A stretch of DNA of 64,000 nt. Origin: Campylobacteraceae bacterium. GTDB lineage: Bacteria > Campylobacterota > Campylobacteria > Campylobacterales > Sulfurovaceae. Both the position numbers and the translations under genes were made by a program. The notes below the pieces were generated by a model. It was given only the letters and a program-made list of their open reading frames with translations. It ran no database searches and was not told where the DNA came from. The stretch covers positions 1-64,000 of the forward strand of contig JALWLW010000019.1 of the NCBI GenBank assembly GCA_027081065.1. The letters run 5' to 3'. Below are positions 1 through 64,000 of this stretch, piece by piece (positions within the stretch are counted from its first letter, which is position 1; every line of letters begins with the position of its first letter).

Positions 1-1
1 G

Positions 2-133
2 TTTAGTATATTGGAAGATGAGATAACCTTTTGTAACTCTCATGGAGGAGTTAACTTTAAGGCTCGTATATCTATGGATAAGATAGATGAGTTGATGGAG
101 TTTTTGAAGGGGAAGGTGGTGGTTGATGATTGA
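2..133 (+). CDS. 3' end of an unidentified gene (partial)
   Basis: An open frame runs in from the left edge and stops at a TGA at 131-133, giving 43 visible residues that end in LKGKVVVDD. It contains the stretch FCNSHGGVNFKARIS and then a short helix-like, charged tail. I do not recognise the family from this fragment. The next 85 bases before the following short ORF are AT-rich and hold no obvious terminator. It is called coding because the frame is open to the edge and its composition looks protein-like, but the remainder lies outside the window. Confidence 0.45.
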   Translation, partial: FSILEDEITFCNSHGGVNFKARISMDKIDELMEFLKGKVVVDD

Positions 134-230
134 TTTTTTATCAAATACAAAACATTACAATTTGACATCTTTCTTAGATTTATTGTTTTTTAATGTTAAA
201 ATATCTCTATGATAAAAAATGGAGCAAACT

Positions 231-470
231 ATGAAAAAAGATAGCATCTTAGAAAAACAAAATAACTTTAACGCTCTAGTAGCCCAAATAGATACCATAC
301 ATAAAACCCTACAATCAAAAAGTATACAATGGGAACAAGGGATTCGCCCTGTAGGTCGGGTTGCCCTCATCCCGACCTACGGGTGTTTAAGCCTTTCAGC
401 GAGATTTTATTTTATTCCAACTTTATTTAAAGGTGCGTTGGAAAACAGCACCCTACAGGAGACCAAATGA
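231..470 (+). pseudogene. Short ORF, probable truncated gene remnant
   Basis: The ATG at 231 is preceded by GGAG at 220-223, so the start looks real. The first 33 or so residues (MKKDSILEKQNNFNALVAQI and on to LQSKSIQ) resemble, from memory, the extreme N-terminus of DUF1016/YhcG-type PDDEXK proteins. After that the frame runs straight into a palindromic repeat element (348-459), and the translated residues (RPVGRVALIPTYG) are just the repeat. I infer a gene cut down by deletion or repeat insertion. Its stop overlaps the ribD start (ATGA). It could instead be a real small protein; no other family is recognised. Confidence 0.35.
348..459. repeat. REP/MITE-like composite palindromic element
   Basis: A block of about 112 bp is bounded by an 8-bp inverted repeat, CCTGTAGG at 348-355 and CCTACAGG at 452-459. 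Inside are two hairpins: GTAGGTCGGG (351-360) pairs perfectly with 371-380, and GGTGC (432-436) pairs with GCACC (448-452). The block interrupts a short ORF, and its right end supplies the AGGAG ribosome-binding site of ribD. A near copy of the second hairpin lies at 42542-42561. The pattern fits a REP/BIME or small MITE. No associated transposase is in the window. Confidence 0.5.
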
Positions 471-1465
471 ACTCAAACAGACTCTACATGACCCAAGCCC
501 TAAAAAAAGCATGGCAGTACCAACTAAGAACCTATCCAAATCCAGCTGTTGGAGCATTAATCCTATGTAACAATGAGATAATAGTCCTAGAAGCCCACCA
601 AAAAGCAGGAACTTCTCATGCAGAGGTTTTAGCCTTTCTGTCAGCCTATGAGACGCTTTCAGGCAAAAAGATAGAGTTTGACAGATTTGATGCTCACAAG
701 GCTCATGAGTTTCTCTACTCTTTACCAAAAGGCTTTTTTTCAGAGTGTATAGTCTATGTAACCCTTGAACCATGTTCTCATAAAGGTAAAACCCCCTCTT
801 GTGCCTCTTTGTTAGCAGAGTTAAAACCCAAAAAAGTGGTTGTTGCTACACTTGACCCAATAGAGGGGCATGATGGAGGGGTAGGGCGACTTGAAGAGCA
901 GGGAATTGAAGTTGAGGTAGGTGTTTGTAAAAAAGAGGCTTTGGAGTTGCTTGAACCTTTTTTGATTTGGCAAAAGAGAGCCTTTGTACTGTTTAAGATG
1001 GCTCAAACTTCTAATGGAAAGATAGGAGGAGGGTACTTAAGCTCTAAAGAGTCTTTAACCCATGTGCATCAACTGCGTTCTGTATGTAGCAAGATGGTTA
1101 TTGGAGGAAATACAGTTCGTGTTGACCGACCTACCTTGGACTGTCGGTTTACAGGTGATATTGCTCCCAATATTATAATTTATTCTAAAGAAGATAATTT
1201 TGACAAAAACATTCCTCTTTTTGGGGTACAAGGGCGAAAAGTTGAAGTCTCTTCTGTGCTTGATTTTGAAAAACCATCTTTTGTGTTGATTGAAGGAGGA
1301 GAGGGAATGTGTAATGCTCTAAAAGAGAGGGTTGATTGGTTGTTACAATATCAGACGCCAAAACTCTCTTCTCATTGTTCAAGTTATGATGTTGATGTTT
1401 CATTGAAGTTTTTATTTCAAGATAAGAAAGGAATTGATTTGATGTTATGGTCATCTTTGCTATAA
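467..1465 (+). CDS. ribD: Riboflavin biosynthesis deaminase/reductase RibD
   Basis: Bifunctional cytosolic enzyme of the riboflavin pathway: it deaminates the pyrimidine product of GTP cyclohydrolase II and then reduces the ribosyl side chain with NADPH. The N-terminal deaminase domain shows the zinc motif HAEV near residue 48 and the PC-x-H motif EPCSHKGKTPSC near residue 101. The C-terminal reductase domain has KMAQTSNGKIGGG and GGNTVRVDRPTLDCR. The length of 332 is slightly below the usual 360 or so. The start is fixed by AGGAG at 457-461. The gene stands alone, although ribH lies about 10 kb downstream. Its stop is close to the promoter of the next gene. Confidence 0.93.
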   Translation: MNSNRLYMTQALKKAWQYQLRTYPNPAVGALILCNNEIIVLEAHQKAGTSHAEVLAFLSAYETLSGKKIEFDRFDAHKAHEFLYSLPKGFFSECIVYVTLEPCSHKGKTPSCASLLAELKPKKVVVATLDPIEGHDGGVGRLEEQGIEVEVGVCKKEALELLEPFLIWQKRAFVLFKMAQTSNGKIGGGYLSSKESLTHVHQLRSVCSKMVIGGNTVRVDRPTLDCRFTGDIAPNIIIYSKEDNFDKNIPLFGVQGRKVEVSSVLDFEKPSFVLIEGGEGMCNALKERVDWLLQYQTPKLSSHCSSYDVDVSLKFLFQDKKGIDLMLWSSLL

Positions 1466-1466
1466 T
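1461..1466 (+). promoter_or_regulatory. -10 box upstream of 1495 gene
   Basis: A perfect TATAAT overlaps the last codons of ribD, 28 nt before the ATG at 1495. No good -35 hexamer is seen, which is usual for sigma-70 promoters in Campylobacterota. Confidence 0.5.
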
Positions 1467-1494
1467 TGAGTAAGTTTAAAAAGGGATAGTAAAA

Positions 1495-2502
1495 ATGGGA
1501 AACAACATAGAAGCATTTTGGAATTGGTTTGTAGAACATAAAGAGACAGAAGAAGAGGCACTGCTTCCTTCAGTTAATGAGCGTATTAAACAAATCTCTA
1601 TGGGCTTGTCGGTTGAGCTTGATTGTGAAAGCAGACCCAAGGTCGTAACCGTTACACCACAAGGAATGAAACAATTTTTTGCTAAAGCTTATGAGGTAGT
1701 AGAAGAAGCCCCAAGCATAGAGGGTTGGGTTGTTCAAGCGACAAAACCAGCACTTGATGCGTGGTTTAATTTTGAAGAAGATGAGAGTGAAATCAAAGCT
1801 GTTGAGGTAACATTTATGCCCCTTAATGCTCCCGAGTACCCTGAAGACTTAGCCATTCGTCTTTATCATAAAAATTATGTTCCCCAAGCAGGTGAGGCAC
1901 AAGACAAAGTTGTGAATGGACTCTATAGGTTGTTAGACCGACTGCTAGGTGAAGAGTCAGCGACCTTTGATTTTCAATATATTGATTTTGATGATATGCC
2001 ACACCCTAAAGAGCAAGACTATCCTATAACACAATTACCTGCTTTTATAAAGCATCATAAAAGTACACGTAAAATAGCAGGTCAAAAATTTCCTAAAGAA
2101 GATATTGGTTTGCTAGAGGGGAAAGTTGAGACTTTACCTACGTTGTTGGTTATTAATCATGGGTTAAAATATTATGAATTTACAAAAGAGTTCCCTTATC
2201 TGTTGCGTATAACTTTAGACTTAAAGAGTGTCGGTGACAATGGTTTACCTAAAGGTAATACCGATGAGCTCTATTTGGTAGAAGATATTTTTTATCAAAA
2301 TCTTTATAAAAAAGAAAAAGGACATTTTATTGCTACAGAGACCTACAATGCAAAGCGAGAGATGTTTTATTATGTCGATTCATTAGAGAGCATTGAGAAG
2401 GTTTTGGCATTGTTGCCTACAGAACTGCTCACTTGTGAGTTTTCTTATGAGGTAAATTATGACCCATTTTGGGTGATGGTTGAGTCTTATATCTATATGT
2501 AG
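1495..2502 (+). CDS. DUF695-like protein of unknown function
   Basis: A 335-residue soluble protein, acidic and rich in aromatic residues, with no signal peptide or membrane segment. The C-terminal third (FIATETYNAKREMFYYVDSL, then CEFSYEVNYDPFWVMVESYI) resembles the DUF695 pattern, in which a conserved R-E-hydrophobic-Y strand is followed by DP-x-W near the end. The N-terminus (AFWNWFVEH) also looks DUF695-like. No catalytic motif is evident and the molecular function is unknown. It is probably transcribed from its own TATAAT box inside the end of ribD; ubiE follows with another TATAAT box in between. Confidence 0.65.
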   Translation: MGNNIEAFWNWFVEHKETEEEALLPSVNERIKQISMGLSVELDCESRPKVVTVTPQGMKQFFAKAYEVVEEAPSIEGWVVQATKPALDAWFNFEEDESEIKAVEVTFMPLNAPEYPEDLAIRLYHKNYVPQAGEAQDKVVNGLYRLLDRLLGEESATFDFQYIDFDDMPHPKEQDYPITQLPAFIKHHKSTRKIAGQKFPKEDIGLLEGKVETLPTLLVINHGLKYYEFTKEFPYLLRITLDLKSVGDNGLPKGNTDELYLVEDIFYQNLYKKEKGHFIATETYNAKREMFYYVDSLESIEKVLALLPTELLTCEFSYEVNYDPFWVMVESYIYM

Positions 2503-2508
2503 TATAAT
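2503..2508 (+). promoter_or_regulatory. -10 box for ubiE/menG
   Basis: A perfect TATAAT sits immediately after the TAG stop of the preceding gene and 30 nt before the TTG start of ubiE. Confidence 0.5.
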
Positions 2509-2538
2509 AACAGCAATAAAACACGGAGAATTCATCCT

Positions 2539-3273
2539 TTGGAAAATCAAGTAGATAAAAAAGAGAAACAAGACAAAATCGTAGGCATGTTTGATGACAT
2601 CGCTTCAACCTATGACCTAACTAACAGAGTTTTAAGTATGGGCATCGACATTAAATGGCGACGAACAGCGTGTGATAAAGCTTATGATATTTTAGAGAGT
2701 AAGAAGCTCACACAAATCACCGATGTAGCGTGTGGAACAGGAGATTTACTTCTGTTTTGGAAAGAGTATGCCGACAAAAAAGGGGTAGAAGTCCAAAACT
2801 ATGTAGGCGTTGACCCCTCTGTTGGCATGTTAGAAGTAGCCAGAAAAAAGATAGACTTTGCCGAGTTTAAAGAGGGGAAAGCCCAAGAGTTACCAGTTGA
2901 AGATACTTCTACAGAACTCATTTCTATCTCTTATGGTATTCGTAATGTGGTTGACAGAGTAGAAGCCTTGCAAGAGTTCTACCGAGCATTAAAGCCTAAG
3001 GGAATTGTGGTTATCTTAGAGTTCACCAAACAAGAACGCCAAGGATTTTTTGATAAAATAGTAAATTTTGGCATGACAAAAGTTTTACCTAGAGTTGGTG
3101 GGCTAATCTCTAAAAACTATGAAGCTTATAAGTATCTACCTGATTCTATTGAAGGGTTTTTGACTACCGAGATGTTAGAAAAAGAGCTGGAAGAAGCAGG
3201 GTTTGAGATGAAATTTACTAAGTCATTTACGATGGGAATTTCTACGCTTTTGATTGCTCAAAAACCATTATAG
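2539..3273 (+). CDS. ubiE: Demethylmenaquinone methyltransferase (UbiE/MenG)
   Basis: SAM-dependent C-methyltransferase for the last step of menaquinone synthesis. The organism uses the futalosine route (see mqnC at 12246), so the substrate is most likely demethylmenaquinone rather than a ubiquinone precursor. The N-terminal motif FDDIASTYDLTNRVLSMGID and SAM motif I, DVACGTGDL (residues 62-70), are diagnostic; later motifs include SISYGIRNV and PKGIVVILEF. The length of 244 is normal. Translation starts at a TTG, with GGAG at 2525-2528 10 nt upstream. The moxR gene begins 10 nt after the stop, suggesting cotranscription. Confidence 0.95.
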   Translation: MENQVDKKEKQDKIVGMFDDIASTYDLTNRVLSMGIDIKWRRTACDKAYDILESKKLTQITDVACGTGDLLLFWKEYADKKGVEVQNYVGVDPSVGMLEVARKKIDFAEFKEGKAQELPVEDTSTELISISYGIRNVVDRVEALQEFYRALKPKGIVVILEFTKQERQGFFDKIVNFGMTKVLPRVGGLISKNYEAYKYLPDSIEGFLTTEMLEKELEEAGFEMKFTKSFTMGISTLLIAQKPL

Positions 3274-3283
3274 GGTTACTTAA

Positions 3284-4210
3284 ATGCAAACAAAAATCAA
3301 AGCCATAAAACAAGAGATAGCCAAAGCCGTAGTAGGTCAAGAAGAGATGGTTAATGGTTTGCTCATAGGGCTTTTTTGTGAGGGGCATATTTTAGTAGAG
3401 GGTGTGCCTGGTTTGGCGAAGACGACTACGGTAAAAGCTTTGTCATCTGCCATGGAGTTAGATTTTAATCGGGTACAGTTTACGCCAGATTTATTGCCCT
3501 CGGACATTATAGGGGCTGAGATATATGACCCTAAGAGTTCTGAGTTTAAAATTAAAAAAGGTCCGGTTTTTACGCAATTGCTTTTAGCTGATGAGATTAA
3601 CCGAAGCCCCTCTAAAGTTCAGTCTGCTCTGCTTGAAGCGATGCAAGAGAGACAAGTGACCATTGGTTCACAGAGTTTTGAACTTCCTCATCCTTTTATG
3701 GTTATGGCAACACAAAATCCATTAGAACAAGAGGGGGTATACCGTTTACCTGAAGCCCAACTTGACAGGTTTATGATGAAGCTCAGAGTGGAGCATAACT
3801 CTCAAGACGATGAATTGGAGATAATGCGTCGTATTGCGACAAAGAGTTCGCAAGTTGTGACGGCTGTCTGTTCTGTTGATGCATTAGCCCAAATTAGCCA
3901 AGCAATAGAGGCTTTGCATATTGATGAAGAGCTTGAAAAATACATTGTGGCATTGGTTAGAGAGACACGTAAACCACCTAATAGCTGGGTAAAATATGGG
4001 GTGAGTCCAAGGGCTTCTATTGATTTGTACAAAACAGCCAAAGCACATGCCTATTTAGAGGGAAAATCGTTTGTAAGCCCTGTGGATATTTTGACTATGG
4101 CATACCCTGTTTTACGCCACCGAATAGGGCTTTCTTATGAAGCACGAGCTAAAGGAATGGGGGTAGATGAGGTTTTAAAGAGCATGATAGAACGAGTTGA
4201 TATTCCCTAA
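3284..4210 (+). CDS. MoxR-family AAA+ ATPase
   Basis: Cytosolic AAA+ ATPase of the MoxR family, thought to act as a chaperone for metal or cofactor insertion or complex assembly. Walker A is GVPGLAKTT (residues 40-48). Walker B with the family signature is LLADEINRSPSKVQSALLEA near 100-119, followed by MATQNPLEQEGVYRLPEAQL as sensor 1. The length of 308 is typical. It overlaps the following DUF58 gene by one base (TAATG), the classic MoxR-DUF58 pair. The von Willebrand and TPR genes that often complete Bat-type operons are absent, so the unit is minimal. Confidence 0.9.
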   Translation: MQTKIKAIKQEIAKAVVGQEEMVNGLLIGLFCEGHILVEGVPGLAKTTTVKALSSAMELDFNRVQFTPDLLPSDIIGAEIYDPKSSEFKIKKGPVFTQLLLADEINRSPSKVQSALLEAMQERQVTIGSQSFELPHPFMVMATQNPLEQEGVYRLPEAQLDRFMMKLRVEHNSQDDELEIMRRIATKSSQVVTAVCSVDALAQISQAIEALHIDEELEKYIVALVRETRKPPNSWVKYGVSPRASIDLYKTAKAHAYLEGKSFVSPVDILTMAYPVLRHRIGLSYEARAKGMGVDEVLKSMIERVDIP

Positions 4211-5028
4211 TGGATGAGTTTCAAGCCATAGTTTTACAGGCAAAAGATGATGTCTATACCCTTCTTCAAGGGGGAAATTTTTCACAAATTTTAGGGCAAG
4301 GTTATGACTTTTCAGAGCTTAGAAGTTATGAGCATTCAGATGATATTCGATATATCTCATGGATAAATTCGGCGAAATCCAATGAACTCTATGTAAAAAA
4401 AATGCATGAAGAGCGAGAGCTTTTGGTGCATGTATCTATGTTGGTTGATGGTCGAATGATAATTGGGAAAAAGCATGAGTTGATGACGCAAGTATTAGCT
4501 ACTTTAGCCTACTCTGCAGTATACACCAATAACCTTTTTGAAGCCTCTTTTAGTTTAGGAAATGGTGTTAAACATTTTGAGCCTTTTAAAAATAGTGAAC
4601 ATATTGAGCCATTGTTAAATGCATTTAATCAACTTAATCCTTTGGGCTTGGCATTGGACTATGAGCAACTATCTACCAAACTTTTAGAGTGCCAAGCACA
4701 AAAGAGCCTGTTTTTTTTAGTAGGTGACTTTTTAGATGAAATTGACTTGTCGGTTTTGGCACAAAAACATGAGCTTTGTGTCATTATGGTGCGAGATAGA
4801 TGGGAAGAGAATCCTGTAGTAGATGGAAACAGTGAATTAATAAACCCTTTAACTGACAGGCTAATGGCTAAAAGTGTGTCAAAAAAAGCACTTAAGCATT
4901 ATGTTCAAGAGTTACAAGAGCATGATGAGAAGCTTTATGCTCATTTTCATGAGTATAATATTAAATATACTAAAATTTATGGAGCTTTGGAAGTTGTTGA
5001 AAAGTTAGAGCAGTTATTTTACTCTTAA
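4210..5028 (+). CDS. DUF58 protein, MoxR partner
   Basis: A 272-residue protein carrying the DUF58 signature: GQGYDFSELRSYEHSDDIRY followed by ISWINSAKSNELYVKKMHEE. DUF58 proteins are von Willebrand-A-like partners of MoxR ATPases. The C-terminal half has the expected alternating hydrophobic strands (LVHVSMLVDG, SLFFLVGDFLDE), but I see no complete MIDAS motif. There is no membrane anchor, unlike longer DUF58 proteins. The start codon overlaps the moxR stop by one base, implying translational coupling. Its last 15 bases overlap the end of the convergent DUF1835 gene. Confidence 0.85.
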   Translation: MDEFQAIVLQAKDDVYTLLQGGNFSQILGQGYDFSELRSYEHSDDIRYISWINSAKSNELYVKKMHEERELLVHVSMLVDGRMIIGKKHELMTQVLATLAYSAVYTNNLFEASFSLGNGVKHFEPFKNSEHIEPLLNAFNQLNPLGLALDYEQLSTKLLECQAQKSLFFLVGDFLDEIDLSVLAQKHELCVIMVRDRWEENPVVDGNSELINPLTDRLMAKSVSKKALKHYVQELQEHDEKLYAHFHEYNIKYTKIYGALEVVEKLEQLFYS

Positions 5029-5976
5029 AAGGCTTTTTAAGGGTTTTGAGAAGTAATATTGATTAATACTTTTATTTTTCATGTCCCAACACCATAAGTT
5101 ATCATTGTTTAAGTTGACTCCACCAATAGAGCGTTGTAGTGGTTTAATGTTTATCCAATTCTCTTTGCCTTTAAGTAATTCTTTTCCTAAAGAGGTAATT
5201 TGTAATTTAGCATCTTCTCTTTTTATGACATGGTATGTTTCAAAATCTTCTAAAATTTTCCAAAATATGCTATCTCCCATAAATTTTCGTTCTTCAAATG
5301 TTTGACATTTTCTAAAAATATCAATGGGATTGTCAATACCATTAGAGATAATGAGTAGTGCTTGGTATGCTGTACGTGAAAGACCATTTTTAGTATTGGG
5401 GTACTCTTCTAACATTCGGTAGACAGCAGCTTTTAAAAAAGGTAGGTGAGCAGTAGAGTTTTCCAAAAGTTTAGCCCATTTTTTGGGGTTGTGATGGGTA
5501 AAGGCAACCCATGCTTGAGTTGCCAGTTTAAAATGTTCTTCTAAAACAGTTATCTCATACTGTGCAAGTTTTTGAATCTGTTGCTCTGAAGATTCACCTA
5601 AATAGTTATTGGTACAAATGAGTGTTAATTGGGTCCCTTTTAAGTCTTGTTTTGCAAACCATGAGAGAATTTGAATAAGTTGTAGTTGGTCATAGAGGTC
5701 ATGTTCAAACCAAAGAACAACTTTTTGATAGGCTTTATACTCTTTTAATTTATGGTCACGTTCTAAAAAGTTTTGATGAATTTCATTAAAATTACCCAAA
5801 CCATACTGAGCAATGAATTGAGCACGTATTTTAGAGAGTTTCTTAAGTGAAAGATTAGCAGGGACTGGACCTTCATGTAAGAAGTCACGCCAAGGTAAAA
5901 AGTCACCTTTTATTTGTGCTTTTTCCATCATGTTGATACAAGCGTCACCATTGACGATATTGAGTGTTTTTATCAT
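5014..5976 (-). CDS. DUF1835 domain protein
   Basis: A 320-residue cytosolic protein whose N-terminus (NIVNGDACINMMEKAQIKGD, then PWRDFLHEGPVP) is the hallmark of DUF1835, followed by LWFEHDLYDQLQLIQIL. Function is unknown; there is no signal peptide. The C-terminal part (residues about 190-300) resembles a small helical domain with YRMLEEYPNTKNGLSRTAYQ and may be DNA-binding-like, but this is weak. A TATAAT on the minus strand at 5983-5988 would place transcription start on the A of the ATG, so the mRNA may be leaderless. The 3' end overlaps the DUF58 gene by 15 bp. Confidence 0.8.
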   Translation of the reverse strand: MIKTLNIVNGDACINMMEKAQIKGDFLPWRDFLHEGPVPANLSLKKLSKIRAQFIAQYGLGNFNEIHQNFLERDHKLKEYKAYQKVVLWFEHDLYDQLQLIQILSWFAKQDLKGTQLTLICTNNYLGESSEQQIQKLAQYEITVLEEHFKLATQAWVAFTHHNPKKWAKLLENSTAHLPFLKAAVYRMLEEYPNTKNGLSRTAYQALLIISNGIDNPIDIFRKCQTFEERKFMGDSIFWKILEDFETYHVIKREDAKLQITSLGKELLKGKENWINIKPLQRSIGGVNLNNDNLWCWDMKNKSINQYYFSKPLKSLLRVK

Positions 5977-5982
5977 GGTAAT

Positions 5983-6006
5983 ATTATACTAGAGTTCTGT
6001 TATAAT
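5983..6006. promoter_or_regulatory. Divergent promoters in a 36-bp gap
   Basis: The gap between two divergent ATG codons (5976 on minus, 6013 on plus) holds two perfect -10 boxes: TATAAT on plus at 6001-6006, extended by TG at 5998-5999, and TATAAT on minus at 5983-5988. Each lies exactly six bases from its ATG, so a +1 seven bases after the box would be the first base of the start codon in both directions. No Shine-Dalgarno sequence is present for either gene. Confidence 0.6.
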
Positions 6007-6012
6007 TTGATT

Positions 6013-6933
6013 ATGTTTAAAAATATATTTTTCTCTCTTTTACTCTTGATTTTTACTGCATGTTCTACAAAACAGCCTGTAACATGGCAAAAAAGAATTT
6101 TAAAAGCAGATGAAAATTCGTTTGTTAATCTGTCTTATAAGGAATATGGTAATCCCAAAAATAAAACTTTACTTTTCTTACATGGTTTTGGAGAGAGCAA
6201 GGAGACATGGCGTTTTTTAGTGCCTGTTTTAGCTAAAAAATATCATTTGGTTTTGGTTGATTTAAAAGGTTTTGGTGATTCTCCAAAAGTTGAAGATAAG
6301 TCCTATTCTGTTTATGACCAAGCTAAAGAAGTTGCAAATTTTATTAAAGAAAAGAATTTAAAAGACTTAACAGTTGTTGGGCGTTCATTTGGAGGAGGAG
6401 TGGCTTTAGTTTTGGCTTTAATGCAAAAAGATAAAATTATAAAAGAGAAGATCAATGCATTAATCTTGATTAATTCTATGGCATATAAGCAGGGTTTACC
6501 TTCTATGTTAAAGACTTTAAATCAACCAATTATTGGTTACTTAGGTATTCACTTAATGTCAAATGATTGGATGGCAAGAGAGGGCTATAAGTATGCTTTT
6601 TATAATAATGATTTAATTCCTGATAAAAGTGTCGAGTACTCAAGCCATTTTTTATCGATGCCTTTTGCTAAATATGTCTATTTGGAAACAGTTGACCAAC
6701 TAATTCCTGAGGACATAGATATGGTACAACGACGATATAAAGAGATAACGCTACCTACTTTAATATTGTGGGGAAAAGAAGATGTCTCGATTCGTGTCTA
6801 TAATGCCTATAAATTACATCGAGATTTAAAAAATAGTCAATTGAAAGTTTTTGAAAAAGTAGGGCATATTCCAAATGAAGAAGCACCCAAAAGAGTTATC
6901 TTTGAGATTTTAAAATTTATGGCAAAGCAGTAG
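6013..6933 (+). CDS. Lipid-anchored alpha/beta hydrolase
   Basis: Predicted lipoprotein serine hydrolase of 306 residues. The signal peptide ends at LLIFTAC, with the lipidated cysteine at residue 17, so it sits on the inner or outer membrane facing the periplasm. The fold is shown by LLFLHGFGESKETW (oxyanion loop), nucleophile elbow GRSFGGG, acid region LILWGKEDVSIRV and catalytic histidine KVGHIPNEEAP. The substrate is unknown. The frame is open upstream to 5914, but the signal peptide and promoter place the start at 6013. The 3' end overlaps the convergent DUF2459 gene by 17 bp. Confidence 0.88.
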   Translation: MFKNIFFSLLLLIFTACSTKQPVTWQKRILKADENSFVNLSYKEYGNPKNKTLLFLHGFGESKETWRFLVPVLAKKYHLVLVDLKGFGDSPKVEDKSYSVYDQAKEVANFIKEKNLKDLTVVGRSFGGGVALVLALMQKDKIIKEKINALILINSMAYKQGLPSMLKTLNQPIIGYLGIHLMSNDWMAREGYKYAFYNNDLIPDKSVEYSSHFLSMPFAKYVYLETVDQLIPEDIDMVQRRYKEITLPTLILWGKEDVSIRVYNAYKLHRDLKNSQLKVFEKVGHIPNEEAPKRVIFEILKFMAKQ

Positions 6934-7552
6934 TGACAGACCAAACAAAAGGTGTCCAGTAAGGTATTGTGATATTGCTCTCTCTTAATTTATCTCCTGT
7001 CCATGTGTTACAAGTATTTATAAGATTATAGTTAGCATTTGCATCATAAAAAAAATCTTCTCCTCCATAGCCTTGATAAGTTTTTCCTTTGAAGTTAAAA
7101 CTTTTTAGAATAGAATTTTTTAAATGTTGTTTTTGTATTGTTGAGAGTTTTATTCGTTTGATATCTTTATATCTTGAGATATTAGGAATGTAACTAACGT
7201 GCATGAGTGAAGGAGTGTTAAGGAAGAATGCTTTTAGTGAAGAGGTTAGTTGGATATCTGAAATCTTAGGGCTATTTAGATAGACCTCTTTATCTCCCCA
7301 ACCAAAAGCTAAATAACCTCTTTGTTTTGTTTGAAATTCATGGAATTTTGAAAGGTTGATATCTTTAATATTAAAGAGTATGTCAGTATGAATATTACTA
7401 AATAAAATATAGATAGATTCGTTTTTATTTATATCTTGTTGAGCTATTTTTTTAGGAAATAGTTTAAAAACATAGGCAATGAAAAAATAGAGCCCAATAG
7501 TGAGTAGTGGAAATAAGATGAGATAGAAGAGGTATTTAAATATTTTTTTCAT
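6917..7552 (-). CDS. DUF2459 (TIGR02117-like) membrane-anchored protein
   Basis: A 211-residue protein with one N-terminal membrane segment (about residues 5-32), the remainder predicted in the periplasm. Recognisable DUF2459 features are the strand SNIHTDILF near residue 52 and GYLAFGWGDKEVYLNSP near 78-94, then MHVSYIPN and a C-terminal NLINTCNTWTGDKLRE that includes conserved N, C and W residues. The conserved histidine and C-terminal cysteine suggest a cysteine-hydrolase-like fold, but the function is not established. The gene is convergent with the hydrolase and overlaps it by 17 bp. Confidence 0.75.
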   Translation of the reverse strand: MKKIFKYLFYLILFPLLTIGLYFFIAYVFKLFPKKIAQQDINKNESIYILFSNIHTDILFNIKDINLSKFHEFQTKQRGYLAFGWGDKEVYLNSPKISDIQLTSSLKAFFLNTPSLMHVSYIPNISRYKDIKRIKLSTIQKQHLKNSILKSFNFKGKTYQGYGGEDFFYDANANYNLINTCNTWTGDKLRESNITIPYWTPFVWSVTTALP

Positions 7553-7619
7553 AAGTTAATAATAATATAACTTTTTAAAATTATTGCAATCTATTGACAA
7601 TGCATTAATCTAAATGGGA

Positions 7620-7625
7620 TATAAT
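7620..7625 (+). promoter_or_regulatory. -10 box for the thioredoxin operon
   Basis: A perfect TATAAT lies 28 nt before the ATG at 7654. A TTGACA at 7594-7599 is 20 nt upstream, longer than the ideal 17, so its role is uncertain. Confidence 0.5.
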
Positions 7626-7653
7626 GGGTACATTATGTTCAAAAGGAAAAAAA

Positions 7654-8082
7654 ATGAGTGTAAAAGTTGTTTGCCCCTCTTGTGGAAAAGTAAATAAAAT
7701 ACCTAAAAAAGAGAGTTATGCTAAAGCTAATTGTGGACATTGTAAAAAAACAATGTTAAATCAAAAGCCTTTAGAGGTAGATAGAGCTGAAATGCTTCAT
7801 ATTTTGGTAAATAGTGAAATTCCTGTTATGGTAGACTTTTGGGCTCCTTGGTGTGGCCCTTGTGTTCAAATGAGTCCAGCATATGAAGAGGCAAGTAAAG
7901 AGATGTCATTGAAAGTACAGTTTCTCAAAGTAAATACCCAAGAGCATCAAGGTTTAGGTGCATTGTATGGTATAGAGAGTATTCCTACTATGCTGATGTT
8001 TAGAGATGGTGAAGAGATAGGAACAAATACGGGTGCATTGAGTAAAGAAGAGCTTGTTAGATGGGCTAAACGGTTTATATAA
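7654..8082 (+). CDS. Zinc-ribbon thioredoxin (TrxC type)
   Basis: Cytosolic thiol-disulfide reductase of the thioredoxin-2 class, 142 residues. A four-cysteine zinc ribbon comes first (CPSC at residues 7-10, CGHC at 27-30), followed by the thioredoxin fold with WAPWCGPC (active cysteines 67 and 70) and the cis-proline region IESIPTMLMF. An upstream in-frame ATG at 7624 overlaps the -10 box, while AAGGA at 7644-7648 supports 7654. It heads a likely operon with a response regulator, histidine kinase and cytochrome c, which suggests that redox status is part of what the operon handles. Confidence 0.9.
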   Translation: MSVKVVCPSCGKVNKIPKKESYAKANCGHCKKTMLNQKPLEVDRAEMLHILVNSEIPVMVDFWAPWCGPCVQMSPAYEEASKEMSLKVQFLKVNTQEHQGLGALYGIESIPTMLMFRDGEEIGTNTGALSKEELVRWAKRFI

Positions 8083-8094
8083 GGAAGTGTTAGT

Positions 8095-8769
8095 ATGGCA
8101 AATACAAAAATATTACTACTTGAAGATGATGCAAATCTTAATGAAACGATTAGTGAATTTTTAGAAGAGCAAGGCTATGATGTAACGAGTACTTATGATG
8201 GCTATGAAGCTCAAGATATATTATATGAGTCAAAATTTGACCTCTTGCTTTTAGATGTTAATACTCCTGGAATTGATGGTTTTACACTTTTAAAAGAAGC
8301 TCGTGAAAATGGAGTGGTTGCACCCTCTATATTTATTACCTCCTTAGATGGGGTAGATGATTTAGAAAAAGGTTTTCAATCGGGTTGTGATGATTATATA
8401 AGAAAACCTTTTGTTCTTAAAGAGTTAGCCATTCGTGTTGAAACTTTACTTAGACGAGGATTTTTTCATGAGGCAAAAGAGTTAATATCACTTGGTGATG
8501 GGATTGAATATAATACTAAGTCAAATGAATTATTAGTCAATGGTGTGGCTGAGACTTTGGGGAATAAAGAGTCGGCTCTATTTAAATTATTTATACGACA
8601 ACCCGATGAGGTTCTCTCTCATGATAGAATTTATAAAGAGTTGTGGGATTATGATGAAGACCCAAGTGATACAGCACTTCGTACTTATATTAAAAATATT
8701 CGTAAAATTATAGGCAAGGATAGAATTGTTAGTATTAAAAAGCAAGGGTACAAGTTTACATCGGAGTAG
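8095..8769 (+). CDS. OmpR-family response regulator
   Basis: Two-component transcription factor of 224 residues. The receiver domain (about 4-118) has the acidic pocket ED at 10-11, phospho-acceptor D54 in LLLDVNTPGIDG, switch threonine in ITSLDG and lysine in IRKPF. The C-terminal winged helix (about 130-222) includes the OmpR pattern LFIRQPDEVLSHDRIYKELW and ALRTYIKNIRK. It starts 12 nt after the thioredoxin stop and overlaps the histidine kinase gene downstream, its presumed partner. Target genes cannot be told from the sequence. Confidence 0.93.
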   Translation: MANTKILLLEDDANLNETISEFLEEQGYDVTSTYDGYEAQDILYESKFDLLLLDVNTPGIDGFTLLKEARENGVVAPSIFITSLDGVDDLEKGFQSGCDDYIRKPFVLKELAIRVETLLRRGFFHEAKELISLGDGIEYNTKSNELLVNGVAETLGNKESALFKLFIRQPDEVLSHDRIYKELWDYDEDPSDTALRTYIKNIRKIIGKDRIVSIKKQGYKFTSE

Positions 8770-9940
8770 TGAACGACGTTCACTATTCCGATTCTTAGCA
8801 CTTTATATTACATTGGTGACACTTCTTTTAGTTGTTCTGGGTATGTTGCATTATAAAAGTCAAGAAGAATTGATGTTTTCAAATCAACGGATAGTACTCT
8901 CTGAATATGCGAATAAACAATATAAAGCACTAAAAAAATTTCATAATGAGAGTTACCCTAAAAGTAAAATTTATCCTCGTAGTTATAAATATCGTTCTGC
9001 TATTCACGACCTCTCTGGTGAAAAAATTTTCTCACTTATGAAACATGAACCAAGGCACTTTGGTCGAGATATTTATCGTGTTAAAGAGACCATACATTTT
9101 CTAAAAACTTTAGATGATAACTATTATTTAGGGGCAAAATATCTTTTTATTGAAGTAGATGAAGATTTAACTTGGAAAGATGATGTAATAAAAGATATTA
9201 TTGTTTATGGAACAGTCACCCTAATTATTTTGGCAATTTTTGGGTTCTTTTTTGTGAGTATTTTTTTACGACCTATGCGAGACTCTATTACTCTTTTAGA
9301 TGATTTTATTAAAGATACAACACATGAGTTAAATACCCCTATTTCAGCTATTTTAGCTAATGTTGAAATGATGGATAAAAGTGTAATGGGTGCAAAAAAT
9401 GAAAAAAAACTAGCACGTATTAATATTGCAGCTAAAACAGTTTCTCATCTTTATCAAGATTTAACCTACTTGACTTTAAGCCATAATAGAGAATCAAAAG
9501 ATGAGTGGATAGATTTAAAACAGCTTATTATTGATAGAGTAGAATACTTTGCTATTTTAGCTGGTTCAAAAAAGATTACTTTTGAATTAGATTTAAAAGA
9601 TTCAGCACTTTTTATTGATGGGGTTAAAATCGCTCGAGTCTTAGATAATTTAATTTCAAATGCCATTAAATATAACAAACGAAATGGGACTATTTACATT
9701 GTTTTACGTAAAGCATATCTCTCAGTCCAAGATACAGGTATAGGGATTGAAGCTAAAGAAGTTAATGAAATTTTTGAACGTTATACACGTTTTAATTCTT
9801 CAGAGGGTGGTTTTGGAATTGGGCTAAATATCGTTAAAAGTATTATTAATGAATATGACTTACAAATTGATGTAGACTCAGTTTTAAATGAGGGGACAAC
9901 CATTCGTGTAGATTTTTTAAAAGGAACAATAGATGGCTAA
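8726..9940 (+). CDS. Membrane sensor histidine kinase
   Basis: Inner-membrane kinase of 404 residues, partner of the preceding regulator. It has two membrane segments (about residues 20-42 and 150-178) flanking a periplasmic sensor of about 105 residues. The H box is KDTTHELNTPIS with phospho-histidine 200, the N box DNLISNAIKYN, G1 DTGIGI and G2 GGFGIGLNIV. The start is probably the TTG at 8726 with AAGGA at 8716-8720, which means a 44-nt overlap with the regulator; no ATG exists before the first membrane helix. Its stop overlaps the next gene by 8 nt. Confidence 0.9.
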   Translation: MLVLKSKGTSLHRSSERRSLFRFLALYITLVTLLLVVLGMLHYKSQEELMFSNQRIVLSEYANKQYKALKKFHNESYPKSKIYPRSYKYRSAIHDLSGEKIFSLMKHEPRHFGRDIYRVKETIHFLKTLDDNYYLGAKYLFIEVDEDLTWKDDVIKDIIVYGTVTLIILAIFGFFFVSIFLRPMRDSITLLDDFIKDTTHELNTPISAILANVEMMDKSVMGAKNEKKLARINIAAKTVSHLYQDLTYLTLSHNRESKDEWIDLKQLIIDRVEYFAILAGSKKITFELDLKDSALFIDGVKIARVLDNLISNAIKYNKRNGTIYIVLRKAYLSVQDTGIGIEAKEVNEIFERYTRFNSSEGGFGIGLNIVKSIINEYDLQIDVDSVLNEGTTIRVDFLKGTIDG

Positions 9941-10265
9941 AATGATAATACTGATTTTTTTGACCTTAGGTTTAAATGCTACAAGTAATATTTATCAAGA
10001 TGTTTGTGTTAAATGTCATCAGTATCAACCAGCAACTTTAGAGAAAATGTTTATGCTCTATTTAAAGACTTATAGTGTTGAGCTTAGTTTTAAAGTCTCT
10101 CTTAAAGAGTATTTACAAAATCCTACTGAGGAAAAATCTTTAATTGGGAGTGCTTTTATTAAAAATTTTTCAGTTAAAGATGTTACCAAGCTAACCGATA
10201 AAGAGCTTGATGAAGCACTTGATACTTATTGGGACTTATATAATCCTAAAAATAATTTGAAATAA
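9933..10265 (+). CDS. Small exported c-type cytochrome-like protein
   Basis: A 110-residue protein with a short signal peptide (about residues 1-18) and one haem-binding motif, CVKCH (C25, C28, H29). Beyond that it resembles no cytochrome class I know. A possible distal methionine ligand is M34 or M37 (KMFMLYL), which is unusually close to the haem motif. It is the last gene of the thioredoxin/two-component operon and overlaps the kinase by 8 nt, so it may be a redox or haem partner of the periplasmic sensor. That link is inference. Confidence 0.75.
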   Translation: MAKMIILIFLTLGLNATSNIYQDVCVKCHQYQPATLEKMFMLYLKTYSVELSFKVSLKEYLQNPTEEKSLIGSAFIKNFSVKDVTKLTDKELDEALDTYWDLYNPKNNLK

Positions 10266-10281
10266 TATGCTTATTTTTAGT

Positions 10282-10287
10282 TATAAT
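10282..10287 (+). promoter_or_regulatory. -10 box for kdsA
   Basis: A perfect TATAAT lies 27 nt before the kdsA ATG, just past the stop of the cytochrome gene. Confidence 0.5.
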
Positions 10288-10314
10288 TCTGCGAGAAAAG
10301 TAAAAAGGTAAGAG

Positions 10315-11115
10315 ATGATATTAATAGCAGGTCCATGTGTACTAGAGAGTCGTGATACAGTCATGAAAATTGCAGAGTCACTCAATCAATATCATGAAGA
10401 TTGTACAAAAGATTTTTATTTTAAAGCGAGTTTTGACAAAGCCAATAGAACTTCTTTAGATTCTTTTAGAGGACCTGGGCTCGATGAAGGCTTAAAAATG
10501 CTTCAAGAAGTTAAAGAGCAGTTTGGTTATAAGATTTTAACGGATGTTCATGACTATAGCCAACCACAGTCAGCTGCTGAAGTTGCTGATGTTTTACAAA
10601 TTCCTGCTTTTTTATGTCGTCAAACAGATTTACTCGTAGCTGCTGCAAAAACAGGTGCTGTGGTTAACATTAAAAAAGGGCAATTCCTAGCACCACAAGC
10701 AATGGAACACTCTGTCGCAAAGGTGCTTAAAACTCGTGGTTTTGAAGGTGTTGTCTCTTATGAAAATGCTGATAAATATAATGTTTGGTTGACAGAGCGT
10801 GGCTCTTCTTTTGGGTATGGAAACTTAGTAGTAGATATGAGAGGGTTAAAACAGATGCGAGAGTTTGCACCTGTTATTTTTGATGCAACCCATTCGGTAC
10901 AACAACCAGCCTCTGGTGGGGCGACTTCTGGTGGAGATTCGGCTTTAGTGCCTTATTTAAGTAGAGCAGCAGCAGCTGTTGGGGTTGATGGTTTCTTTTT
11001 TGAGACCCATTTTGACCCAAGCATTGCGTTAAGTGATGGTCCAAACATGATTAAACTCAATAAATTAGATTTTTTAATGAAACAAATTGAAGCAATACAA
11101 TCAATTGTAGAATAG
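10315..11115 (+). CDS. kdsA: KDO-8-phosphate synthase
   Basis: Condenses phosphoenolpyruvate with arabinose-5-phosphate to give KDO-8-phosphate for the lipopolysaccharide inner core. Family motifs are plain: [11 protein letters not shown] at the N-terminus, [37 protein letters not shown], and the C-terminal [19 protein letters not shown]. The length of 266 is normal. The cysteine in IAGPCV fits the metal-dependent class, though that is not certain by eye. It begins the kdsA-ribH-nusB order found in C. jejuni. A small hairpin follows the stop. Confidence 0.95.
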
Positions 11116-11126
11116 ATATACATCGG

Positions 11127-11169
11127 TTCGATTTCATCGAATAGAGCTAAAAGATTAATTGGTTATAAT
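11127..11169 (+). promoter_or_regulatory. Hairpin and -10 box before ribH
   Basis: TTCGAT (11127-11132) pairs with ATCGAA (11136-11141) 12 nt after the kdsA stop, and a perfect TATAAT lies at 11164-11169, 27 nt before the ribH ATG. The arrangement suggests kdsA ends here and ribH has its own promoter. The hairpin lacks a U-tract. Confidence 0.45.
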
Positions 11170-11196
11170 CAACTCATTATTATTTAAAGGAAATCA

Positions 11197-11667
11197 ATGA
11201 CAACAGTAGAAGGTAACTTACAAGTTGACAAGAGTAAAAAAGTAGCAATTATTAATGCCAGATTTAACCATTTTATTACAGACAGATTGGTAGAGGGTGC
11301 TGTAGATACTTATGCAAGACATGGTGGAAATGCAGATGATTTAGACCTCATCTTAGTACCTGGGGCATTTGAAGTTCCCTTTGCATTAGACAAGGCTTTG
11401 GCTTCTGGAAAATATGATGCTGTATGTTGTTTGGGAGCAGTTATTCGTGGGGCAACACCTCATTTTGATTACGTCTCAGCAGAGGCTACTAAAGGTGTGG
11501 CATCGGTAACCATGAAACATGGTAAACCTGCAACATTTGGTGTTTTAACTGTTGATAGCATTGAACAAGCAATTGAACGTGCAGGTACAAAAGCTGGTAA
11601 CAAAGGTGGCGAAGCAATGGCTGGGCTGATTGAACTTATGAATTTGTATACAGCTTTAGAGGCATAA
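11197..11667 (+). CDS. ribH: Lumazine synthase (RibH)
   Basis: Forms 6,7-dimethyl-8-ribityllumazine, the penultimate riboflavin precursor, and usually assembles into 60-mer shells. The sequence has [17 protein letters not shown] (substrate-binding phenylalanine), [26 protein letters not shown] with the catalytic histidine, and [24 protein letters not shown]. The length of 156 is typical. AAAGGA precedes the ATG. It is separated from ribD by about 10 kb, the usual scattered rib arrangement in this phylum. Confidence 0.96.
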
Positions 11668-11681
11668 TTAAATTTATAATA

Positions 11682-11710
11682 TCGTAGGTTCGGTAAAATC
11701 GAACCTATGA
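11682..11710. terminator. Hairpin after ribH
   Basis: TAGGTTCG (11685-11692) pairs with CGAACCTA (11700-11707), extended to about 11 bp with one G-T pair, around a 7-nt loop. It lies 15 nt after the ribH stop. No U-run follows directly, so it may be a weak terminator or one of the short palindromic repeats seen elsewhere in the window. Confidence 0.5.
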
Positions 11711-11754
11711 AATGTATATTACAATTTATAAATAATAAATTGTAATATACATTT
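11710..11754. repeat. 20-bp perfect AT-rich inverted repeat
   Basis: Bases 11710-11729 are the exact reverse complement of 11735-11754, leaving a 5-nt loop. The element directly abuts the preceding hairpin and ends 28 nt before the nusB ATG. It is almost entirely A and T. It could form an RNA stem in the nusB leader, a DNA cruciform, or a dyad binding site. No match to a known riboswitch is recognised. Confidence 0.75.
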
Positions 11755-11782
11755 AAAAATGTAATAAAGGTAAGAATAAAAT

Positions 11783-12235
11783 ATGGCAACAAGACATCAA
11801 GCAAGAACAGCAGTAGTAGGACTTTTATACGCATATGATTTAGGTAATGAAGAGATTTCAACCTTTACAGATACTATTTTAGAAGAAGATAAAATTAGAA
11901 ACAAACAAAGAGAGTTTTCACATGCTCTTTTTAATGGAACAATTGAAAATTTAAAAATTATTGATGCTGAGATTCAAAAGCATCTTAGAGGATGGGATTA
12001 TAACTCTATTGGTAAAGTAGAAAAAGCTATTATGCGTTTGGCAACTTTTGAGATTATGATTGAGGGGATAGATAAACGTATTATCATCAATGAAGCGATT
12101 GAGTTAGCAAAAGCATTGGCTGATGATAGGTCTCCACACTTTATTAATGCTGTGTTGGATGCTGTTGGGAAAGAAGAAGCAGCTAACATTGAAAAACCTG
12201 AAGAGGTAGAAGTTCCAAAAGAGAAACCAGAATAA
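11783..12235 (+). CDS. nusB: Transcription antitermination factor NusB
   Basis: RNA-binding helical protein that joins the NusA/B/E/G complex on rRNA leader transcripts. The N-terminal motif ATRHQARTAVVGLLYAYD and the C-terminal IIINEAIELAKALADDRSPH with FINAVLDAV are diagnostic. The length of 150 includes an acidic, glutamate-rich tail (EKPEEVEVPKEKPE) a little longer than usual. mqnC begins 10 nt after the stop, suggesting cotranscription. The leader contains a 20-bp hairpin. Confidence 0.95.
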   Translation: MATRHQARTAVVGLLYAYDLGNEEISTFTDTILEEDKIRNKQREFSHALFNGTIENLKIIDAEIQKHLRGWDYNSIGKVEKAIMRLATFEIMIEGIDKRIIINEAIELAKALADDRSPHFINAVLDAVGKEEAANIEKPEEVEVPKEKPE

Positions 12236-12245
12236 GGATAACAAT

Positions 12246-13307
12246 ATGAGTGCCTTAAAGAACAGAAGAATGACTGTAGATGAAGCAATAGAACTCATTG
12301 AAAAAGCAGATTTAAAAACTTTAGGTCGCATGGCTTCTGAGATGAAAGCAAAACTTCACCCTAAGAAAATAACAACTTTTGTGGTTGACCGAAATATAAA
12401 CTACACCAATATTTGTTGGGTTGACTGTAAGTTTTGTGCTTTTTATACGCATGAGAAAAAAGAAGATGCCTATATTTTGACTTTTGAAGAGATTGACCAA
12501 AAGATAGATGAGCTTTTAGCCATTGGTGGAACACAAATTTTGTTTCAAGGTGGAGTGCATCCAAAACTTCAAATAGAGTGGTATGAGGATTTAGTAGAGC
12601 ATATTTCTAAAAAATATCCACAAGTAACCATTCATGGATTTTCATCTATTGAGATTGATTACATCGCTAATCGTTCTAAAATCTCTATTTCAGAAGTACT
12701 AAGACGACTTAGAGACAAGGGACTAAGCTCTATTCCAGGAGCTGGGGCTGAGATATTGTCTGATAGGGTTCGTGACATAATAGCTCCTAAAAAGCATGAC
12801 AAAGATCAATGGTTAGAAGTGCATAGACAAGCACATAAGTTAGGGGTAAAGTCAACGGCTACGATGATGTATGGAACGGTTGAGACGGTTCGTGAAATTG
12901 TAGAACACTGGGATTATGTACGTCAGCTTCAAGATGAAACAGGTGGGTTTCGAGCTTTTATTATGTGGTCGTATCAAAGTGACCATACACAGTTAAAACG
13001 TGAACTACCAACCATTTCTAAGACCACACCTAATCAGTATTTACGTTATTTAGCTGTAGCACGACTCTTTTTAGACAATGTACCAAACATTCAAAGCTCT
13101 TGGGTAACGCAAGGCTCTTACATTGGTCAAATGGCATTGAAGTTTGGAGCAAATGATTTAGGTTCAACCATGATGGAAGAGAATGTAGTCTCAGCTGCAG
13201 GAGCTGCAAATTCGATGAACCAAGATGAGATGATAGCGTTAATAAGAGATATTGGGGAAAACCCTGCTAAACGTAATACAGCTTATGAGATTTTGGAGCG
13301 ATTTTAA
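12246..13307 (+). CDS. mqnC: Cyclic dehypoxanthinylfutalosine synthase (MqnC)
   Basis: Radical SAM enzyme that cyclises dehypoxanthinylfutalosine in the futalosine route to menaquinone, the route used by Campylobacterota. The [4Fe-4S] motif C-x3-C-x2-C is CWVDCKFC (C57, C61, C64). Other family features are TFVVDRNINYTNICW, QILFQGGVHP, GFSSIEI, SIPGAGAEILSDRVR and STATMMYGTVE. The length of 353 is normal. It lies between nusB (10 nt) and an M16 gene (3 nt). I recall the same mqnC-M16 pair in Helicobacter pylori. Confidence 0.94.
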   Translation: MSALKNRRMTVDEAIELIEKADLKTLGRMASEMKAKLHPKKITTFVVDRNINYTNICWVDCKFCAFYTHEKKEDAYILTFEEIDQKIDELLAIGGTQILFQGGVHPKLQIEWYEDLVEHISKKYPQVTIHGFSSIEIDYIANRSKISISEVLRRLRDKGLSSIPGAGAEILSDRVRDIIAPKKHDKDQWLEVHRQAHKLGVKSTATMMYGTVETVREIVEHWDYVRQLQDETGGFRAFIMWSYQSDHTQLKRELPTISKTTPNQYLRYLAVARLFLDNVPNIQSSWVTQGSYIGQMALKFGANDLGSTMMEENVVSAAGAANSMNQDEMIALIRDIGENPAKRNTAYEILERF

Positions 13308-13310
13308 AAC

Positions 13311-14600
13311 ATGAAAAAAATAATATTATTAACACTAATAACACAAGGAATTTTAATGGCTGCAAACCTAAGTCAGTTAAAAATTAACAATACAGAAGTA
13401 CCATTTATATTTGAAGAAGATAAGAACTTACCAATTATTTCAATGCAATTGATTTTTAAAAATTCAGGAACACTAAGTGATACAAAAGATGGCTTAGTCC
13501 ACCTCTCTTCAGCACTTTTAAATGAAGGCACAAAAACAGATGGAAGTGTAGGGTTTGCAACAAAACTTGAAAATCGAGCCATTTCACTAAGTAGCCATGC
13601 AGGAAAAGAGACATTAGTAATTGAAGTTGGTTCACTTAAAGAGGAGTTCTCTTATGCCATTGAGCGTTTAAAAGAGTTATTGACTGACCCCAATTATAGT
13701 GAAGAGGTATTAGCTAAAATAAAAACGCAAACCATTGGTTCATTGAAGAGAAAAGAGAGTGATTTTGACTATATATCTTCTTTAGAATTAAAGAAAATGC
13801 TCTTTCCTAATTTACCTTTATCAAAACCAAGTCAAGGAACAGTTCAAAGTGTTCAGAGTATTAAATTGGTAGATATAGATAAGCATTTAGGAGACCATTT
13901 AGGGGTAAATAATGCCATTGTGGTAATGGGTGGAGATATTTCTGAAAAAGAGGCTAAAGCTTTTGTCAGTAGTGTTTTAACACTTTTATCTAAGGTTAAA
14001 GCTAAAGAGATTCCTACCATGAAAGCTTTGGCTAAAAAACAGGTGAAAGAAAAAATCTTGAAGAGTGAACAGGCTTATGTCTATTTTGGAGCACCTTTGA
14101 ATCTTTCTTATGATTCAAAAGAGAGACATTTGGCACAAGTAGCTTCATTTATTTTAGGAAGTTCTGGTTTTGGTTCGCGTATGATGGAAGAGATTAGGGT
14201 TAAAAAAGGTTTGGCTTATTCTGCTTATAGTCGTTTTAACATTAACAAAACACACTCTTATTTTTCTGGTTATTTACAGACAAAGATAGAGACAGGAAAC
14301 GAGGCTGTTGATTCAGTAAAAGAGGTAGTTCAAACATTTTTAGATAAAGGGGTAAGTAAAGAAGAGTTAAATGCTGCTCAACAGTTTTTATTAGGTTCTG
14401 AACCTCTTCGAAATGAGACACTTTCTCAACGGTTAGGACGTGCTTTTCAAGAGTATTATACCAATCGACCTTTAGGTTCATCATTTGAAAATTTAAAAAA
14501 GATAGAAGCAATTACTCTTGATGAAATTAATACCTTTATTAAAAAGCATCAAGAGATAGCTCAACTCTCTTTTTCTGTGGTTACAGGACAGCAGAAGTAA
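13311..14600 (+). CDS. M16 peptidase homologue lacking zinc motif
   Basis: An exported protein of 429 residues with a signal peptide (about 1-17) and two M16 half-repeats. Where active enzymes read H-x-x-E-H, this one has HLSSA at residues 64-68, so the zinc-binding glutamate and second histidine are missing. The downstream part retains the family's R/Y region (GFGSRMMEEIRVKKGLAYSA). Inactive M16 subunits commonly pair with an active one, and no active partner is in the window. It starts 3 nt after mqnC. Its 3' end overlaps the convergent EAL gene by 20 bp. Confidence 0.85.
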   Translation: MKKIILLTLITQGILMAANLSQLKINNTEVPFIFEEDKNLPIISMQLIFKNSGTLSDTKDGLVHLSSALLNEGTKTDGSVGFATKLENRAISLSSHAGKETLVIEVGSLKEEFSYAIERLKELLTDPNYSEEVLAKIKTQTIGSLKRKESDFDYISSLELKKMLFPNLPLSKPSQGTVQSVQSIKLVDIDKHLGDHLGVNNAIVVMGGDISEKEAKAFVSSVLTLLSKVKAKEIPTMKALAKKQVKEKILKSEQAYVYFGAPLNLSYDSKERHLAQVASFILGSSGFGSRMMEEIRVKKGLAYSAYSRFNINKTHSYFSGYLQTKIETGNEAVDSVKEVVQTFLDKGVSKEELNAAQQFLLGSEPLRNETLSQRLGRAFQEYYTNRPLGSSFENLKKIEAITLDEINTFIKKHQEIAQLSFSVVTGQQK

Positions 14601-16506
14601 TAAACTCTTTTAGGACACCTGCTTTAGCAAAATAGTGTCCTTGGGAATAGTCTACCCCCAACTCTTTAAGAATGAGGTAAATTTCTTCATTTTCAACAAA
14701 TTCAGCAATGGTTTGTATGTTTCGTTTTTTTGCAAAATAGACAATTGTCTCAACTAAATCTTGTGTAAACTTATCATGTTCAATATTACGTATTAGGCTA
14801 CCATCAATTTTAATGTAGTCAGGTTGATAAGCTTGAATGCGTGAAAAGTTAGACTCTCCTGTACCAAAATCATCTAAGGCAATTTTGACACCATATGTTC
14901 TAATCTCTTGAAGAAATTTTTGTGTATTTCTTTCATTTTTAATTTTTTCATCTTCAATAACTTCAACGGTTATACGATAGGCTTCTGTTTTATATTTTTC
15001 TAAAAGAAGAAAAAATTCATCTCTTGTTCGTTGATCTTCCATATCAAGTGCTGAAAGATTTATGGAGATTTCTATGTCACTATTAAAAAGGGCTCGAAAA
15101 GAATTACGTAAAACAATAGAAGTAATAGTATGATAGTATTTTCCTTCTTTAGCAATTTCTAAAAAATGATAGGGAGAAATGGTGTTGTTATCTGTATCTA
15201 TTAGTCGAACTAAAGATTCATATTTAACTATTTTTTTTGTTTGATTACAAACGATAGGCTGAAAATGAGAAACGATATTATAGGATTCTATAGCTTCTCT
15301 TAACATTTTAAATTTATTTAACTTTTCATTAGAGTCTTTGGTTACTTCTTCTAGAAAGTTTGTTGCGACAATAAATTCCTCTTTTGTTTTTAAAATTTTA
15401 TTTAAACCTATCTTGGCATTATCAAGTGCATCTTTACCATAGGCGAGTGAGCATAAAATAGAGAGTGTATAGTTGACAATACCAATTTGAATGTTTGCTT
15501 TATTGACATTTTCTTGAAAAGTTTTTAAAACTTTAATCATCTCATTTTGATCAATAAATTCATCGTGTTTTTTTACAAAAGCAAATTCACCATTATTTAG
15601 TAAATAAACTTTGTTAAAACCACATTGAGGAGGCATATGATTTAAAAGTTCTTTGGTGAAAATATTTTGTAGGCTTTTAGTGATTTTTTTTGTAAATGAA
15701 CGATTAAGGTATTTAAATTCTTCTATTTTTACTAAAAGAATTACCGATTCATTATGTTGTTTCAGGTAATCATTTAACTGTTCTTCATGGTGAATAATAT
15801 CTGTTACTGGTATGGCTAGGGTAATATACTGTTCAATTTCACCTTCATCATTAATAAGAGGTTGAATGGTTGTTTTAAGATAGTAAAGCTCACCTGATTT
15901 ATTTTTATGCTTGAGAACCCCTGTCCATAGTTTAGTAATTGCAAAAGAGTTGCTTTCTTCAGTATTGATTAATTGGTGAGGTTGTCCTATGAGTTCTTGT
16001 TTTGTAAACCCAGATATATTACAAAATGTTTCATTGACATAGGTAATAATTCCCTCTTTATTCAGTTTAGAAATAATAGCAGAGCTATCTGTAATACTTT
16101 GATACTCTTTAATAAGGTTTTTATTTTGTTTCTCTTTTTTTATGTTTTCAATATGTGTTTGTAGAATTTTGTGATTAATTGGTTTGTGTATGTATCCCTG
16201 TATTCCATAGTTGATACTATTACATAGTAGTTCACCATTTGTATCAACTGAAATAATAATAATAGGAACATCATTATCAATATCTCGAATCATTTTAATA
16301 AACTCTACACCATTGATTTTTGGCATAGATAAATCAGTAATGATTAAGTCAATATTGTGGCTTTTAAATTTTATAAACCCATCAAGTCCATCTTCAGAAA
16401 GTATAAGTTTGGTGCACATTTTTTTGAGTAAATGTGCCGTAATTTCTCGTGTTAGCTTATCATCTTCAATGTAAAGAATATTAAATAAAGTTTGGGTAGA
16501 TGACAT
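14581..16506 (-). CDS. Receiver-PAS-(degenerate GGDEF)-EAL protein
   Basis: A 641-residue cytosolic signalling protein. The domains in order are: receiver (about 8-125, phospho-acceptor aspartate in DLIITDLSMPKING near residue 57); PAS (about 140-240); a GGDEF-like region without GGDEF (about 250-400); and EAL (about 405-641). The EAL motif reads ESL, but the other metal and catalytic residues look present (INLSALD, DDFGTG, DYIKIDG), so it may still hydrolyse cyclic di-GMP. There is no membrane segment; it would be switched on by a histidine kinase elsewhere. It overlaps the M16 gene end to end. Confidence 0.9.
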   Translation of the reverse strand: MSSTQTLFNILYIEDDKLTREITAHLLKKMCTKLILSEDGLDGFIKFKSHNIDLIITDLSMPKINGVEFIKMIRDIDNDVPIIIISVDTNGELLCNSINYGIQGYIHKPINHKILQTHIENIKKEKQNKNLIKEYQSITDSSAIISKLNKEGIITYVNETFCNISGFTKQELIGQPHQLINTEESNSFAITKLWTGVLKHKNKSGELYYLKTTIQPLINDEGEIEQYITLAIPVTDIIHHEEQLNDYLKQHNESVILLVKIEEFKYLNRSFTKKITKSLQNIFTKELLNHMPPQCGFNKVYLLNNGEFAFVKKHDEFIDQNEMIKVLKTFQENVNKANIQIGIVNYTLSILCSLAYGKDALDNAKIGLNKILKTKEEFIVATNFLEEVTKDSNEKLNKFKMLREAIESYNIVSHFQPIVCNQTKKIVKYESLVRLIDTDNNTISPYHFLEIAKEGKYYHTITSIVLRNSFRALFNSDIEISINLSALDMEDQRTRDEFFLLLEKYKTEAYRITVEVIEDEKIKNERNTQKFLQEIRTYGVKIALDDFGTGESNFSRIQAYQPDYIKIDGSLIRNIEHDKFTQDLVETIVYFAKKRNIQTIAEFVENEEIYLILKELGVDYSQGHYFAKAGVLKEFITSAVL

Positions 16507-16670
16507 AGTTGCAGTAATAATTTATCCCTTTCTCTATATGTTGGAATATTTTAGAATAAAAAAATACTTTTGATAAATTTGATGAATAAAAGAAAGACTT
16601 ATAAAAAATATAAGTTACATAACTTAACAGTATAGAGAAAAGGATATAAGTGTTTTGTTATATTTTAATG

Positions 16671-16676
16671 TATAAT
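16671..16676 (+). promoter_or_regulatory. -10 box for recG
   Basis: A perfect TATAAT lies 24 nt before the recG ATG, within the 194-bp divergent gap shared with the EAL-protein gene. The rest of the gap is AT-rich and shows no other feature. Confidence 0.5.
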
Positions 16677-16700
16677 AAACAAAATAAAAAAAGGGTTTAA

Positions 16701-18479
16701 ATGATAGAAGCTAAAAAGTTGTTTCAAAAGTTAAAAATAACTTCTCTTTTAGATTTGGCTTTACTTATTCCCTCTACTTATAAAAATAGTCTTCTTTCAA
16801 CATATATTAATATTGGAGAAGTAAATACTTTCGAAGCTAAAGTAGAGGAGGTTTCCAATGTTAATGGTAAGTTGCGCATCTCTTTTTGGTTACCTCAATT
16901 TAACCAACGGCTCTCTTCGATGCTCTTTCGTGTTACTCCTTATCATCATCAGCTTTTTACGTTAGGCTCAGTCCATTATATTCAAGGAAAAGTAGAAGAG
17001 TATAAAGGCTACTTGCAAATGAATCAAGCTAAGTCACTTAAGCGTATTGGAGAAATAACGCCAAAATATAGTACAGTATTAAAAGAAAGTAGTATACGTT
17101 CGTTAATTGAATATTATATCAATGAACAAAGTTTGTATAATGAGGGTCTCAATAAACTAGAAGTAAATACAATTTTAGGTTTACACTACCCTAAAACTTT
17201 AAGTGATATAGAAGATTATAATAGAGAGGTTTTAAAGTTTGTAGAAGCCTTTAATCATATGAAAAAACTAAAAGGAAAACGAGAAGATTTTCCTGCAATA
17301 GAAGCTTTGAGTGGAGAGTTCACAACATTTATAAAGAGTTTGCCTTTTGAGTTAACTAAAGAACAAGAATTTGTTATTGATGAAGTTCAAGAAGATTTAA
17401 AACGAGAAGATAAAGCAGCAAAACGTTTGGTCATAGGCGATGTAGGCTCAGGTAAAACAATGGTTATCTTAACCGCTGCTGTTATGGCGTATCCCTCTAA
17501 AAGTATTTTAATGGCTCCTACGTCACTATTAGCGATTCAGCTTTATGAGGAAGCGAGTAAACATTTACCTAAAGAGATAAATATTGCTTTAGTAATGCAG
17601 GGGAAAAATGAGGGTGACTATTTGAGTGCTGATTTTATCATAGGGACACATGCCATACTTTTTAAAGATGACATGCCTAAAGCTTCATTGGTAATGGTTG
17701 ATGAACAGCACCGTTTTGGAACAAAACAAAGAGCCTTACTTGAAGCCATGATGGCTAATGAAGATAAAAAACCCCACTATTTACAGTTTTCAGCGACACC
17801 AATTCCACGAACCCAAGCCATGATGCAGTCAGAGCTTATTGATGTGAGTCTTATTACCTCTACCCCTTTTGAAAAAGATATTACAACACGTGTGGTAGCC
17901 AAAGAAGATTTTTCTGAAATTTTAGAAGATATTAAAGCTGTACTGGCTCAAGAACAGCAAGTACTTATTGTTTATCCTTTGGTAGAAGAGAGTAAAGAGA
18001 TACCTTATCAGTCACTGGAAGAGGGACGAGGGTTTTGGGAAAAAAAATTTAACAATGTCTATGTAACCCATGGAAAAGATAAGCATAAAGAAAAAGTTTT
18101 ATATGAATTTAGAGATAAAGGAGAGATTCTTTTAGCCACTACGGTGGTTGAAGTAGGTATTTCGTTACCAAGACTTACGCTTATTGTGATTGTAGGGGCA
18201 GAACGATTAGGTTTGGCAACACTTCATCAATTACGTGGTAGAGTGGGGCGTTTGGGTTTGAAGAGTTATTGTTATTTATTTACGAACAATAAAAAGAACC
18301 ATCGCTTAGAGGCATTTACACAAACGAAGAGTGGGTTTGAAATTGCAAAACTGGATTTACAATTTAGAAATTCAGGAGATATTTTAGATGGTACGATTCA
18401 AAGTGGATTACAGTTTAAGTGGTTAAATTTAGCAGAAGATGAACATATTGTTGCTATTGCTAAAAGTAGGCTAATTTGA
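16701..18479 (+). CDS. recG: ATP-dependent DNA helicase RecG
   Basis: Remodels stalled replication forks and branch-migrates Holliday junctions. Walker A is GDVGSGKT (about residues 247-254), the DEQH box is 334-337 (VMVDEQHRFG), then FSATPIPRT, TTVVEVGISLPR and QLRGRVGRLG, and the C-terminal LQFRNSGDILDGTIQSG. At 592 residues it is about 100 shorter than the E. coli protein, with a trimmed N-terminal wedge region, as is usual in Campylobacterota. A hairpin terminator follows and separates it from convergent hpf. Confidence 0.94.
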   Translation: MIEAKKLFQKLKITSLLDLALLIPSTYKNSLLSTYINIGEVNTFEAKVEEVSNVNGKLRISFWLPQFNQRLSSMLFRVTPYHHQLFTLGSVHYIQGKVEEYKGYLQMNQAKSLKRIGEITPKYSTVLKESSIRSLIEYYINEQSLYNEGLNKLEVNTILGLHYPKTLSDIEDYNREVLKFVEAFNHMKKLKGKREDFPAIEALSGEFTTFIKSLPFELTKEQEFVIDEVQEDLKREDKAAKRLVIGDVGSGKTMVILTAAVMAYPSKSILMAPTSLLAIQLYEEASKHLPKEINIALVMQGKNEGDYLSADFIIGTHAILFKDDMPKASLVMVDEQHRFGTKQRALLEAMMANEDKKPHYLQFSATPIPRTQAMMQSELIDVSLITSTPFEKDITTRVVAKEDFSEILEDIKAVLAQEQQVLIVYPLVEESKEIPYQSLEEGRGFWEKKFNNVYVTHGKDKHKEKVLYEFRDKGEILLATTVVEVGISLPRLTLIVIVGAERLGLATLHQLRGRVGRLGLKSYCYLFTNNKKNHRLEAFTQTKSGFEIAKLDLQFRNSGDILDGTIQSGLQFKWLNLAEDEHIVAIAKSRLI

Positions 18480-18485
18480 AAGTAA

Positions 18486-18502
18486 GGTCGGATTTACCGA
18501 CC
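18486..18502. terminator. Bidirectional hairpin between recG and hpf
   Basis: GGTCGG (18486-18491) pairs with CCGACC (18497-18502) around a 5-nt loop, in the 28-bp gap between the convergent stops of recG and hpf. It is short but GC-rich against an AT-rich background. Confidence 0.6.
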
Positions 18503-18507
18503 AATTA

Positions 18508-19038
18508 TTAATAAAGACCAAACTTCCCATCGGCTCTTTTATACATAACTCTCATTAGACCATCATGGTCATTAAATACAATAAATTGTCGTTTATTTTC
18601 AGCTTTCAATGCTTCAATGGCTTCTTCAAAATCTAGTGGTTTATGAAGTTCTAAGTCCATAGGTACAAGCTCAATTTCTTCTGTATCCATTTCTAGGACT
18701 GCTTCTGCTTCATCACCCAAGTCTTTAAATGACATAATTTTATGATTTTTAATTTTGTCTGCATGTCTTCTTAAAGCTTTTTCAGCTCTTGAAAATGCAG
18801 TATCTGCTGCTGCATATACATCTTTGTCACTTTGGGTAATGACAATAGTATTTTTGTCTTTTAGATTGAGGACAAGTTCAACTGATACATTTTTCTTTGT
18901 TTTATTGTCAGCTGTAATAATGGTATTAGAGGAGATAATATTTAAGTTGTATTTATCTAAGGCATCAAGGCTATCTGCGATATGGGTTCGAATAGATTCT
19001 GATAGGTCATAATGTCTTCCTACTATATTTTTACTCAT
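18508..19038 (-). CDS. hpf: Long-form ribosome hibernation factor (HPF)
   Basis: Binds the small ribosomal subunit in starvation and dimerises 70S ribosomes into inactive 100S particles. The N-terminal S30AE domain (about 1-100) has GRHYDLSESIRTHI and YAAADTAFSRAEKALRRHAD. A linker follows, then the C-terminal dimerisation domain (about 120-176) with KPLDFEEAIEAL, FIVFNDHDGLMRVMYKR and DGKFGLY. That C-terminal domain defines the long form. AAGGA precedes the ATG. It is monocistronic. Confidence 0.93.
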   Translation of the reverse strand: MSKNIVGRHYDLSESIRTHIADSLDALDKYNLNIISSNTIITADNKTKKNVSVELVLNLKDKNTIVITQSDKDVYAAADTAFSRAEKALRRHADKIKNHKIMSFKDLGDEAEAVLEMDTEEIELVPMDLELHKPLDFEEAIEALKAENKRQFIVFNDHDGLMRVMYKRADGKFGLY

Positions 19039-19200
19039 AATTTATCCTTTTATATTGTAATGACTTTCAGGATAAACTTTTAAAAGTTTATCTTTTAAGT
19101 TAAGTTAATTGTACTCTTCAATAGTTAACAAAGAGTTAATCAAACTAAAATAAATCAGAAATAAATAGTTCTGATTAATATAGATTATTATAATTATAAC

Positions 19201-19716
19201 TTATAGTTTTTGTAGTGTTCTTCTGTGAAAAGTAATGTTTCTATCGCTATTGGAATCATCAAAATCTTTATAGGTAATATAGGTATCAACAACCAATGAA
19301 ATTGTTCTATCAATCCCACTGGCTAAATCATTTGTCCATGTTGCTGTATTTGTAGCATCTGATGCTGTTCCTACAGTACCATTGGCTAAAATGGTTTGAG
19401 TGCAACCATCAAGTAGTCTATCATTTCCTAAATATTTGATGTTTATTAGAATGTCATAGCCACTAGTGGCATCACCAAAATGGTCAGTAAAAGTTGTGAG
19501 ACATGTATTTTTATTGGTGTTGAGTACGTTAAATACAGCCAACTCAGTATAGCTTTTTGCTAAAAGTGCTGCTTGTTCTTTTTGATACTGTTGTGTTGTC
19601 TCTTTAATCGTTTTTCCTGTGACATTCATAATAAGAGCTGTAACAGTTGCCATAATTACAATAACAGCAATCGCTGTCATCATGGCAAATGCTTTTTTAT
19701 TTTGATGGTTCATCAT
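19201..19716 (-). CDS. Minor pilin-like protein, MshP/PilX type
   Basis: A 171-residue protein with a prepilin-like N-terminus: basic leader MMNHQNKKA, then a hydrophobic helix beginning FAMMTAIAVIV. The residue before the putative cleavage site is alanine rather than glycine. Position +5 of the mature form is threonine, not the usual glutamate, as in MshP and GspK-like subunits that sit at a pilus tip. The mature part has two cysteines in TCLTTF and GCTQTI. It is the last gene of the cluster, overlapping the preceding one by 4 nt. The MshP assignment rests on size, helix and gene order. Confidence 0.75.
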   Translation of the reverse strand: MMNHQNKKAFAMMTAIAVIVIMATVTALIMNVTGKTIKETTQQYQKEQAALLAKSYTELAVFNVLNTNKNTCLTTFTDHFGDATSGYDILINIKYLGNDRLLDGCTQTILANGTVGTASDATNTATWTNDLASGIDRTISLVVDTYITYKDFDDSNSDRNITFHRRTLQKL

Positions 19717-20618
19717 CGTATTATCGCCTTTTCCTTACAAGTACTAATATTAAAAGCTTGTCCAATATTTTCTGTAGCACATAGTTTTAGTTGTATGATA
19801 CCACCACTTTGACTGAATTTGAAAACAGAGATATTTTTAATAAGCGTTTTAACTGTGGACTGACCATTATAGGTTTCACCTAACCATGGTTGATAATTGT
19901 AATGTAGATCCAAGTCATAAAGTCCATCTCCATCTGGATCTTTGGGTACTAAAGCATAAGCAGACCATGCTAACTTGTAGCGTTCACTTATAACTTTAGC
20001 TTTAATGGTATCTTGAAATGAAAAACCTGTTGCATTATTTTCTGATACTGCATAGATGCAATTTCTATTATTATTAACTAGACCCATGCATGACCCATTA
20101 ACTATATCACCTTCTCCTGTTCTAGGCTGAAAGATGACAGCTGGTCTTTGAAATCCAGAACCTGTAAGTCCAACCTCTTGATTGGATAAATTTTTAATAA
20201 TTGTATCGGCATTACCTAACTGTGAGCCAGGAGTATCAAAGAAACTTTTTGTAGCCGTTTCATAATTAGCTATACCACTCCAATAAGGAGTTGTATCTGC
20301 TGCAAAGCTATCATTATCGTAACCTATCCATTCTAAAATAGTTAAATCAGCATCATTAGCAAGGTCAAGTGCTGTTAGTAATTTAAAGTTCGCAGGATTG
20401 TTAGGATCTTTTGCAATGGCTGAATTGATGATACTGTAGCTTAAATGGTTAACAATTTGATTGATAGCTAACTCTGTTTTAGTACTGACATTATAAACAG
20501 CTCGTTGGGTAATGTAGTTCTCATAGACTTGAACAATGATTTGTGATGAGATAGAGGCTACAATACCTAAAATAACTATCACAAAAATAAGTTCTATCAT
20601 TGAAAAAGCTTTTCTCAT
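19713..20618 (-). CDS. Minor pseudopilin, MshO-like
   Basis: A 301-residue class III-signal pseudopilin: leader MRKA, then FSMIELIFVIVILGIVAS with glutamate at mature position +5 and a long hydrophobic helix. The globular part is large for a pilin, with cysteines in NGSCMGLVNNNRNCIYAV and near the C-terminus (KLCATENIG, STCKEK). It is placed between an MshD-like and an MshP-like gene, overlapping one by a single base and the other by 4 nt, matching the mshD-mshO-mshP order in Vibrio and Shewanella. Function as a tip or priming subunit is inferred. Confidence 0.8.
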   Translation of the reverse strand: MRKAFSMIELIFVIVILGIVASISSQIIVQVYENYITQRAVYNVSTKTELAINQIVNHLSYSIINSAIAKDPNNPANFKLLTALDLANDADLTILEWIGYDNDSFAADTTPYWSGIANYETATKSFFDTPGSQLGNADTIIKNLSNQEVGLTGSGFQRPAVIFQPRTGEGDIVNGSCMGLVNNNRNCIYAVSENNATGFSFQDTIKAKVISERYKLAWSAYALVPKDPDGDGLYDLDLHYNYQPWLGETYNGQSTVKTLIKNISVFKFSQSGGIIQLKLCATENIGQAFNISTCKEKAIIR

Positions 20619-21367
20619 TATGGTAATTCTCTTCCACTAATTGAGTAAGTACCTATATTACAAGAGAATGCTTCAAATGTAATGTTTTTTTCTAATTCAG
20701 GTGTATTAACTGTATTAGATGTTAAATTGACGCTTATTGCTTTAATATTACTAAAAAGAGTTCCTGCTGGAATATCATCTGATACATTATTGTCTTGTGT
20801 ATATCGAACATTAGTATTAATATTAATATTTGTATCAACATACTCTCCTACATCAGCAGTAGTACTTTCGGTATTAAAAAGCATTAATCCAAAAGTTGAA
20901 CCATCGTAATCATCAACATCATCAAATTTTGTATGGTCATTGGATTCATTTACATCATCTGCTCCAAAATTTATGGATGGTGTTAAAGAACTAACCCCAT
21001 TACTTGTCGTTCGTCCAAATACTCCATCAAGTCCAATAGGTTGAAAAGAAGTATGATGAGAGTTATTGTTATTATGGTGGTTATTGTGATTACCAGAACC
21101 AGTAGTCCCACTACTAGAAGCTCCTCCAGTATTTAAAATGGCTGATGCTCCTGATTGTGTATTATTTTCATCCCAATGCATTGATAATACAATAGCTGTT
21201 TGAGATGCAGCTGCTACAATAGCCTCTTGTTGTAGTGCAACATTAGAACTTTTAATTGACTGTTGTATGAGCATGGGTGCTGACATTAATACAATACCCA
21301 TGACAACAAGTGCAAATATCAGTTCTATCATAGCTATACCATTCTTTTTTTTAATTTTTCTTACCAT
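20618..21367 (-). CDS. Minor pseudopilin, MshD-like, with Asn/His-rich insert
   Basis: A 249-residue pseudopilin with a textbook prepilin peptidase site: [10 protein letters not shown], then [16 protein letters not shown] with glutamate at +5. Residues about 85-107 form a low-complexity loop of asparagine, histidine and serine ([13 protein letters not shown]), unusual for a pilin and possibly metal-binding or length-variable. The C-terminus has a single cysteine in FEAFSCNIG. It overlaps the end of the giant gene by 7 nt and the next pilin by 1 nt, so all are very likely one transcript. Confidence 0.8.
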
Positions 21368-24300
21368 GCTATTTTTCCATTATGCTCAATCATCCCATTA
21401 AGACTTCCATTATTGTCTCTCATAAGGTTATAACCTATATCCCCATCAGCATTAGGTGAAATTCCTGTCATGCCTCCTACAGGTGTCATGGTAACAAAAT
21501 AGGAAGGATTTAGTTTAAACTTTAGCCATTCATTTGTAGTTATTTGAATTTCTGCTGTAACTTTTTCAGTTATTTTATCAGCTACATGTGATGTTTTAAT
21601 TTCGTTCATATCTCCATTAACCTCTATATAGTTAGTTGTGATTTTTGTTGTATTACTTTCAAGGTTTGAAACTACTCCTTCTGTTGTTGAGTCATGCTCT
21701 GTAGCCAGATACCAACCATTAGAAGTTTTTAGACCATTTTCAGTTATATTATGTTCATCAAGTTGCATAGTTTCTCTACACCAATCTTGGGTGATATCAT
21801 TGGTTCGACAATAAACTTCTACAAAAAGAGGAGTGTTAATACTATTTTTGTTAGTCTCTGGATAATGCTCTAGATACGATGCAACTCTTGCAAAATAAAA
21901 AACTTTTGTTTTATTAATTTCTCCTGAAGCTTTAGGTATCTTATTTTCTCCTTCTCGCTTTGCTTCAAACTTACTTACATTTAAATCTAAAGAAACAAAG
22001 TTTACTTTTATAGGATTTGAAGGTTCATTAAAAAATCTTTCTATGTTATATAAGATACTTACACTCATAGTTCCATTATTCTCATCTAAAAATTCTCTAG
22101 AAATATTAAGGTCACTTAAGGGAGTAACTGTATTACTATTAATTGTACTTTCATTAGCTTGATTTATTTTAGTATTAAATTGTACAATTTGTTGAGGTAT
22201 TATTTTAGTTCTTTCTTTTGATATACTATTTTTTATTGTCTTTGGAATCGTATATTCTGTTCGGTTTGATTCTCCTTCATCTGAGAGGAATGAAAAGTTT
22301 AAACCTAAAGGTAGGCTAATATCATCTTCTATACAACTTGTTGTAAAGTTACTCAATACTTTACCTTTTTCCCCTAAGGCTTTAATAATACTATCTAACT
22401 GTACAGCCATCGCTGTTGATGTATTTAAATCACTCATATAAAGGTAATCTTTATTGTTGTGAATATTTGATAAAGTGTTATTTATATCAAAAATATATGG
22501 GTGAAACTTTAACTCTATATCATGATGAGTGCTATCTAAATTAGAACTAATGTTACATCCTGATTTACTGTTCCCATCTACAGAAATAGAAGCATCATCT
22601 AAAATACATCCTCCGTTCATATCTATTGCTGTCCAATTGTTATCTAAGATAGTTAACCTATATGCTCCATTATTATCATGAGAAAAAGGTTTAGTGACGT
22701 TTCCATCTATAAATTTATAGTTTAATTTATGCTCATTAGTATCATTACAAGCTATTTTATCTTCAAATACTAAAGAAGCATTTAACTCTTCATACTCTAT
22801 CTGTCCATAGTTTAAAGCTCTATTCTGACTATTATATTTTGTTGCAATGATTTCTACTTTATAGTCATGTTCTGCTACTAGGTTAAGAGGTGTATTAATA
22901 TCTTGATTATTAATACGATAACTAACTGTATTGTTATTTTCATCTTTATCCATAATATTAATACGATAACTAGCAGGTCTTATGGCAAAATTATCTGAAT
23001 ACCCATAAGTCTCTTGGTTGTTATTAGTATATTTCTTTGTATTATAGTCAGCTTCATTGTTATATTGTCCATGTATTAATGTACCATTCTCATCTAATAA
23101 ATAAGAAATTTTAAAAATAGCGTTTCTCGTTGCACGTTGAATTGCTAAATCATCAATCGCTGTTTGATTAAATCTTGAACGCTCATCTGAAAGATATAGA
23201 TAAGTTGTTCCATAAATAACATCATGTATTGTTGTACTATTTTTATCTATTAATTCAATTTTTACGGTTATATCTTCTATGGCATAGAGGTTCTTTTCTT
23301 CATAAGAGACAATAGCATAGTTAAAATCTCGTCCTGAAATTTGGGTATAAAATGATTTTCTATTTTCTTCAGTATCATTATTTACAGTATTACTATTGGT
23401 TCGCTCAATACTAAGTTTGGGTGCATCATCATTGATAATTGTTCCTACTCCTTGGTCATCCTCAAAAATAAGTGTTGAGGGTAGTGTAAGGTTTACATAA
23501 AAGTCTTCATTATCTTCTATAAGTTTATCACCTACAACTTCTACTGTAATAGTTTTTTGTGTCTCTCCAGCATTAAAGGTAATTAACCCATTTTGCTCTA
23601 AATAATCATCAATAACTATGGCTGTACCATCACTTAGATTATAAGAAACATTGGTTGCCATTGGAGAAGATGAATCTAAAGAAACAACAAATGTAAACTC
23701 GGTTGTTCCACTATCTCCTTCTTTTTTAGTAATATCATCAATACTAACTCTTGGTGGTACTATACAACCTTCTGCTTCTCTAGGTGCTTCATCAGTAAGA
23801 GCATTCCAATTTTTACCAGCATTTTCATTTTCATATATTTTTTGAATAGTTTCATCTGAAAGGGTTGAATTAAAAAGTTTTACTTCATCAATTTTACCTT
23901 TAAATCCATAAGCTTTATAACTATTTCTTACACCTATCGTTAATATTTTATTACTAACCAAAGGTTCTTTTGTATAAGTATATGTACCTATTTTTTGACT
24001 ATTGATGTACCAAGCTAATGTTTTAGTTGAGTTGTCACGAGTTATTACAACATGGTTCCATTGTCCTTGTATTACCCTTGCATTTCTTGGTTCAATCATC
24101 TCTTCCCATGCACCATCACCATGATAAAAGCTAATATACCCATTAGGTTCCATAATAAGTTCAAACTCATTATTGTAATGCTTAAAGAGGAGACCTTGTC
24201 TACCTTTTGTAATATCTTCTGGGTTTATCCATAGTGACCATGAGGCATCAGCGTTAAGTTGAATTTTTTCATTATTTGGTATTTCAACAAAATCATTGTC

Positions 24301-27300
24301 CCCATCAAAATAAGCAGTACGACCAATTTCCCCATCTTCAGCTGTATTTGCATTACCTTTGGCTGTACCATGTAAATTATTTCCACTACTGTCTTTCACT
24401 TCACCTTCTGTTCCATTCCAATAACATTCATCAAAACGATACTCTGCAACAAGATTAATCAGATTAAAACTATTATTATCTCTATAGTTGAAATCGACAC
24501 TCATAGGAGTAGCATTTGAACCATCAGCTTGGGTATCATTATCACTATCTTTTAATGTAAAAATTGAATTTTCATACGCCATACCATTAACATCATCTAT
24601 GCTATCATCTTGTTCATGTGTATTTGAATTGTCTAAGCCGTTCTCTCCAACCTCTTCATTGGTTCTACCATCATTATCTGAATCGTTATTTCCAAGTCCA
24701 GACTCTTCAATATCAAAAATACCATCATCATCAGAATCTAAATCAAGATAATCAGCCGTACCATCACCATCTGTATCTACAGGAGTTAGACCACCATTTA
24801 GTAAGTTTGCATAAGCAGTGTCTACCCCAGCATCATTAAAAACTTTATTCGGTTTAATATAGTTTTGTGTACTCTGAGCCTCAATATTATCAGGAATTCC
24901 ATCGTTGTCTGAATCTAAGTCTAAGTAATCAGCAATACCATCACCATCATTGTCACAAAAAGTTTGTCGAATTCTAATGTCATCAAGGGCAAGGTCATTT
25001 CCTCCACCACCTGGGGCATTATTTGCTAGAACAACTTGAATTTGGCTATTGCCTTCAGGGTTAATTGAAAGGGTATAATGATTCCAAACACTATTTTCTG
25101 GAATGTCACCTGTATTAATAATTTCACCAACTTGCTCCCCATTCATGTTTTCAAGTTTAAACGAAATATTAGGAAGAATAATATTACTCCCTGCTTTTAC
25201 AACATTTAAAATCCATAAGTCAACTGTCATGTTAGCACGTGGAATTACCGAATAGGTACGTCTATAAAATTCATCAGGTTGCAGTGAAGCATTCACCACC
25301 ATCATACGCCCAGCATCATTGCCTGTATGGTCACCTATTTGACTCCATGTTCCAAAGCTAGAAGCATCAGGGTTTGGATGTTGTACAATGGCATATTCTC
25401 CATCATTAACATTGCTATTTCCTTCCCAATAGGTAATGCCTTTATCGACTTGACAACTAATATCGCTACCACTTCCATCTTCATAACAGTAGGTAGTATA
25501 AGGGGTTGTTGTTCTTCCACCTGTTCCAAAGTCGTCAAAACTCATTAGGGTCTGAATCCCTTCGGAACAACTTCCATATTCTATGCTATCTAAAATTCCA
25601 TCGTTATCTTGGTCTAGGTCAGTTACATTACTTGTGATAACATTATCTCTATAATCAAAATCAACACCCATTGGAGTAGCACTTGAACCATTTAAAGAGG
25701 TGTCATTGTCGGTATCTTGAAGTTTAAATTGGCTGTTCTCATACGCCATACCATTAACATCTGTTAGAGTATCGTTATGTTCATGCGTTGCAGAGTTATC
25801 TAAACCATTTACACCAATAGGTGCATTGGTTCTTCCATCACCATCAGCATCATTATTTCCAAGTCCAGACTCTTCAATATCAAAAATACCATCATCATCT
25901 GAATCTAAATCAAGATAATCAGCTGTAGCATCTCCATCTGTATCTACAGGAATTAGACCACTTGTATAGGCAGTATCAACACCATTGGCATCAAATACTT
26001 TATTTGGTTTAATGTAATTTTGTGTACTTTGAGCCTCAATATTATCAGGAATTCCATCATTATCTGAGTCTAAGTCTAAAAAGTCAGGAACACCATCTTC
26101 GTCGTGGTCAGCTACCTCTTTCACTGAAACCATGTCAATGTCAGCACCTGCAGAAAGGTTTCCTGCAGGTGGTGTTGCTGAGAAGTCTAATTTTGTCTCA
26201 CTAGAAGTTGCTACAAAAAATGCTTCATAGTTGTACCAAGTGTTTGGTCCAGCATATTCAAACTGCTCTCGTCCACCTGCTGTTTCTCTTAATGTTTCAT
26301 TTGAAAGCATAGTGTTATTAGTAGCATCAATTACTTTCATGGTAAAGACAATTGGTTCACCTACCTTATGTCCTACATCTTCACCCCACCAAAATGAAAA
26401 TCTATAAGTTTTACCAGGAATAGTTGTAATGGTTTGGGTTAAATGGTTTTGAGCTACTATTTTTTCTGAACCACTGCCATAAACTTTTAAATTTCCTTGC
26501 AGGTCAATATATTGTGTTCCATAGTCAGTAAGTGCAAAAGAGTTACCTTCTACCCAACAATCTATGTTTGATGTATAGTTCCAGTTTGCTATTTGATTGT
26601 TATTGTAATCGTCTCCTAAAAATGTACCATCTCTACCTGTAAAAGCATTAGGAAATCGTGTAGCATCCATGCAGTCATCAGTTTCAAATGAAGGGTTCTG
26701 AACCAAATTAGGATAGTCTCCAAATTCAATTTCATCTAAAATTCCATCATTATCTTCATCTAAATCTGTAGGTGTTCCCCAAGAGATGGCTGAGTCGTCA
26801 TTTAGAATTGTTCCTGTAGCTGTTGCATTCCCAACAATAGCTCCTTGAATGTTAGAAATAACTATTTTAAATTTCTCATCATCTTCAACTACTTCATCAC
26901 CGATGATTGGAACTAGAATTGTATAGGTTTGAGTATCTCCACTTAATGTTGCAGAACCTGAAATATTTGTATGGTCACTTGGTGCTGTAGCATTTTTTAT
27001 TACTGTATTGCTATCTCCATCAAAAACTTGGTAGTCAAATGTTACATTTGAATTACTGTTTTTATCTAAAGCCACAGTAAATTCTAGGTTTTTTGTTCCT
27101 GAATTTCCCTCTTCAATCTCTTCATTTGAAATGTAAAGTTTTGGAGGTTGAATTACCTCAACATCAGAACACATTGCCCCATCATTTTTATTTACAGCAT
27201 CTGTATTTGAAAATAGAACTGCTTCAGCAGAGTTTTGTACATCAATTTGATAAATACCTCCTTGATTATTATAGACATAGAAAAATCCATGTTTATCAAA

Positions 27301-28839
27301 AAAAGAAGCACCATATTGTCCACTCTTATTAATTCCTGTATCACCCTTAAAAGTTACTGTTCCATTAGTTGGATTAATTCTATAGAGTTTACTATCACCT
27401 TTGGTTATAGCATATAAAAAATCATCAACTGGATTAAATGCCCAATCATGAATATCTAACTTTTGTGTTAGATGAAAGTCACGTATTTGTGTAAGATAAT
27501 TGGCTGAATTAGGGTCTAAATCAATGACTATGACATTTAAATTATTTTTACCACCTTCTTTTAAGTACATATGTCCATTGTCATCAATATCGGCACTGTA
27601 AGAAGAGAAACCATTTAAACTAGGAACTTTAAACTCTTTACTAACATAAGAGCCATCACTATCTTTTCCTATACGTAAAAGTGTTCCATCTCTTTTTATC
27701 TGGTCGTATCCCCAAATAAAATTATCTTTTTTATTGTAACCTGCTGCATTTAATTTATTAGTACTAAGTGTACTATTATGAAGACTCATTATACCTGTTG
27801 TGAGATTTAAAAGACTTACTTCGGTTGGTACATCATGAAACATAAAGGCTGAATTTTGACAGCTAATAGGTAGTTGTAGCTCTTCATCAACAAAATAAGA
27901 AGCAACCCCACCATAAGGGTCAGCTGTATCTCCTCCTGTGTTTCTTGGATACGTTGAAATGTCAGTTAATACATCGTTAGCTCTACTAACATCACGTCCA
28001 AAATAAGAAAAGCCATAATAGGTTTGATTATGAGATACACCTAAGTCTTCAAGCGTGACAAATGCCATTCCTAAAGCTTCATTGGTTGTTTGAATGTACC
28101 AAGGTTTTCCTTGCTCTCCTGAAGTATTATCCACATAGAACCCTAGGTTTTGATGATATATACTTGTATCATCGGGAAAGTATATGTTTGTCATTCCATA
28201 GCGAATGTTTGAAGCATTATCATAATTTTTATGCACCATAACTAAGGGACCAAAAGAGGTAGGATTATTATTTGCATCAATACTTAGAATAGCAGCAATT
28301 TGAATATAATTATTTCCAGATTTTTCAGTAACAACATGTCCTGCTTTTGAAAGGTCATTTACATTTGATGGAGCAGTAATTCCTTGTGGCGAAATAAAGT
28401 CAACCCTTTCCACATTTTTAGCTGTGTGTCCTACATTTCTAAAAACATCTAAAGCACCAACATTAATAATACGTCCACCCATAACCTTTGCCATGTCACA
28501 GTTCCCATTTGTATTTGGAAAAGAAGCTGCCATTTGACGATTGTTGCCATTAAATTTTTCAGCAAAGAGACCACAAGGTTCTCCTGTAGCATTCACATTA
28601 TTAACCCTTCTGATTTTAACAATAGGTGCATCTGAGACATAATTATAACGATGGTTATTATATTCAAATGCATCAATAACAATGTTTTCTCCTTGACCCC
28701 ACTTATGTTGATGACCCTTAGCCGTATAAATAGCACTAGTAGCTGCTTCTTTATGTGCAAAAATTTTAGAAACTTCACCTTTTGAAAAAGAAAGTGAGAA
28801 GAGAAGAGTTAGCAAAAATAAAAATCTTATTAATATCAT
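21361..28839 (-). CDS. Giant MshQ-like exported adhesin (2492 residues)
   Basis: Secreted multidomain protein with a signal peptide (about 1-19). Regions in order: a unique N-terminal domain (30-320); a propeller-like DUF6923-type region (326-556); Calx-beta (566-683, [16 protein letters not shown] end); a jelly-roll-like domain (700-910); a thrombospondin-type-3 calcium block with [15 protein letters not shown] (911-1064); a second jelly-roll-like domain (1076-1293); a second, nearly identical type-3 block (1296-1453); LamG (1463-1680); Calx-beta (1693-1803); and a C-terminal module shared with the upstream giant (1806-2492), ending in KIAW. LamG plus the F-x-IRP motif of the tail recalls MshQ. 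It overlaps the pilin gene by 7 nt. Confidence 0.85.
24480..24951. repeat. Duplicated type-3 repeat block, copy 1
   Basis: This stretch of the giant gene is nearly identical to 25647-26105. Each copy encodes a thrombospondin-type-3 calcium-binding block with [10 protein letters not shown] and [19 protein letters not shown]. This copy carries a 12-nt (four-codon) insertion relative to the other, in the [15 protein letters not shown] region. Confidence 0.8.
25647..26105. repeat. Duplicated type-3 repeat block, copy 2
   Basis: Partner of the block at 24480-24951, about 1.16 kb away. Long runs are identical at DNA level, for example the part encoding [20 protein letters not shown]. The jelly-roll-like domain between the copies differs from the one beyond this copy, so the duplicated unit was probably jelly-roll plus calcium block, with divergence of the former. 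Confidence 0.8.
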
Positions 28840-28995
28840 TATTTAAATCCTATTATTAATATATAATTAATAATATAATATAAAAACTCTACTGTAGCAA
28901 GGTTTAAAATATTAAAAAATACATAAAATTTAAATATAAATTAATTTATTAATAATAATTTAAAATATTAAAACATAAATTACTTACTCCTTTTA
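28840..28995. other. Very AT-rich gap between the two giant genes
   Basis: These 156 bp are almost pure A and T. They contain a 15-bp direct repeat (TTTAAAATATTAAAA at 28903-28917 and 28959-28973) and several overlapping TATA-like sequences on the minus strand. The second giant gene may therefore have its own promoter or an H-NS-like silencing site. An AGGAT ribosome-binding site lies about 8 nt before its ATG. Confidence 0.4.
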
Positions 28996-31900
28996 TTACC
29001 AATTCATTTTGCTAGATGAAGTAGTTTGAGGGGTTATTTCTAGAAGGTGACCAGTTTTACCAACACCTGTCCAAGAACCTTTTGCATTAATACATTTTAG
29101 TGTATATTCTGAGGGATGAAACTCTAAAACAGGGTTAGTATTAATTGTAATAATTGAACTAGGATTAACACAGTTATTAAATTGAGGCATAACCATATCA
29201 TTTGATCCTTGATCTAGCATAATATTATTATTTACTCCTACTATAAGATTCCCATTTTCTCTAATGCTAAGTTGATCTGGATTATCTATGAGTCCTGTAA
29301 CATTACCATCTAATTGTCCATTATGATTACTAGAAAGATGCCATCCATCTTGATCTTTTGTTGTTCCTAAAGCATTACTGTTAGTTAATACATTTCTGTC
29401 TTCACAATAGTTTTGAATATTTGTTTTACAGAAAAAGACAACATGTAAAGGAGTCCTAATAAGAGGATCATTACTTATATTTACTGCAGGATACTCATTG
29501 AACTTCGAGACTACTTTTGCAAAGTAAAAGTTTTTAACATTGTTTGAAAAGTTAGTAAACCCACTTGGTGTGTGTATATTCGATATAATATTGATTTTAT
29601 CATAAGCTTTAGAGTTCGCATCATTTGAACTTACTTCGATACTATTGAATGTTATTTCAATAGGATTAATAGGTTCACTTAAGTGTTTATTTAAGTTGTA
29701 TCTCATATCAAGTTCTACCGTTCCATTTTTTTCATCTAAAAACTTGTCTGGGGTAATGGTAATTGAACCATTAAGAGTATTTAAGGCTTGATTTAGTTCA
29801 CTAGTTGGGTTACTAGAGCTTGAATTGTAATTAATATATCTAGAAAAATTAACATTAGTGCCTAGGATAGTTTGTATTTGTTGGTTAGTCCCTTCAATAG
29901 ATAGACTAGTAGCATTTAGATCTAACTGAATATCTTTTGCGACACAGCCAGTCGTAAAGTTTTCAGTTGTTCGATTATTCTCATTTTTGGCTAGAACTTC
30001 TCCTGTGAACTGTACAGCAACATTATGATAGTTATTATTGAGTTCAGACATATAGATAAAATCTGGATGACCACTATCTGGTAAGGTTTCTAAGAGAAGA
30101 TTTACTTCAAAATGATCAGGTTGAAAGTAAACATTTATGTCACTAATTTGTGAAATATTACAGCCTGAAGGGCTATTAAAATCTGAAGATGTTGAAGCAT
30201 CGTTACTTATACAATCTCTACCATTTTGGTCAACAGTTGTCCATGTACTGTCTTCTATAATATTAAATTGATATTCTCCCACATAAGGATTAGAAAAATT
30301 ACTATCTCTATAAATTCCATTGTTTAAAGTAATACTTTTATTTTGGTCACTGTTATTACGGCAAGTACCAACAGTGTTAAATTTTAGATTTCTATTTACT
30401 GTAGCATCGTATCCTTCTGCAGCAACAAAAGCAGGATAGTTTATAATATATTTTGTTGCTTTTACACTTAAGTTGTAGTCATCATATCCAGCAGCAAAGT
30501 TGATAGGAGTAGGAGTATTGGAGTTAACTCTTTCTTGTGCACCATCAGCAATACTTACGTAAAACTTTTCTGGACGAATTGAAAAATTATCTAAAGCGTA
30601 ATCTCTACGTATTAGAGGACATAAAGAGGGGGTACTAAGACAATCTGCTTGAATAATATTTCCATTTGTATCAACACCATAGCTTATGGCAAATCTTGCA
30701 TTCTTTGTAGCAGGAAGTGCTTGTAAATCTTCTGCAGGAATTGTGACATCAATTCTTTTTAAAAGAGGATTGTCTAAAATATGGGCAGAACGTTGATAGA
30801 GTGTTGTATTTGTGTCCATGTCTACTAATTCTACTTTTATACTTATATTGTCTATCTCTTTTTCTGCAGACATATCTTCTTCATAAAAAACAATAGAGTA
30901 GTCAAAGTCTCGACCTACTATTTGTGTATACCAAGCATTACGCTCAACACTATTGATAGTCTCGCTTCCACTATTGGTTCGTTCAATATTAAATTTTCCT
31001 CTTAATGGTTGAGAAGCAGACCCAAACTTAATAGCATAATCTTCAACTTCTCCATCTATGGCACTCTCTTCAAAATCAAGATTAGCAGTTGATGAGTATC
31101 TAAATCGTATATAGGTTAGTTGGTTTTTAGTCACAGTAGAAGGGATATTAAATGAAATAGTATGCGTACCAGCTGTGAGTGCTTGTGCTGTAATGATTTT
31201 ATCACCAACAAAATTACCATCAATTCCAAAGTCAAGCCATGCATTTAAATAACCATCTTTAGAAACAGTAATATTTAGTTCTTGTGTTCCATTTACGTCA
31301 AAATATGAACCATTAATATCACTACCATCTACAAAAGTAATACCATCTTCATCATCAACTCCATTACTATCATCACCATCAGCATTTATGCTATCAAAAG
31401 GGTTAATATCATGGTCAATTTCACTTCCCATGAAAATTCCATTAGCAATGTTATGTTTAGGCGAACCATAAGAACTAGGGGCATCTCCATAATCATTAAA
31501 TATTAAAGCAGCTTGTAAACAGTTTGCTCCATCATTAAATGAGGCTTGTTGAGAATTAGATAAAAAGAGTTTATTACCCGTTGTTAAATCAAATTCAAAG
31601 AAACCATTTCCTTTACTGTCATTAGCGAAGAAACGACCATTTTTATCTGAAAAAGTAGAGTCAAACTGATAGCCTGTATGGGCTGAACCAATAGCTGTAA
31701 CCACTCCTGTAAGCACATCAATTTTGACAAGTTCTCCCCCATCAATAATCCCATGTAAGTATTTACCATCAGGAGTAAAAGAGAAGTCTAGTAGTGAAAT
31801 GGCTCTACTTAAATTAATATCACTAACCGTTTTATCTGAAAGCTTAATTTTAAAAATTTTATCATAATTTTGACCTGGACCCGACACGTAGTATTCATCA

Positions 31901-34434
31901 CCATAAATGGCACCTGCAAAGAGTTGTTTTGTGCTTAAGAAGTTAGGTAAACCTGTAATATTTCCTAAACTAATAACTTTCCCTGTTTTTGTTAATTTTA
32001 GAAGTTCTTTAAAATAGAGTCCAAAAATATAGTTACTAGTGTTAACATCTCCACTATCGGCATAGGCAAGAGCATTGTAAAGTTTAGTCTCACCAGCATC
32101 ATCAACAACATTAAATGCAAAAGGATTTTGCGTAGTATCAATTTTATGTAACCACATCTTTCCACTTGCTCCAGAACCTCTTTTGATGGAACTAGAGAGG
32201 TACATACTAGAGTCACAAACAAAAGGGTCTTCACTATGGGCATCATCATTAAAAATTATAATTTCAATAGAGTTCTCAGTTGAGAGTGTTAAGCCATTTG
32301 GATTTAAAAGTTCAATATAAAAGCTTTCATTAGGCTCTATATTTGTATCACCTTTTATTGTTACTGAAAACTCTTTTAAATATTCACCTGCATTAAAAGT
32401 TACTGTTTGTAATGGAATTTCTTGATAGTCATTGTCTATAACTTCAGCTGAACCATTTACAGTTCGATATTGAACTGTTACATTATCTTCTGTAGTATTG
32501 GTATCGAGTTGAATAAAAAATGTAAGATTCGTATCACTAGTATTCCCCTCATCAATTTCTAATATGGGTGCAGAGATAGAGACTTTTGAAAAATTACCAT
32601 CATCATTAACAATAATTCCCACAGGGCTTCGTGTGCCTGAAGTACTTAAATTCTGTTCATTAGTAATGTAGATATTAAACCGTTCATCATTTTCTATTTT
32701 TGTATCTCCATTTATTTGGATAGAAATAGTAACATTAGTCTCACCTCCAGAAAAAACATGCGTGGTAGTAGGAACAGTAATATAATCGCTTCCATTGGTA
32801 TCTATGTGCTGAGTATAGTACTCAAAAGATGAATTTGGAAAAGCAGGTTTATCCAGTGTAAATGTGAAGTCTAAAGTTTTTTGACCAACATCACCTTCAT
32901 CAATGCTCCAAGTGTCTTGGTCAACCGACATGATAGGGTAAGAGCCGTCATCATTTAGAATATGACCTTTAGCTGTGTGACCATAGACTCTAAGGCGTTG
33001 TTCATTTGTAATTCTTAGATTGAAAATTTCATTATCTTCTATGTTTGTATCGCCATTAACTTTAATGGAGACAGTCACATTTCTATCTCCTGTAGGAATA
33101 TTATAGGTTGTTGAAATAGGAACATAGTCATTACTCTCATCTGTATTTACATCTTCTGTATAGTAATCAAAAGATGCCCCAGCAACAGCCGGTGCATCAA
33201 GGGTAAAGGTAAAGTCTAAATTACGTTGAGAACTGTTTCCCTCAACAACATAAAAATCAGTAGTACTCATGTCTGAACCAAAGCCCATTCCTGGGTATTC
33301 TCCATCATCATTGATAATCTCTGCTTCAGAGTAACCAGCACCAATAATAAAAGAACTATTAGAAATAACCAATCTTACATTTTCATCGTCTTCTACTTCA
33401 TTATCTCCAATGATTGGAATATTAATAAGATGTTCGCTAACACCTTCTTGAAAAGTAACGGTATTATTAATAGTTGTGTAGTCATCTCCTGCTGTTGCAG
33501 ACGTAGAAGAACCATCTTGTGAAGTATAGTCAACCGTAAAACTTGGTTCTCCTATAGGGAAATCTTTTGTTAAATAGATTTTACATTGAATATTATTACT
33601 ATCACCATTGTTTCCCTCATTAGAATCATTACACGAAACATCAACTTTTATGGCATCATCATCATTAATAGTTACGATAGCTTCACTATCGGTAACTGTT
33701 CCTACAGAAATAGAATCAATAATGATTTTAAAATTTTTACTAACTTCAGGAGTAAAATCTCCTTTAATGGTTACAGGAATAGGCACACTATTAACACCAG
33801 CTGGAACATTAATAGTATCTGTTATACCGACATAATCACTACCTGAGGAAGCAGAAGCATCTTCAGTATGGTAGGTTAGGGTTAATGCAGATGGCGTATT
33901 TTGATTAAAATAGGCAGTTACTTGAATGGGTTGGTCATCATCTGTTTCTGTAACACTTTTATTATAAAATCTATCAAGTTTAAAGGGTTGTGCATCATCA
34001 TTAATTATTGTTCCTACAGCTTTTCCCGTTCCTGAAACAGCATAACCACTGGTATTTGTACTAATTTGTACATAAAAATATTCATCAGTTTCATAAATAG
34101 CATCATCTAAAATATCAATTTCTATAGTTTTCGATGTTGTACCTGAATTACTAAAAAACCATATTGCAGGAGTAAACATGTCTGCACTATCTTTAGCTAT
34201 ATAGTCATTGTTCACTACCTTAGCTGTTCCATCTATGGTTTCAAAACCAATTCGTACAGGAGAAAAAAAAGAAAGAGGAAGAGCATCAATAGTAACGGTA
34301 AAAGTCATCTTTCCTGTTGATTCATTGGCTGAAGCATTTGAAATAGTTATGTAAGTAGTAGCTTCATCAGCATATAAAAAATCTGACAAAGAGAAAGTCA
34401 ATAATAGAAATAGTTTTATAAAAGTTTTAAACAT
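28996..34434 (-). CDS. Giant Calx-beta/GEVED exported protein (1812 residues)
   Basis: Secreted surface protein. The signal peptide starts at the ATG at 34434 (MFKTFIKLFLLLTFSLSDF); a GTG at 34464 is in frame but less likely. It carries six tandem Calx-beta repeats (about 28-735), each with an E-x-N/D-E motif and most ending in NDD. A DUF6923-type propeller (739-975, with KIDVLTGVVTAIGSA) and a GEVED domain (979-1135, LDFGIDGNFVGD and DGEVEDY) follow. The C-terminal module (1139-1812) is homologous to that of the other giant, with DNFSIRPEKF, CxxxDIQLDL and FLDEKNGTV. It ends in KMNW. It heads the pilin-like cluster and diverges from bamD. Confidence 0.85.
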   Translation of the reverse strand: MFKTFIKLFLLLTFSLSDFLYADEATTYITISNASANESTGKMTFTVTIDALPLSFFSPVRIGFETIDGTAKVVNNDYIAKDSADMFTPAIWFFSNSGTTSKTIEIDILDDAIYETDEYFYVQISTNTSGYAVSGTGKAVGTIINDDAQPFKLDRFYNKSVTETDDDQPIQVTAYFNQNTPSALTLTYHTEDASASSGSDYVGITDTINVPAGVNSVPIPVTIKGDFTPEVSKNFKIIIDSISVGTVTDSEAIVTINDDDAIKVDVSCNDSNEGNNGDSNNIQCKIYLTKDFPIGEPSFTVDYTSQDGSSTSATAGDDYTTINNTVTFQEGVSEHLINIPIIGDNEVEDDENVRLVISNSSFIIGAGYSEAEIINDDGEYPGMGFGSDMSTTDFYVVEGNSSQRNLDFTFTLDAPAVAGASFDYYTEDVNTDESNDYVPISTTYNIPTGDRNVTVSIKVNGDTNIEDNEIFNLRITNEQRLRVYGHTAKGHILNDDGSYPIMSVDQDTWSIDEGDVGQKTLDFTFTLDKPAFPNSSFEYYTQHIDTNGSDYITVPTTTHVFSGGETNVTISIQINGDTKIENDERFNIYITNEQNLSTSGTRSPVGIIVNDDGNFSKVSISAPILEIDEGNTSDTNLTFFIQLDTNTTEDNVTVQYRTVNGSAEVIDNDYQEIPLQTVTFNAGEYLKEFSVTIKGDTNIEPNESFYIELLNPNGLTLSTENSIEIIIFNDDAHSEDPFVCDSSMYLSSSIKRGSGASGKMWLHKIDTTQNPFAFNVVDDAGETKLYNALAYADSGDVNTSNYIFGLYFKELLKLTKTGKVISLGNITGLPNFLSTKQLFAGAIYGDEYYVSGPGQNYDKIFKIKLSDKTVSDINLSRAISLLDFSFTPDGKYLHGIIDGGELVKIDVLTGVVTAIGSAHTGYQFDSTFSDKNGRFFANDSKGNGFFEFDLTTGNKLFLSNSQQASFNDGANCLQAALIFNDYGDAPSSYGSPKHNIANGIFMGSEIDHDINPFDSINADGDDSNGVDDEDGITFVDGSDINGSYFDVNGTQELNITVSKDGYLNAWLDFGIDGNFVGDKIITAQALTAGTHTISFNIPSTVTKNQLTYIRFRYSSTANLDFEESAIDGEVEDYAIKFGSASQPLRGKFNIERTNSGSETINSVERNAWYTQIVGRDFDYSIVFYEEDMSAEKEIDNISIKVELVDMDTNTTLYQRSAHILDNPLLKRIDVTIPAEDLQALPATKNARFAISYGVDTNGNIIQADCLSTPSLCPLIRRDYALDNFSIRPEKFYVSIADGAQERVNSNTPTPINFAAGYDDYNLSVKATKYIINYPAFVAAEGYDATVNRNLKFNTVGTCRNNSDQNKSITLNNGIYRDSNFSNPYVGEYQFNIIEDSTWTTVDQNGRDCISNDASTSSDFNSPSGCNISQISDINVYFQPDHFEVNLLLETLPDSGHPDFIYMSELNNNYHNVAVQFTGEVLAKNENNRTTENFTTGCVAKDIQLDLNATSLSIEGTNQQIQTILGTNVNFSRYINYNSSSSNPTSELNQALNTLNGSITITPDKFLDEKNGTVELDMRYNLNKHLSEPINPIEITFNSIEVSSNDANSKAYDKINIISNIHTPSGFTNFSNNVKNFYFAKVVSKFNEYPAVNISNDPLIRTPLHVVFFCKTNIQNYCEDRNVLTNSNALGTTKDQDGWHLSSNHNGQLDGNVTGLIDNPDQLSIRENGNLIVGVNNNIMLDQGSNDMVMPQFNNCVNPSSIITINTNPVLEFHPSEYTLKCINAKGSWTGVGKTGHLLEITPQTTSSSKMNW

Positions 34435-34550
34435 AATAGGATCACCATAAATTAATTTAATCACATAATATCATTTTTAAAATTAAAATATAGATTTATA
34501 GTTTAATTTTTAATTTATGTTTAACTATTTAAGTGATGAATATAGCCATC

Positions 34551-34556
34551 TATAAT
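34551..34556 (+). promoter_or_regulatory. -10 box for bamD
   Basis: A perfect TATAAT lies 46 nt before the bamD ATG in the 168-bp divergent gap shared with the giant gene. Confidence 0.45.
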
Positions 34557-34602
34557 AGACTTTGAGGTATTATATTTTTTAAAATTAGATATAAGGTTCA
34601 TA

Positions 34603-35247
34603 ATGGATATTAAACAAATATTTGTAGTCTCTATAACTGTACTACTCTTTTTAGCATGTTCTGATAAAGATGCAGTTAACGAATATGATAAACCAGCATT
34701 AGTTTGGTATGAAGATATTATTAAAGAGATTGCTACAGTTAATTTAGATAAAGCAGATAATCTTTATATTTCACTTAAAAGTGAACATCCACGCTCACCA
34801 TTACTTCCTACAGCTACTATGATACTTGCTAATGCACATATGAAAGACCAAGCCTATATTATGGCAGATTATTATTTGGATGAATATTTAAAAAAGTATG
34901 CAATTGGTGCAAAGATAGAACAGGCAAAATTTTTAAAAATAAAAGCAGCATTTTTAGGGATTAAAGATGTCAATAAAGAGCAAAAATTAATGATTGATAC
35001 TTTAGATGAGGTAGATAAGTTTGTTCAAGCTTATCCTAATTCTATTTATTTACCTGTAGTCTCTACGGTTAAAGTGCGTTTACATATGTCTCAATATTTA
35101 TTGCATGAAAACATTGCAAGTCTCTATAGTAGATTAGGTAAGGAAAAAGCAGCAGAAATTTATAAAAATAAAAATGCTCATTCACCTTTAAATATGGCAG
35201 ATATTAAAGCACCTGAAATTGGCATTATTGATGCTATTTTGAAATAA
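34603..35247 (+). CDS. bamD: Outer-membrane assembly lipoprotein BamD
   Basis: Lipoprotein partner of BamA that helps insert beta-barrel proteins into the outer membrane. The lipobox LLFLAC gives a lipidated cysteine at residue 19. The body is made of TPR-like helical pairs (WYEDIIKEIATVNLDKADNL, AYIMADYYLDEYLKKYAIG, ARVP-like YPNSIYLPVV). The length of 214 is typical for the phylum. lon follows 15 nt later, an order I recall from C. jejuni (Cj1074c-Cj1073c), supporting the call. Confidence 0.88.
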   Translation: MDIKQIFVVSITVLLFLACSDKDAVNEYDKPALVWYEDIIKEIATVNLDKADNLYISLKSEHPRSPLLPTATMILANAHMKDQAYIMADYYLDEYLKKYAIGAKIEQAKFLKIKAAFLGIKDVNKEQKLMIDTLDEVDKFVQAYPNSIYLPVVSTVKVRLHMSQYLLHENIASLYSRLGKEKAAEIYKNKNAHSPLNMADIKAPEIGIIDAILK

Positions 35248-35262
35248 AAATGAAAGAGATAG

Positions 35263-37665
35263 ATGCAGTTAAGTAATTATGACCCATTTCCTACTGAAAT
35301 ACCTGTGGTAATAGAAGATAATCTTTTTCTTTACCCTTTTATGATTTCTCCAATTTTTTTAACTAAAAAAGAAGATATTGAAGCTGTTACTTATGCAATG
35401 GAGAAGAATTCACTTATTTTATTGACAACAACAAAAGAGGGCTTTGAAGGTTCAAGAGAAGAAGATGACATTCATCGTATTGGTGTTATTGGTTCGATTA
35501 TGCGTAAAGTTAATATTCCTGATGGACGTGTAAAAATACTGTTTCAAGGTATGGCGAGAGGTGAACTTGTTGGTTCATTAAATAATGTCAACATTGATGA
35601 TATATTATTTCAAAGTTCTGTTGTCCATTTACTTGAAAATAAAAATTATGATGAATTAAAAGTTGCTGCTTTAGTAGAAATATTAAATGAAAAAATCAAA
35701 ATATTTTCAAAAATAAACAATAGTATCCCCTCTGATTTAATTAAAACTATTCATGAAACAGATGAGCCATATCGGATTGTAGATTTGGTCTCTTCTTTAT
35801 TAAAGCTTTCTAAAACTAAGGCGTATGAACTTTATGCTCATGATGACATTGAGCAACGTCTCCTTAAGGTGATTGATATTATTGCATCTGAGATTAAATC
35901 TGCTAAAGTTGAACAAGAGATACGTTCAAAGGTTCATACTAAGATTGAACAGACTAATAAAGAGTACTTTTTAAAAGAGCAAATTAAAGAGATTAATAAA
36001 GAGTTAGGTGTAGATGCAGGAAGAGAAGAAGAGTTAGAAGAATTTCGAAAAAAGTTAGAAGAACTTAAAACGTATGTTGTTGAGAATACTTTTAAAGAGA
36101 TAGAAAAACAAGTTGAACGTTTTGCACGAATGCATCCTGATTCTGGTGATTCTGCACAGATTCAAACCTATTTGGAATGGGTATTTGAATTACCCTTTGG
36201 AAAGTTGACTTCACAAGATTTAAAAGTTCAGGAGGTACAAAAAGCTTTAGATGCTGACCATTTTTCTTTAGAAAAACCAAAAGAGCGTATTGTTGAATTT
36301 TTTTCAGTTCGTGAACTTGCCCTTCAAAGAGATATTGTTTTAGATGGTAGTGCTGGGACTATTCTTTGTTTTTCTGGACCTCCTGGTGTTGGTAAAACTT
36401 CATTGGCGAACTCTATTGCAAAAGCATTAGGACGTCCATTGGTGCGTATAGCACTAGGTGGACTTGAAGATGTAAATGAATTACGGGGACATAGACGTAC
36501 TTATGTAGGGGCAATGCCAGGGCGTTTGGTACAAGGGCTTATTACAGCTAAGAGTATGGATCCCGTGATTGTTTTAGATGAAATAGATAAGGTAGGACGT
36601 AGTAACCGAGGTGATCCTACAGCAGCTCTTTTGGAGATACTTGACCCTGAACAGAACAAAGCATATCGTGATCACTATTTAAACTTTGATATGGATTTAA
36701 GCAAAGCTATTTTTATAGCAACTGCGAATGATGTAGGGCAGATTCCAGCTCCATTAAGGGATAGAATGGAATTTATTGAGGTAAGTTCTTATACTCCAAA
36801 TGAAAAGTTAGAAATAGCAAAGCAGTATTTAATCCCTCAAGAACTTAAAAAACATGCTTTAAAAGAAGAAGAGTTTAAGATTGAAGATAAAGCATTAAAA
36901 TTATTAATTGATGAGTATACTCGAGAACCAGGTGTGCGTGGCTTACGTAGAAAAATAGCTGGACTTATGCGTAAGGTAGCACTTAAATTACTTTTAGAAG
37001 ATGAGAAAGAAACAATAAAAATAAAAATTAAAGATTTACCAGAATTTGCAGAGAAAAAAGTGTTTGAAATTTCAGCCATTGATAAACAACCTTTAATGGG
37101 AGTGGTTAATGGTTTAGCTTGGACAGCTGTTGGTGGTGATGTGCTTAAAATAGAAGCCATTAAATTACGTGGAAAAGGCAATGTAAAATTAACAGGTAGT
37201 CTAGGTGATGTCATGAAAGAATCTGCCCATATTGCTTTTTCTGTAGTCAAAATTTTAATAGATTCTGGTATGTTGCAAGTCAATGAAAGCATAGAACCAG
37301 AAGAGATTAGTAACATTTATAAAGGTTATGACTTACATATACATGTACCAGAAGGGGCAACACCAAAAGATGGACCAAGTGCTGGTATTACAATGGCTGT
37401 TGCTATTGCCTCTATATTATCTGAAAAACGTGTAGATAATAGAGTTGCTATGACAGGAGAGTTAACCTTAACAGGTAAAGTTTTACCAATTGGTGGATTG
37501 AAAGAAAAGCTTATTGCTGCTTATAAAGCAGGAGTGACTAAAGCTTTAATTCCTGAAAAAAATTATGAACGTGATTTAGAAGAGATTCCAGATGAAGTTA
37601 AAAATGCAATGAGCATTATTTCTGTTTCGGTTATTGATGAGGTATTAGCAGAGGTTTTAGTATAA
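35263..37665 (+). CDS. lon: ATP-dependent protease Lon
   Basis: Soluble hexameric AAA+ serine protease that degrades damaged and regulatory proteins. It has an N-terminal substrate-binding domain (about 1-200), a coiled coil (about 210-310), Walker A GPPGVGKT (372-379), Walker B VIVLDEIDK, and the C-terminal protease domain with catalytic Ser706 in DGPSAG and Lys749 in LKEKL, 43 residues apart as in E. coli. The length of 800 is standard. GAAAGAG before the ATG serves as ribosome-binding site. A perfect 11-bp hairpin overlaps the stop. Confidence 0.97.
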   Translation: MQLSNYDPFPTEIPVVIEDNLFLYPFMISPIFLTKKEDIEAVTYAMEKNSLILLTTTKEGFEGSREEDDIHRIGVIGSIMRKVNIPDGRVKILFQGMARGELVGSLNNVNIDDILFQSSVVHLLENKNYDELKVAALVEILNEKIKIFSKINNSIPSDLIKTIHETDEPYRIVDLVSSLLKLSKTKAYELYAHDDIEQRLLKVIDIIASEIKSAKVEQEIRSKVHTKIEQTNKEYFLKEQIKEINKELGVDAGREEELEEFRKKLEELKTYVVENTFKEIEKQVERFARMHPDSGDSAQIQTYLEWVFELPFGKLTSQDLKVQEVQKALDADHFSLEKPKERIVEFFSVRELALQRDIVLDGSAGTILCFSGPPGVGKTSLANSIAKALGRPLVRIALGGLEDVNELRGHRRTYVGAMPGRLVQGLITAKSMDPVIVLDEIDKVGRSNRGDPTAALLEILDPEQNKAYRDHYLNFDMDLSKAIFIATANDVGQIPAPLRDRMEFIEVSSYTPNEKLEIAKQYLIPQELKKHALKEEEFKIEDKALKLLIDEYTREPGVRGLRRKIAGLMRKVALKLLLEDEKETIKIKIKDLPEFAEKKVFEISAIDKQPLMGVVNGLAWTAVGGDVLKIEAIKLRGKGNVKLTGSLGDVMKESAHIAFSVVKILIDSGMLQVNESIEPEEISNIYKGYDLHIHVPEGATPKDGPSAGITMAVAIASILSEKRVDNRVAMTGELTLTGKVLPIGGLKEKLIAAYKAGVTKALIPEKNYERDLEEIPDEVKNAMSIISVSVIDEVLAEVLV

Positions 37666-37694
37666 GTAGGTATAAATGTGCTGACCTACTTATA
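37661..37694. terminator. Bidirectional terminator after lon
   Basis: TATAAGTAGGT (37661-37671) pairs perfectly with ACCTACTTATA (37684-37694), enclosing a 12-nt loop. It overlaps the lon stop codon and lies 13 bp from the stop of the convergent thioredoxin-like gene. Confidence 0.65.
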
Positions 37695-37706
37695 CAATCT
37701 ATCAAA

Positions 37707-38315
37707 CTAGATAATATTTTGTATTGCCTCTTCAAATTCTTGATGGTTGACTTTCCCAGAAAAAGAGTATTCTGTTACACCATTTTTAATAAGTAATATA
37801 TAAGGAAGAATACCTGTCCACCCATAATTACTTTTTATGAAAAAAAGTAAGTTGTTAGCTTCATCTTTGTCAATTACAGGATAATTCATTTGGAATTCTT
37901 GGAGTACACCTTGTATTCTTTGAGGATGCATTTTCTCTTGAGCTTGAATAGCTACTAATCTTAGTTGATAAGAATATTTTCTTTGTATACTTTTTATAAA
38001 AGGTACTTCTTCATGACAATATTGGCACTCTTTTCCAAAGAGTTGTAAAAGTACAATTTTGTCTTTGTATTGAGGAAAATAAAAACCATTACTTCTCTCT
38101 TGAACTGTAATTATTGAACCTTGTACTGTACGAAGTTGGTGTGTATTTCCACGTGTAGTGACAATATGAGGTGTACTAGGAGTCATAGTTTGAGTTGAAG
38201 TAGTTTGGATAGAAGTAGATTGTGGTTGCGTAATTGTATTGATATTTCGTTTCATACATCCATTAAACCCTAGACCCAAAATAAGTAAAGGGCTAAGAAG
38301 TAACATTTTTTTCAT
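37707..38315 (-). CDS. Thioredoxin-like lipoprotein (TlpA/ResA type)
   Basis: Predicted periplasmic membrane-anchored thiol-disulfide protein of 202 residues. The signal peptide ends at LGFNGC (cysteine 20), a slightly atypical lipobox. A threonine/serine-rich linker (about 28-55) follows, then a thioredoxin fold with active site CQYC (C97, C100) and cis-proline region ILPYILLIKNG. The frame is open 75 nt further upstream, but AAAGGA at 38320-38325 and the signal peptide fix this start. A role in cytochrome c maturation or envelope disulfide chemistry is likely but unproven. Confidence 0.82.
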   Translation of the reverse strand: MKKMLLLSPLLILGLGFNGCMKRNINTITQPQSTSIQTTSTQTMTPSTPHIVTTRGNTHQLRTVQGSIITVQERSNGFYFPQYKDKIVLLQLFGKECQYCHEEVPFIKSIQRKYSYQLRLVAIQAQEKMHPQRIQGVLQEFQMNYPVIDKDEANNLLFFIKSNYGWTGILPYILLIKNGVTEYSFSGKVNHQEFEEAIQNII

Positions 38316-38407
38316 AAGTTTTCCTTTTTTATTATTTATAAACATTATATCTTGTGATAATAAATAGTAAGGTAAATCAACAAGTCGCAATTTTAATTTT
38401 TTATAGG

Positions 38408-38413
38408 TATAAT
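38408..38413 (+). promoter_or_regulatory. -10 box for DAHP synthase
   Basis: A perfect TATAAT lies 60 nt before the preferred ATG at 38474. Confidence 0.45.
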
Positions 38414-38473
38414 CATCGAATTAATTTTTAAAGTTGATTTTTTATGAAAAATGAACGCTATAAGGACAAAAGA

Positions 38474-39817
38474 ATGAACTGGACACCAAGCTCTTGGAGA
38501 GAATTCCCAATAAAGCAACAACCTACTTATGTAGATCAAGAAGCACTTAAGAGTGTTGAAGCAGAGCTTAGTTCTTATCCCCCTCTTATTTTTGCAGGGG
38601 AAGCTCGAACATTAAAAGAGAAGTTAGCAGCTGTAGGACGAGGTGAAGCATTTTTACTTCAAGGTGGAGATTGTGCTGAAAGTTTTGCTGATTTTAATAC
38701 GCCAAACATTAAAAACTTCTTTAAGCTTATGTTGCAAATGAACATGGTGATGATGTATTCTACTGGTAAACCAGTAGTAAAAGTAGGAAGAATTGCTGGA
38801 CAATTTGCTAAACCAAGAAGCTCTGACTTTGAAGAAATTGATGGTGTTAAACTTCCATCTTATCGTGGAGATATTATTAATGGTATTGAGTTTACGCAAG
38901 AGGCTAGAGTCCCTAATCCTCATAATATGATTCGTGCTTATAATCAATCAGCAGCAACACAAAATCTTTTAAGAGCATTTTCAAGAGGTGGTTTAGCTGA
39001 TTTAAATAAAGTACATCAATGGAACTTAGATTTTATTAAAGATAATGAATTAGGTCAAAAGTATGAAGAACTTTCACATAAGATTGATTCTGCTGTCAAA
39101 TTTATGTCTGCTTGTGGACTCTCATCTGATGCTGTACCTCAGTTACATCAAACAACGATTTTCTCTTCACATGAAGCACTGCTTCTAAACTATGAAGAGG
39201 CATTAACTAAAAAAGACTCTGAAGGTGACCAAAAATATTATGATTGTTCAGCACATATGTTATGGATTGGAGATAGAACCAGAGAGTTAACTGAAGCACA
39301 TATCGAGTACTTTAGAGGAATTGAGAACCCTATTGGTTGTAAAGTTGGACCAACAATGGGTGAAGATGAGTTAATTCAGTTAATTGATGCACTGAACCCA
39401 AATAATGAAGAGGGTAGGTTAAACCTTATTGTCCGTATGGGTGCGAGTAAAATAGGAGACTTCTTCCCTAAACTTCTAAAAAGGGTTAGAGATGAAGGTA
39501 AAAATGTTGTTTGGTCATGTGACCCAATGCATGGAAATGTTGAAAAGAGCTCAACAGGTTATAAGACCAGAGATTTTGCAAACATTTTGTCAGAAGTAGA
39601 GCAGTTCTTTAACATTCATAAAGAGATGGGAACAGTAGCTGGTGGAATTCATTTAGAGATGACAGGAAATGATGTGACAGAGTGTACGGGTTCAGCCTCG
39701 TGTGCTATTACGGCTGAAGATTTAAGTAGCCGTTATCATACTCAATGTGACCCAAGATTGAATGCAAGTCAAGCTTTGGAACTTTCATTTATGATTGGTG
39801 AGATGATTAACGAATAA
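38474..39817 (+). CDS. aroF: DAHP synthase, class II
   Basis: First enzyme of the shikimate pathway, joining phosphoenolpyruvate and erythrose-4-phosphate. It is the plant/mycobacterial class II type, seen in [71 protein letters not shown] and the C-terminal [14 protein letters not shown]. The length is 447 from the ATG at 38474, which has AAGGA 7 nt upstream; an in-frame ATG at 38444 has none. Gene naming varies between aroF and aroG for this class. It ends at a hairpin shared with nth. Confidence 0.95.
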
Positions 39818-39831
39818 TTTTTATATTTATT

Positions 39832-39858
39832 TGAAACGTTTAAACTTTAAACGTTTCA
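39832..39858. terminator. Hairpin between aroF and nth
   Basis: TGAAACGTTTAAA (39832-39844) is mirrored by TTTAAACGTTTCA (39846-39858), a near-continuous 27-bp palindrome 14 nt after the aroF stop. Its right half encodes the last residues of nth, so the nth tail and the terminator share bases. Confidence 0.6.
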
Positions 39859-40496
39859 GAGGTTCGACAATGCTTCTTCATAAAACATCCCTCACATTCA
39901 GGTTTTACAGCTTTACATTTATAACGTCCAAAAAGTACCATGGCTTGGTGTAGTAGATGCAAATCAGTTTTAAATTTTTTTGTTAGAGTAGCTTCTGTTT
40001 TTAACGCCGTTTTGTCGTCACTTAGCCCTAAACGATGAGCTACTCTAAAAACATGGGTATCTACAGCCATAAGGTTTGCTCCAAAATACTCTATCATTAC
40101 TACATTGGCTGTTTTTTGACCTACTCCTGCTAACTTTACTAACTCATCACGAAGATGTGGAATTTCTCCATTATGATGCTCGACAACAGCTTGAGCCATT
40201 TTGATGAGGTTTTTAGCTTTGTTATTAAAAAAAGAACAAGTATTAAGATAGCTTTTTACTTCATCTAAATCAGCATTGGCCAGTTCAATAGGACTAGGAT
40301 AGGCTTTAAATAGAGCAGGTGAGATAATATTAACTCTTTTATCCGTACATTGAGCAGAAAGCATTACAGCAATGAGTAGTTCATAAATATTGTTATAGTT
40401 AAGTTCTGTTAGAGATTTAGGGTAATGTTTTAAAAAAATAGTTTTAATCTCTTCAATTTCTTTTTTTGTTGCAGGTTTTATTTTTTTTGTTGCCAT
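39840..40496 (-). CDS. nth: Endonuclease III
   Basis: DNA glycosylase/AP lyase that removes oxidised pyrimidines. The helix-hairpin-helix LVKLAGVGQKTANVV carries the catalytic lysine, followed by MAVDTHVFRVAHRLG with the catalytic aspartate. The C-terminal iron-sulfur cluster loop is C-x6-C-x2-C-x5-C (CKAVKPECEGCFMKKHC). The length of 218 is normal. It diverges from peb4; the order nth, peb4, fba is as I recall from C. jejuni (Cj0595c-Cj0597). Confidence 0.95.
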   Translation of the reverse strand: MATKKIKPATKKEIEEIKTIFLKHYPKSLTELNYNNIYELLIAVMLSAQCTDKRVNIISPALFKAYPSPIELANADLDEVKSYLNTCSFFNNKAKNLIKMAQAVVEHHNGEIPHLRDELVKLAGVGQKTANVVMIEYFGANLMAVDTHVFRVAHRLGLSDDKTALKTEATLTKKFKTDLHLLHQAMVLFGRYKCKAVKPECEGCFMKKHCRTSETFKV

Positions 40497-40570
40497 AATT
40501 TATTATCTTTTCTATTATTATACTTAATGTGTGATTAGTTTTTATTTACTAATCGTTTACCAAAAAATGT

Positions 40571-40576
40571 TATAAT
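40571..40576 (+). promoter_or_regulatory. -10 box for peb4-fba
   Basis: A perfect TATAAT lies 30 nt before the TTG start of the isomerase gene. Confidence 0.5.
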
Positions 40577-40606
40577 GAAGCATTAATATATTTATAAGGC
40601 ATATAA

Positions 40607-41422
40607 TTGAAAAAAATATTGAAACTTTTTTTATTTTTCTCTTTACTTGGTTTTGTTTCATTGTCAGCATATGAAGTTCTTGCTACTGTCAATGGTGAGG
40701 GTATTTCTAAAAAAGATGTTAATGAGTTTGTGGTAAAAAGTATTCCAGGAGCTACGTTTAATTCATTAAATGAAGCACAAAAAAAGTCTGTTGTCAATCA
40801 AATGATTGAGCGTAAACTCTTTTTAGAGGATGCTAAAAGAGGGCAGATAGAAAATAATTTTGAATATCAAGAAGCATTAAAAAAATTGAAAGAAAATTTA
40901 CTACTTGATTATTGGATGAAAGAGAAAGTTGAAGAAATTAATATTTCAGAAGAAGAAGTGAAGGCTTATTATCAAAAAAATTTAAAAAAGTTTTTGAAAC
41001 CAGCATCAGTAAAAGTACGTCATATTTTGGTAGCTACAGAAGATGAGGCTATTACATTGATTGCTGAACTTGAATTAAGTTCAATTCTTAGAGAAAAGTT
41101 CATTGCCTTGGCACACTCAGAATCCATAGGTCCTAGCTCTGTCAATGGTGGTGAGTTAGATTGGTTTGTTTATGAGCAAATGGTTCCGGAGTTTTCAGAA
41201 GCAGCTTTTGGATTAAAAGTAGGAACAATCACTAAAAAAGCTGTTAAGACACAATTTGGTTATCATATTATTTATTTAGAAGGGAAGAAAGAAGAAGGTA
41301 TTGTTCCTTATGAACAAGTTAAACCAGATATTATTAAATCTTTACGTTTGAGTAGATTTAAAGTGAAATTAGATCGCTTAAGTAAAAAGTTGAAAAAAAG
41401 TGCAAAAATTATTGTAAAATAA
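40607..41422 (+). CDS. peb4: Periplasmic parvulin-type prolyl isomerase (PEB4)
   Basis: SurA/PEB4-like periplasmic chaperone that helps outer-membrane proteins reach the Bam complex. The signal peptide is about residues 1-21; an N-terminal chaperone region (ATVNGEGISKKDVNEFV) follows, then a parvulin domain from about 135 (KVRHILVATEDEA, GGELDWFVYEQMVPEFSEAA, QFGYHIIYLEGKKE). The length of 271 matches the family. Translation starts at a TTG with AAGG just upstream. The neighbouring fba gene gives the same pair as in C. jejuni. Confidence 0.92.
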   Translation: MKKILKLFLFFSLLGFVSLSAYEVLATVNGEGISKKDVNEFVVKSIPGATFNSLNEAQKKSVVNQMIERKLFLEDAKRGQIENNFEYQEALKKLKENLLLDYWMKEKVEEINISEEEVKAYYQKNLKKFLKPASVKVRHILVATEDEAITLIAELELSSILREKFIALAHSESIGPSSVNGGELDWFVYEQMVPEFSEAAFGLKVGTITKKAVKTQFGYHIIYLEGKKEEGIVPYEQVKPDIIKSLRLSRFKVKLDRLSKKLKKSAKIIVK

Positions 41423-41460
41423 CAAAATAAATTTGATGAGATAGTTAAAGGTGAAATAAA

Positions 41461-42534
41461 ATGAGTAAAAAAGTGTTAGATAGTCTACCATGTGGAGTAT
41501 TAAGTGGAAAGCAAGTCCAAGAGTTATTTACAATAGCAAAAGAAGAGGGTTTTGCGATTCCTGCTGTGAATGTTGTAGGAACATCATCTATTAATGCTGT
41601 TTTAGAAGCTGCCTCAAAGGTTAATTCCCCTGTAATCATTCAGTTTTCAAATGGTGGTGGAGAGTTTTATGCTGGAAAAGGAATGCCAAGTGATAAACGT
41701 GCAGTTCTTGGAACAATAGCTGGAGCACAGCATGTACATACGGTATCTGAAGCTTATGGTGTACCAGTAATTTTACATACAGACCATGCAGCACGTAAGT
41801 TACTACCTTGGATTGATGCTCTTTTAGAAGCAAGTGAAAAACATTTTGAAATCTCTGGAAAACCTCTTTTCTCTTCTCACATGATTGACCTCTCTGAAGA
41901 GCCCATTGAAGAGAATATTACTACTTGTAAAAGTTATTTAGAACGTATGAGTAAAATTGGTATTACCTTAGAGATTGAACTGGGTGTAACAGGTGGTGAA
42001 GAGGATGGCGTTGATAATACAGAAATAGATAATTCACTTCTTTATACACAACCTGAAGAGGTGGCTTATGCTTATGAAGAGTTAAAAAAAGTCTCAAATA
42101 TGTTTACCATTGCAGCTTCATTTGGTAATGTTCATGGGGTATATAAACCAGGGAATGTTGTGCTAACACCAAGTATTTTAGATAATTCCCAAAAATATAT
42201 TCAAGAAAAATTTAATACTACTGAGAAACCTGTCAATTTTGTTTTTCATGGGGGTTCAGGTTCTACACTTGAAGAGATTCGTGAGGGAATTAAATATGGT
42301 GTTATTAAAATGAACATTGATACCGATACTCAATGGGCATATTGGGATGGGGTTCGTGCGTATGTTGACCAATATCATGCTTATCTTCAAGGTCAAATTG
42401 GTAATCCTGAAGGCGATGATAAACCAAATAAGAAGTTTTATGACCCTCGTAAATGGTTACGTGAAGGTGAGACTTCTATCGTCAAGCGACTTGAACAGGC
42501 TTATTCTGATTTGAACTGTTTAGATAGAAACTAA
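41461..42534 (+). CDS. fba: Fructose-bisphosphate aldolase, class II
   Basis: Zinc-dependent aldolase of glycolysis and gluconeogenesis. The signatures are FAIPAVNVVGTSSINAVLEA, zinc-site HTDHAARK, the second signature LEIELGVTGGEEDGVDNTEI, FGNVHGVYKPG and FHGGSGSTLEEI. The length of 357 places it with the class IIA (E. coli FbaA-like) enzymes. It follows peb4 by 38 nt. A REP-like hairpin lies just after the stop. Confidence 0.96.
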   Translation: MSKKVLDSLPCGVLSGKQVQELFTIAKEEGFAIPAVNVVGTSSINAVLEAASKVNSPVIIQFSNGGGEFYAGKGMPSDKRAVLGTIAGAQHVHTVSEAYGVPVILHTDHAARKLLPWIDALLEASEKHFEISGKPLFSSHMIDLSEEPIEENITTCKSYLERMSKIGITLEIELGVTGGEEDGVDNTEIDNSLLYTQPEEVAYAYEELKKVSNMFTIAASFGNVHGVYKPGNVVLTPSILDNSQKYIQEKFNTTEKPVNFVFHGGSGSTLEEIREGIKYGVIKMNIDTDTQWAYWDGVRAYVDQYHAYLQGQIGNPEGDDKPNKKFYDPRKWLREGETSIVKRLEQAYSDLNCLDRN

Positions 42535-42541
42535 TTTTATT

Positions 42542-42561
42542 GGTGCGTTGAAAAATGCACC
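42542..42561. repeat. Small palindrome related to 432-452 hairpin
   Basis: GGTGC (42542-42546) pairs with GCACC (42557-42561). Its sequence GGTGCGTTG followed by four or more A is nearly the same as at 432-452, so the two appear to be copies of one short palindromic family. It occupies most of the fba to ACC-deaminase-like gap and may act as a terminator. Confidence 0.5.
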
Positions 42562-42567
42562 TTAAAG

Positions 42568-43437
42568 ATGAACTTTATTAACTCTCCCATTCAAAAAAAA
42601 CAATTTCAAAACCAAACTTTCTATATAAAAAGAGATGATTTACTATCTAAAGATTTTTCAGGGAATAAAGCACGTAAATTTTTCTATTATTTAGATAATG
42701 AATTTCCTAAAGTTAAAAAAATAGTCTCTTATGGTTCAAATCAATCTAATGCGATGTATTCTCTTTCTGTATTGGCAAAATTAAAGGGATGGGAGTTTGA
42801 TTATTATGTGACTCATGTTCCTGACTATTTGAAAGAAAATCCCCATGGAAATTATAAACATGCTTTAGAAAATGGAATGAAGTTATATGTAGGTCAGGTT
42901 GCCCCTATCCTAAAAAGTCCTGAACAAAGTATATTATATATAGAAGAGGGTGGAAGAGATATTTATGCAGAGTATGGTTTAAAAGTTTTAGCAGATGAAA
43001 TTGAAGAGTGGAAAAGAGAAAAAGGTATGAAAAAGCTCAATATATTTTTACCTGCTGGAACAGGAACGACAGCTCTTTATTTACAAAAAAATAGTCAAGA
43101 TAAAATATTTACAACCCCTTGCGTAGGTGATACTATGTATTTAAAAGAGCAATTTTTAATGCTAGAAGAGAATGAAAATTTTCATCCTCAAATTATTACT
43201 CCTTCTAAAAAAAGACACTTTGGAAAGCTTTATAGAGAGTCTTATAATATTTGGCTAAAATTACAGCATGAAATGGGCATAGAGTTTGACTTACTTTATG
43301 ACCCTCATGGATGGCTAACCTTGTTAGAACATCCAGAACTTTTTAACAAGCCTCTACTTTACATTCATCAAGGTGGGTTGTTGGGTAATGAGAGTATGTT
43401 AAAGAGGTATGAAAGGAAATATAATGAAAATATTTAG
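42568..43437 (+). CDS. ACC deaminase/D-cysteine desulfhydrase-like PLP enzyme
   Basis: A 289-residue fold-type II PLP enzyme. The cofactor lysine is K34 in KDFSGNKARKF, after YIKRDDLL; the phosphate-binding and substrate regions are SYGSNQSNAMYSL and FLPAGTGTTALYL. The C-terminus has YDPHGWLTLLEHPEL and IHQGGLLGNESML. The family deaminates 1-aminocyclopropane-1-carboxylate or D-cysteine, and the actual substrate cannot be fixed by eye. Its end overlaps the hisD start by 14 nt, so the two are probably cotranscribed. Confidence 0.85.
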   Translation: MNFINSPIQKKQFQNQTFYIKRDDLLSKDFSGNKARKFFYYLDNEFPKVKKIVSYGSNQSNAMYSLSVLAKLKGWEFDYYVTHVPDYLKENPHGNYKHALENGMKLYVGQVAPILKSPEQSILYIEEGGRDIYAEYGLKVLADEIEEWKREKGMKKLNIFLPAGTGTTALYLQKNSQDKIFTTPCVGDTMYLKEQFLMLEENENFHPQIITPSKKRHFGKLYRESYNIWLKLQHEMGIEFDLLYDPHGWLTLLEHPELFNKPLLYIHQGGLLGNESMLKRYERKYNENI

Positions 43438-44713
43438 TACAAAAGATGAAAACTTCCAGAGTGAATTTGATGAATTGTTAAAACGAGGGGCTATGGACAT
43501 TGATGGGGTAACTACCATTGTTAAAGGTCTACTTGATGAGATTAAAGCAGATGGAAATGCTGCTTTAAAAGGGCATATTTCAAAATTTGACCGTTGGACG
43601 CCAAAAGCAGATGAAGAGTTAACTGTCTCTGTTGATGCTATGGAAAAAGCGTACCATAATATTGATAGTACTCTTAGAAATGCATTACATTTAGCATATG
43701 ATAGAATTGAAAATTATCACCAAAAACTTATGCCAAAATCTTGGTTTGACTATGAAAAAAATGGCAATATGTTAGGTCAAAAAGTAACAGCTGTTGATTC
43801 AGCAGGACTTTACATTCCTGGTGGAAAAGCTGCTTACCCATCGTCACTACTTATGAATGCTATTCCTGCGATTGTAGCAGGAGTAGAAGAGATAGTAGTG
43901 TGTACACCAGCACCTAATGATGAACTAAATGAACTTCTATTAGCTGCTTGTCACTTATGTAAAGTAACTAAAGTTTTTAAGGTAGGTGGTGCTTCAGCCA
44001 TTGGAGCGATGGCTTATGGAACGCAGAGTATTCCTAAAGTAGATGTTATCACGGGACCGGGTAATATTTTTGTGGCAACGGCTAAAAAGTTAGTTTATGG
44101 AGAAGTTAATATTGACATGATTGCAGGGCCTAGTGAAATAGGAATTTTAGCTGATGAAAGTGCTAGAGCAGATTTTATTGCCATTGATTTACTATCACAA
44201 GCAGAACATGATGAGATGGCTTCGTCTATTTTGATTACTACGGATGAATCTTTAGCACCTAAGGTGGCTTCTAAAATAGAGGAGTTATTAGGAACATTAT
44301 CACGTGAAGAGATAGCTAGAAAGTCTATTGATGAGCGTGGTGCTATTATTATTACTAAAACGATGTATGAGGCAATTAACTTGATGAACCAGATTGCTCC
44401 TGAACACTTAGAAGTGATTACTAAGAATCCTATGGAGTTATTAGGTCAAATTAAACATGCTGGAGCTATTTTCTTAGGGGAATATACGCCAGAGCCGATT
44501 GGTGATTATATTGCAGGTCCTAATCATACTTTGCCTACAGGTGGGACAGCTAAGTTCTATTCTCCACTTTCAGTTGACCATTTCTTAAAAAAATCATCTA
44601 TTATCTCTATGACACAACAAGGTTTAAATGAGATTGGTGAAGCTTGTGCTTTAATTGCGAATACAGAGGGATTAACAGCTCATGAAGAGTCGGTTAGGAT
44701 GAGATTATTGTAG
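43424..44713 (+). CDS. hisD: Histidinol dehydrogenase
   Basis: Last enzyme of histidine biosynthesis, oxidising histidinol to histidine in two NAD-dependent steps with zinc. Motifs: YIPGGKAAYPSSLLMNAIPA, GGASAIGAMAYGT, KVDVITGPGNIFVATAKKLV, DMIAGPSEI, QAEHDEMASSIL with catalytic histidines, and GPNHTLPTGGTAKFYSPLSV. The length is 429 from the ATG at 43424, which has AAAGGA just upstream. No other his gene is in the window. Two hairpins follow the stop. Confidence 0.96.
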   Translation: MKIFSTKDENFQSEFDELLKRGAMDIDGVTTIVKGLLDEIKADGNAALKGHISKFDRWTPKADEELTVSVDAMEKAYHNIDSTLRNALHLAYDRIENYHQKLMPKSWFDYEKNGNMLGQKVTAVDSAGLYIPGGKAAYPSSLLMNAIPAIVAGVEEIVVCTPAPNDELNELLLAACHLCKVTKVFKVGGASAIGAMAYGTQSIPKVDVITGPGNIFVATAKKLVYGEVNIDMIAGPSEIGILADESARADFIAIDLLSQAEHDEMASSILITTDESLAPKVASKIEELLGTLSREEIARKSIDERGAIIITKTMYEAINLMNQIAPEHLEVITKNPMELLGQIKHAGAIFLGEYTPEPIGDYIAGPNHTLPTGGTAKFYSPLSVDHFLKKSSIISMTQQGLNEIGEACALIANTEGLTAHEESVRMRLL

Positions 44714-44760
44714 GTTTGATTTTATCAAACATGAATTTGTGTGGATTAAATCCACACAAA
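44714..44760. terminator. Tandem hairpins between hisD and response regulator
   Basis: GTTTGAT (44714-44720) pairs with ATCAAAC (44724-44730), and a stronger 10-bp stem pairs 44736-44745 with 44751-44760 (core GTGTGGA/TCCACAC) around a 5-nt loop. They fill the 53-bp gap between convergent stops and probably terminate transcription in both directions. Confidence 0.65.
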
Positions 44761-44766
44761 ATATAC

Positions 44767-45312
44767 TTAAAGATTATAAAAGTGTTTTAATGCTCTAATA
44801 ATCATAGCATTCTTAGAAATACTTTCACCTTTAGCATCTTGATCAACTTGTTCATAAAGATCAAGTGGTAAAGTAATTGAGAAAATTTTTGTTCTATTTT
44901 TCTTTTGTTTTTTAATGTCAGCTACAATGTCTTTGAGTACATCAATCATCTTGTCAGTGTCAATTGGTTTTCTAATAAAGTTATTAACCCCAATTTTAAC
45001 AGCTTCTGAGATGTTCCCCATGTCGTTACTTGCTGATACAATTACAATAATTTGTTTAGGGTTAATTTCTCTAATTTCTTTGGCAACATCAAGACCACTT
45101 TTACCTGGTAAAATAATATCAATAAAGATAATATCTGGGCTATGTTGTTCAAAAAGTTGCATGGCTGATGTTGCATCTGTTGCTGAGTGAACTTCTGAGA
45201 AAAAGTTTTTAAGAGTGGTACACATCAATTCATTTGTTTCTGGTTCATCCTCTAATACCAATGTTTTGAGTTTTTTTGTCTCTTCTACAATCTTCATTAA
45301 GTCGTTATTCAT
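44767..45312 (-). CDS. Response regulator with putative ribbon-helix-helix output
   Basis: A 181-residue protein. The receiver domain (about 15-130) is complete: LVLEDEP, phospho-acceptor D65 in FIDIILPG, IVSAS and IRKPID. After a lysine-rich linker (KKQKKNRTK) the last 38 residues, about 144-181, read as a ribbon-helix-helix (CopG/Arc type): strand FSITLPLDLYEQVDQ, then SISKNAMIIRALKHFYNL. This output domain is rare in response regulators. No kinase gene is adjacent. Function as a small DNA-binding regulator is inferred. Confidence 0.85.
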   Translation of the reverse strand: MNNDLMKIVEETKKLKTLVLEDEPETNELMCTTLKNFFSEVHSATDATSAMQLFEQHSPDIIFIDIILPGKSGLDVAKEIREINPKQIIVIVSASNDMGNISEAVKIGVNNFIRKPIDTDKMIDVLKDIVADIKKQKKNRTKIFSITLPLDLYEQVDQDAKGESISKNAMIIRALKHFYNL

Positions 45313-45444
45313 GTTTCTTCCTATTCCTTTTTTTAATTTTAATATATTGTAACATGTTAACTATTAAGATAGATTAAAAGCTAATAAAATGGGGTATAGG
45401 TTATTTATTTTTAATTTTATTTACAAATATAAACAAAAATGATA

Positions 45445-46260
45445 TTAAAGAGAGCGTCTAATACGTAATTCTTCTTCAAATGCCCAGTTTTTTTTGTGTT
45501 CTTTAATTACATTTTTTGAAATTGTTTCTATTAACATAGACTCTTTATCTTCTAGCATCATATAAATTTCACCACTAGGGTTAACAAGCATACTATCTCC
45601 ATAAAATTTCCATTTTATTGAATTTTCTTTAAACTCTCCTAAACGGTTTGCTCTTAAGATATAACAGCCATGTAAAAAAGCTTTGGTTTTGATGATCTCT
45701 CTCCAACGATTATGTGAGTCGAAAGTAGAAGCTGTAGGAAGAAGGACTAAATCAATTTTTTTCTTACTAACATCTTCCCAAAATGGATTAAAGTGTAGTT
45801 CATATCCAGCCATGACCATAATTCTAAAATTTTCTACTTTAAAAGTAAGAGGTGCATGTAATTTTTTAACTTCATTGGAAAACATTTTTTTTTCATTCCA
45901 ATGCTTATAAGGCATTAAAATTTGTTGTTCATAATAATGAATAGATTTTTCTGTTATTTTGACAATCATTTTATAGTAGTTATTTTTTTTTATAATAACA
46001 AGAGGTGCAACAAATACCATTTGGTATTTAATCGCAAATTTTTTAAGTAGTTCGATATGCTTGTCACTCTGTTTTTTAATCATTTTCATAGGAATATTAG
46101 GAAGTTCTTTAAAAAAGTGGTTGAGTACATATTCTCCTAAGAGTACAACCTTGACATTTCTACTGTGGGCATTGCGTAGATAAAAATCAAGTTTAGTTGC
46201 TTGCATTCCTAAAGTTGGTAGTTGTAGTGCAGCAATGGTGAGTGTTTTTGATGTAGACAT
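45445..46260 (-). CDS. Nitrilase-superfamily protein lacking catalytic cysteine
   Basis: A 271-residue carbon-nitrogen hydrolase fold. The glutamate (E43 in LGEYVL) and lysine (K119 in MPYKHW) of the Glu-Lys-Cys triad are visible. Where the family has C-Y-E/D, this protein has MAGYELHF, with Gly152 in place of the nucleophile cysteine; the codon is GGA. The later NRWREIIKTKAFLHGCYILRA matches the family. It is probably not an amidase unless another residue substitutes. It lies 3 nt after xseB in the metX-xseB transcript. Confidence 0.85.
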   Translation of the reverse strand: MSTSKTLTIAALQLPTLGMQATKLDFYLRNAHSRNVKVVLLGEYVLNHFFKELPNIPMKMIKKQSDKHIELLKKFAIKYQMVFVAPLVIIKKNNYYKMIVKITEKSIHYYEQQILMPYKHWNEKKMFSNEVKKLHAPLTFKVENFRIMVMAGYELHFNPFWEDVSKKKIDLVLLPTASTFDSHNRWREIIKTKAFLHGCYILRANRLGEFKENSIKWKFYGDSMLVNPSGEIYMMLEDKESMLIETISKNVIKEHKKNWAFEEELRIRRSL

Positions 46261-46263
46261 ATT

Positions 46264-46461
46264 TTATGTGTTAGTTTTATTTTTTTCTATAGTTTCAATT
46301 TTAATTTTTGCTTCTTCTATCATTTTTTGGGCTTCTTTAATTTGACTTAAACCATTTTCATAGAGTTTTAAACTCTCTTCTAAGGTGATCTCTGGATTCA
46401 TAAGTTGATTTAATATTGTTTTGGATGCTTCTAGTTTTTTTTCAAATGTATCTGTTTGCAT
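46264..46461 (-). CDS. xseB: Exodeoxyribonuclease VII small subunit
   Basis: A 65-residue helical subunit of the single-strand DNA exonuclease. Its pattern FEKKLEASKTILNQLMNPEI followed by LEESLKLYENGLSQIKE is characteristic of XseB. It sits between metX (10 nt) and the nitrilase-like gene (3 nt), probably cotranscribed. The large subunit xseA is not in the window. Confidence 0.9.
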   Translation of the reverse strand: MQTDTFEKKLEASKTILNQLMNPEITLEESLKLYENGLSQIKEAQKMIEEAKIKIETIEKNKTNT

Positions 46462-46471
46462 AGTATTCCCT

Positions 46472-47575
46472 TTATGGTGTATTTTCTAGTTTTTCTTTAA
46501 TAATTGTATCAAATTTTTCGATTTCTACAAGAAAAGCATCATGACCATAGTCACTTTCTATTTCATGATATGAAGATGTGTGTCCTAAACGTTTTAACAT
46601 ATTATGCAGATGTTCCATCTCTTTTGGAAAAAAGAGGTAGTCACTTTTAAAGGAGATAAGTGTTACATCTGCTTTAATTCTAAGTATCGCTTCATGCAAA
46701 GAGTCATAGCCTCTACTAAGGTTAAAGGTGTTGATGGCTTTAACAATGTATAAGTATGAAAGTGGGTCAAAAATTTTAGAGAAGTTATTGGTATTATACT
46801 CCATGTAACGTTCTACCTCATAGCGACCAAATAGTTCAAATAGTCCATCATTATTAACATAATTACGTCCAAATTTATCATTCATGGAATCAGGTGATAA
46901 ATAAGATATATGACCAGCAATTCTACCAATGGCTAGTCCGTCTAGTCCTTCTTCTTTAAATGCATCTTTAGCATAATTTCCCTCTTTAAATCTAGGGTCT
47001 CTTCGTATGGCTTCAATAGCTACTTTATTAAAAGCAATAGCCCATGGTTGCGTAGCATAAGTAGCAGCAAGAGAAATTATTTTGTCTGCAAAGTTAGGGT
47101 AATCCACAGCAAACTGTAAAGCTTGCATCCCTCCCATTGAGCCTCCAACTATTGCGTAAAGATGATGTATTCCTAATTGAGATAAGAGTTGTTTTTGTGC
47201 TTTAATCATGTCTTTAATGGTTAAAACAGGAAATTTTAAACGAAATGGTACTTGCTTGGGATAATCATAGTCCATAGGAGAGGTACTTCCAAAACAAGAA
47301 CCTAAAACATTAGTAGAAATGACATAATATTTAGAGGTATCAATTGCTTTTCCATCTCCAATAATACCATCCCACCATCCAGCTTTAACATCATTTTTAT
47401 ATTTACCTGCAGCATGTGCTGAACCTGTAAGTGCGTGACAAATTAAGATAGCATTTGAAGCATCTTCATTCAGTTTACCATAGGTTTCATAGGCAATTTT
47501 ATAAGGTTCTAAAATTCTCCCACTTTCTAAATACAACGGACTTGTAAAGTGAGCAACTTGGGTTTCTATTTTCAT
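46472..47575 (-). CDS. metX: Homoserine O-acetyltransferase
   Basis: Alpha/beta-hydrolase-fold enzyme that acetylates homoserine for methionine synthesis by direct sulfhydrylation. It shows SPLYLESGRILEPYKIAYET, CHALTGSAHAAG, nucleophile elbow GGSMGGMQAL, acid in LISFKSDYLFFP and catalytic histidine DYGHDAFLVE. The start is uncertain: the frame is open to an ATG at 47611 and also has ATGs at 47584 and 47575, none with a good ribosome-binding site. 47575 (367 residues) best fits the family N-terminus MKIETQ. Its product feeds metY, found 1 kb away. Confidence 0.9.
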   Translation of the reverse strand: MKIETQVAHFTSPLYLESGRILEPYKIAYETYGKLNEDASNAILICHALTGSAHAAGKYKNDVKAGWWDGIIGDGKAIDTSKYYVISTNVLGSCFGSTSPMDYDYPKQVPFRLKFPVLTIKDMIKAQKQLLSQLGIHHLYAIVGGSMGGMQALQFAVDYPNFADKIISLAATYATQPWAIAFNKVAIEAIRRDPRFKEGNYAKDAFKEEGLDGLAIGRIAGHISYLSPDSMNDKFGRNYVNNDGLFELFGRYEVERYMEYNTNNFSKIFDPLSYLYIVKAINTFNLSRGYDSLHEAILRIKADVTLISFKSDYLFFPKEMEHLHNMLKRLGHTSSYHEIESDYGHDAFLVEIEKFDTIIKEKLENTP

Positions 47576-47632
47576 TATTGGCATTTTATCTAATTTGTAC
47601 TTTATAATCATATGCTAGATTTAGAAAAGTGT

Positions 47633-47638
47633 TATAAT
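47633..47638 (+). promoter_or_regulatory. -10 box upstream of DsbC/G-like gene
   Basis: A perfect TATAAT lies in the divergent gap with metX, about 100 nt before the ATG at 47740, implying a long leader if used. Confidence 0.35.
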
Positions 47639-47739
47639 AAAATTTTTGATAATTTATCATAAACAAAGTATATGATTTATCGTTTTATTTAGTGCTCTTA
47701 TGCTATATTAAACGTTTATTTATAAAGGAGTTATATATT

Positions 47740-48573
47740 ATGCGAGTACGAATTTTACTATTAATGGTTTTAGCAACAATACAAATAATGGCTGTGAGTC
47801 AAAAAAGTGTGGAGTTTTATGTCAAAAAATACATAGAGAGTAAAATGCATACTCCTGTGAAAAAAATAGAAACACTTTCAAGCTATCCGATACAAGGAAC
47901 AAATGGCTGGAAGGTTTATTTTTTAAGTTTAGATATTGAAGTAAAGATTAATAATAAGCTGAGTCAAGAAAAAATCAATAAAATTGTTTTTAACAAGGGT
48001 GCTAAAATAGCATTTTCACTAAAGGATAAAAGAGGGAAAGATTATGCAAAGATTTTAAAACCTAAAGTACCTAACTATGCTTATGATAAAAAACACCTAT
48101 TGGTTGGAAATATTGATGCTAAACATAAGATCTTGGTAATGTCAGACCCTTTCTGTCCATTTTGTCAAGAGATTATTCCTAAGTTAATTGAAACAGTACA
48201 AAATAATCCAGAAACATTTGCTTTGTATTATTATCATTTACCACTTTTACGAATACATCCAGCTTCAGATATAACAACTAAAGCGATGCATGTTTTTCAT
48301 GAACGTGGACAAATTAGAAAGTTAAAACAATGTTATCATCTTTTGGTGAGTGAAAAAGAGAAAAATCCTAAAGTTATTTTGAATGCAATAGGACAAAAGA
48401 CAGGTGTTTATTTTACTGAAAAAGAGTTAAATAAACCAGAAATTAAAGAGGCATTGGCTTTTGATAAAGCGATGAAAAAGCGTTTAATGGTTACAGGAAC
48501 ACCAACTATATTTATAGATGGTATGTGGGATCCTACACGATTTAAATATAAAGAACTTTTACCTAAAAAATAA
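47740..48573 (+). CDS. Periplasmic DsbC/DsbG-like thiol-disulfide protein
   Basis: Exported protein of 277 residues with a signal peptide (about 1-19), an N-terminal region of about 100 residues like a DsbC dimerisation domain, and a thioredoxin fold with active site SDPFCPFCQE (C139, C142) and cis-proline TGTPTIFIDG. It likely isomerises or reduces disulfides in the periplasm. The frame is open 48 nt upstream, but AAAGGAG ends about 9 nt before this ATG and the signal peptide starts here. It lies alone between metX and metY on the other strand. Confidence 0.85.
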   Translation: MRVRILLLMVLATIQIMAVSQKSVEFYVKKYIESKMHTPVKKIETLSSYPIQGTNGWKVYFLSLDIEVKINNKLSQEKINKIVFNKGAKIAFSLKDKRGKDYAKILKPKVPNYAYDKKHLLVGNIDAKHKILVMSDPFCPFCQEIIPKLIETVQNNPETFALYYYHLPLLRIHPASDITTKAMHVFHERGQIRKLKQCYHLLVSEKEKNPKVILNAIGQKTGVYFTEKELNKPEIKEALAFDKAMKKRLMVTGTPTIFIDGMWDPTRFKYKELLPKK

Positions 48574-48577
48574 TTTA

Positions 48578-48605
48578 GAAGGATAGAGATAGAAATCTAT
48601 CCTTA
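48578..48605. terminator. Bidirectional hairpin between dsb-like gene and metY
   Basis: AAGGATAG (48579-48586) pairs with CTATCCTT (48597-48604) in the 36-bp convergent gap. T-rich stretches follow on the minus strand. Confidence 0.6.
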
Positions 48606-48609
48606 AAAT

Positions 48610-49869
48610 TTAAGCTAAGGCTTTTTCTAAGTCAGCAATTAAATCTTCACTATCTTCTAGCCCTACTGACAACCTAATGAGTCCTGCAGGAATTCCACAA
48701 GCTATAAGCTCCTCATTAGAGAGTTGTTGGTGTGTAGTACTTGCAGGATGGGTAATGATTGACTTTGAATCCCCAATATTAACCACTACTTTGAAAATTT
48801 CTGTTTTATCTGCAATGCTCTGTGCTATCTCTTTACTCTCTACTTCAAAAGAGAGAAGACCAGAAGTGCCTTTTGGAAAGTACTTTTTAGCTAAATCATG
48901 ATTGGAATTTGACTCTAATCCTGGGTAGTTTACTGATTTTACTTTTGGGTGAGCCTCTAAGTACTGTGCTACTTTTAAAGCTGAACTCGAATGTTGTTTC
49001 ATACGTAAAGGAAGGGTTTCAATCCCTTGAATATAAAGCCATGAGTTAAAAGGACTAGGTGTTGCACCAAGGTCACGGAGTAGTGCTAAACGCACTCTTA
49101 AAGTAAAAGGAGGTAACGGTAAATCAGAGTAAACTAAACCATGGTATGAAGCATCTGGTTCATTAAAGTGAGCATAACGAGGGTTACATTTAATCATCTC
49201 CACTAAATTTTCTCGCTCAACAATAATCCCACCAATAGCAAGACCTTGACCTGTTGTGTATTTACTCGCACTGTGTACTACAATGTCACAACCAAGTGTA
49301 AGTGGTTTACACAAAATAGGAGTTGCCACGGTATTGTCTACACAGGTCATGATGTTATGCTTTTTAGCAATGGTGGTAATCGCTTCAAAATCTGCTACAT
49401 CAATACTAGGATTGGTAATACTCTCAAAAAGAATGATTTTTGTTTTTTCATCAATCAATGCTTCAATTTCACTTGGATTATTGACATTAAAGTAACGTGT
49501 TTCTATTCCAAATCTTTTGATGGTATGCCCTGTAAGTGTGGTTGTTCCTCCATAAACTTGTGAAGCCACAATGATATTGTCACCAGCTTCAGCCACATTG
49601 GCAATGGCATAAAAAATAGCAGCCATTCCAGAAGCTGTCCCAACAGCTCCTCCACCTTGCTCTAAAGCATTGAAACGTTTTTCAAAAACATCTGTAGTGG
49701 GGTTCATAAGACGGGTATAGATATTTCCTAGTTCTTTTAGTGCAAAGAGGTTTGCTGCATGTTCGGTATCTCTAAATTCATAGGCTGTGGTTTGGTAAAT
49801 AGGTACAGCCATCGTTCCTTGTGCATCTTTGTCATATCCTGCATGGATAGCAAGTGTTTGTTCATTCAT
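48610..49869 (-). CDS. metY: O-acetylhomoserine aminocarboxypropyltransferase
   Basis: PLP enzyme of the Cys/Met family that makes homocysteine from O-acetylhomoserine and sulfide. Motifs: LAIHAGYDKDAQGTMAVPIY, YTRLMNPTTDVFEKR, GTASGMAAI, the PLP lysine in VHSASKYTTGQG, and SVGLEDSEDLIADLEKAL at the C-terminus. The length of 419 and the long internal loops fit MetY rather than MetB. Together with metX it gives a complete direct-sulfhydrylation route. A minus-strand TATAAT lies 29 nt before the ATG, with AAGGAA as ribosome-binding site. Confidence 0.94.
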   Translation of the reverse strand: MNEQTLAIHAGYDKDAQGTMAVPIYQTTAYEFRDTEHAANLFALKELGNIYTRLMNPTTDVFEKRFNALEQGGGAVGTASGMAAIFYAIANVAEAGDNIIVASQVYGGTTTLTGHTIKRFGIETRYFNVNNPSEIEALIDEKTKIILFESITNPSIDVADFEAITTIAKKHNIMTCVDNTVATPILCKPLTLGCDIVVHSASKYTTGQGLAIGGIIVERENLVEMIKCNPRYAHFNEPDASYHGLVYSDLPLPPFTLRVRLALLRDLGATPSPFNSWLYIQGIETLPLRMKQHSSSALKVAQYLEAHPKVKSVNYPGLESNSNHDLAKKYFPKGTSGLLSFEVESKEIAQSIADKTEIFKVVVNIGDSKSIITHPASTTHQQLSNEELIACGIPAGLIRLSVGLEDSEDLIADLEKALA

Positions 49870-49897
49870 ATCTTTTTCCTTATTTTATGGTTGAATG

Positions 49898-49903
49898 ATT
49901 ATA
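49898..49903 (-). promoter_or_regulatory. -10 box for metY
   Basis: TATAAT on the minus strand, 28 nt upstream of the metY start codon. Confidence 0.5.
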
Positions 49904-49923
49904 ACGAAAGGTTTATTTATATT

Positions 49924-50517
49924 TTATTGATAGCTAAGCGTATCAATGTTTAATTTTCTATTTTCAAAAGGCTCAATAATCGCTGAGATTTCATTTAAAG
50001 TGTAATTAAGAGGGAATCCTATTTTTGAATTTTTAGCTGTACTTTCTAAAATATAATAAGGCTTATTTTTTAGATAGAGTGCTTTTTTGTTAGTGAGTGG
50101 AGGTAAGGAAACCATAACAAAAATATGTTGTGGGACTAAAACAAAATAGCTTTCAATCTTGAGCTCATGAAGTAAAGAGATAAGTAGATTACTCTTGTCA
50201 TCACAATCTCCAAAATTTTTTTCTATGGTCTCTTTGGGTAAATGAGCTGTGTAGTTATTGATAACATAAGGAATGTTAGTGACATAGTCTAAAATTTTTT
50301 GAACTCGACAAATATTATTAGAACAGTCAGCTGTGAGTTGATGTGCTAATTTTTTTAATTGTGGGGTGGAACGAGCATTATTAATATATGTTCCTTCATC
50401 TGTTCCAATATGTCTTCTATTGACAACATCAATAACTTGGATAAAAAGATAAATAAAATAGAGGGTAAAAGCTCCCATAACTATTTTAGAAAGTGTATGG
50501 GAAAGTTTTGAGGGCAT
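49924..50517 (-). CDS. Membrane-anchored transglutaminase-like protein
   Basis: A 197-residue protein with one N-terminal membrane helix (about 10-32) and a compact transglutaminase-like cysteine domain. The putative triad is C105 in NFGDCDDKSNLL, H131 in VPQHIFVMV and E158 in ILESTA, the last being glutamate where aspartate is common. Two more cysteines lie at 65 and 70. The substrate is unknown; such proteins can be peptidases or crosslinkers at the envelope. The start overlaps the ridA stop by one base, implying coupling. Confidence 0.78.
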   Translation of the reverse strand: MPSKLSHTLSKIVMGAFTLYFIYLFIQVIDVVNRRHIGTDEGTYINNARSTPQLKKLAHQLTADCSNNICRVQKILDYVTNIPYVINNYTAHLPKETIEKNFGDCDDKSNLLISLLHELKIESYFVLVPQHIFVMVSLPPLTNKKALYLKNKPYYILESTAKNSKIGFPLNYTLNEISAIIEPFENRKLNIDTLSYQ

Positions 50518-50906
50518 TAAATATGGTATTCTGTATTTGCAAGGGCAATACAGTCAATTTCAATCAGTACATTTTTAGGAAGCGTTTTAACAGCTACGGT
50601 ACTTCTAACAGGTTTGTGTGTACCAAAATAGTGAGCATATACTTCATTTACTTTAGCAAAGTCATCCATATCTGCTAAGAAAATAGTTGTTTTAATGACA
50701 TCATTAAAATGAGCATTTGCAGCTTCAAGTACATAAAAAAGGTTTTTCATAACTTGATGTGCTTGGTTTACAACATCATCTGCGACAACAATACCTTTTT
50801 CATCCATGCCTATTTGTCCTGAAGTATAAATCATACCATTGGCTACTACAGCTTGTGAGTAAGGACCAATGGCAGCTGGTGCTTTGTCTGTTGAAATAAA
50901 TTTCAT
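50517..50906 (-). CDS. ridA: RidA family enamine/imine deaminase
   Basis: A 129-residue trimeric protein that hydrolyses reactive 2-aminoacrylate and related enamines made by PLP enzymes. It carries the family features KAPAAIGPYSQAVVANGMIY, SGQIGMD, the catalytic arginine in KPVRSTVAVKTLPKN and the end VLIEIDCIALA. The length is standard. It lies 15 nt after a small lipoprotein gene and overlaps the transglutaminase-like gene by one base. Confidence 0.92.
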   Translation of the reverse strand: MKFISTDKAPAAIGPYSQAVVANGMIYTSGQIGMDEKGIVVADDVVNQAHQVMKNLFYVLEAANAHFNDVIKTTIFLADMDDFAKVNEVYAHYFGTHKPVRSTVAVKTLPKNVLIEIDCIALANTEYHI

Positions 50907-50921
50907 TCGTTTTTTCCTTTG

Positions 50922-51257
50922 TTATTTGTTTTCATAAAAAATATAAGAAGTGGAGTAATCTGAAAACTCAAAATAGACTTTATCTTCTCCAGCATCTTTT
51001 TTATTGTTAAAGTTTTTGTCATCATATCCATACCCAAATCGGTAAGGGCGTTCTACATTGACATCAGTACCTGAAGCTGTGGTAAGTTTATCTATTTCTA
51101 TAAATCGTTTAACCAATTTATTTCCAGCATAAATATCAAGTGTTCCATTTGTTCCTGTCCAGTTTTGAATGGAGCGACTAAGTTTATTTTGGGTTTCCTG
51201 CGTACATCCATTTAATAGTAGTAGAAAAATAGTAATAATTGCTAGTTTTAATTTCAT
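50922..51257 (-). CDS. Small lipoprotein of unknown function
   Basis: A 111-residue predicted lipoprotein: the signal peptide ends at LLLLNGC (cysteine 18). The mature part has TLDIYAGNKLVKRFIEIDKL and a repeated tyrosine/aspartate-rich stretch, RPYRFGYGYDDKNFNNKKDA, suggesting a small beta fold. I do not recognise a family. It is first in a probable transcript with ridA and the transglutaminase-like gene, and divergent from the S4-domain gene. Confidence 0.75.
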   Translation of the reverse strand: MKLKLAIITIFLLLLNGCTQETQNKLSRSIQNWTGTNGTLDIYAGNKLVKRFIEIDKLTTASGTDVNVERPYRFGYGYDDKNFNNKKDAGEDKVYFEFSDYSTSYIFYENK

Positions 51258-51368
51258 AATTTTATCCTTAAAATAGTATTTGTGCTATTTTAACACAAGT
51301 TAGGCAAAAAGCAAACTCTCTAACAAAAAGTGATAATATTTCGATATTAAGTAAAAAAGAGAGTCAAT

Positions 51369-51614
51369 ATGCGAGTAGACAAATGGTTGGCAGCAGTCAA
51401 TATAGTGAAAAGAAGAACTGTTGCATCAGACATGGTAAAATCTGGTGTTGTTTTCATAAATGATATGAAAGCAAAAGCTTCTAAAAATGTTGTCATTGGT
51501 GACAAGATAACCATTGAGTACCTTAAAGGTGCAAAAAACTATGAAGTTTTACAAATACCCACAACCAAGACCATTCCTAAAAGTAAAAAAGATGAATACG
51601 TAAAAGAGCTATAG
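51369..51614 (+). CDS. S4 RNA-binding domain protein (HslR-like)
   Basis: An 81-residue protein consisting almost wholly of an S4 domain: MRVDKWLAAVNIVKRRTVAS, then VKSGVVFINDMKAKASKNVV and GDKITIEYLKG. HslR-type proteins bind stalled 50S subunits carrying peptidyl-tRNA. It ends in a charged tail (TIPKSKKDEYVKEL). AGAGAG precedes the ATG. trpD starts at the base after its stop, so the two are cotranscribed. Confidence 0.85.
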   Translation: MRVDKWLAAVNIVKRRTVASDMVKSGVVFINDMKAKASKNVVIGDKITIEYLKGAKNYEVLQIPTTKTIPKSKKDEYVKEL

Positions 51615-52598
51615 ATGAATAAAACAAGAGAAAAATTTGAAAAACTATTTAACAATGAATTAAGCACCGAAGAAGCAAGAGCTTTTTTAATAGAGCTTTA
51701 TGAAAAAGGTGAAACAGCCGAAGAGATTGCCATTGCAGCTTCTGTGATGCGTGAGCATTCTGTAAAACTTCCAATGAGTGATGAGCTTAGAGAAAAAGCC
51801 ATTGATGTGGTGGGAACAGGTGGAGACAAAAGTGGAAGCTTTAATATCTCTACTACTGTAGCCCTTTTATTAGCAGCGATGGGTAAAACAGTAGCCAAAC
51901 ATGGAAACAGAAGCATCACTTCAAATTCGGGTTCTGCTGATTTACTTGAAGCTTTAAACATCAATTTAAACTTAAAGCCTGAACAACAAGTTGAAATGTT
52001 AGAAAAAACAGGGTTTTGCTTTATTTTTGCAGTCAATCATCACCCTGCTATGAAACATATTATGCCTATTCGTCACTCTATTGAGCATCGGACTATTTTT
52101 AACCTCTTAGGACCTTTGACCAATCCTGCAGGGACTAAAAAGTATTTGCTAGGCGTATTTCACCCTGACTACATTGAACGCATGGCAAATGCTTTATTGG
52201 AGCTGGATATTACTCGTGCATTTGTTGTAAGTTCAAATGACGGAATGGATGAAATAGGACTGGCAACTACTACCCCTTTTGCCTATGTTGAAGATGGAAA
52301 AATATCTACAGGATTAGTAAAACCTATGGACTTTGGTTTTAGAATGGCAGGAGCTGGTGAGATTATGGGGGGAGATGCAGAACACAATGCCATGATAACC
52401 CGTGAGATTTTTGCAGGAATAGAAAAAGATGCAAAGTTAGACATTGTCCTCTTAAACACAGCATTTGCTCTTTTTGTAGATGGGGCTGTTAAAGACATGA
52501 AAGAGGCTTTAGATATGGTTCGTGAATGTATTGCTTCAGGACAAGCTACTAAGCATTTGGAATATATTTCAGAAGTCTCAAATAGTTTTAACCCGTAG
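51615..52598 (+). CDS. trpD: Anthranilate phosphoribosyltransferase
   Basis: Second step of tryptophan biosynthesis, transferring phosphoribose to anthranilate. The diagnostic PRPP site is DVVGTGGDKSGSFNISTTVA, followed by AKHGNRSITSNSGSADLLEA, FAVNHHPAMKHIMPIRHSI and FNLLGPLTNPAG. The length of 327 is normal. It is separated from other trp genes and sits in a run S4-trpD-tsaE-lptB with almost no gaps, so expression is likely tied to these unrelated genes. Confidence 0.95.
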   Translation: MNKTREKFEKLFNNELSTEEARAFLIELYEKGETAEEIAIAASVMREHSVKLPMSDELREKAIDVVGTGGDKSGSFNISTTVALLLAAMGKTVAKHGNRSITSNSGSADLLEALNINLNLKPEQQVEMLEKTGFCFIFAVNHHPAMKHIMPIRHSIEHRTIFNLLGPLTNPAGTKKYLLGVFHPDYIERMANALLELDITRAFVVSSNDGMDEIGLATTTPFAYVEDGKISTGLVKPMDFGFRMAGAGEIMGGDAEHNAMITREIFAGIEKDAKLDIVLLNTAFALFVDGAVKDMKEALDMVRECIASGQATKHLEYISEVSNSFNP

Positions 52599-52609
52599 GT
52601 TTGATTTTT

Positions 52610-53023
52610 ATGCAAAAAATCATAGCATCAGAAGATGAATTAGATGTAGTTGTTGAATATTTAAATCAAATAATTCCAAAATCTGCCATAATTTTCCTAA
52701 CAGGAAACCTAGCAGCAGGGAAAACAACTTTAACCAAAGCCATAGCCAAAGCCAAAGGCATTGAGGGAGAAGTAACTTCTCCTACTTTTTCCTTGCAGCA
52801 ATGTTATGACGAAAACCTTTTCCACTATGACCTTTACCGAATAGAAAATGATGAGTTTATGGAGCTTGGACTTTTTGAAGAGTTTGACAAAGAGGGATGG
52901 CACATGGTCGAGTGGGGTGATGATGCACTTAAAACTTTTTTACTAAATGCTGGGTATGAGGTCTTTACCGTAACCATAGAGCCTTTTGAAGAAAAAAGAA
53001 AATACACAATAGAGAAGAACTAA
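52610..53023 (+). CDS. tsaE: tRNA threonylcarbamoyladenosine ATPase TsaE
   Basis: ATPase subunit of the t6A tRNA-modification complex. The P-loop is LTGNLAAGKTTL, followed by VTSPTFSLQQCYDENLFHYDLYRI and MVEWGDDAL, all characteristic. The length is 137 from the ATG at 52610; a TTG at 52601 is in frame but less likely. It overlaps lptB by one base (TAATG). The tsaE-lptB pair is as I recall from C. jejuni. Confidence 0.92.
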   Translation: MQKIIASEDELDVVVEYLNQIIPKSAIIFLTGNLAAGKTTLTKAIAKAKGIEGEVTSPTFSLQQCYDENLFHYDLYRIENDEFMELGLFEEFDKEGWHMVEWGDDALKTFLLNAGYEVFTVTIEPFEEKRKYTIEKN

Positions 53024-53754
53024 TGGAAAACATACATACGCTTGAAGCCAAACATCTTTCTAAGACCATAAAAAAAACAACCATTGTGCATGATGTCTCG
53101 GTTAAAGTCTCCTCGCGTGAAATTGTGGGGCTTCTAGGCCCAAATGGAGCTGGGAAAACCACCTCTTTTTATATGATTTGTGGCTTAACTGATGTTACAG
53201 AAGGTTCGGTGTTTATAGACAGTGATGAGGTGACGAAAATGCCTTTGAGTACACGAGCGAAATTAGGCATTGGCTATTTACCCCAAGAGTCAAGCATCTT
53301 TAAAGACCTCTCTGTAGAAGACAACCTATGGATGGCAGCTGAAGCGATGAAAATAGAAGATAGTGTGGCTGAAAAACGTATTGAGAACCTTTTGAATTTG
53401 TTTAACATTGAGCCTATTCGTAAGCGTTTTGGAATTCAACTTTCAGGTGGTGAGCGTAGACGGGTTGAGATTGCTCGTGCATTGGTAGCTGAACCCAAGT
53501 TTCTTTTACTAGATGAACCTTTTGCAGGGGTTGACCCCATTGCTGTTGAAGATATTCAAGGAATTATTCGAGAGCTGATAAAACTGAACATGGGAGTACT
53601 CATTACCGACCATAATGTACGTGAAACCTTAGGTATTTGTGACAGAGCCTATGTGATGAAGTCAGGTAAAATGTTAGCAAGTGGTACGAGTGAAGAGATT
53701 AAAAGTGACCCCAATGTCATTAAGTATTATTTGGGTGAAAATTTTCATTTTTAA
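53023..53754 (+). CDS. lptB: LPS export ABC transporter ATPase LptB
   Basis: Cytoplasmic ATPase of the LptB2FG complex that extracts lipopolysaccharide from the inner membrane. Walker A is LLGPNGAGKTTSFYMICGL, then GIGYLPQESSIFKDLSVEDN, signature QLSGGERRRVEIARAL, and Walker B KFLLLDEPFAGVDPIAV. The C-terminus SDPNVIKYYLGENFHF is typical of LptB. The length is 243. Start and tsaE stop share a base. In C. jejuni I recall rpoN next; here atpB follows after a 136-bp gap. Confidence 0.94.
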   Translation: MENIHTLEAKHLSKTIKKTTIVHDVSVKVSSREIVGLLGPNGAGKTTSFYMICGLTDVTEGSVFIDSDEVTKMPLSTRAKLGIGYLPQESSIFKDLSVEDNLWMAAEAMKIEDSVAEKRIENLLNLFNIEPIRKRFGIQLSGGERRRVEIARALVAEPKFLLLDEPFAGVDPIAVEDIQGIIRELIKLNMGVLITDHNVRETLGICDRAYVMKSGKMLASGTSEEIKSDPNVIKYYLGENFHF

Positions 53755-53851
53755 TTAATGTTTTTTTGTCACAAATATACCCATAACAAAAGCATCTGAC
53801 AGTTAAGCTAAGTTTATTTTTAACATAACGATAAACTAAGCCTTTCTAAGC

Positions 53852-53857
53852 TATAAT
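53852..53857 (+). promoter_or_regulatory. -10 box for atpB
   Basis: A perfect TATAAT lies 33 nt before the atpB ATG in the gap after lptB. The same gap holds a 7-bp inverted repeat, AGTTTAT/ATAAACT, near 53811-53837. Confidence 0.5.
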
Positions 53858-53890
53858 CCCCAAAATTATTTTGTAACACAGGATGGATAA

Positions 53891-54568
53891 ATGGAAGGTG
53901 TATGGACTTTTTTAGGTGTCTTCACAGGACACGGAACAGCTATGGTTGTAGCTCACTTAATCTTAGTAATGGGGCTTGTTTTACTTTTAGCAAAATTTGC
54001 ATCAGCACAATTAAAAGCAGTACCAACAGGTGCTCAAAACTTTGTAGAAGCATTTCTTGAAGGTGCTATCTCAATGGGTAAAGATACCATTGGTGAAAAA
54101 TTGGCTAGAAAATACTTACCATTAGTAGCAACAGTAGGTCTTTTTGTACTTATCTCTAACTTGGTTGGAATTGTTCCTGGTTTTGAGTCGCCAACTTCAA
54201 ACATTAACGTGACTTTACCTTTAGCTTTAGTTGTATTTATTTACTATAACTACGAAGGTATTCGTGTCAATGGTGCTAAAAAATATTTTGCACACTTTAT
54301 GGGACCAGTTCCAGCACTTGCTCCACTCATGTTTCCAATTGAAATTGTTTCTCATATTTCAAGAATCATCTCATTGTCATTCAGACTTTTTGGTAACATT
54401 AAAGGGGATGACCTTTTCTTATGGGTACTTTTAATGCTAGTGCCGTTCTTTGCACCACTTCCAGCATATTTGTTACTTACATTCTCTGCTCTATTACAGA
54501 CTTTTGTATTTATGATTCTTATTTATGTGTACCTTGCAGGTGCAGTAGCTATTGATGAAGACCACTAG
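53891..54568 (+). CDS. atpB: F-type ATP synthase subunit a
   Basis: Integral membrane subunit forming the proton half-channels of the Fo motor. It has several membrane helices; the conserved arginine is in SLSFRLFGNIKGDDLFL, preceded by FPIEIVSHISR and followed by LLLTFSALLQTFVFMILIYV. The length of 225 is typical for Campylobacterota. The other Fo and F1 genes are not here, as is usual in this phylum where atpB stands apart. AGGATGG precedes the ATG. Confidence 0.95.
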   Translation: MEGVWTFLGVFTGHGTAMVVAHLILVMGLVLLLAKFASAQLKAVPTGAQNFVEAFLEGAISMGKDTIGEKLARKYLPLVATVGLFVLISNLVGIVPGFESPTSNINVTLPLALVVFIYYNYEGIRVNGAKKYFAHFMGPVPALAPLMFPIEIVSHISRIISLSFRLFGNIKGDDLFLWVLLMLVPFFAPLPAYLLLTFSALLQTFVFMILIYVYLAGAVAIDEDH

Positions 54569-54601
54569 GTCATTTTAGACAAAAGTAAGAAAGCCGAAAA
54601 T

Positions 54602-54865
54602 ATGAAACTTTCCTCTCCTCTTTTGTCTTTCCTAGTAAACTTTTTACTGGGTGCTGCTTGGGCATTTGCCTTAGCAGGTGCAACGGTACTTTTTTTTATT
54701 TTTATTGAAATTGGTATATTTTATGCACTCTTTACAGCCCTCTTAGGTGCTTTACCTGGACTCTTTTTTGTGCTACTTCTTGAATATTTTTTCATGAGAC
54801 AAGAGCATTTAAATGAGCTCAAAAAACAGACAAAACTTATGGAAAAGCTTGTAAGTAAATCCTAA
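54602..54865 (+). CDS. Small two-helix membrane protein
   Basis: An 87-residue protein with two or three hydrophobic segments (about 6-35 and 37-63) and a charged, coiled C-terminal tail (QEHLNELKKQTKLMEKLVSK). I recognise no named family. It lies 33 nt after atpB and overlaps thiE by one base, so it is in the atpB transcript. Small membrane proteins beside atpB could assist ATP synthase assembly, but that is only positional inference. Confidence 0.75.
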   Translation: MKLSSPLLSFLVNFLLGAAWAFALAGATVLFFIFIEIGIFYALFTALLGALPGLFFVLLLEYFFMRQEHLNELKKQTKLMEKLVSKS

Positions 54866-55404
54866 TGATTGCTTACGCCATTACAGACCCCACTACTTTA
54901 AACTTTCAAACTTTAGCTTCTGATATAAAACGCTTTTCTCAAAAAGCAGATATGCTTGTCTACAGAGACAAAGTAACTTCAAATTACACTTCTAATGCCA
55001 AACTATTTTTAGAAGAGGCAAAAAAACAAACTTTTCAAAAAATACTTTTACATACAGATTATCAGTTAGCCCATGAGTTAAAAGCTGATGGGGTACATTT
55101 AAACTCAACACAGTTTGATGAGATAAAAAAAGCTAAGGCTTTAGGGTTACTTGTTGTGATTAGTACACATAGTAAAGAAGAAGCTTTAAAAGCTCAAAAT
55201 TTAGGGGCTGATATGATTACTTTTAGTCCTATCTTTACTACACCCAATAAGGGCGAACCCAAAGGGGTTGAGGAACTTCAATCGCTTACTTCTTTGTTAG
55301 ATATTTCTGTTATTGCTTTGGGTGGGATTGTAGGTCAAGAGCAGATAGAAATGTGTCAAAAGAGTGGGGCTTTTGGGTTTGCTTCTATTCGGTATTTTAC
55401 ATAA
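54865..55404 (+). CDS. thiE: Thiamine phosphate synthase family protein
   Basis: A 179-residue TIM-barrel protein of the ThiE/TenI family, which joins the pyrimidine and thiazole phosphate halves of thiamine. It has MIAYAITDP, ADMLVYRDK, GVHLNSTQ, VVISTHSKEEALKA, ADMITFSPIFTTPNKGEPKG and ALGGIVGQEQIE. It is shorter than usual (about 210) and the pyrophosphate-binding residues are partly altered (YRDK in place of RxK), so a TenI-like role cannot be excluded. It starts within the stop of the preceding gene. Confidence 0.82.
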   Translation: MIAYAITDPTTLNFQTLASDIKRFSQKADMLVYRDKVTSNYTSNAKLFLEEAKKQTFQKILLHTDYQLAHELKADGVHLNSTQFDEIKKAKALGLLVVISTHSKEEALKAQNLGADMITFSPIFTTPNKGEPKGVEELQSLTSLLDISVIALGGIVGQEQIEMCQKSGAFGFASIRYFT

Positions 55405-55407
55405 AAT

Positions 55408-56322
55408 TTACAAATAAAACCTCCCAACAACCTCCGACAACAAAAACAAAACAGGCACAAAAATTAGTGTAGACAGCATTATGAGTGCTGTAACTTCTGT
55501 AGGACGACAATCATAAAGAGAAGCCAAGTTGATGTTAGCGACAGCTAGTGGGGTCATCATCTCCATGAGTATGATTCCTTGTACAAAGAGTGAGAAGTCT
55601 GTAAAACTGAGGATGAAAGCTGTGGCTAGAGGAATGATGATGAATTTTTGTGACATGACAGGGAGATAAAGAGAGCTTTTAAGGGTACTTATTTTGATGC
55701 CATAGAGAAATGTTCCTAATAAAAAAAGTTGTAAGACAATACCTGCGTAAGCTCCCATTTTAAAAAGCTCTTGGATTTGTGGGGCAATGTTTATGTTGCT
55801 AATATTCATAAATATCGCAAGGGCTGAAGCTGGGATAATGGGGATTTTGACGATGTTAAAAAGTGATTGTTTAATGGAAAATGAACCACGAGAATAGATG
55901 TAAACGCCTACAATGTAGACCACAAAGACATTGGCAATGTTTATGAGGGTGGTGTAAATGACCGATTCCATACCAAAAAGGGCAATGCCTAAGGGGATGC
56001 CAATGTTTCCTGTGTTTCCTACAAAACCAGCAATGCTTACAATGGCTCTCTCTTTGGGGTCTTTGATGAACCTTTTAGCTATAAGTAGGGTAGGCAAGAG
56101 AAGAATGAGAATAATGGCAATGTAATAGAGTGGCACATAAAGATGCTCCGTAGAGAGTTTGGCTGTAGAGAAGCCCCATACCGTTACAAATGCTTGTAAA
56201 AAATAGACCGAAAAGAGGGTTAAGGTTTTAGAATCCATCTGCTCTTTAAAAATGCGTTTGGCAAGGTAGCCTAGAAAGATGAAGATGTAGACAAATAGTA
56301 TAGAGAGTAGTGTTTCAAACAT
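55408..56322 (-). CDS. AEC-family permease
   Basis: A 304-residue inner-membrane protein with about ten hydrophobic segments in the 5+5 arrangement of the auxin efflux carrier/malonate transporter family. Recognisable are FVGNTGNIGIPLGIALFG in the first half and LEMMTPLAVANINLASLYDC in the second, the crossover regions. The substrate is unknown; known members move malonate, malate or other carboxylates. The gene is convergent with thiE (3-bp gap) and divergent from dedA. Confidence 0.85.
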   Translation of the reverse strand: MFETLLSILFVYIFIFLGYLAKRIFKEQMDSKTLTLFSVYFLQAFVTVWGFSTAKLSTEHLYVPLYYIAIILILLLPTLLIAKRFIKDPKERAIVSIAGFVGNTGNIGIPLGIALFGMESVIYTTLINIANVFVVYIVGVYIYSRGSFSIKQSLFNIVKIPIIPASALAIFMNISNINIAPQIQELFKMGAYAGIVLQLFLLGTFLYGIKISTLKSSLYLPVMSQKFIIIPLATAFILSFTDFSLFVQGIILMEMMTPLAVANINLASLYDCRPTEVTALIMLSTLIFVPVLFLLSEVVGRFYL

Positions 56323-56356
56323 AGCAATTATGACCCAATTTTTAAAGAAATCATAC

Positions 56357-56362
56357 TATAAT
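56357..56362 (+). promoter_or_regulatory. -10 box for the DedA gene
   Basis: A perfect TATAAT lies 24 nt before the TTG start codon. Confidence 0.5.
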
Positions 56363-56386
56363 CTTTTAAAAAATTAAAGGCTATTT

Positions 56387-56947
56387 TTGGAAGAGACATT
56401 AACAAATTTAAGTACATGGGGCTATATTGCCTTAGCATTTTTCTCTTTTGGAGGTTCATTGGTGGTGGTGGCAGCTGCTGGAGTATTGTCCTATATGGGC
56501 GAGATGAATCTTTACATTTCACTGGGAATTGCCATTGTGTTTAACTACATTGGAGACATGTTTTTGTTTTATTTGGGAAAATACCATAAAGCTGATATAA
56601 AACCCTATTTTGAAAAACATAAAAGAAAAATCGCTTTGTCTACTTTGATTTTACGTAAATATGGGGTTTTGGCTATATTTATTCAGAAATTTCTTTATGG
56701 AATTAAAACGCTGATTCCTCTTTCTATGGCAATTTCACGTTATGACTTTAAAAAATTTGGTTTTTACAATGTCTTTGCTTCTGTCTTTTTTGTTACGGTC
56801 ATCATGCTAAGTGCTTTTTATGCTGGAGAGACCATTAAGCATCTGTTTGAATATTTTAAAGCTTATTCTTGGCTTCCTTTTGTTGTGCTATTTGCTGTTG
56901 TTGGGCTTATTTGGGTGGGGATGGAACGCTTGACTAAGCGAAAATAA
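56387..56947 (+). CDS. DedA-family membrane protein
   Basis: A 186-residue inner-membrane protein with four or five hydrophobic segments. It carries the DedA/VTT pattern: GDMFLFYLGKYH, a conserved basic stretch after it, FIQKFLYGIKTLIPLSMAIS with the family's F-x-R/K-G region, and a C-terminal helix (WLPFVVLFAVVGLIWVGME). DedA proteins are implicated in undecaprenyl-phosphate or phospholipid flipping. It starts at TTG with AAAGG at 56376-56380. It is probably monocistronic. Confidence 0.85.
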   Translation: MEETLTNLSTWGYIALAFFSFGGSLVVVAAAGVLSYMGEMNLYISLGIAIVFNYIGDMFLFYLGKYHKADIKPYFEKHKRKIALSTLILRKYGVLAIFIQKFLYGIKTLIPLSMAISRYDFKKFGFYNVFASVFFVTVIMLSAFYAGETIKHLFEYFKAYSWLPFVVLFAVVGLIWVGMERLTKRK

Positions 56948-56967
56948 AAGACTAAATAAGGTTTGGC

Positions 56968-56973
56968 TATAAT
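56968..56973 (+). promoter_or_regulatory. -10 box for the M3 peptidase
   Basis: A perfect TATAAT lies 27 nt before the ATG at 57001; AGAGGA serves as ribosome-binding site. Confidence 0.5.
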
Positions 56974-57000
56974 CCTCTCAATATAATTAGAGGATAAAAA

Positions 57001-58971
57001 ATGCCATTTCAAGAATTTAAATTAGATAATTTAGAAACCTTTCCACAAGAGTTAGAAGCCATGTTGGCTTCACAGTTAGAGAAAATTGAAACACTTAGTA
57101 GAAATGATGACACAAGCTACCAAGGGGTTGTGAAACCTTTACAAGATTTAGATGAAGCGTTAGGTAACTTTTTTACGCCACTTTCACACCTAAACTCTGT
57201 GGAAAATTCAGAAGCCACGCAAAAGGCTTATGAAGAATGTTTACCACAACTTTCAAAGTTTTCAAGTGCTGTAGCTCAAAATGAAGAGCTTTATCAAAAA
57301 TTGAAAAAAATAAGCTCTGAAGATAGCGAAGAAAAACGTGTTTTAGAGCATGATGTACGAGACTTCGTACTCTCAGGTGCTGAACTCTCTTTAGAGAAAA
57401 AGAAAGAACTTGAAGCGATTGATTTAAAGCTTTCAGAACTTGGCAATAACTTTTCTCAAAACTTACTTAATGCTACCAATGCCTTTGAGATGATAATTGA
57501 AGATGAAAAAGAGGTAGCAGAAATTCCAGCGAGTGATTTGGCTTTGGCTAAAATGGAAGTTGAGGGTAAAATAGTGTATAAATTTACTTTACAAATTCCA
57601 TCTTATTTAGCTTATATGACCTATGGTAGTTCTCGTGAGCGTCGTCAAGAGATTGCTAAAGCCTATGCTTCAAGAGCACCTGAAAATGCAGAGGTGATTG
57701 ATGAACTGCTTGAGTTACGTCAGAAGAAAGCAAAATTACTTGGCTTTGAGAGTTTTGCTGCTTATTCATTAGCAACTAAAGATGCAAGTTCAACTGAAGA
57801 TGTGACAAAGTTTTTAGAAGAGTTAGGAGAAAAAGCGTTACCTCAAGCAAAAGAAGAGTTAGAAGAGTTAAAAGCATTTGCCCTCAAGTTAGATGGTATT
57901 GATGACTTACAAGGTTTTGATGTCGCTTACTACTCTGAAAAGCTAAAAAAAGAGAAGTTTAACTTTGATGATTCGATGACCAAGCCATACTTTGAACAAG
58001 AAAAAGTGCTTAGAGGCATGTTAGATGTGGTTTCAGAACTTTTTAGCGTAGCGTTTAAACCATCAGAGGCAAGAGTATGGAATGAAAAAGTAAAACCTTT
58101 TGACATTTATAAGTTAGCAGAGGATGGAAGCAATAAGTTAGCAGGAAGAATTTACTTTGACCTTGAAGCCAGAGAGTCTAAACGTGGTGGAGCGTGGATG
58201 CATGATTGGGAGACCCATTATGTAGATGCAGAGGGAAGTAAACATTTACCTACAGCATTCATAGTCTGTAATTTTTCACCTTCAACAGAAGAAAACCCCT
58301 CTCTTTTACGACATGATGATGTAGTTACCTTATTTCATGAGATGGGTCACGGAATTCATCATTTATTTGGAACATGTAAAGAGCGTTCAATCTCAGGTAT
58401 TAACGGTGTAGCTTGGGATGTGGTTGAATTTCCTTCACAATTTTTAGAAGCATTTTCATATGAGAAACCTATTTTAAAACGTTTCGCTTTTCATCATGAA
58501 ACAAATGTACCCATGTCAGATGAGCTTTTAGAGAAAATTAAAGAGACCAAAAACTATCAAGCTGCGTTAGGGATTTTACGTCAAGTTGAGTTTTCGCTCT
58601 TTGACTTTAATTTACATAAAAAACTTTATCAAGGGGATGAGGTTCAAGCCTTGCTTGATGGTATTCGTGAAACCACAGCCCTTCTACCTGTGCCAAAATA
58701 TAACAAGTTTCAAAATGGTTTTGCACATATCTTTGCAGGTGGTTATGCTGCTGGGTACTACTCTTACAAATGGGCAGAAGTTTTAAGTGCTGATGCATTT
58801 TATGAATGTTTAGATGAAGAGAAAGGTTTTAACCAAGAAAAAGCAGATGGGTATTTGAAATATATTTTAAATAAAGGTGGTTCGGAAGATATGTCTAGCC
58901 TTTATGTTCAATGGCTAGGGCGTGAGCCTAAGGTTGAGAGTTTGTTGAAGTTGTATGGTATTGGGGCTTAA
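57001..58971 (+). CDS. M3-family oligopeptidase (oligopeptidase A-like)
   Basis: Cytosolic zinc metallopeptidase of 656 residues that degrades short peptides. The zinc motif is LFHEMGHGIHH (H446, E447, H450), with the third ligand glutamate about 28 residues on in VAWDVVEFPSQFLEAF. Flanking conserved regions are GGAWMHDWETHYV and FAGGYAAGYYSYKWAEVLSAD. The length and domain layout match PrlC/oligopeptidase A more than PepF. There is no signal peptide. Confidence 0.93.
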   Translation: MPFQEFKLDNLETFPQELEAMLASQLEKIETLSRNDDTSYQGVVKPLQDLDEALGNFFTPLSHLNSVENSEATQKAYEECLPQLSKFSSAVAQNEELYQKLKKISSEDSEEKRVLEHDVRDFVLSGAELSLEKKKELEAIDLKLSELGNNFSQNLLNATNAFEMIIEDEKEVAEIPASDLALAKMEVEGKIVYKFTLQIPSYLAYMTYGSSRERRQEIAKAYASRAPENAEVIDELLELRQKKAKLLGFESFAAYSLATKDASSTEDVTKFLEELGEKALPQAKEELEELKAFALKLDGIDDLQGFDVAYYSEKLKKEKFNFDDSMTKPYFEQEKVLRGMLDVVSELFSVAFKPSEARVWNEKVKPFDIYKLAEDGSNKLAGRIYFDLEARESKRGGAWMHDWETHYVDAEGSKHLPTAFIVCNFSPSTEENPSLLRHDDVVTLFHEMGHGIHHLFGTCKERSISGINGVAWDVVEFPSQFLEAFSYEKPILKRFAFHHETNVPMSDELLEKIKETKNYQAALGILRQVEFSLFDFNLHKKLYQGDEVQALLDGIRETTALLPVPKYNKFQNGFAHIFAGGYAAGYYSYKWAEVLSADAFYECLDEEKGFNQEKADGYLKYILNKGGSEDMSSLYVQWLGREPKVESLLKLYGIGA

Positions 58972-58983
58972 CCAAACAAAAGC

Positions 58984-58989
58984 TATAAT
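58984..58989 (+). promoter_or_regulatory. -10 box for gatB
   Basis: A perfect TATAAT lies 40 nt before the gatB ATG and 12 nt after the peptidase stop. Confidence 0.5.
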
Positions 58990-59029
58990 ACATAAATTTT
59001 TTAGATAGATATAAAAAGGTACATCCATA

Positions 59030-60457
59030 ATGTTTGAAACAGTTATTGGTCTTGAAGTCCACGTTCAACTTAACACTAAAACAAAATTATTTTGCTCTTG
59101 CCCAACCAGTTTTGGGGAGCATCAAAATACAAATACTTGTCCAACTTGTTTGGCACTTCCTGGGGCATTGCCTGTGGTGAATAAAGAAGCAGCCATTAAA
59201 GCCATGAGATTGGGTTACGCTATTAACGCCAATGTCGTACACAGTTCAAATTTTGATAGAAAATCTTACTTTTATCCTGATAGTCCTTCAGCATATCAGA
59301 TTACGCAGTTGACCAATGCCATTGTTCAAAAGGGTGAAGTGTTTATTGACCTTGAAGATGGAACACAAAAACGTATCGGTATGACCCAAGCACACCTTGA
59401 AGCTGATGCTGGAAAAAATATGCATGAGGGGTCACACTCAAAAGTAGACCTTAACCGTGCAGGGACACCACTACTGGAAATTGTTTCAAACCCAGATATG
59501 CGAAGTGCAGGTGAAGCTGTGGCTTTTTTGAAGAAGCTTCACTCTACGGTTCGTTATTTGGACATATCTGACGCTAACATGCAAGAGGGTTCGTTTAGAT
59601 GTGATGTGAACGTCTCCATTCGTCCAAAAGGACAAGAGGAGTTTGGAACAAGAGTAGAGATTAAAAACATTAACTCATTTCGTTTTGTAGAAGCTGCCAT
59701 TGCTTACGAAGTACAACGTCAGACTGAAGCCTATGAAGATGGTATTTATGAGCAAGAGGTGTTTCAAGAGACACGTTTGTGGAATGTAGAGGAGGGGGTG
59801 ACTCGCTCTATGAGAGGTAAAGAAGAGGCTGCTGATTATCGTTATTTTCCAGAGCCAGATTTACGTCCTTTAGTGGTAAGTCAAGAGATGATAGATGAAG
59901 CATTACAAATGCCTGAACTTCCCGATGCTAAGATTAAGCGTTACGTGGAAGAGCTAGGGCTTAAAAGATATGATGCTTTGGTTATCTGTTCTGAAAAAGA
60001 GTTAGCCTATTATTTTGAAGCAATGTTAGAAGCAGGAGCATCGGCTAAAAACGCTGTCAACTGGTTAACCACAGAGCTTCTTGGTCGCCTTAAAAAGACA
60101 GAGTTTGACATTAGCACTTCTCCTGTTTCGGCTTCTAAATTGGGTGAATTGGTTTCTAAGATTGACGATGGAACAATAAGTGGTAAAGGTGCTAAAGAGA
60201 TTTTAGATGTTCTTATTGAAGAAGATAAAGATATTGATGCTTTAATTGATTCTATGGGTCTTGCACAAGTGAGTGATGATGGTGCTATTTTAGAGATAAT
60301 AGATGCTATTATTGCTGCGAACCCTGAAAAAGTTGAAGAGTTTAAAGGTGGGAAAGAGAAACTCTTTGGTTTCTTTGTTGGGCAAACTATGAAAGCAAGT
60401 AAAGGTTCTGCGAATCCTCAGAAAGTCAATGCGTTGTTAAAAGAGCGTTTGAGTTAA
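59030..60457 (+). CDS. gatB: Aspartyl/glutamyl-tRNA amidotransferase subunit B
   Basis: Subunit of GatCAB, which converts Glu-tRNA(Gln) and Asp-tRNA(Asn) to the amidated forms. The start [20 protein letters not shown] and the zinc-site cysteines CSCPTSF and [13 protein letters not shown] are diagnostic, as are [18 protein letters not shown] and the C-terminal tRNA-binding tail ([20 protein letters not shown]). The length is 475. gatA and gatC are not in the window, so the genes are unlinked here. Confidence 0.97.
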
Positions 60458-60591
60458 TATTGAGGAGATAAATTTGAAAATGTTTATGGGGCTACTTTAA
60501 AATAGCACTTTCTTTTTTATGAAGTTACTAATTTTACTACTCCAATTTCATTTAGAAACTGTAGTAGTATATGTAGTATTGAAGAAAAAAC
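60458..60591. other. Convergent gap after gatB
   Basis: No gene is supported here. GAGGAG shortly after the gatB stop is followed by a TTG-initiated frame of only eight codons. Weak repeated TAGTAGTATATGTAGTA-like sequence lies near 60551-60575. No convincing terminator is seen. Confidence 0.4.
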
Positions 60592-61185
60592 TTAGTTTTC
60601 TCCAGCAGCACCTTTTTCAAGCATACCAATCATTGCAGCTTTTACATCATTCGCATATTTAGCAAGTTCTGGAGGAAGTGTGTGCCCACCATGAATCATC
60701 ATATCAAGGTTCATAGTATAGAGCCAAATATCACCATTGTCATCTTCAACCATACCAATTCTACAAGGCATGAAACCAACAAATTCACCAGAGAAGTTCA
60801 AGAAGATATCTGCAATACTTGGAGAACAATATGAACGAATATGTGTAAATTTTCCACCATCTTTCATGAATTTTCCACCTCTTGGCATCGTTTTTTCATC
60901 AACTTTCATCAGACCATACTCTTCACCAACTTCATCCATAATTTCAAAAGCATTTTCAATTGCTTCTTCTTTGGTTGTACCTTCTTCGATAACAAGCTTT
61001 CTTTTAATAATCATACCTTTAGCTGGGTCACCAGTTGTAAGTACATCATCTGCCATTGCCATGTAGAGACCTAAGGCTTTTCCATCCATTTTTGTTAAGC
61101 TTGAACCGTAGTTAATTCCTACAAAAATCATACCAAGTACTACAAGAGCACCTATGATTGTAAATATACTTTTGATAAAGTTCAT
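60592..61185 (-). CDS. DUF302 membrane-anchored protein
   Basis: A 197-residue protein with one N-terminal membrane helix (about 5-28) and a DUF302-like domain outside. The recognisable parts are HIRSYCSPSIADIFLNFSGE, FMPCRIGMVEDDNGDIWLYT and the HGGHTLPPELAKYANDVKAA tail. Two cysteines (SYC and MPC) and several methionines and histidines could bind metal. Function is not established; relatives are often found with sulfur or metal metabolism in Campylobacterota. The gene appears monocistronic. Confidence 0.75.
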   Translation of the reverse strand: MNFIKSIFTIIGALVVLGMIFVGINYGSSLTKMDGKALGLYMAMADDVLTTGDPAKGMIIKRKLVIEEGTTKEEAIENAFEIMDEVGEEYGLMKVDEKTMPRGGKFMKDGGKFTHIRSYCSPSIADIFLNFSGEFVGFMPCRIGMVEDDNGDIWLYTMNLDMMIHGGHTLPPELAKYANDVKAAMIGMLEKGAAGEN

Positions 61186-61336
61186 ATCATTCCTTTTGAG
61201 TTGTAATTTCTATCTTTATTATAGAGTAGTAAATTAAAATTGAGGTTAATCAGAGAGACTCTTAACGGCTTTTACGAGAGATGAAGCATATGTTGCGTAA
61301 AATGATGCTACTTAATAGAAATAAAAAGGAAAGTTA

Positions 61337-61705
61337 ATGTTTAAACCACTTAATGTATTTAATGAACCTTTACAGCTTTGTTCATTGCAGCCAAGAACAG
61401 GGTTTTATAGAGATGGTTCATGTAACTCTGGAATAGACAATCAAGGAAGACACACAGTTTGTATTTTGGCAACAAAAGAGTTTCTAGATTATTCCAAACG
61501 TATTGGCAATGATCTTTCTACACCGATGCCTCAATATGGATTTGAAGGAGTTAAGCCAGGTGATAGATGGTGTTTGGCTGCAGGTAATTTTATACGTGCT
61601 ATTAAACATGGTAAAGCACCAAAAGTTTTTTTAGCTTCTACACATATAGCTATTTTAGAAGACATTGAGTTAGAAGTTTTAAAAGGTTTTGCTGTAGAAG
61701 CTTAA
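61337..61705 (+). CDS. DUF2237 protein
   Basis: A 122-residue soluble protein matching DUF2237: NVFNEPLQLCSLQPRTGFYR, DGSCNSGIDNQGRHTVCILA, FLDYSKRIGNDLSTPMPQYG, GFEGVKPGDRWCLAAGNFIRA and APKVFLASTH. Three cysteines are conserved in the family as I recall it. The biochemical function is unknown. AAAGGA precedes the ATG. Its last four bases overlap the end of the convergent tmk gene. Confidence 0.88.
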   Translation: MFKPLNVFNEPLQLCSLQPRTGFYRDGSCNSGIDNQGRHTVCILATKEFLDYSKRIGNDLSTPMPQYGFEGVKPGDRWCLAAGNFIRAIKHGKAPKVFLASTHIAILEDIELEVLKGFAVEA

Positions 61706-62286
61706 GCTTTTTCTTTTTTAATACTTTTTACAATATTATCATGAATATGCTCTATACTTTGAGTTGCATCAACTAGTAAGTAGGGTCTATTGAGTTTCTT
61801 TAGACTCTCTTCCATATGATTTTGTACTGTTAGTAAATAGTCTAAACCTCGTAATTCAATACCATCTAATTGTTTGTTCCCCATTCTTTCTTTTAATGTT
61901 TCTATGTTGGTAATAAATAGAATAATAAGGTCAGGAAATACTCCTTCAAGTGCAAACTTATTGAGTTCAAGAAGATGTTCAAATGTAAAGTCATCATTGG
62001 CTAAAGCATAACCAATACCTGAAAGAAAACCACGGTCTGAGATGATGAGTTTATCTGAATTTGGCTTAATGATTTGGGCATAATGTTCAGCTCTATCAGC
62101 TAAAAAAAGTAAGAGTTCAGCTCTTTTTGAGCTAAGTGAATCTTGCAGTAAAATTTCTCTTGCTTTAGTTCCAAAAGAAGTTCCTCCTGGTTCTTTAGTA
62201 ATAATTGTATTGTCAAATACTCTTTTTATGAGTTCAATTTGTGTACTTTTTCCACAAGTATCAATACCTTCAAATAGTACATACAT
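61702..62286 (-). CDS. tmk: Thymidylate kinase
   Basis: Phosphorylates dTMP to dTDP. The P-loop is FEGIDTCGKSTQIELIKR near the N-terminus; the DR-Y/H motif is FLADRAEHYAQII, followed by ISDRGFLSGIGYA and the lid region. The length of 194 is normal. It overlaps coaD by one base and is last in the ubiX-coaD-tmk run, an order I recall from C. jejuni (Cj0768c-Cj0766c). Confidence 0.94.
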   Translation of the reverse strand: MYVLFEGIDTCGKSTQIELIKRVFDNTIITKEPGGTSFGTKAREILLQDSLSSKRAELLLFLADRAEHYAQIIKPNSDKLIISDRGFLSGIGYALANDDFTFEHLLELNKFALEGVFPDLIILFITNIETLKERMGNKQLDGIELRGLDYLLTVQNHMEESLKKLNRPYLLVDATQSIEHIHDNIVKSIKKEKA

Positions 62287-62780
62287 TATTCGAAACCTTC
62301 TCTTTTCTTTTCTATATCTTCTAAAATAGCTTTTGGAACTAGGTGTTCAATTCTACCATTAAACTTTAAAAGAGTACGAACAACAGAAGATGAAATATAG
62401 GAATATTTAAGAGAAGGCATAAGATAAATGGTTTCTAATTCTTTTTTAAGTGAATTATTTGCATAGGTCATTTGTGCTTCATATTCAAAGTCACCAGCAC
62501 TTCTAATCCCTCTAATGATAATATTAGAATTTAATTCAGAGCTTAAATCTATAAGTAGAGAGTTAAATTTTACCAGTGTTATATTAGATAGATGTTTAGT
62601 AGATTTTTTAATCATTTTAGCACGTTCTTCAACGCTAAAGAGTGGATTTTTTTCAGGATTATTACCAATGGCAATAATGACTTGATCAAATATTTTAGAT
62701 GAACGCTCAATAATATCTAAATGACCATTGGTTAAAGGGTCAAATGTTCCAGGGTAGATTGCTCTTTTCTTTTTATCCAT
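62286..62780 (-). CDS. coaD: Phosphopantetheine adenylyltransferase
   Basis: Adds AMP to phosphopantetheine, the penultimate step in coenzyme A synthesis. Motifs: AIYPGTFDPLTNGHLDII with the (T/H)xGH nucleotidyl-transferase signature, IAIGNNPEKNPLF, IRGIRSAGDFEYEAQM and SYISSSVVR. The preferred ATG at 62780 overlaps the ubiX stop (TAATG) and gives 164 residues; an ATG three codons upstream (62789) is also in frame. Confidence 0.94.
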   Translation of the reverse strand: MDKKKRAIYPGTFDPLTNGHLDIIERSSKIFDQVIIAIGNNPEKNPLFSVEERAKMIKKSTKHLSNITLVKFNSLLIDLSSELNSNIIIRGIRSAGDFEYEAQMTYANNSLKKELETIYLMPSLKYSYISSSVVRTLLKFNGRIEHLVPKAILEDIEKKREGFE

Positions 62781-63301
62781 TATTTCCATCTTTTATATAA
62801 GTTATGCTCTATATTTAAAACATCATACCATTTCCCAATAAGGAAATGTTCCATCGCTTCTAGGCTGGATATGTTAGCATAGTAGCCCATGATAGGAGGT
62901 GCAATAATAACATTTAGTTTGGCAAGTTTTTCCATATTTTCAAGAGCAATGGCAGAAAATGGCATTTCTCGAGGAGCAAGTAAAAGTTTTTTATGTTCTT
63001 TTATCGCAACAGCAGCTACTCTTGTTACTAAATTGTCAGCAATACCACAAGCTATTTTTGCAAGAGTATTCATACTACAGGGTATGATGACTGTAATATC
63101 TACTTGAAAAGAACCAGATGCAATGGAAGCCGCAATATTTTTGTTATTATGTAAAGTAATATTTTTATTTTCAAAATGTTCAACGGTTAGAGCATTTTTA
63201 GAAGTAATCATATGAATCTCAATATCTTTAGGTAGATATTGAACAAACTTTTTACCAAGTTCAATTCCTGAAGCACCTGTTATAGCAACAACTAATTTCA
63301 T
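62780..63301 (-). CDS. ubiX: Flavin prenyltransferase UbiX
   Basis: Makes the prenylated FMN cofactor of UbiD-type decarboxylases. It shows LVVAITGASGIELGKKF (FMN-binding), IIPCSMNTLAKIACGIADNL, LLLAPREMPFSAIALENM and IAPPIMGYYANISSLEAM. At 173 residues it is slightly shorter than the usual 190. In a futalosine-pathway organism a UbiD-like partner may act in menaquinone synthesis, which is inference. It precedes coaD and tmk with one-base overlaps and follows the tRNA-Leu gene. Confidence 0.92.
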   Translation of the reverse strand: MKLVVAITGASGIELGKKFVQYLPKDIEIHMITSKNALTVEHFENKNITLHNNKNIAASIASGSFQVDITVIIPCSMNTLAKIACGIADNLVTRVAAVAIKEHKKLLLAPREMPFSAIALENMEKLAKLNVIIAPPIMGYYANISSLEAMEHFLIGKWYDVLNIEHNLYKRWK

Positions 63302-63357
63302 TTTTTTCCTAAAATTTTTAAATTTATGTTTATGATATAAGGGGGAAAGTTATAATG

Positions 63358-63442
63358 TGGTACCACAGGTCGGATTCGAACCGACACGCCCTAAGGCAGA
63401 AGATTTTGAGTCTACCAAGTCTACCAGTTCCATCACTGTGGC
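63358..63442 (-). tRNA. tRNA-Leu (anticodon CAA)
   Basis: On the minus strand an 85-nt class II tRNA folds from GCCACAG to CTGTGGT with encoded ACCA. The T arm is GTCGG-TTCGAAT-CCGAC. A long variable arm (GCC-TTAG-GGC) and the D loop AACTGGTAGA mark it as leucine. The anticodon loop CTCAAAA gives CAA. Two T-T mismatches are seen, at 11-24 in the D stem and 28-42 in the anticodon stem (GTAGA/TCTTC). It lies between HU and ubiX on the same strand. Confidence 0.92.
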
Positions 63443-63517
63443 ACATTCCAAAACACAAATTAGCTAGGTGAATTTGGAGTGCGATTATACAGCGATATCT
63501 CTTAAATAGTTATTAAA

Positions 63518-63790
63518 TTATGCTACTGTATCTTTTAAAGATTTACCAACTTTAAATTTAACAGCATTTCTTGCTGGAATTTGAACAGTTTTACCTGTTA
63601 AGGGTACTCTAGCTTCTCTAGCTTCTCTATGTACGGTTGAAAAAGAACCAAAACCAATAAAACTAACTGTTTTTTTAGCTTTTAATGCTTCTGTAATTGT
63701 ATCGAGTATAGCATTTAATGCTTCATTCGCATCTTTTTTAGATAAACCTGATTTCTCTGCTACTGCATCAATAAACTCTGCTTTTTTCAT
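63518..63790 (-). CDS. hup: Nucleoid protein HU
   Basis: A 90-residue histone-like DNA-binding protein. It begins MKKAEFIDAVAEKSGLSKKD and has the HU arm signature GFGSFSTVHREAREARVPLT with GKTVQIPARNAVKFKVGKSL. It bends DNA and compacts the nucleoid as a dimer. AAAGGA precedes the ATG. The tRNA-Leu gene lies 75 bp downstream on the same strand. Confidence 0.96.
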   Translation of the reverse strand: MKKAEFIDAVAEKSGLSKKDANEALNAILDTITEALKAKKTVSFIGFGSFSTVHREAREARVPLTGKTVQIPARNAVKFKVGKSLKDTVA

Positions 63791-63921
63791 AAAATCATCC
63801 TTTGTAATGTGTTGATGCTAAATTCTACAATTATTTTTTTAAAATAACAAGGAATATGGTATAAATAGCTTAAAAAGCGTTAAAAAGTAAGTGATTTTGG
63901 GATTTTTGTCTTAAAAAATGT

Positions 63922-63927
63922 TATAAT
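63922..63927 (+). promoter_or_regulatory. -10 box for the gene at the right edge
   Basis: A perfect TATAAT lies 24 nt before the GTG at 63952. Confidence 0.45.
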
Positions 63928-63951
63928 TTTTGAAATTTTTTAGGAGTTTTA

Positions 63952-64000
63952 GTGCATATTTTTATACTAATAATAATTATAATATTTTTATATGGAGCAT
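63952..64000 (+). CDS. 5' end of a membrane protein gene (partial)
   Basis: A GTG at 63952 preceded by AGGAG at 63942-63946 opens a frame that runs off the right edge. The 16 visible residues (HIFILIIIIIFLYGA after the start) form a hydrophobic helix, either a signal anchor or first membrane segment. The family cannot be decided from this length. Confidence 0.55.
   Translation, partial: MHIFILIIIIIFLYGA

Follow-up and report, generated by a model that had tools for sequence, protein, structure and literature searches.

The five genes analysed here, from an apparent relative of the sulfur bacterium Sulfurovum, probably form a minor-pilin and tip-adhesin cassette that belongs to a type IV pilus of the MSHA type, the machine of which would be encoded elsewhere in the genome. 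According to the ORF calls, they are all located on the minus strand of the window (the whole stretch of 64,000 nucleotides that was analysed), in the order giant 1, giant 2, pil1, pil2 and pil3. A preliminary description of this DNA had proposed a Campylobacterota version of the MSHA minor-pilin locus, and this reading is supported, at the sequence level, by the DUF6701-related C-termini of the giants, by a gene order that is kept in relatives and by the MSHA machines of these relatives.

Giant 1 (28996..34434, minus strand) has 1812 aa from its ATG, or 1822 aa from an alternative GTG located 10 codons upstream, and its N-terminus resembles a Sec signal by eye. Giant 2 (21361..28839, minus strand; 2492 aa) is separated from it by 156 nt and is followed on the same strand by pil1 (20618..21367; 249 aa), pil2 (19713..20618; 301 aa) and pil3 (19201..19716; 171 aa). 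The stop of giant 2 and the start of pil1 share 7 nt (ATGGTAA, 21361..21367, minus strand), while pil1 and pil2 overlap by 1 nt (TAATG) and pil2 and pil3 by 4 nt (ATGA). These coordinates bear out both the same-strand order of two giants and three prepilin-type genes and the overlaps of 1-7 nt among the last four genes that had been noticed previously. The 7-nt overlap was found at 39 of 53 giant/pil1 junctions. Scans of the sequence for promoters and terminators gave a result below the shuffled mean for the former and near the shuffled mean for the latter.

The Pfam domains found were six Calx-beta stretches and GEVED in giant 1, and DUF6923, two Calx-beta, MAM and LamG in giant 2; a segment of giant 1 corresponds to DUF6923 in many relatives. 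The TSP3-like repeat DxDxDGxxD had 11 matches in giant 2, against a shuffled mean of 0.04, and none in giant 1. Calx-beta domains are thus present in both giants, as previously described, but the TSP3-like repeats that had been attributed to both belong to giant 2 only. The modules ahead of the C-terminal region of the giants are variable, of lectin-like and calcium types. We infer that the giants may mediate calcium-dependent adhesion. The cassettes of relatives contain one, two or three giants, and tandem giants, as assembled, have near-identical C-terminal parts and diverged N-terminal parts.

The C-terminal regions of giants 1 and 2 (approximately 640 aa) are homologous to each other (32% over 634 columns, E 9e-75), and an AlphaFold2 model of the 673 C-terminal residues of giant 1, a DUF6701-like region of Ig domains, had a mean pLDDT of 89.7. 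A direct Pfam match to DUF6701 (PF20419), which we take to be the C-terminus of MshQ, was obtained at E<1 in neither window giant; it was also missing in four of the seven related giants that were rescanned, two of which (L113 and L121) had been picked up when the genomes were searched. Comparison by hhalign of 42 C-termini of the window type, among them those of both window giants, with 14 DUF6701-positive proteins gave a probability of 100 and an E-value of 4e-57 over 539 columns, to the last residue, while the reversed, column-shuffled and N-terminal-domain negative controls gave 0.1, 0.0 and 0.2, respectively. The expected relation of the giant C-termini to MshQ/DUF6701 was therefore found through profile-profile homology to DUF6701-positive relatives, but not by direct hmmscan. 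DUF6701 matches were present in 17 of 298 Campylobacterota genomes, and a pil1 orthologue was located directly downstream in 8 of 15 fetched loci. No paper on DUF6701 was found among the open-licence papers searched.

By their prepilin signatures and their order, pil1, pil2 and pil3 are a prepilin set in an MshD/O/P-like order, pil1 being at the MshD/PilV/GspI position, pil2 at that of MshO and pil3, which ends in RRTLQKL, at that of MshP/PilX/GspK. The N_methyl cut-off of Pfam was passed by pil2 and narrowly missed by pil1, and pil3 had no N_methyl match. The Glu of the prepilin position was invariant in the alignments of pil1 and pil2 (20 rows each, window included) and absent from the 20 aligned rows of pil3. 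Relatives of pil1 gave only weak matches, all below cut-off, to PilV (11/20), ComGF (12/20), ComGE (11/20) and GspI (8/20); with NCBIfam, GspI reached a best E of 0.0039 and GspJ was matched in 1/20 at E 0.12. The pil2 product has the GspJ fold, which does not separate MSHA from a type II secretion system (T2SS), and no T2SS family of Pfam was matched by pil2 or pil3 in 20 rows each. Profile matches to GspH-K, which the preliminary description had named as evidence against an MSHA locus, did not reach cut-off for any of the window pilins (best GspK 13 bits for a cut-off of 130, GspH 12.2 for 80), and the best GspG match was of 14.2 bits for a cut-off of 88.85. Among 120 of the 837 pil2 homologues, none bore an MshD/O/P name, and several named homologues were called type II secretion system proteins.

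Judged by gene order, the association of giants and pilins is kept across much of the phylum Campylobacterota. Of 98 giant ORFs, 51 had the order giant-pil1-pil2-pil3, and the others were followed by another giant (16), devoid of a downstream pilin (14) or cut by contig ends (17). This order was also found in 18 of the 20 genomes picked by pil2, while the pilin set of the other two had no adjacent giant. Wherever giants adjoined a pilin set, they were upstream of it. Two MshQ-like giants placed upstream had been described for this locus; these genomes usually have their giants upstream, so that this position is not peculiar to the window genome, but the giants are not constant in number.

HMMs of nine MSHA-machine genes, made from relatives, found none at E<0.01 among the 94 ORFs of at least 70 aa of the window, in agreement with the absence of the pilus machine noted previously; the Pfam scan of the window covered 15 of its 63 ORFs of at least 100 aa. 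MSHA machinery was recovered in relatives of the window genome. An MshL-type secretin (TIGR02519) was matched in 30/30 cassette genomes, 24 of them over cut-off, and also over cut-off in 5/5 close relatives, two of which are among the 30; a prepilin peptidase was present in 26/30. The machine operon of relatives reads PilM-like-J-K-MshL-M-N-X-ATPase-GspF-like and lies beside era. The genes mshE, mshG, mshM and mshL are mandatory in MSH systems (PMC6668835). The relative G001 (operon L136) has MshL over cut-off, a GspE/PilB-class ATPase, a GspF-class platform and, next to MshL in the position of MshM, an AAA ATPase for which the TIGR03015 match is only weak; the same run was found by HMM in other loci.

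MSH systems have been published as almost exclusively single-locus (PMC6668835). A single locus was not found within the 64 kb of the window, and cassette and machine are at separate loci in G001, G017 and G020, but a contiguous giant-pil1-pil2-(pil3)-pil4-I-J-K-L-M-N-E run, in which single genes were uncalled in some cases, was found in five of the eight second copies that were fetched. Two more of these eight loci had two genes between giant and pilins; in L144, L148 and L149, the giants had no HMM match and were identified from their position and C-terminal end alone. Beside MSHA-like machines, the pilin HMMs scored 52-107 bits for pil1, 124-153 for pil2 and 79-98 for pil3, and the second G017 machine (L142) is accompanied by two short pilin-like ORFs. 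The only secretin match of G020 (cassette L055) was MshL-type (267 bits). T2SS-class secretin matches only were obtained in G002, G011 and G026 and a split match in G025, and G203, G219 and G322 had strong pil2 and weak MshL matches; all these assemblies are possibly incomplete.

The tails of the two window giants are candidate docking tags. Giant 1 ends in SSSKMNW (28999..29019, minus strand), which is disordered in the AlphaFold2 model, and giant 2 in HNGKIAW (21364..21384, minus strand). The last residue was W in 92 of 98 giants, 89 of which had R or K at position -4, and the core [RK]-[ILMV]-x-W-COOH was often preceded by N-[RK]; the window tails fit the core only, position -5 being S and G instead of R or K. 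A terminal Trp arising as a by-product of the 7-nt overlap with pil1 was considered and rejected, because W is also the last residue of all 27 giants without a pil1 immediately downstream. The machine-linked giants have a C-terminal GVKxFR or GIRLFR, and in the five genomes in which both kinds of cassette were seen (G017, G223, G060, G082 and G174), the last residue of the stand-alone giant is W, and the giant of the machine-linked cassette has a terminal FR. A search of six genomes with a strict DNA pattern of the tag gave 22 places, only two of which end ORFs of more than 30 aa, both giants (G174 and G310); this is a weak test, since the pattern did not recover the giants in the four remaining genomes, and with a reversed control pattern the numbers were similar.

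Several other explanations could account for parts of these data. The giants could ride the minor-pilin tip through the secretin and then be released, like TcpF and CofJ from type IVb pili, in soluble form or as surface proteins, without ever being stable tip adhesins. A docking logic of this kind is published for TcpF and TcpB (PMC9565799), and the 14 giants without a downstream pilin would agree with it, but the 7-nt overlap at most giant/pil1 junctions speaks against it, as does the lower surface MSHA caused by deletion of mshQ in V. cholerae (PMC7096442), which suits a part in the tip or in priming; such pilus-dependent secretion appears unlikely. Mere chance adjacency, in which the giants would be independent surface proteins and the pilins would serve something else, is strongly disfavoured: these 14 giants and the two pilin sets devoid of a giant are on its side, but the order conserved in relatives, often with the 7-nt overlap, makes it unlikely, and 17 of the giants for which the order was not seen are cut by contig ends.

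A role of the cassette as the tip (GspI-J-K) of a T2SS, with the giants as substrates, is very unlikely. The GspJ fold of pil2, the names of several homologues and the T2SS-class secretin matches that also occur in many of the 30 cassette genomes are in favour of this assignment. However, no Gsp profile exceeded its cut-off with the window pilins, and the HMMs of pil1, pil2 and pil3 scored no more than 22 bits in 12 of 30 ATPase loci, each of these 12 having an ATPase of approximately 500 aa that we take to be of the T2SS kind, far below their scores beside MSHA-like machines. The cassette is also found in G020 (267 bits) and G022 (277 and 203 bits), which have no T2SS-class match in their possibly incomplete assemblies, and the giants are linked to DUF6701. 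GspK has a large extra domain, for which pil3, with only 171 aa, has no room, and the window pilins differ from GspI-J-K (XcpV-W, EpsI-J) in that none of them exceeds the cut-off of a Gsp profile. That the cassette belongs to a canonical type IVa pilus with a tip complex of the PilY1 type, and not to MSHA, is highly improbable. The general plan, in which minor pilins are encoded together with a large protein of many domains, is that of PilY1 systems, and shorter PF00437 ATPases, similar in size to PilT, also occur, but neither giant had a PilY1 family match among its Pfam results at E<1, the G001 machine has MshL over cut-off and an adjoining AAA ATPase at the MshM position, and the MSHA-like runs of the machine-linked cassettes speak against it.

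In the MSHA-type cassette that we favour, pil1, pil2 and pil3 would form the tip complex and prime the filament. Exported by Sec, a giant would dock on the minor-pilin tip through its flexible C-terminal tail, as predicted by analogy with the type IVb secretion signal, cross the MshL secretin together with the elongating pilus and serve as an exchangeable adhesin raised on its Ig-like stalk, giants 1 and 2 being alternative heads for one tip. We infer this tip location and the priming of secretion. In type IVb pili, the peptide that docks in the minor-pilin trimers is flexible, and one aromatic residue in it is critical (PMC9565799). In TcpF-TcpB and CofJ-CofB, such a peptide is terminal and specific for its cognate minor pilin (PMC9565799), and the tail of the giants, conserved in sequence and predicted to be disordered, would work likewise; unlike theirs, which is N-terminal, it is C-terminal in the giants, and no sequence relation is claimed.

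The machine order of relatives resembles the I-J-K-L-M-N-E-G order of V. cholerae MSHA, and in both the minor pilins adjoin one very large protein and the machine peptidase is missing from the locus. In contrast to V. cholerae, where the MSHA locus consists of two operons, mshI-F and mshB-Q (PMC4624765), the giant comes first and not last, there are one to three giants, and cassette and machine are usually separate. MSH systems were predicted in Epsilonproteobacteria by Denise et al. (2019; PMC6668835), and the present systems share their phylum and machine class. The available main text of that study has no mention of mshD, mshO, mshP or mshQ, and its available passages describe neither the cassette nor the tip of these systems. 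Among the open-licence papers searched, no title or abstract listed was found to describe this cassette. The one to three giants, the tandem copies with shared C-termini and diverged N-termini, the W-ending disordered tail with R or K at position -4 and the GVKxFR or GIRLFR ends of machine-linked giants are new here.

MshQ was still listed in 2022 among the MSHA parts of unknown function (PMC9815625), and the MshL gene of Sulfurovum indicum is up-regulated on elemental sulfur (PMC10045233). The cassette is a candidate for the missing MSHA tip in a phylum rich in sulfur and vent bacteria. We tentatively propose that Campylobacterota MSHA pili may carry interchangeable giant heads plugged in through a C-terminal address tag, each minor-pilin set reading its own tag ([RK]-[ILMV]-x-W-COOH for stand-alone and GVKxFR-COOH for machine-linked cassettes), and that tandem giants may renew their N-terminal binding modules on a conserved stalk, one cell choosing among surfaces. 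If the tag is true, the choice and carriage of a giant adhesin by an MSHA filament would be a matter of a few C-terminal residues.

The five genes described for this part of the window were all found on the minus strand, in the order giant 1 (28996-34434, 1812 aa), giant 2 (21361-28839, 2492 aa), pil1, pil2 and pil3, the last three being small prepilin-like genes. The window ORFs gave overlaps of 7 nt between giant 2 and pil1, 1 nt between pil1 and pil2 and 4 nt between pil2 and pil3, in agreement with the preliminary description, and 156 nt between the two giants. Pfam assigned six Calx-beta stretches and GEVED to giant 1, and DUF6923, LamG, two Calx-beta and MAM to giant 2. TSP3-like repeats had been ascribed to both giants; this held for giant 2 (11 repeats vs 0.04 by shuffling) and not for giant 1, the repeats being confined to giant 2. 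HMMs of nine MSHA machine genes gave no match in the window, where major pilin, ATPase and prepilin peptidase had been described as absent. The genes around the cassette look ordinary; among them are a YfiO/BamD-type lipoprotein gene and, recognized by eye, a ribosome-hibernation-factor-like gene and Lon.

Over their last ~640 residues the giants share 32% identity (E 9e-75) while the N-terminal modules above this common region differ, and by sequence the two are one family. A protein search with the giant-1 C-terminal region listed 117 relatives, the window's own among them, and those with an organism name were Sulfurovum, Epsilonproteobacteria or "bacterium". A scan of named genomes gave 138 relatives, for which 79 loci were retrieved, all with Campylobacterota titles except two with just "bacterium". 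DUF6701 (PF20419) was present in 17 of 298 Campylobacterota genomes, above the cut-off in 16. Among 15 DUF6701 loci examined, a pil1 orthologue lay directly downstream in 8 and the HMM of the window-type C-terminus matched in 11. The Pfam rescan of seven related giants found DUF6701 in three and missed four, including those of loci L113 and L121 despite their match in the genome search, so that the Pfam model sits at the edge of this clade. A profile-profile comparison of 42 C-termini of the window type, those of the two window giants among them, with 14 DUF6701-positive C-termini gave a probability of 100 (E 4e-57) over 539 columns to the last residue, while the reversed, column-shuffled and N-terminal Calx-beta control profiles gave 0.1, 0.0 and 0.2, respectively. 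As DUF6701 is the C-terminal domain of MshQ, this supports the proposed likeness of the giant C-termini to MshQ.

We then classed the 98 giant ORFs of the window and the 79 loci, which had been chosen by giant. The giant was followed by pil1-pil2-pil3 in 51, by pil1-pil2 at contig ends in 4, by pil1 alone at a contig end in 1 and by another giant in 16; 14 had no pilin downstream, 2 stopped close to a contig end and 10 ran off the contig. The pilin-less giants include those of L003, L006, L009, L013, L014, L021 and L040, and many are of giant type G1. Three consecutive giants occur on the contig shared by L011 and L023, and the single-giant loci L033-L036, L049, L051, L061, L071 and L075 have a fourth pilin-like gene behind pil3. 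Because these loci had been chosen by giant, the test was repeated starting from pil2. Of the 298 Campylobacterota genomes sampled, 273 had a pil2 match at E <= 0.001, where a shared prepilin helix can suffice, and 131 had one at E <= 1.1e-46. Giant, pil1, pil2 and pil3 were found in order in 18 of 20 genomes sampled from these 131 (the L169 giant at just 20 bits, L162 and L163 near-identical), and no giant adjoined in the other two, G036 and G252. Several public records name pil2 homologues "type II secretion system protein", which is probably misleading for these minor pilins.

The genome G001 carries a two-giant cassette (L005) and, beside era, a separate machine operon of PilM-like, J, K, MshL (273 bits, cut-off 250), AAA ATPase, N, X, GspE/PilB-class ATPase and GspF-class platform genes, where J, K, N and X are positional names for genes that matched nothing in NCBIfam. 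The same run was found in G020 and G017. In five of eight further regions (L144, L145, L146, L148 and L149), giant, pil1-pil2-pil3, a fourth pilin and I-J-K-L-M-N-E formed one run, although pil3 was not called in L144 nor K in L149, and the giants of L144, L148 and L149, which gave no HMM hit, were identified from their position and their C-terminal ends. In L147 and L151 (two of eight), giant and pilins are separated by two genes, and L150 (6560-16622) has three giants in a row, with ends INW and no pilins adjoining. A compact machine-linked operon with its own giant coexists with a stand-alone cassette in five genomes.

MshL matched in 30 of 30 cassette genomes and exceeded the cut-off in 24; it fell just under in G014 and G023, G025 had a split match, and G002, G011 and G026 had T2SS-class secretin matches only. 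All five close relatives were above the cut-off, two of them already counted in the 30. PF00437 ATPases were present in 30 of 30 and Peptidase A24 in 26 of 30. G020 has a single secretin match, of the MshL type, so that a T2SS cannot be what serves its cassette unless parts of the genome are missing from the assembly. MshL exceeded the cut-off in 219 of the 298 sampled genomes, and none of the MshL-less genomes listed (20 of 27) was among the 131 with strong pil2, of which G203, G219 and G322 had a weak MshL match.

In a tree of 80 complete giant C-termini, rooted arbitrarily on Sulfurimonas loci, 34 formed a clade with local support 1.0. One of its two groups (support 0.89) holds 15 G2 types, most of them next to pil1, and the other (support 1.0) holds 19 G1 types, for the most part upstream copies or orphans; each group includes one window giant. 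This split suggests an old tandem duplication with both copies kept, in a tree with weak support at some inner nodes and with both copies falling into one group in L022, L001 and L007. The tandem giants of L050 (1139-6241 and 6404-11716) are 99.0% identical over their last 2301 nt, whereas blastn matched nothing in the remainder, where protein identity is 34%; those of L001 (5976-11531 and 11617-15795) are 96.7% identical over the last ~2070 nt, and the remainder aligns in parts only (27-38%). These recent pairs look as if the base were conserved and the heads on it renewable; head renewal and gene conversion are candidate mechanisms, and an assembly error in the MAG contigs is possible.

Tryptophan was the last residue in 92 of 98 distinct giants, preceded by R/K at -4 in 89, I/L/M/V at -3 in 83, R/K at -5 in 58 and N at -6 in 46 of these 92, which gives the consensus core [RK]-[ILMV]-x-W-COOH. 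Both tails of the window (SSSKMNW and HNGKIAW) match this core and none of the residues before it, and the tag was therefore defined by the core; the candidate docking/export tag ends lie at 28999-29019 (giant 1) and 21364-21384 (giant 2), minus strand. The terminal W was present in 27 of 27 giants without pil1 directly behind, in 18 of 18 reached via pil2 and in 11 of 14 DUF6701-positive giants (FR in two, GE in one). The six exceptions (L060, L063, L067, L068, L072 and L079) end in DYxPAIR or DYxPATR (DYxPA[IT]R); five of these loci are from Sulfuricurvum and the sixth has the title Epsilonproteobacteria. Giants beside or near the machine ended in GVKxFR or GIRLFR at seven of seven loci, and the ends differed accordingly in five of five genomes in which both cassette kinds were seen (G017, G223, G060, G082 and G174); this pairing of giant end and pilin set may also reflect common descent of a giant with its pilins. 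In T4bP, a flexible peptide in which an aromatic residue is critical docks in the cognate minor-pilin trimer (PMC9565799). The giant tail resembles it in its conserved terminal aromatic W and its predicted flexibility, a model of the giant-1 C-terminus (mean pLDDT 89.7) showing the last ~26 residues as disordered. By this analogy the tail, a candidate docking tag, would be the address by which a giant docks at the minor-pilin tip.

Loss of mshQ in V. cholerae lowers surface MSHA while pili still retract (PMC7096442), and mshQ alleles influence host specificity in V. fischeri (PMC4094467). Together with the lectin-like and calcium-type modules of the giants, these phenotypes fit an adhesin at the tip with an additional part in promoting assembly; for the giants themselves, the domain types suggest adhesion and calcium dependence. 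With an MshL match above the cut-off in 24 of 30 cassette genomes and cassette and machine contiguous in some regions, with the DUF6701 link and with the conserved cassette, the original MSHA reading was correct in substance. The five genes are very probably an MSHA tip cassette, a variant of a known system in which the giant precedes the pilins, the exchangeable heads number one to three and the machine is usually not linked, and to which the candidate C-terminal docking tag may be added as a further feature.
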